From Desulfurococcales archaeon (GTDB taxonomy: Archaea; Thermoproteota; Thermoprotei_A; Sulfolobales; Desulfurococcaceae), in assembly GCA_026985375.1 (NCBI GenBank), contig JALSQP010000058.1, forward strand, positions 1 to 13,864: 13,864 nt of DNA, written 5' to 3'. Shown here piece after piece: positions 1 to 13,864 of this stretch. The notes beneath the pieces were generated by a model. That model was not told the DNA's origin. It was given only the letters and a program-made list of their open reading frames with translations, and made no database searches. Numbering within the stretch: the stretch's first letter is position 1; each line of letters begins with the position of its first letter. A program made the position numbers and the translations under genes.

Positions 1-633
1 GAAACTAAAACTTGACCTACTACACCCATATTCTTTAACACCGTGATCTACTAGATCATCGCTGGCTAAGTCCCAGTCATCATCTATGGTCAGAGCATTG
101 GATACTGTATAGAACTCCTCTAGTTTTTTGGCGGCCCAGTACTTACCAGCTGTTTCGAGAACCCATGCCTGATCAGGATCTACTATGAGGAAACTATTAT
201 GATACTTAAACTTCTTCTCGTAGGAATAATTGCCGCCCTGACCAGGATCCTCTATCAAGCTTATTATGAAATCAAGTGCTTCGCGTGCATCTCGAGATCT
301 CTCGAGTGCTAGACGGAGAATATCCATTCCTAATAGCCCTTCTTCGCTGTAGGGCTCCTTCGTGAAAACAGCTACGTTGCCGATGGCAAGCCCATACTCG
401 TTTACACCCATTTCTGCACCATAAGTCCACCAGGGCCTCGATATTAGGACGGCGTATGTGGTTCTTGCCTGAGGATACTCGCCGAAGGTCAACTTGACCG
501 TTGACTCCTCGTGCTTCCTCCTCGGGATATATTCTATTACTTGGGCCTCGTTTGGCTCTCTGTCACTGTTCTTCGCGAAAACATTCATTCCTAGCCGAGT
601 ATTCTTCTTATCTATGAATACCATATCGCACAA
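1..633 (-). CDS. C69-family dipeptidase (secernin/PepD-like), N-terminal part, cut by window edge
   Basis: Probable N-terminal-nucleophile peptidase of family C69, expected to hydrolyse dipeptides in the cytoplasm. Translating the minus strand from 633 gives 211 uninterrupted residues up to base 1, so the C-terminal half lies outside the window. Visible family marks are a start MCDMVF, in which Cys2 would become the catalytic N-terminal residue once Met is removed; FAKNSDREPNEAQ near residues 19-31; a WWTYGAEMGVNEYGLAIGN stretch near 70-90; LLGMDILRLALERS; DPGQGGNYS; and YHNSFLIVDPDQAWVLETAG. I chose the TTG at 633 because it places the nucleophile Cys at position 2 and has a GGTG core a few bases upstream. 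An in-frame ATG at 696, seven bases after the upstream gene's stop, would add a 21-residue leader needing autocleavage. The gene probably shares a transcript with the MocA-like gene upstream. The family call is firm; substrate and start are less sure. Confidence 0.85.
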   Translation of the reverse strand, partial: MCDMVFIDKKNTRLGMNVFAKNSDREPNEAQVIEYIPRRKHEESTVKLTFGEYPQARTTYAVLISRPWWTYGAEMGVNEYGLAIGNVAVFTKEPYSEEGLLGMDILRLALERSRDAREALDFIISLIEDPGQGGNYSYEKKFKYHNSFLIVDPDQAWVLETAGKYWAAKKLEEFYTVSNALTIDDDWDLASDDLVDHGVKEYGCSRSSFSF

Positions 634-703
634 GCATAGACACCAGCTATTCCTCAAAGAAGTATATATGCGGGAATCATCTGTAAAGATTTCCATAGTG
701 TAC

Positions 704-1324
704 CTATTTCTTCATATAGTATTTGACCCTGTTAAGATCATTCGGTGTATCAAGATCAAGTATTATCCCTGGAAACCATAGCTCTAAGAGAATAGTTTCC
801 CGCGCATATTTCCTTGTTAGTTCCTTTAATCCTTTTTTCTCTTCAGATATACCTAGTATCTCAGGCACGGTTTCCCGTGTGAAGAGTATTGGGTGCCCTC
901 TCCTCCCATTATATGTTGCAACTATTACCTTGTAGAGATCTTGGCTAACGGTATGTTTCTCCGTCATAAACCTGTAGACCAAAGGGTGAATCCAGGCAGT
1001 ATCTCCCGGCGCGATAAATATTCCATTGTACTCCTCAATGTTTTCTATGACGTACCATACACCAGCTTTGACGCTGCTTGACATACCCTTATGGTAGTTC
1101 TCGTTGTATACCTCAATATAGTCTAAGCCGCTTAATGTATCAATGATTTCATCTCTCATATGCCCGGTGACCACTATTACGGGGCCGACCCCCGCCTCCA
1201 AGGCATTCTCAATGGTCATTCTCACAACGGGTTTTTTCGGCTCGTACTCGTAGAGGAGCTTGTTGCCTGGAAACCTCCTGCTAAGCCCAGCTGCCAGCAC
1301 TATTATGGGGTATTCGGGCCTCAC
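704..1324 (-). CDS. MocA/MobA-like nucleotidyltransferase (molybdopterin cytidylyltransferase family)
   Basis: A 206-residue GT-A fold nucleotidyltransferase, about the family's usual length. The N-terminus holds the nucleotide-binding signature LAAGLSRRFPGNKLL (residues 10-24). GMSSSVKAGV (80-89) and GRRGHPILF (140-148) are typical of the MocA/CTP:molybdopterin cytidylyltransferase branch rather than of MobA, and LDLDTPNDLNRV near the C-terminus is the family's closing motif. Such enzymes transfer CMP or GMP to the molybdopterin (or tungstopterin) cofactor of molybdo- or tungsto-enzymes. The usual metal-binding GDxP segment reads PGDTAWIHP (106-114), so the D is kept but the following residues differ. 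Start is GTG at 1324; no earlier start in this frame fits the promoter. The C69 dipeptidase gene follows closely, suggesting one transcript. No molybdoenzyme gene is nearby, so the cofactor assignment rests on family resemblance; another sugar- or cofactor-nucleotide product is possible. Confidence 0.8.
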   Translation of the reverse strand: MRPEYPIIVLAAGLSRRFPGNKLLYEYEPKKPVVRMTIENALEAGVGPVIVVTGHMRDEIIDTLSGLDYIEVYNENYHKGMSSSVKAGVWYVIENIEEYNGIFIAPGDTAWIHPLVYRFMTEKHTVSQDLYKVIVATYNGRRGHPILFTRETVPEILGISEEKKGLKELTRKYARETILLELWFPGIILDLDTPNDLNRVKYYMKK

Positions 1325-1355
1325 CGATTATACACGCTCACAGGTCTTAATCGAT

Positions 1356-1390
1356 GCTATATAGAGAACTGGGTGTTTAGGCATATATAA
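1356..1390 (-). promoter_or_regulatory. Probable promoter region of the MocA-like gene
   Basis: Read on the minus strand, two TATA-like boxes lie upstream of the GTG at 1324: TTTATATAT (about 1382-1390) and CTATATAG (about 1356-1364). The nearer one would put a transcription start about 9 nt before the start codon, the usual archaeal short-leader spacing. The region is also the gap downstream of the gene ending at 1420. Confidence 0.4.
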
Positions 1391-1419
1391 AGAGGGTGAA
1401 GATGAAAGGAAAAGAGTTG

Positions 1420-2502
1420 TCATGCGCCTATTCTTATAGCTCCTCCAAACAATCCCCCTTTCTTGATTATGAATACTAGTCTTCCACGCCAGTACCTAGC
1501 AACTTTATCGTAGGCTTTCTTGAAAACAGATCGTACATTGGCTATCTTCCAAGACTCCTTGGTCGGCGTGAAGGTTATCTCTAATCCCCCGTCTGGCATC
1601 GCTCTGTAAGTCACTGATTTGATCGTGACGTCTTCTTTATTGGTAAGTATGATTACTGCACCCGCTATCCGGGCAGCGTACATCTCTTCTCTCCGTTCGA
1701 ACACCAAGTCTTTACGGTAGTCACCAAAGCTTATCCCTAGCTTTGCCCTTGTCGGATAACCATACGCCTCGACATACTTTGAGAACAAAGCGTACAACAT
1801 CACCTCCGGGTCTAGCCAAGGCGTTACAGGCTCCATGACAGCGTCTATCGAGCAGGTATTTCTATCCCTCTTAATCTCGATGAATATAGGTGTGAAGCCC
1901 AGGTCTATAAGAACATTCTTCATCTCCTTCTCGAGATCTATGGTTGGTCTTCCCAGCCTCTTCTCAGCCGTTTCAGGCCTATGTCTTTCCTCGCGTGCTT
2001 GACGCGCTGAGCGTGACTTCTCAGAAGGTTCTGACACAGTCTCTTTTGACCCAGGCTTCTCCTTTTCTCTTGGCCTAGAAATCGACTTGCCCGGCTTCGA
2101 CGCTACTTTTAGGCTTGGTATTTTCTTATCTTTAAATATGTCAAGCAGAATGTCTTCGGGCACCCTATACACATCAATCCATTTCGCGGTGCATTGACTC
2201 CTCAGCTTAGCGATACGACTCCATGCTTGTTCCCCATATATTTTTTGGCTTGAAATACTCATTATGGCCGCTATTATTAGGCCTCCTAAAACATATAATG
2301 TAGCCTCAGCTTCTCTACCATCTTCTTCAAACCCAAGGACAATCTTATAGAAGCCACGTACGAGAGAGTCTATCCATTCCTTCTCAATCCATTCACATGC
2401 TGCAGGACCGCTTCGGCTTAGGATAGGTTCTTGGATTAATGTTATACGTGCCTTGATTAAAGCGGAGTCAAATAATCTACTTGATTCTTCTATACTAGTC
2501 AA
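1420..2502 (-). CDS. Unrecognised 360-residue protein with central charged linker
   Basis: I do not recognise this family. Three parts are visible. Residues 1-130 form a probably helical N-terminal region that includes a hydrophobic, small-residue stretch (68-84, TLYVLGGLIIAAIMSIS), which could be a buried helix or a single membrane-associated segment. Residues about 135-186 are a low-complexity linker very rich in Lys, Arg, Glu, Ser and Pro, probably disordered. Residues about 187-360 form a mixed alpha/beta domain with alternating hydrophobic strands, ending in a Gly-rich basic tail (KKGGLFGGAIRIGA). No catalytic motif is evident. The start is a TTG at 2502: a GGAGAG core lies 8 nt upstream on the minus strand, and an in-frame stop just before it blocks extension. 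A TATA-like ATTAATATTT at about 2563-2572 suggests its own promoter, separate from lplB upstream. It is confidently a gene from length, ribosome site and composition, but its function is unknown. Confidence 0.75.
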   Translation of the reverse strand: MTSIEESSRLFDSALIKARITLIQEPILSRSGPAACEWIEKEWIDSLVRGFYKIVLGFEEDGREAEATLYVLGGLIIAAIMSISSQKIYGEQAWSRIAKLRSQCTAKWIDVYRVPEDILLDIFKDKKIPSLKVASKPGKSISRPREKEKPGSKETVSEPSEKSRSARQAREERHRPETAEKRLGRPTIDLEKEMKNVLIDLGFTPIFIEIKRDRNTCSIDAVMEPVTPWLDPEVMLYALFSKYVEAYGYPTRAKLGISFGDYRKDLVFERREEMYAARIAGAVIILTNKEDVTIKSVTYRAMPDGGLEITFTPTKESWKIANVRSVFKKAYDKVARYWRGRLVFIIKKGGLFGGAIRIGA

Positions 2503-2654
2503 GGCTCATTCTCTCCGTATTCTATGAGGAGGCGTTCCGCTTCATTATGTTATCGTTGTTTGAAATATTAATTCTTATCTTGATGTTGATAAACCTGTAG
2601 AATAAAAACAACTATACATGACATCATAAGTATAAATGATAGGGAGTCAATGTT

Positions 2655-2960
2655 TTATAACAGAGTCGAGGGTTTTTGTCCTACAGCATTGTTGTATGCC
2701 CGCCTCAGACCATTAAGCAGATCCTCGACAGTTATACCTAGGAGGTAAGAATTTTCGACGAGTTCCATCGTCACAGCAAGGGCATCATCAAGCCTGCATC
2801 CGAGAAGCTTCTTCTCGATATCATTTATCAGAGTCTCGGGATAGGAGAAGAAATCACCACTTATAAAACACTTCCTTATAATACCCTGTGTGTCGACCAA
2901 GAGATCAATTATCAGGGTCTTCCCAGCCCTGGATCTTATGATGCTCCTGCCCCACCTCAT
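2655..2960 (-). CDS. lplB: Lipoate-protein ligase accessory subunit LplB
   Basis: A 101-residue protein matching the separate small subunit of archaeal split lipoate-protein ligases, as in Thermoplasma acidophilum. There the domain equivalent to the C-terminus of bacterial LplA is its own protein and is needed for adenylation of lipoate. Visible marks are a GKTLIIDLLVD strand near residues 13-23, the ISGDFFSYPETLINDIEKKLLG block at about 33-54, and a short helical C-terminus. Its ATG overlaps the lplA stop codon (ATGA), the classic sign of translational coupling and of subunits made in fixed ratio. Together with LplA it would activate octanoate or lipoate with ATP and transfer it to a lysine on a carrier protein. 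Position and size weigh as much as motif here, since the family is short and diverse. Confidence 0.8.
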   Translation of the reverse strand: MRWGRSIIRSRAGKTLIIDLLVDTQGIIRKCFISGDFFSYPETLINDIEKKLLGCRLDDALAVTMELVENSYLLGITVEDLLNGLRRAYNNAVGQKPSTLL

Positions 2961-3724
2961 TTCCTAAACACCCATTCCTCGTCCTTGTACTTAGCGATGA
3001 GCTTCTCGGCTAGGAGTAGCTCTTCCTTGGTGAGGCGTGAGGGCTTAAGCTCTACGCCGAGAGCTTGGGAGAACCCTTTCTTCAATGCCTCAAGGACCTC
3101 TGAGAGCCCTGGTCTTCTACCAATTATTTCTGATAAAGTGGTGACTCGATCCCTTATTGATGAGACGCCGTGACTCTCCAGTTTCTCTCTAGGAGCTCTC
3201 AGGCATTGTGATAGCTTATCAAGATCTGTCGCGTACATGAATGTACCATGTTGTAGTAATGCTTTCTTCTTTCTCGTTTGTGCACTCCCGCTTATCTTCT
3301 TACCATCCACCACCACGTCGTTTATGGGCTTGAACTCTGCTCTCACACCGAAGATCCTGAGAGCATATACTATGCCTCTGCATATCCGTTGATAAGACTC
3401 AAGAACGTCTTCGCCTACATCACTTATATCTGCCACGACGCTATAGGTAACTTCTCCGGATCCGTCATGGTATACGCTCCCGCCGCCAGTGATCCTCCTT
3501 GTCAACGGTATTTCGTGCTCCCTTATGTAATCGAGATTAACGCTGTCCTTGACGCGCTGGAAATAACCTATGGTGACACCGCTCGGCAGTATCCTGTAGA
3601 GGCGGAGAGTATTTGGTATCTTGTCCTGCTCACGTAGCTGCAGCATCGCCTCGTCGAGGGCCATGCACCAGTACAGTTCTCCCTCATTGACTATGAGCCG
3701 CCACACAGCCAAGGAGACCACCAT
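2957..3724 (-). CDS. lplA: Lipoate/octanoate-protein ligase catalytic subunit LplA
   Basis: Catalytic subunit of a BPL/LplA/LipB-fold ligase. It would adenylate lipoate (or octanoate) and transfer it to the lipoyl lysine of GcvH or E2 proteins in the cytoplasm. Numbered from the ATG at 3724 (255 residues), the visible motifs are VTIGYFQRVKDSVNLDY (near 50-66), the nucleotide/acyl-pocket loop RRITGGGSVYHD (76-87), NDVVVDGKKISGSAQ (135-149) with the conserved lysine of the GKKIxGSA motif, and a following HGT. The frame opens at a GTG at 3751, but that codon sits right beside the probable TATA box at 3754-3765. The ATG at 3724 gives a leader of about 10 nt and an N-terminus like known LplA proteins (MVVSLAVWRLI), so I prefer it. 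The gene is coupled to lplB by an ATGA overlap and divergent from lipS1-lipS2. Because a lipoyl synthase pair lies next to it, octanoate may be the natural substrate; that is inference. Confidence 0.9.
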   Translation of the reverse strand: MVVSLAVWRLIVNEGELYWCMALDEAMLQLREQDKIPNTLRLYRILPSGVTIGYFQRVKDSVNLDYIREHEIPLTRRITGGGSVYHDGSGEVTYSVVADISDVGEDVLESYQRICRGIVYALRIFGVRAEFKPINDVVVDGKKISGSAQTRKKKALLQHGTFMYATDLDKLSQCLRAPREKLESHGVSSIRDRVTTLSEIIGRRPGLSEVLEALKKGFSQALGVELKPSRLTKEELLLAEKLIAKYKDEEWVFRK

Positions 3725-3753
3725 GTACAGGATACAGCATATACGGAACACAC

Positions 3754-3765
3754 ATAATTATTATT
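3754..3765. promoter_or_regulatory. Shared AT-rich core of a divergent promoter for lplA-lplB and lipS1-lipS2
   Basis: The 12-base all-A/T block ATAATTATTATT is the only strong TATA-like element in the 67-bp gap. On the plus strand it predicts initiation near 3786-3788, just before the lipS1 GTG at 3792 (leaderless or nearly so). On the minus strand it predicts initiation near 3733, about 10 nt before the lplA ATG at 3724. One element could thus direct both transcripts, so ligase and synthase may be expressed together. Confidence 0.5.
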
Positions 3766-3791
3766 GCTCTTAGAACAACACGGTTGAGTAG

Positions 3792-4760
3792 GTGCCGAAA
3801 ACAATGCTTATCAGGGCTTCTATCGGCAGCCAGGCTGTACTTGGTCTCATGAGCCTTAGAATGCTTGTTGCCCCCACTACGATATATCTGCTACAATACT
3901 CGCCAACGGGCTGTGGCGGAGGATGCATATATTGTCCTCAGAGCCGCAGGTATAGTGGAGACAGCAACTATGTGTCTAGGATCGAGTGGCCGCCCGTAGA
4001 TCTTGAAGTCGTAAAAGATGCTCTTCGAAGCTATGATAACTATTCAAGAGTGTGTCTTCAATCTGTACTTAAACCGGGCTGGATCAATGAATATATAGTT
4101 CTCGCAAGAGAGATCAGGAGATCAACGTCTAAGCCGATCAGTGCGGCAGTGAACATAATGGATCACGATAAGCTTGAAAAACTCAGAGAAATAGGTGTCG
4201 ATAGAGTCGGTGTCGGTCTAGACGCGGCATCACCACGCGTATTCATGAAGACGGGAAAGCCTGGAACATGGAATGCTTATTGGTGTTTTATTCGTGATTC
4301 TATAAAGGTTTTCGGAGAAGACAATGTAACAGTGCATATAATACTCGGCCTAGGAGAAACCGAGGAGGAAATAATCAAAACACTCGTAGGGATATATGGC
4401 GAAGGAGCTAGAGCGGCTCTCTTCGCGTATACCCATGCTCCGGGGACTATGAGGATCGGTGGTCAACCAGACATATACTACTATAGGAAAATACAGGTTC
4501 TAAACTATCTTCTCAGTAGAAGATGGAGCCCGGAAGAGCTTTTCAGGGATAACCATGTTAGGCACGAGATAGCCGAGATGATCAGAGAACACCCGTTTAA
4601 ATACCTGGAAGCAGTGCTCACGAGCGGATGCCCAGGCTGTAACAGGCCTTTCTATAATGAGAGGCCTGGGGGCCCGATCTACAACTATCCCTCCCATAAA
4701 CTGCTTGATAGAGATAAGGAGAGAGTAGCCAGTGAGATCAGAAAGGCTTTCGAGATGTAG
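3792..4760 (+). CDS. lipS1: Radical SAM lipoyl synthase subunit, LipS1-like
   Basis: A 322-residue radical SAM protein formerly classed as biotin-synthase-related. The radical SAM cluster motif is CGGGCIYC (Cys41, Cys45, Cys48; CX3CX2C). A glycine-rich GVDRVGVGLDAASP segment follows (about 154-167), then HIILGLGETEEE (about 187-198). Near the C-terminus the block TSGCPGCNRPFYNERPGG (Cys280, Cys283) could supply ligands to an auxiliary iron-sulfur cluster, as sulfur-inserting enzymes require. In Thermococcus kodakarensis two radical SAM proteins, LipS1 and LipS2, jointly insert sulfur at C6 and C8 of the octanoyl chain, replacing LipA. The tandem pair beside lplA-lplB fits that system. Which of the two is S1 is my judgement from motif resemblance. 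The GTG at 3792 fits the TATA position; an ATG lies four codons later. Spacing to the next gene is four bases. Other sulfur-inserting or biotin-synthase-like roles are less likely given the context. Confidence 0.75.
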   Translation: MPKTMLIRASIGSQAVLGLMSLRMLVAPTTIYLLQYSPTGCGGGCIYCPQSRRYSGDSNYVSRIEWPPVDLEVVKDALRSYDNYSRVCLQSVLKPGWINEYIVLAREIRRSTSKPISAAVNIMDHDKLEKLREIGVDRVGVGLDAASPRVFMKTGKPGTWNAYWCFIRDSIKVFGEDNVTVHIILGLGETEEEIIKTLVGIYGEGARAALFAYTHAPGTMRIGGQPDIYYYRKIQVLNYLLSRRWSPEELFRDNHVRHEIAEMIREHPFKYLEAVLTSGCPGCNRPFYNERPGGPIYNYPSHKLLDRDKERVASEIRKAFEM

Positions 4761-4764
4761 TGTC

Positions 4765-5619
4765 ATGCCTAGAAGAAGCACCAAGGCCTACATACCCGGA
4801 AAGACTTTTCCCTCCGTAAGCATAACTGGGACGCGGTGTTGGCTGCAGTGTAGATACTGTATGGCTAGATATCTTGGGCAAATGGAGCATGTCGATACAC
4901 CTGAGGGTCTGTACTGGTATGCCCGACAGATAAGCAAGATGGGTGGCCGCGGATTACTGGTTAGCGGAGGCTACACAGTGGATGGGAAGCTACCTTTTAA
5001 GCCATTCTTGTCGGGCATTAAGAGGATAAAAAAGGAGCTAGGCCTAATAATCAGTATTCACCCGGGCCTCGTTGATCGTGTGGAGGCGGAACAACTGAGA
5101 GATGCGGGCGTGGATATTGTCGACTACGAGCTTATCCTTGATGAGATGGTTATTAGACATGTATTGGGTCTTAAGAGAACACCAGACGATTTTATCAGGT
5201 CTTTCGAGTACCTTCTTAACCATGGCCCATCATACGTGGCGCCTCATTTATTGGTTGGCGCCAATTATGGGGTTATTTCATGGGAGTATAAAGCCGTAGA
5301 TCTGCTTGCATCATACAATCCGTACATGATAGTATTTCTCTCCTTGATACCGACAAAATATACTCCAATGGAAAAAGTGTCTCCGCCATCGCCTAGCTCG
5401 TTCATCAGACTACTTAGATATGCCCGTGAAAAACACCCATCTTGGATTATCAGCGTAGGCTGTATGAGGCCTAGGCAATACAAGGTCCGTGTGGATCCCA
5501 TCATTATTGATAATGAGTTAGCGGATAGGATAGTATTACCTCGCCGAGAATACATTATAGAATACGACTTAGAAGTAGTGAATGCTTGTTGTTCCGTCCC
5601 GGATGAGCTACTCTATTAG
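4765..5619 (+). CDS. lipS2: Radical SAM lipoyl synthase subunit, LipS2-like
   Basis: A second radical SAM protein, 284 residues from the ATG at 4765, four bases after the lipS1 stop. The CX3CX2C motif is CWLQCRYC (Cys25, Cys29, Cys32), preceded by FPSVSITGTR, a start typical of the uncharacterised archaeal biotin-synthase homologues to which LipS2 belongs. Other blocks are LLVSGGYTVDGKLP (about 64-77), SIHPGLVD (about 97-104) and a late ISVGCMRPR (Cys233). The last residues hold an adjacent cysteine pair, NACCSVPDELLY (Cys275, Cys276). These extra cysteines are candidate ligands for a second cluster or a sulfur carrier. The frame is open to a GTG at 4732, which would overlap lipS1 by 29 bases and add 11 residues with no family resemblance, so I reject that start. 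Proposed role: with LipS1, insertion of the two sulfurs into protein-bound octanoate. The pair could in principle modify another substrate, but the ligase next door argues for lipoate. Confidence 0.75.
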   Translation: MPRRSTKAYIPGKTFPSVSITGTRCWLQCRYCMARYLGQMEHVDTPEGLYWYARQISKMGGRGLLVSGGYTVDGKLPFKPFLSGIKRIKKELGLIISIHPGLVDRVEAEQLRDAGVDIVDYELILDEMVIRHVLGLKRTPDDFIRSFEYLLNHGPSYVAPHLLVGANYGVISWEYKAVDLLASYNPYMIVFLSLIPTKYTPMEKVSPPSPSSFIRLLRYAREKHPSWIISVGCMRPRQYKVRVDPIIIDNELADRIVLPRREYIIEYDLEVVNACCSVPDELLY

Positions 5620-5655
5620 CCTAGACAGGATCACAGGATAAATATGATCTTATAG

Positions 5656-5696
5656 GATATATTAATTGAGGGAGAAGCAATCCTCAGGGGCGAGGT
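5656..5696 (+). promoter_or_regulatory. Promoter and ribosome site deciding the start of the cyclodeaminase-family gene
   Basis: A TATA-like GATATATTA (5656-5664) predicts initiation near 5684-5688, and a GAGGT Shine-Dalgarno core lies at 5692-5696, eight bases before a TTG at 5705. This rules against the more upstream in-frame TTG at 5666, which would lie before the expected transcript start. The gene is therefore probably not just read through from lipS2, although the gap is only 85 bases. Confidence 0.5.
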
Positions 5697-5704
5697 CAAA
5701 GGTC

Positions 5705-6673
5705 TTGGTCCGTATACTTGTCCTTACAGCCCAGGATCTCTTAGAGCTTCTGGATCCTAAGAGTCTCGTTGACGCCATAGCACAGGCCTTCAAAAAGTAC
5801 AGCAAGGGAGAAACAGTTACGCCACCACGAACGGTATTCTATGTCGAGGGTAACTGGTGGGGAATCATGCAGAGCTATGTGCCGGGGGAGGGAGTCGGCG
5901 TTAAAGTCGTGAATATAATACCGTCGAACAGGGAAAGAGGTCTCCCAACCATACAAGCCCTGGTATCCCTCTATGACCCAGTAACCGGTTCTCCGCAGGC
6001 GATCATGGAGGGCGGAGTACTTACAGCCCTCCGAACAGCAGCTGCATCGGCTCTCTCGGTCAAGCTTCTCGCACCCAAGGAGAAGGGGGCCGTGGCAGTT
6101 ATTGGTACTGGTTACCAGGCAAGATTCCAGCTTCGCTTTATAAAGGAGTACTACAGGCCAAGCCAGGTCAGGATCTATGATATAAGGAGAGAGGCTATGG
6201 AGGAATATAAAAGGTTTGTCGAGGAAGAGCTGGGACTCGAAGTCTACATGGCTAAAGACCATAGAGACTGTATCAAGGGTGCTAGAATAGTTGTTGAGGC
6301 ATCGACAACGAAGGACCCAGTAATATATGGAGATGTACTCGAGCCACCAGTACATATTGTAAGCATAGGTGCGCACACCCCTACGGCGAGAGCACTTGAT
6401 GATGAAGCCATTGAGAAAGTGGACTTGATAGTTGTGGATTCTAGAAAAGCGGTGATGGAGGAAGCCGGAGACATAAGAATACCTGTTCAGAAGGGATTGA
6501 TCAAAATGGAGGATCTCGTGGAGCTGGGAGAACTTGTAGAGAAGGGATTAGATGAGAGACCAGCCATTACGCTATTCAAGAGTGTAGGGCTTGCAATACA
6601 AGATGCTTGCGCCGCAGGACTGGCCTATAAGAAAGCATTGGAGAAAGGCCTAGGCAAATGGATCAGTATTTAG
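5705..6673 (+). CDS. Ornithine cyclodeaminase / mu-crystallin family NAD(P)-dependent enzyme
   Basis: Taken from the TTG at 5705 the protein has 322 residues, the family's normal length, and begins MVRILVLTAQDLLELLD as relatives do. Family marks are Lys67 in GVGVKVVNI, GLPTIQALVSLYDPVTGSPQ (about 79-98), the TALRTAAASALS block with Arg110, the Rossmann dinucleotide loop GTGYQA (134-139), SIGAHTPTARALDDE in place of the more common GADxP form, and FKSVGLAIQDACAAG near the C-terminus with Asp300. Members catalyse NAD-linked reactions on amino or imino acids: ornithine to proline plus ammonia, alanine dehydrogenation (archaeal AlaDH), or ketimine reduction. Sequence alone does not settle which; archaeal members are often alanine dehydrogenases. 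All residues expected for cofactor and carboxylate binding seem present. It follows lipS2 on the same strand but has its own promoter, so a link with lipoate metabolism is not supported. Confidence 0.88.
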   Translation: MVRILVLTAQDLLELLDPKSLVDAIAQAFKKYSKGETVTPPRTVFYVEGNWWGIMQSYVPGEGVGVKVVNIIPSNRERGLPTIQALVSLYDPVTGSPQAIMEGGVLTALRTAAASALSVKLLAPKEKGAVAVIGTGYQARFQLRFIKEYYRPSQVRIYDIRREAMEEYKRFVEEELGLEVYMAKDHRDCIKGARIVVEASTTKDPVIYGDVLEPPVHIVSIGAHTPTARALDDEAIEKVDLIVVDSRKAVMEEAGDIRIPVQKGLIKMEDLVELGELVEKGLDERPAITLFKSVGLAIQDACAAGLAYKKALEKGLGKWISI

Positions 6674-6701
6674 CCTGTCCATCCTATGGAGAAACATAAT
6701 A

Positions 6702-6713
6702 TTATTCTTTTTT
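6702..6713 (+). terminator. T-rich archaeal-type terminator after the cyclodeaminase-family gene
   Basis: A pyrimidine/T-rich tract ending in six consecutive T residues (6708-6713) lies about 30 bases after the stop codon and has no hairpin before it. T-tracts alone commonly end archaeal transcripts. Confidence 0.4.
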
Positions 6714-6760
6714 AAACATGGTTAGGCCTATTGCATGTCTATTCTTGGGAAAAGATAATC

Positions 6761-6770
6761 ATTAAAAATA
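6761..6770 (+). promoter_or_regulatory. TATA box of the HprK-like gene
   Basis: The AT-only stretch ATTAAAAATA is centred about 29 bases before the GTG at 6795, which predicts a leaderless message starting at or a few bases before that codon. No Shine-Dalgarno core precedes the GTG, as expected for a leaderless gene. Confidence 0.5.
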
Positions 6771-6794
6771 GGCGCTTATGTCTTAACAAGAAGT

Positions 6795-7763
6795 GTGGAT
6801 GATAATCCGGCCGAGCTGGTCATAATGGCCTCCGAGCTAACACTGTGGATGACCTCTTCAACCCTCAGGATAAGATCAGATTCTATAGGAGAAATCCTTT
6901 CAGGCCTCAAGACCAGCTTCGCGGGACGCTATATCCCGAACTTCACAATAACTAGGGGGGACTCAGGAGATCCTGACGCCGTTATTGATTGGATAAGTGC
7001 TCGTGAAGGCTTTAGAGTAAACGAGATAAAGATCAATTGCTACCCGGAATACTATCGCATAACGAGTGCTCCTCCAAAACCATATATTAACGAAGCACCA
7101 TATTTCTTCATCCTACAAGTTCTCAGCAGATTGTCAACACGTAGATCTCAGATCGTGTTCACGGATACTGTGAGCTTCGTCGATGAAAGTGGAAGAGCAG
7201 TCATGCTTATGGGATATCCTCATACGGGTAAAAGCACCCTTACAGCCATTGCTCTCAGCAAGGGCTACATACCACTAACAACCGAGAATACAGTGGTAGA
7301 TGCGTCCGGCGGGGATCCAACCATCGTTGGTGGGACCGGAATATTAGTCTACGACCCCGCTATCAGAGAATTATATGGGGTCAAGACACCTGTTCATGAG
7401 AAAACACGCCACGGGTACCTCGTGGTTGATCTTGATAAGGTCGTCCCTGAGCGCCGCGAGTACTTGGAGAGCGGAGTAGTGATTGATAGGCTGTACGTCC
7501 TACACTGTAGTTTTTCGAGCAAGGGATCGGACTATAAGTTGATCAGGGGGAGGAAAATAGCTAAGACACTCTGGTACTTCGCGACAGCTCTTGTGAAGGG
7601 TGTGGATTACTATGAACCTTACCCCTTAGACCTAGCGACGGCCGAGGTGATGAAGCCCATAGGTAGGGCGATCAAGGACATGTCTGTCAAGTATGACGGC
7701 CGATTCTATGAGGTATTCGGAAGACATGACAAGGTTTTCGAGATGATTGTAGAGATGAAATAA
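6795..7763 (+). CDS. HprK-like P-loop protein (possible small-molecule or protein kinase)
   Basis: A 322-residue soluble protein. Residues 1-130 form an unrecognised N-terminal domain. A strand (GRAVMLMG) then leads into a Walker A loop GYPHTGKST (140-148). A helix and the segment KGYIPLTTENTVVD (about 155-168) follow, in the place where HPr kinase/phosphorylase-like proteins carry the acidic switch after the P-loop, here with Glu and Asp candidates. Next comes GGTGILVYDP and a 'DRLYVLHCSF' strand. This arrangement resembles the HprK C-terminal kinase fold and its archaeal relatives of unknown substrate. No PTS gene is near, so HPr itself is an unlikely target. The start is the GTG at 6795, supported by TATA spacing; an ATG at 6825 is the alternative. 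The gene converges on the ABC permease with one base between stops, so it is a single-gene unit. The P-loop is certain, the HprK assignment likely, the substrate unknown. Confidence 0.65.
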   Translation: MDDNPAELVIMASELTLWMTSSTLRIRSDSIGEILSGLKTSFAGRYIPNFTITRGDSGDPDAVIDWISAREGFRVNEIKINCYPEYYRITSAPPKPYINEAPYFFILQVLSRLSTRRSQIVFTDTVSFVDESGRAVMLMGYPHTGKSTLTAIALSKGYIPLTTENTVVDASGGDPTIVGGTGILVYDPAIRELYGVKTPVHEKTRHGYLVVDLDKVVPERREYLESGVVIDRLYVLHCSFSSKGSDYKLIRGRKIAKTLWYFATALVKGVDYYEPYPLDLATAEVMKPIGRAIKDMSVKYDGRFYEVFGRHDKVFEMIVEMK

Positions 7764-7764
7764 T

Positions 7765-9330
7765 CTAGATAAGAACATCGTAGTAGGTCATTATATCTCC
7801 AATAATTCTCTCTACAAATCTCAGCAATGGGTAAGAAACTGCTATGGACGCTATCCCCCCAATGGCAAGCACTGGTAGGGGCTGGCTTGATAGATAGAAG
7901 GCTAGACCGGATATCCCCATGAACATAACTATGACTATGATCTCTAGCAACACGGCGGTTAAGCCCTCCACGGTATATATACCTGCTGTCGTCTCTCTGA
8001 TCACCTGCCTCTTGCTTGCCTGATAAGACAATGTTATAAGCTGTATAGCTGCTCCAGCAATGCCCGCTGGTAGATAATAAGGTATCGTGAGCAACAGGTA
8101 AATCCTATTCATATAGAGTGATAGGCCCACAAACATTATTATGGCTGCCTCAACACTATTAACTGCTAACTTAGAGATCACGGCCCCAGCCACTGGCGCC
8201 ATGTCAATAGCATATGTCCTGTAGAGCCAGTAGCACCTCAGATCCACCGCAAGGACATGGCTACTGAGCGTATAAAGAGCCATACCTATCATCATGGGGA
8301 CGAATATCTCTATGAAGACCTCGTCCGCGTCCTCAGGGATCCCCATGAGTCTCCGTGCCATGAATCCTGCCGCACCCGCCGCCACTATAAGTACTGCTAG
8401 GCCTAGGAGATGCTTCTTGTTGAGAATCCTGCTGGTGAACAAGTAGGAATACAGTATACTTCTAGGAGAACCATATTTTATATGGGGCATCTCTCCCTCT
8501 AAGAGCCTAACATTCACTGCGGCCCTCGGGCTTAGATCCTCTATATCTATCCTCCTAGACAGAACAGATGCTATGAGAGAGAACCCCACTATCTCAGCAT
8601 ATCCCAGAAGAAGGATGGTCGCGACACCTGTTAAACTAATACTCTTCGAGAACGGATACACAAGGCAAGCAACTACGGGCATGTATGGTATTCCGAGGAT
8701 CACGGAATACGTCCCGGTAAGCAAGGAATGCATTATACCAGCCAGTAATAGGGCTATAAACGACATGACCAGCAATAACTTGTGGCCGGTCTTCCTAACC
8801 ACTAGTTTGAATAGTATCTCGATCATAATAGTGCCTAATAACAGGATAAGGCCTCCAAACATGACGAGGACTCCACGGAGTGGATCGCCTGTGAACGCCA
8901 TTCCAACTAGGGCGAGTCCGAGGAAGGCCGGGGTCAGTATTATAGGTGAGACTAATATAGATATTATGTTCGCCAACATAAACTCGTCTAGACCAATCGG
9001 CTGGCTGAGAAGTACCTCGTATTCCTCCTCCCTTAAATAGATCGGTTTACCCTTGATGAGTGTATAGATAGTGTATATGATTAGGAAGCTAGAGATTAGG
9101 ATGGTCAGTGTGTAGTGGTTTAGTCGGAAGCTGTGGAGCAAAGGCCTCGCAGCATCTAGGATGGTCTTGTTTGCCATAGGCCTGCTGTAGTACTGAATTG
9201 CGTTGACGAGGAGCAAGGCTGTTATTATAACCAAGAGTATCTGGCCAGACCTCTTTTTGAGGAAGGGGTTAATAGCCCTGTTCTTGACTAGATACCATGA
9301 AATATAGAGGATTATCCTGAGCCTCATCAT
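7765..9330 (-). CDS. ABC-2 type transporter permease, about 12 membrane segments
   Basis: A 521-residue, strongly hydrophobic protein that forms the membrane channel of an ABC exporter with the ATPase encoded seven bases upstream. By eye, membrane segments lie near residues 30-46, 73-93, 115-145 (perhaps two), 152-177, 185-204, 211-226, 234-256, 307-325, 338-360, 378-405, 410-436, 455-480 and 486-505. The layout suggests two halves separated by a polar loop at about 258-305. The cytoplasmic segment LREEEYEVLLSQPIGLDEFMLANI (about 99-122) is typical of the coupling region of archaeal and Firmicutes ABC-2 permeases. The substrate cannot be told: such pairs export drugs, lipids, peptides or antibiotics. 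It starts at the first of two ATG codons, right after the ATPase stop, so the two are translated from one message. The gene ends tail to tail with the HprK-like gene. Confidence 0.88.
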   Translation of the reverse strand: MMRLRIILYISWYLVKNRAINPFLKKRSGQILLVIITALLLVNAIQYYSRPMANKTILDAARPLLHSFRLNHYTLTILISSFLIIYTIYTLIKGKPIYLREEEYEVLLSQPIGLDEFMLANIISILVSPIILTPAFLGLALVGMAFTGDPLRGVLVMFGGLILLLGTIMIEILFKLVVRKTGHKLLLVMSFIALLLAGIMHSLLTGTYSVILGIPYMPVVACLVYPFSKSISLTGVATILLLGYAEIVGFSLIASVLSRRIDIEDLSPRAAVNVRLLEGEMPHIKYGSPRSILYSYLFTSRILNKKHLLGLAVLIVAAGAAGFMARRLMGIPEDADEVFIEIFVPMMIGMALYTLSSHVLAVDLRCYWLYRTYAIDMAPVAGAVISKLAVNSVEAAIIMFVGLSLYMNRIYLLLTIPYYLPAGIAGAAIQLITLSYQASKRQVIRETTAGIYTVEGLTAVLLEIIVIVMFMGISGLAFYLSSQPLPVLAIGGIASIAVSYPLLRFVERIIGDIMTYYDVLI

Positions 9331-9337
9331 TTTTGGG

Positions 9338-10069
9338 TCAGCCTTTTACGATCCTTAGAAATACTTCTTCTAGGCTGGACTCCTCGCTCGCCATCTTCTT
9401 AATCTTGTCAACTGTGCCCTCCGCGACTAGTCTCCCTTTATTGATTATCCCAACTCTTGTACAGAAACGCTCAACCATGTCAAGCAAATGACTCGATATA
9501 AGGGCTGTAGCGCCACTCGACACAAGCTTCTTGACTTCATGCTTGAAGAAATGCTGTGCCTCAGGATCCATTCCTGCCATGGGCTCATCCATCACCATTA
9601 GCTTTGGCCTGACAAGAAAGGCCGCGGTAACTAGCACTTTTTGTAGCATACCCCTCGATAGCTGGGATAGCATAGTATTCTCTTTCTCAGAAAGGTTAAA
9701 TCCCTCGATGAGATGCTCGGCATAATCAATTATTTCCTCCCACTTAATATTCCTCAGCCCTGTTATGAAGCGGAGGAACTCCTTCACGGTGAGATTCCTA
9801 AAGACAACTGGGTTCTCGGGGACATAACTTGCCAACCTTAGTGCTTCGACCCTGTTCTTCATAACGCTCTTACCGTAGATTAGTACCCCTCCCTTATCAG
9901 GCTTTAGTAGCCCCATAGTTATCTTTAGAGTTGTTGATTTTCCGGCTCCATTGGGGCCGATAAGGCCATATATTTCTCCTTCTTTAATAGTCATGGATAA
10001 GCCTCTTAATGCCTTAACGCCTCCAGGATAAGTCTTGTGTAGGTCTGCAAGGACTAAGGCATACTTCAA
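9338..10069 (-). CDS. ABC transporter ATP-binding protein
   Basis: A complete ABC ATPase of 243 residues that would power the permease downstream. Motifs in order are Walker A GPNGAGKST (38-46), the signature LSRGMLQK (137-144), Walker B LMVMDEP (157-163), a D-loop GMDPEA (166-171) and the switch His194 in SSHLLD. The Q-loop position reads SYVPENP, with Glu in place of Gln, as seen in many CcmA/NatA-like ABC-2 ATPases. The start is a TTG at 10069: a GGTGGG core lies about five bases upstream on the minus strand, and the N-terminus begins with the expected strand (ALVLADLHKTYPGG). Seven bases separate its stop from the permease start, so the two form an operon. The ABC-2 exporter class is firm; the substrate is unknown. 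Confidence 0.95.
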   Translation of the reverse strand: MKYALVLADLHKTYPGGVKALRGLSMTIKEGEIYGLIGPNGAGKSTTLKITMGLLKPDKGGVLIYGKSVMKNRVEALRLASYVPENPVVFRNLTVKEFLRFITGLRNIKWEEIIDYAEHLIEGFNLSEKENTMLSQLSRGMLQKVLVTAAFLVRPKLMVMDEPMAGMDPEAQHFFKHEVKKLVSSGATALISSHLLDMVERFCTRVGIINKGRLVAEGTVDKIKKMASEESSLEEVFLRIVKG

Positions 10070-10238
10070 ATGTTCCCACCGTTTCTGAGCTTAGTGGAAA
10101 CAGCACTACGTTCTTCTTTGAAGTATAGTAGTTGTTTTCTGATTTAAATGTTGTCTAATAGATACATGAATCAGATGAAATCGTTATTAGCTAATTTTTT
10201 CGCATATGAATAGATTATCGGATATATTATTTGGTCGA

Positions 10239-10268
10239 AATGATAGAAGAAAAACCTCTTCGATCATC
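10239..10268. repeat. Imperfect inverted repeat followed by a T-tract
   Basis: AATGATAGAAG (10239-10249) pairs with CTTCGATCATC (10258-10268) at 9 of 11 positions across an eight-base loop, and the plus strand then reads five T residues from 10271. On the plus strand it resembles an intrinsic terminator, yet no plus-strand gene precedes it. On the minus strand it could mark the end of the elp3 transcript or fold in the ABC leader. Confidence 0.45.
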
Positions 10269-10367
10269 TATTTTTCCCCAGGTAAGGATTTCAAGGTGCT
10301 GTGTCGAATGCATAAGCTATTCCTAGGACTAATCTTTTTCAGCGAAGACTGAAACGTATTAGGCAGC

Positions 10368-10395
10368 GTTACGTAACAGGGGATAACGTATATCC
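10368..10395. promoter_or_regulatory. Two adjacent palindromes, possible operator sites
   Basis: GTTACGTAAC (10368-10377) is a perfect 10-bp palindrome. Three bases later GGATA-ACGTA-TATCC (10381-10395) has perfect five-bp arms. Both contain an ACGTA core, so they could be paired sites for one dimeric regulator. They lie about 60 bases beyond the elp3 stop and 300 bases upstream of the ABC operon, so the target is unclear. Confidence 0.3.
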
Positions 10396-10455
10396 GGGAA
10401 TATGTTTATTAGGATCTCGGCGTCATTGTAAGGGTGGGGACAAGAAAAGCAAGGG

Positions 10456-11904
10456 TTAACGTAATTCTTTGCGCATGTAGGGGCTCCATATAGGGTGGTT
10501 GTATCCTAGTTTCTCATAGTATTTCCTCACGCCTATCCCGCTGATAACGAGTATTCTCTGTGCATCAAATTCTTCGACAGCTATTCTTTCTGCCTCCATC
10601 ATTAGCTTACGCCCTATGCCGCGATGCTGTATCTCACCCTTCATACCGAGCGGTGTCTCGGGCCCATATACGTGCAGTTCTCTTATGATCACGGTCCTTG
10701 AGTCTATCTCGGGCCTATGAGCGTAGGGGCTGGGTATTCTCATCCTGAGGATCCCTAGCACGATGTCTTGCCTGGTATCCTTCATTTCGAGGAAAACCTC
10801 TGTTCCATCACTGGCCTCGTATGTTATCCTGACGATCCCAGTGTATCTTGGATCGGGTCTTTTGCCATACTTGTATAGCTGGAGCCCCGCCTCCCTATAC
10901 CTGATCTCTCGTATCTTGATGCCTTTCTCCTCGCATCTTTTCTCGACAAGCTCTCTCAGGTTAGCCTTCCGTGTCCCAGCCACCACCTCGTCAGCTGGTA
11001 TGTCTCGTCTTATCCTCATCACTCTAACATATTCTGGGATGTACCTGTACATCTCCGATATGATCTCAACCGCCTCTTCGTCGCTGTAGGGCCTGTACTT
11101 CCCCCTCTTCCACATCTCATAGAGCTCGGTCCTTGGGACAACTTCTGTAGGATAAATTTTCAGCATGTCCGGCCTATAATCGGGATCCTCGAAGATCTCC
11201 CTGATCATTTCTATGTCCCTATCAGGATCACTGCCTGGGAGACCAAGCATGACATGGTAGACGATCTTGAAGCCGGCGTCACGGAGTATTCTCGTCGAGA
11301 GCCGCGTAGTCCTGGTTGTATGGCCTCTCCTGATCTTCTCAAGGATATCATCGTAGATGCTCTGGACACCTAGCTCCACACGGGTAGCCCCGAGATATAG
11401 TAGTCTGTCAGCATGGTCCCATAAGCCATAGTCGGGGCGAGTCTCGATTGTAAGGCCAACACATCTTTTTTGAGCGGTCTCATTACGTAGTTGCGAGTTC
11501 AAGAGACCCCACTTCCTCGGCGGCTCGGGATCTGGGTATCTGTTCATGGCCTCTAAAGCCATAGCGATAAACCATTCCTGGTAGCGTCGCGGTAAAGCAA
11601 GGAATGTGCCACCCATAACTATGAGCTCGATCTTCTGTGCGCTATGCCCAAACAACTCGTATTGGCGGAGACGCCACCAGACCTGCCTGTAAGGATGAAA
11701 CCCAAATCTCCTGGCTCTCCTCAGGGCAGGCTCATTGCCAAAATAGCTCTTAGGCCCATTCCATCCGGGGCCGCCGGGACAATAGATACAGTTACCTGGA
11801 CACGGTAGTGTATGAGTCATAACAGAGACCACAGATACCCCGCTGAGCATTCGTGATGGCTTCTTAATCCTTGTGATGCTAGAAGCTCTTGACGTCAATG
11901 TCAT
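10456..11904 (-). CDS. elp3: Elp3 tRNA uridine-34 modification enzyme (radical SAM plus acetyltransferase), short N-terminus
   Basis: A 482-residue archaeal Elp3, which works without the other Elongator subunits to carboxymethylate wobble uridine in tRNA, using acetyl-CoA and SAM. The radical SAM domain begins LSGVSVVSVMTHTLPCPGNCIYCPGG (Cys35, Cys39, Cys42) and includes IELIVMGGTFLALP, GLTIETRPDY and RVELGVQSIYDDIL. The C-terminal GNAT-like domain carries the acetyl-CoA loop QHRGIGRKL (about 426-434) and VISGIGVRKYYEKLGY with the tandem tyrosines near 462-463. The first cluster cysteine is at residue 35, whereas many archaeal and eukaryotic Elp3 proteins have some 80-100 residues before it that bind tRNA. 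A stop directly precedes the ATG, so no extension is possible in this frame. A GGTG core lies too close to the ATG at 11904 but seven bases from a TTG at 11898, which may be the true start. Its product is single-gene by context. Confidence 0.95.
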   Translation of the reverse strand: MTLTSRASSITRIKKPSRMLSGVSVVSVMTHTLPCPGNCIYCPGGPGWNGPKSYFGNEPALRRARRFGFHPYRQVWWRLRQYELFGHSAQKIELIVMGGTFLALPRRYQEWFIAMALEAMNRYPDPEPPRKWGLLNSQLRNETAQKRCVGLTIETRPDYGLWDHADRLLYLGATRVELGVQSIYDDILEKIRRGHTTRTTRLSTRILRDAGFKIVYHVMLGLPGSDPDRDIEMIREIFEDPDYRPDMLKIYPTEVVPRTELYEMWKRGKYRPYSDEEAVEIISEMYRYIPEYVRVMRIRRDIPADEVVAGTRKANLRELVEKRCEEKGIKIREIRYREAGLQLYKYGKRPDPRYTGIVRITYEASDGTEVFLEMKDTRQDIVLGILRMRIPSPYAHRPEIDSRTVIIRELHVYGPETPLGMKGEIQHRGIGRKLMMEAERIAVEEFDAQRILVISGIGVRKYYEKLGYNHPIWSPYMRKELR

Positions 11905-12221
11905 TCACCTGTTCGGCCTAATGAATGCGTCACTAGATGTTTTATCAGGGTAGAGGTTGTTTTGATGAATTATTTTCTTCTACTATTTACTATATGTAGC
12001 TTGTCGTGCACTGCTTGTACTATATATTCTATGTATTTACAATGTGCTAGGTAGTAACCTTGTGTCGTTAGTCGTTATATATTCATATTCATATCATCCG
12101 GCTTAATGGGCAAGGTGTCCACAGTTCATGGGGAAGAGCCGCAATGACGCGACGGACAGTATATGGTCTAGGGCTAGGGGTCGTCTTTCCTATCTCATCC
12201 CTTTAAGTGATCACCTTGTAG
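11905..12221. other. 317-base non-coding gap upstream of elp3, with a possible promoter and GC-richer segment
   Basis: The left part (11905-12095) is AT-rich and should hold the elp3 promoter; a candidate minus-strand box GATAAAAC lies near 11944-11951. On the plus strand TTATATATTC (12075-12084) is a good TATA-like box and is followed by a clearly less AT-rich stretch (about 12098-12190). That stretch contains a five-bp inverted repeat CGGCT/AGCCG and two micro-ORFs joined by an ATGA overlap: 12106-12147 (13 codons) and 12144-12206 (20 codons). The first ATG sits where a leaderless start would fall. I see no homology or fold that proves a gene. Confidence 0.5.
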
Positions 12222-12228
12222 TTACAAG
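12207..12228. repeat. Tandem palindromes at the 3' end of the 302-residue gene
   Basis: GTGATCAC (12207-12214), a perfect eight-bp palindrome, abuts CTTGTAGTTACAAG (12215-12228), which has perfect six-bp arms and a two-base centre. The second spans the stop codon of the gene ending at 12222. The pair could be a protein-binding site, or a fold at the transcript end; the loop is too short for a simple hairpin. Confidence 0.35.
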
Positions 12229-13130
12229 CTTAGATTAACATCTGTATCTAATGGATATGTGGTCTGTACGGCTTCCCGGAGACTCATATAGTCTATCAGC
12301 ATGTCGGGGGAGACCTGTGGAGCCATTATGTCGTGTTCTACATACTCTAATGTGCTTGGCTTTGCAAAGTATACTCCATACGCTGTTATATATAGTCTGA
12401 GGACCTCCATGGGGTAATCAATATGTTTTAGCAATTCTATGCCCGGCTCAACAATGATCATAGATCCTGTGGAAAGGCTCTCTCCGTATTTTTCAGCGAT
12501 TATCAGGGCAATTGTTTTCACAGCTCTTGTGATCAAATCTGGGTCTAGATCTAAAGCTTTGCATGGGGAAACAAGTCTAGCCATAGGAATTAATGCCTCA
12601 TATATAGGGAGATTAATAAATAGTCCAAGCGGTATATAGCCCGCCCATAAATAGAGCACTGGTATTTTGACGGAGAAAGGCATGTATGGTGGGAGTACTC
12701 TAAGGAATAATAAATTATAGTTATCAAGATAATCAACATAGATCAGTCCGCCGATTCTCTTCGTCTTCTCGAGAAACTTTATGATGCAGTGATCATCATC
12801 CAGGCAAAGAGACTTTGCAGGCCATTCCAGTAATTCTCCTAACCTTTTAGAAGATTCTTTAACGAGTTCAAGCCAGCCAGGTAGGCCAGACAACATGTAT
12901 TTCTGGACAGCCACGATACGCTCTTCCAGTTTCTCCTCCACACATTTGCCTAGCATGAGGAACGAGTAGACGGGTATCTCTTCGGGGACCTTAACATAGA
13001 AGATCCGGCGCTTCACATCATTAACCCGTATTTTACCGATCGGACGTGTCTCAATCCTGTCAACTCCATAGCGCATCTTCAACTTCTCTATAAAGGTCTC
13101 AAGGAGCTTATGGTCCGGACAAATATGCAT
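12222..13130 (-). CDS. Unrecognised 302-residue protein
   Basis: I do not recognise the family. The protein is probably soluble and cytoplasmic, with no signal peptide. The N-terminal 50 residues look like an alpha/beta unit (helix HKLLETFIEKLKMRYG, then a basic strand region). The middle has a Cys-Leu-Asp-Asp-Asp-His-Cys element (Cys109 to Cys115) that could bind metal or form a disulfide. The segment from about 127 to 185 is very hydrophobic and aromatic (LLFLRVLPPYMPFSVKIPVLYLWAGYIPLGLFINLP) and might be a buried core or a membrane-associated hairpin. The C-terminal part is helical. Start ATG at 13130 follows a GTGGAG core on the minus strand with about eight bases between, supporting real translation. 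It is divergent from the membrane-anchored gene to the right, with a 155-base gap carrying promoters for both. No functional claim is supported. Confidence 0.75.
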   Translation of the reverse strand: MHICPDHKLLETFIEKLKMRYGVDRIETRPIGKIRVNDVKRRIFYVKVPEEIPVYSFLMLGKCVEEKLEERIVAVQKYMLSGLPGWLELVKESSKRLGELLEWPAKSLCLDDDHCIIKFLEKTKRIGGLIYVDYLDNYNLLFLRVLPPYMPFSVKIPVLYLWAGYIPLGLFINLPIYEALIPMARLVSPCKALDLDPDLITRAVKTIALIIAEKYGESLSTGSMIIVEPGIELLKHIDYPMEVLRLYITAYGVYFAKPSTLEYVEHDIMAPQVSPDMLIDYMSLREAVQTTYPLDTDVNLSL

Positions 13131-13243
13131 GGCTTAACTCCACTCAAGTCCTTAGATACTGTTTTCACACGTTATTATGGCTTGATGATACGGTTGATTT
13201 CCTGTTGTTCAATCCGAGAGAATATTTTGGTGTACCAACATAA

Positions 13244-13254
13244 ACATATATATG
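13244..13254 (+). promoter_or_regulatory. TATA box of the membrane-anchored protein gene
   Basis: ACATATATATG, a strong TATA-like element, is centred about 37 bases before the ATG at 13286, which predicts a leader of roughly 10 nt. The upstream part of the same gap would hold the promoter of the divergent gene starting at 13130. Confidence 0.5.
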
Positions 13255-13285
13255 GTATACTTCCCGGTTCTGTAGGGAATCGTTA

Positions 13286-13864
13286 ATGAGCCCTAGCCAT
13301 AGAAGAATGATAGTCCTGATGGTTGTTGTAGCCCTAGTGGTTGCGGCTGTATTGGCCGGGCTTGAGCTTCGAGGTAGTGGCGGAGCAGGGCTCACGTTTA
13401 GGGTCATGGATTCACGGGAGGTGGTCTCTTTCTTAGAGAGTATAAGCATTAATAGGTCGTTGTCATGGATGCTGGATGAGCTGGTACACCCGAAAGGCTA
13501 TATCAGGATCCTCGATTCTCCGCCCTACACGATGGTTTCTCCTAACCCGAAGCCTTTGACGGAGGGCATGTACGATGTTGAGCCCTACAACCTGACATTT
13601 TATCTCGAGGAGGTGGCAGGGGAGAAGCATGAGACATTGTATAGTGGGGTCTACAAGACAAGCTACGGTGCAGCAATCTACATAGAAATACTGGTTCGTA
13701 GGGGGGGATCAAGCGAGAGAGCACTTGCCATCATATACGCAGGAATAAACGACACGGCTGCATGGGATAAGCTGGTCGCCAGATACGTTGTTCTGTCTGG
13801 CCTGGGATATAAGACTGTGAGAGATGCGTTACTCCAAATATATAGTACATATAAGTACGGGGGC
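13286..13864 (+). CDS. N-terminally membrane-anchored or secreted protein, 5' part, cut by window edge
   Basis: The plus strand is open for 193 codons from the ATG at 13286 to the window's last base. The N-terminus is a textbook signal/anchor: MSPSHRRM with positive charges, then a hydrophobic run IVLMVVVALVVAAVLAG (9-25), then a Ser/Gly-rich turn. The rest (about 35-193) appears extracytoplasmic, mixed alpha/beta, with three Asn-X-Ser/Thr sequons (Asn56, Asn102, Asn155) that archaea could glycosylate. The part YSGVYKTSYGAAIYIEILVRRGG followed by RALAIIYAGINDTAAWDKLVARYVVLSG (about 119-171) looks like a compact beta/alpha domain. I do not recognise the family. A lipoprotein cysteine is absent, so the hydrophobic segment either stays as an anchor or is cleaved by signal peptidase. 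The ATG fits the promoter; only a weak ribosome site precedes it. Confidence 0.75.
   Translation, partial: MSPSHRRMIVLMVVVALVVAAVLAGLELRGSGGAGLTFRVMDSREVVSFLESISINRSLSWMLDELVHPKGYIRILDSPPYTMVSPNPKPLTEGMYDVEPYNLTFYLEEVAGEKHETLYSGVYKTSYGAAIYIEILVRRGGSSERALAIIYAGINDTAAWDKLVARYVVLSGLGYKTVRDALLQIYSTYKYGG

Follow-up and report, generated by a model that had tools for sequence, protein, structure and literature searches.

A divergent gene cluster of a Desulfurococcales archaeon with the hallmarks of an LplAB-LipS1/S2-type lipoyl assembly unit

A 13,864-nucleotide stretch of DNA (the window) from an uncultured Desulfurococcales archaeon carries a split lipoate-protein ligase and two radical SAM proteins, encoded by gene pairs that diverge from one another. 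It is highly probable that these four genes make up an LplAB-LipS1/S2-type lipoyl assembly unit serving GcvH, with chemistry, substrate and step order carried over by analogy from characterised homologues. The evidence comprises the family identities of the proteins, their conserved residues, the gene arrangement, a gcvH gene in the same genome and the finding of no known alternative over its cut-off. The unit consists of the following features:

2655 to 2960, minus strand: lplB, accessory subunit of the split lipoate-protein ligase (101 aa)
2957 to 3751, minus strand: lplA, catalytic subunit of the split lipoate-protein ligase (listed length 264 aa)
3754 to 3765, no strand assigned: conserved 12-bp AT element ATAATTATTATT in the lplA-lipS2 intergenic region, from the genus alignment; candidate shared TATA element
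3792 to 4760, plus strand: lipS2, radical SAM protein, predicted C8 sulfur insertion on octanoyl-lysine (NF053743)
4765 to 5619, plus strand: lipS1, radical SAM protein, predicted C6 sulfur insertion (NF053742; 284 aa)

Locus layout and protein identity

The original prediction had described, between 2655 and 5619, a ligase pair coupled through ATGA and divergent from two radical SAM genes four bases apart, and the window bears out both statements. The lplB/lplA overlap is ATGA (the minus strand reads GAAATGAGG); rightwards, lipS2 comes first and lipS1 second, with four bases between the lipS2 stop and the lipS1 ATG at 4765. The accompanying description of a complete island holds for ligase and synthase and fails for the carrier, gcvH being on another contig. 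Among the proteins of 10 of the 14 predicted genes of the window that were scanned, no octanoate-source or electron-donor gene was seen.

Two of the listed start codons probably need revision. For lipS2, ATG 3804 is the likely start, giving 318 aa, since the codon there is ATG, TTG or GTG in all five aligned genomes of the genus and the listed GTG 3792 is not conserved in one congener, G002. For lplA, ATG 3724 (255 aa) is more likely than GTG 3751 because the latter lies only 3 bp from the AT element. This element is identical in the five aligned genomes of the genus, and an A/T run of its length occurs in none of 200 gene-body windows sampled from them, suggesting a promoter shared by the divergent genes. 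The suggestion is confined to the genus, since in 5 of the 15 loci outside it (L128, L132, L134, L135 and L147) runs as long turn up in over 10% of gene-body windows, and in L134 and L138 the run starts within the assigned lplA gene.

LipS2 and LipS1 both pass curated NCBI equivalog models, with 283.5 bits against a cut-off of 270 (NF053743) and 262.4 bits against 230 (NF053742), respectively. The CX3CX2C motif starts at residue 41 in LipS2 and at residue 25 in LipS1, and is found in just 3 of the 54 stop-to-stop frames of at least 60 aa in the window, the third being an Elp3 ORF as read from its translation; the rarity of the motif and the two family scores argue that the radical SAM pair is not a chance finding. 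The extra C-terminal cysteines that had been noted for both proteins are confirmed (C280/C283 in LipS2; C233 and C275/C276 in LipS1). Alignment revealed that C41, C45, C48, C88, H182, C280 and C283 of LipS2 are invariant in 32 of 32 relatives, as are C25, C29, C32, H161, C233, C275 and C276 of LipS1 in 33 of 33.

According to the portions of PMC9585515 consulted, the Thermococcus kodakarensis ligands are C39/C43/C46, C85, C276, C279 and H178 in LipS2, and C27/C31/C34, C230, C276 and C277 in LipS1, where H159 is required for activity. All cluster-ligand residues published for the two proteins have counterparts in the window, matched by motif and number without direct alignment to TK2109/TK2248. 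Two non-ligand cysteines of T. kodakarensis LipS1, C54 and C65, have no Cys counterpart in the window LipS1; changing C65 lowered activity moderately (PMC9585515, as consulted). The LipS1/LipS2 identity originally proposed is thus supported by the curated models and by every published cluster ligand. The window groups with its congeners in three trees built from relatives only, without a BioB or T. kodakarensis outgroup: one of 34 LipS1 sequences, one of 33 LipS2 sequences and one of 30 LplA sequences, the last leaving out L133 (145 aa, cut by a contig end) and the 5-aa fragment L155. Alignments A2 and A3 comprise 30 rows apiece and exclude, of the fetched relatives, L151, L153 and L155 and, for LipS1, also L156. 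A search of named genomes with a single protein returned four matches, two of them close and two weak and partial; the nearest named relatives carry the label Desulfurococcales.

The ligase subunits pass their Pfam cut-offs, LplA with 188.5 bits for PF21948 (cut-off 27) and LplB with 32.4 bits for PF10437 (cut-off 24). They thereby show the bipartite LplAB composition, a catalytic PF21948 protein with a separate, adjacent PF10437 accessory protein, and the window LplA is the only PF21948 match in its own genome. The best PDB sequence matches of LplA are 2ars (E 3.4e-34) and 3r07 (E 4.7e-34), entries for the large subunit of the Thermoplasma acidophilum split ligase. The split ligase of the original prediction is upheld by the Pfam scores and these PDB matches, but not by NCBIfam, whose cut-offs both subunits miss (LplA, 232.6 against 480 for NF053750, LplA_large; LplB, 44.2 against 65 for NF053749). 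The NCBIfam LplB cut-off appears strict for these archaea, being passed in just 7 of the 61 genomes searched.

Carrier protein and proposed pathway

A gcvH gene was found in the window's own genome, on contig C8 beside glyA (150.4 bits). Its lipoyl site, ESVKATSD, is one residue off ESVKAASD, the peptide processed by the T. kodakarensis enzymes in the part of PMC9585515 consulted. The other biotin/lipoyl-domain match in that genome, a protein in a 592-aa frame, was rejected as a lipoyl carrier; its ESMKMETD site and carboxylase architecture read as biotinyl. No lipA passes the cut-off in the own genome or five congeners, where matches reach about 34 bits or less against 310 (best in the own genome, 26.6 against 310.25), and neither lipB nor E2 has a match in these six genomes. 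Absences from the own genome are provisional, since it is 69% complete. The original prediction had looked to the genome for gcvH or E2 and for a lack of lipA and lipB: gcvH is present and E2 without a match, and the lack of lipA and lipB stands provisionally. A lipoyl carrier alongside a provisionally absent lipA is the context of an LplAB-LipS1/S2 pathway, and with both radical SAM proteins scoring as LipS1/LipS2, none of the findings that might have spoken against the prediction was made.

By analogy with published homologues, LplA and LplB would act on octanoate first: free octanoate would be activated with ATP and joined to the GcvH lipoyl lysine; the same ligase could attach scavenged lipoate as well. 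LipS2 would next insert sulfur at C8, and LipS1 last at C6. For the T. kodakarensis enzymes, PMC9585515 (as consulted) demonstrates insertion by LipS2 at C8 of an octanoyl-lysyl substrate and by LipS1 at C6 of an 8-mercaptooctanoyl-lysyl substrate. In each protein, one [4Fe-4S] cluster is expected to cleave SAM, while a second, auxiliary cluster would be the sulfur source. Lipoylated GcvH would then work in the glycine cleavage system.

Distribution among relatives and alternative readings

A set of 61 genomes, the own genome and 60 relatives, was surveyed. A strong LipS2 match is present in 31; LipS1 and LplA accompany it in every one of these, and LipA over its cut-off in none. G016, whose partial LipS2 match contains a stop, was counted neither among the loci nor among the LipS2-bearing genomes. 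The divergent lplA/lipS2-lipS1 arrangement recurs in 19 of the 31 LipS-bearing relatives examined, with lplB immediately after lplA in 17 of the 19 (L127 is cut by a contig end and L141 has no lplB nearby). Counting against the proposed unit, the congener G003 (81% complete) has no match to lipS2 or lplA, and its matches to lipS1 and gcvH, if any, are not strong. An ornithine cyclodeaminase-family gene lies 3' of lipS1 in G002, G004 (where a contig end cuts it) and G005, not in G001, and has no match at the fetched LipS loci outside the genus; it was rejected as a pathway member.

LplA occurs in all 39 near-complete GcvH-bearing genomes, 11 of which have neither LipS1/S2 nor LipA, suggesting that a synthase is optional beside GcvH and ligase and that in those 11 the ligase alone seems sufficient. 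These genomes lend some support to a reading in which the main job of the ligase is to salvage free lipoate, with the LipS pair as a seldom-used backup rather than the main route, a reading that also fits the suggestion of Tanabe et al., in the part consulted, that ancient archaea may have relied primarily on free lipoate. We consider it improbable, given that both LipS genes retain every assigned ligand and are separated by 4-5 bp in the window as in the four congeners that carry them. The question that follows is whether species with the ligase alone need external lipoate or possess an unrecognised synthase. Acyl carrier protein is generally absent from archaea (Tanabe et al., in part). A bolder combination, in which octanoate is self-made by a novel archaeal route, the AT element is one bidirectional promoter coordinating ligase and synthase, and, by extension, the 11 ligase-only relatives use a third, unrecognised lipoyl synthase in place of scavenging, is conceivable and on the whole unlikely.

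That the carrier serves a process other than glycine cleavage might be argued from gcvP, for which neither the own genome nor congener G002 (79% complete) gave a match. The gene is nevertheless found in congeners G001, G003, G004 and G005, and in G005 gcvH-glyA and gcvT-gcvPA-gcvPB-lpd lie within 9 kb on one contig (names partly by reading). Contig C8 of the own genome starts at glyA of this gene order (base 35), and its contig C69 (13007 bases) ends within an lpd match (12412-13005), so that gcvP is very probably missing through an assembly gap. Another client is accordingly rejected as very unlikely.

Database labels point in a different direction. Of the 17 LipS2 relatives that bear a source name among the matches listed (120 of 3426), 8 are labelled biotin synthase or biotin synthase-related, as the original prediction had remarked; the remark does not extend to LipS1, since none of its 6 named relatives (36 rows) is so called. 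None of the 23 named LipS1/LipS2 relatives among the matches listed carries "lipoyl synthase" in its source name. In the PDB, moreover, the LipS1/LipS2 profiles match the sequences of biotin synthases alone at E 0.01 (1r30, E 6.5e-5 with LipS2 and 0.0035 with LipS1; 8vcw, 0.0038 with LipS2), a search with the single LipS2 sequence giving no PDB match at that threshold. A biotin synthase-like role for the pair, or sulfur insertion into some other substrate, is nonetheless rejected as barely credible, on family scores (32.5 bits for LipS2 and 26.2 for LipS1 against the bioB cut-off of 225, TIGR00433), on auxiliary-cluster ligands that agree with LipS2/LipS1, on adjacency to lplAB with LplA in every genome with a strong LipS2 match, and on the making of lipoate by published LipS1/LipS2 homologues. 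Public "biotin synthase" labels can thus conceal an LplAB-LipS1/S2 unit.

Comparison with known systems

Earlier publications already cover the pathway, its clustering and the "biotin synthase" label. The small additions made here are the genus-conserved AT element and the 11 of 39 near-complete GcvH-bearing genomes with ligase and no recognised synthase; the survey also shows that half of the genomes (31 of 61) encode an LplAB-LipS1/S2 unit that is compact and self-consistent and probably serves GcvH. As in the split ligase of PDB 2ars/3r07, the catalytic domain is a separate protein. Unlike Thermoplasma acidophilum, which has no lipoyl synthase according to the part of Tanabe et al. consulted, the window has LipS1/LipS2.

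Coupled LplA-N/LplA-C genes have been described in five Desulfurococcales (PMC3904984), the same archaeal group by name and likewise a coupled split ligase; the term "lipoyl synthase" does not occur in the text of that 2014 paper, which thus leaves the synthase genes unmentioned under that name. With T. kodakarensis LipS1 (TK2109) and LipS2 (TK2248) the window shares two radical SAM proteins, the CX3CX2C motif and the auxiliary Cys/Cys/Cys and His residues, and T. kodakarensis likewise lacks a classical lipoyl synthase gene (PMC9585515, as consulted). The lipS2 and lipS1 genes are adjacent here and lie beside lplAB, whereas the T. kodakarensis LplAB genes belong to no gene cluster (Tanabe et al., in part). 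The archaeal and bacterial LplAB/sLpl(AB)-LipS1/S2 clusters of PMC10332631, in the portion consulted, have the same gene set; in the window, by comparison, no lipT-like match was seen among the 10 of 14 predicted proteins scanned, and lplB-lplA diverges from lipS2-lipS1.

Identity of the ligase and radical SAM genes

The window lies on contig 58 of the source genome (G000), whose assembly of 990,945 bases comprises 164 contigs, with 69.49% completeness and 0.15% contamination. The original prediction of a split ligase pair divergent from two radical SAM genes at 2655..5619 was borne out by the predicted genes, with ATGA common to the lplA stop and the lplB start:

2655-2960, minus strand, lplB
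2957-3751, minus strand, lplA
3792-4760, plus strand, lipS2
4765-5619, plus strand, lipS1

Both radical SAM proteins exceeded an NCBIfam family cut-off (LipS2, 283.5 bits against 270; LipS1, 262.4 bits against 230), the runner-up families scoring 33 bits or less, and all published cluster ligands have counterparts, supporting their identity. The cluster ligands of T. kodakarensis LipS1 and LipS2 are assigned in PMC9585515, and correspondence was judged from motifs and spacing. In LipS1, the SAM-cluster counterparts are C25/C29/C32 and those of the auxiliary cluster C233, C275, C276 and H161; in LipS2, the counterparts are C41/C45/C48 together with C88, C280, C283 and H182. These residues are unchanged in all aligned relatives (33/33 for LipS1, 32/32 for LipS2), as is H99 of LipS1, while the remaining LipS2 cysteine, C165, is not conserved. 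In a search that may omit close relatives of G000, the nearest named LipS2 records were 90% and 86% identical; both lie on contigs assembled from metagenomes and labelled "Desulfurococcales archaeon".

The ligase subunits pass their Pfam cut-offs (LplA, PF21948, 188.5 bits against 27; LplB, PF10437, 32.4 against 24) and fall below those of NCBIfam (232.6 against 480 and 44.2 against 65, respectively), the latter LplB cut-off being reached in only 7 of 61 genomes. Among solved structures, 2ars and 3r07, of the Thermoplasma protein, match the LplA sequence best.

Conservation of the divergent arrangement

Gene layout was surveyed at 33 loci from 31 LipS-bearing relatives, a locus being scored as divergent when lplA pointed away from lipS2 at a distance of up to 200 bp and lipS1 lay no more than 60 bp from lipS2 on the same strand. 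Nineteen loci, from 19 genomes, had this layout; the remaining 14 were rearranged, spaced out, cut or without lplA nearby. In 17 of the 19, lplB directly follows lplA, the exceptions being G005, whose contig ends first, and G043, where no lplB was found nearby. The layout is common to the four congeners carrying the genes; the fifth, G003 (81% complete), gave no lipS2 or lplA match. In the stretches compared, the other window genes hold position within the genus only, and outside it gave ABC ATPase-type matches only.

Between the divergent genes, ATAATTATTATT at 3754-3765 is common to five genomes of the genus. If lplA starts at ATG 3724 and lipS2 at ATG 3804, it lies 30 bases upstream of the former and 39 upstream of the latter, a spacing compatible with a candidate TATA element shared by the two genes. 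Beyond the genus, support for such an element is mixed.

Several neighbors were also observed. An ornithine cyclodeaminase/mu-crystallin-family gene (5666-6673, plus strand) lies directly 3' of lipS1 in G000, G002, G004 and G005 and is missing there in G001. The gene at 6795-7763 (plus strand) encodes an archaeal protein that weakly matches an HprK-related kinase family (TIGR04352; its 20.1 bits fall well short of the cut-off of 200), and the gene stays near lipS1 in G001 and G002. Two minus-strand genes, 1420-2502 (360 aa) and 12222-13130 (302 aa), encode proteins that matched neither Pfam nor NCBIfam at E 0.001; both keep their positions in G001 (77% and 81% identity).

Lipoyl carrier, alternative enzymes and distribution

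The prediction called for a lipoyl carrier, and gcvH is present in G000 (150.4 bits, site ESVKATSD), 15 bases after glyA (named by inspection). A second biotin/lipoyl-domain protein was rejected as a carrier, being carboxylase-type (ESMKMETD). On contig C105 (locus L158), 2716-4470 encodes a biotinylated carboxylase/decarboxylase-type subunit and, further along, 5923-7050 a membrane protein resembling the sodium-pumping oxaloacetate decarboxylase beta subunit, both named by inspection.

No gcvP match was found in the 69.49% complete assembly. In G005, a single contig carries gcvH-glyA, then gcvT-gcvPA-gcvPB-lpd; in G000, contig C8 begins 34 bases ahead of glyA, and the end of contig C69 (13,007 bases) falls within an lpd match (12412-13005). 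The glycine cleavage genes absent from the assembly therefore very probably fall in the gap between C8 and C69.

In G000, at that completeness, and in its five congeners, no lipA exceeded the cut-off (best matches about 34 bits or less), and neither lipB nor E2 was matched. Among 61 genomes (G000 and 60 automatically selected relatives; presence thresholds set in this analysis), four passed the lipA cut-off and ten have E2, two of these with LipS2. LipS2 matched strongly in 31, all with LipS1 and LplA and none with LipA over the cut-off; in two more the LipS2 match is incomplete (in G059 it sits at the end of a contig, alongside a full LipS1; in G016 it contains a stop). Strong GcvH was found in 39 of 45 near-complete genomes (at least 90% complete, at most 5% contaminated), all 39 with LplA; 24 have LipS1/S2, four LipA and 11 neither. 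LplA occurs in one of the six without GcvH (G017), which also has E2.

The 11 near-complete genomes with GcvH and LplA and no recognized lipoyl synthase are G006, G012, G019, G023, G029, G034, G040, G044, G045, G047 and G054; in G006 and G019, lplB and lplA adjoin gcvH, which is on the opposite strand. G046 (contigs C1 and C17) and G056 (C1) each carry two separate lipS1-lipS2 sets, with three lplA and three strong gcvH matches per genome. One of the sets has diverged deeply, its branches measuring 1.6 (LipS2) and 2.64 (LipS1) changes per column; any link to sulfur oxidation would be guesswork.

Proposed route and comparison with known systems

No description of the divergent layout was found in the literature searched, including the available text of PMC9585515, PMC10332631 and PMC3904984; this is weak evidence of its absence from the literature, because the search covered few subscription papers and no supplements. 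PMC10332631 describes clustering of lipS1/S2 with ligase genes as typical for archaea, PMC3904984 reports five Desulfurococcales with coupled split ligase genes, and PMC9585515 deals with what LipS1 and LipS2 do and with their annotation as "biotin synthase". The last of these also reports that changing C54 of T. kodakarensis LipS1 had no effect and changing C65 a moderate one; the window LipS1 has no counterpart of either residue.

No lipT-like match was found among the scanned window proteins (10 of 14 predicted genes). By homology, LplAB would use octanoate and ATP to form octanoyl-GcvH, upon which LipS2 would act first, inserting sulfur at C8, followed by LipS1 at C6. The same route from free octanoic acid is described by Tanabe et al. 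in both archaea and bacteria.
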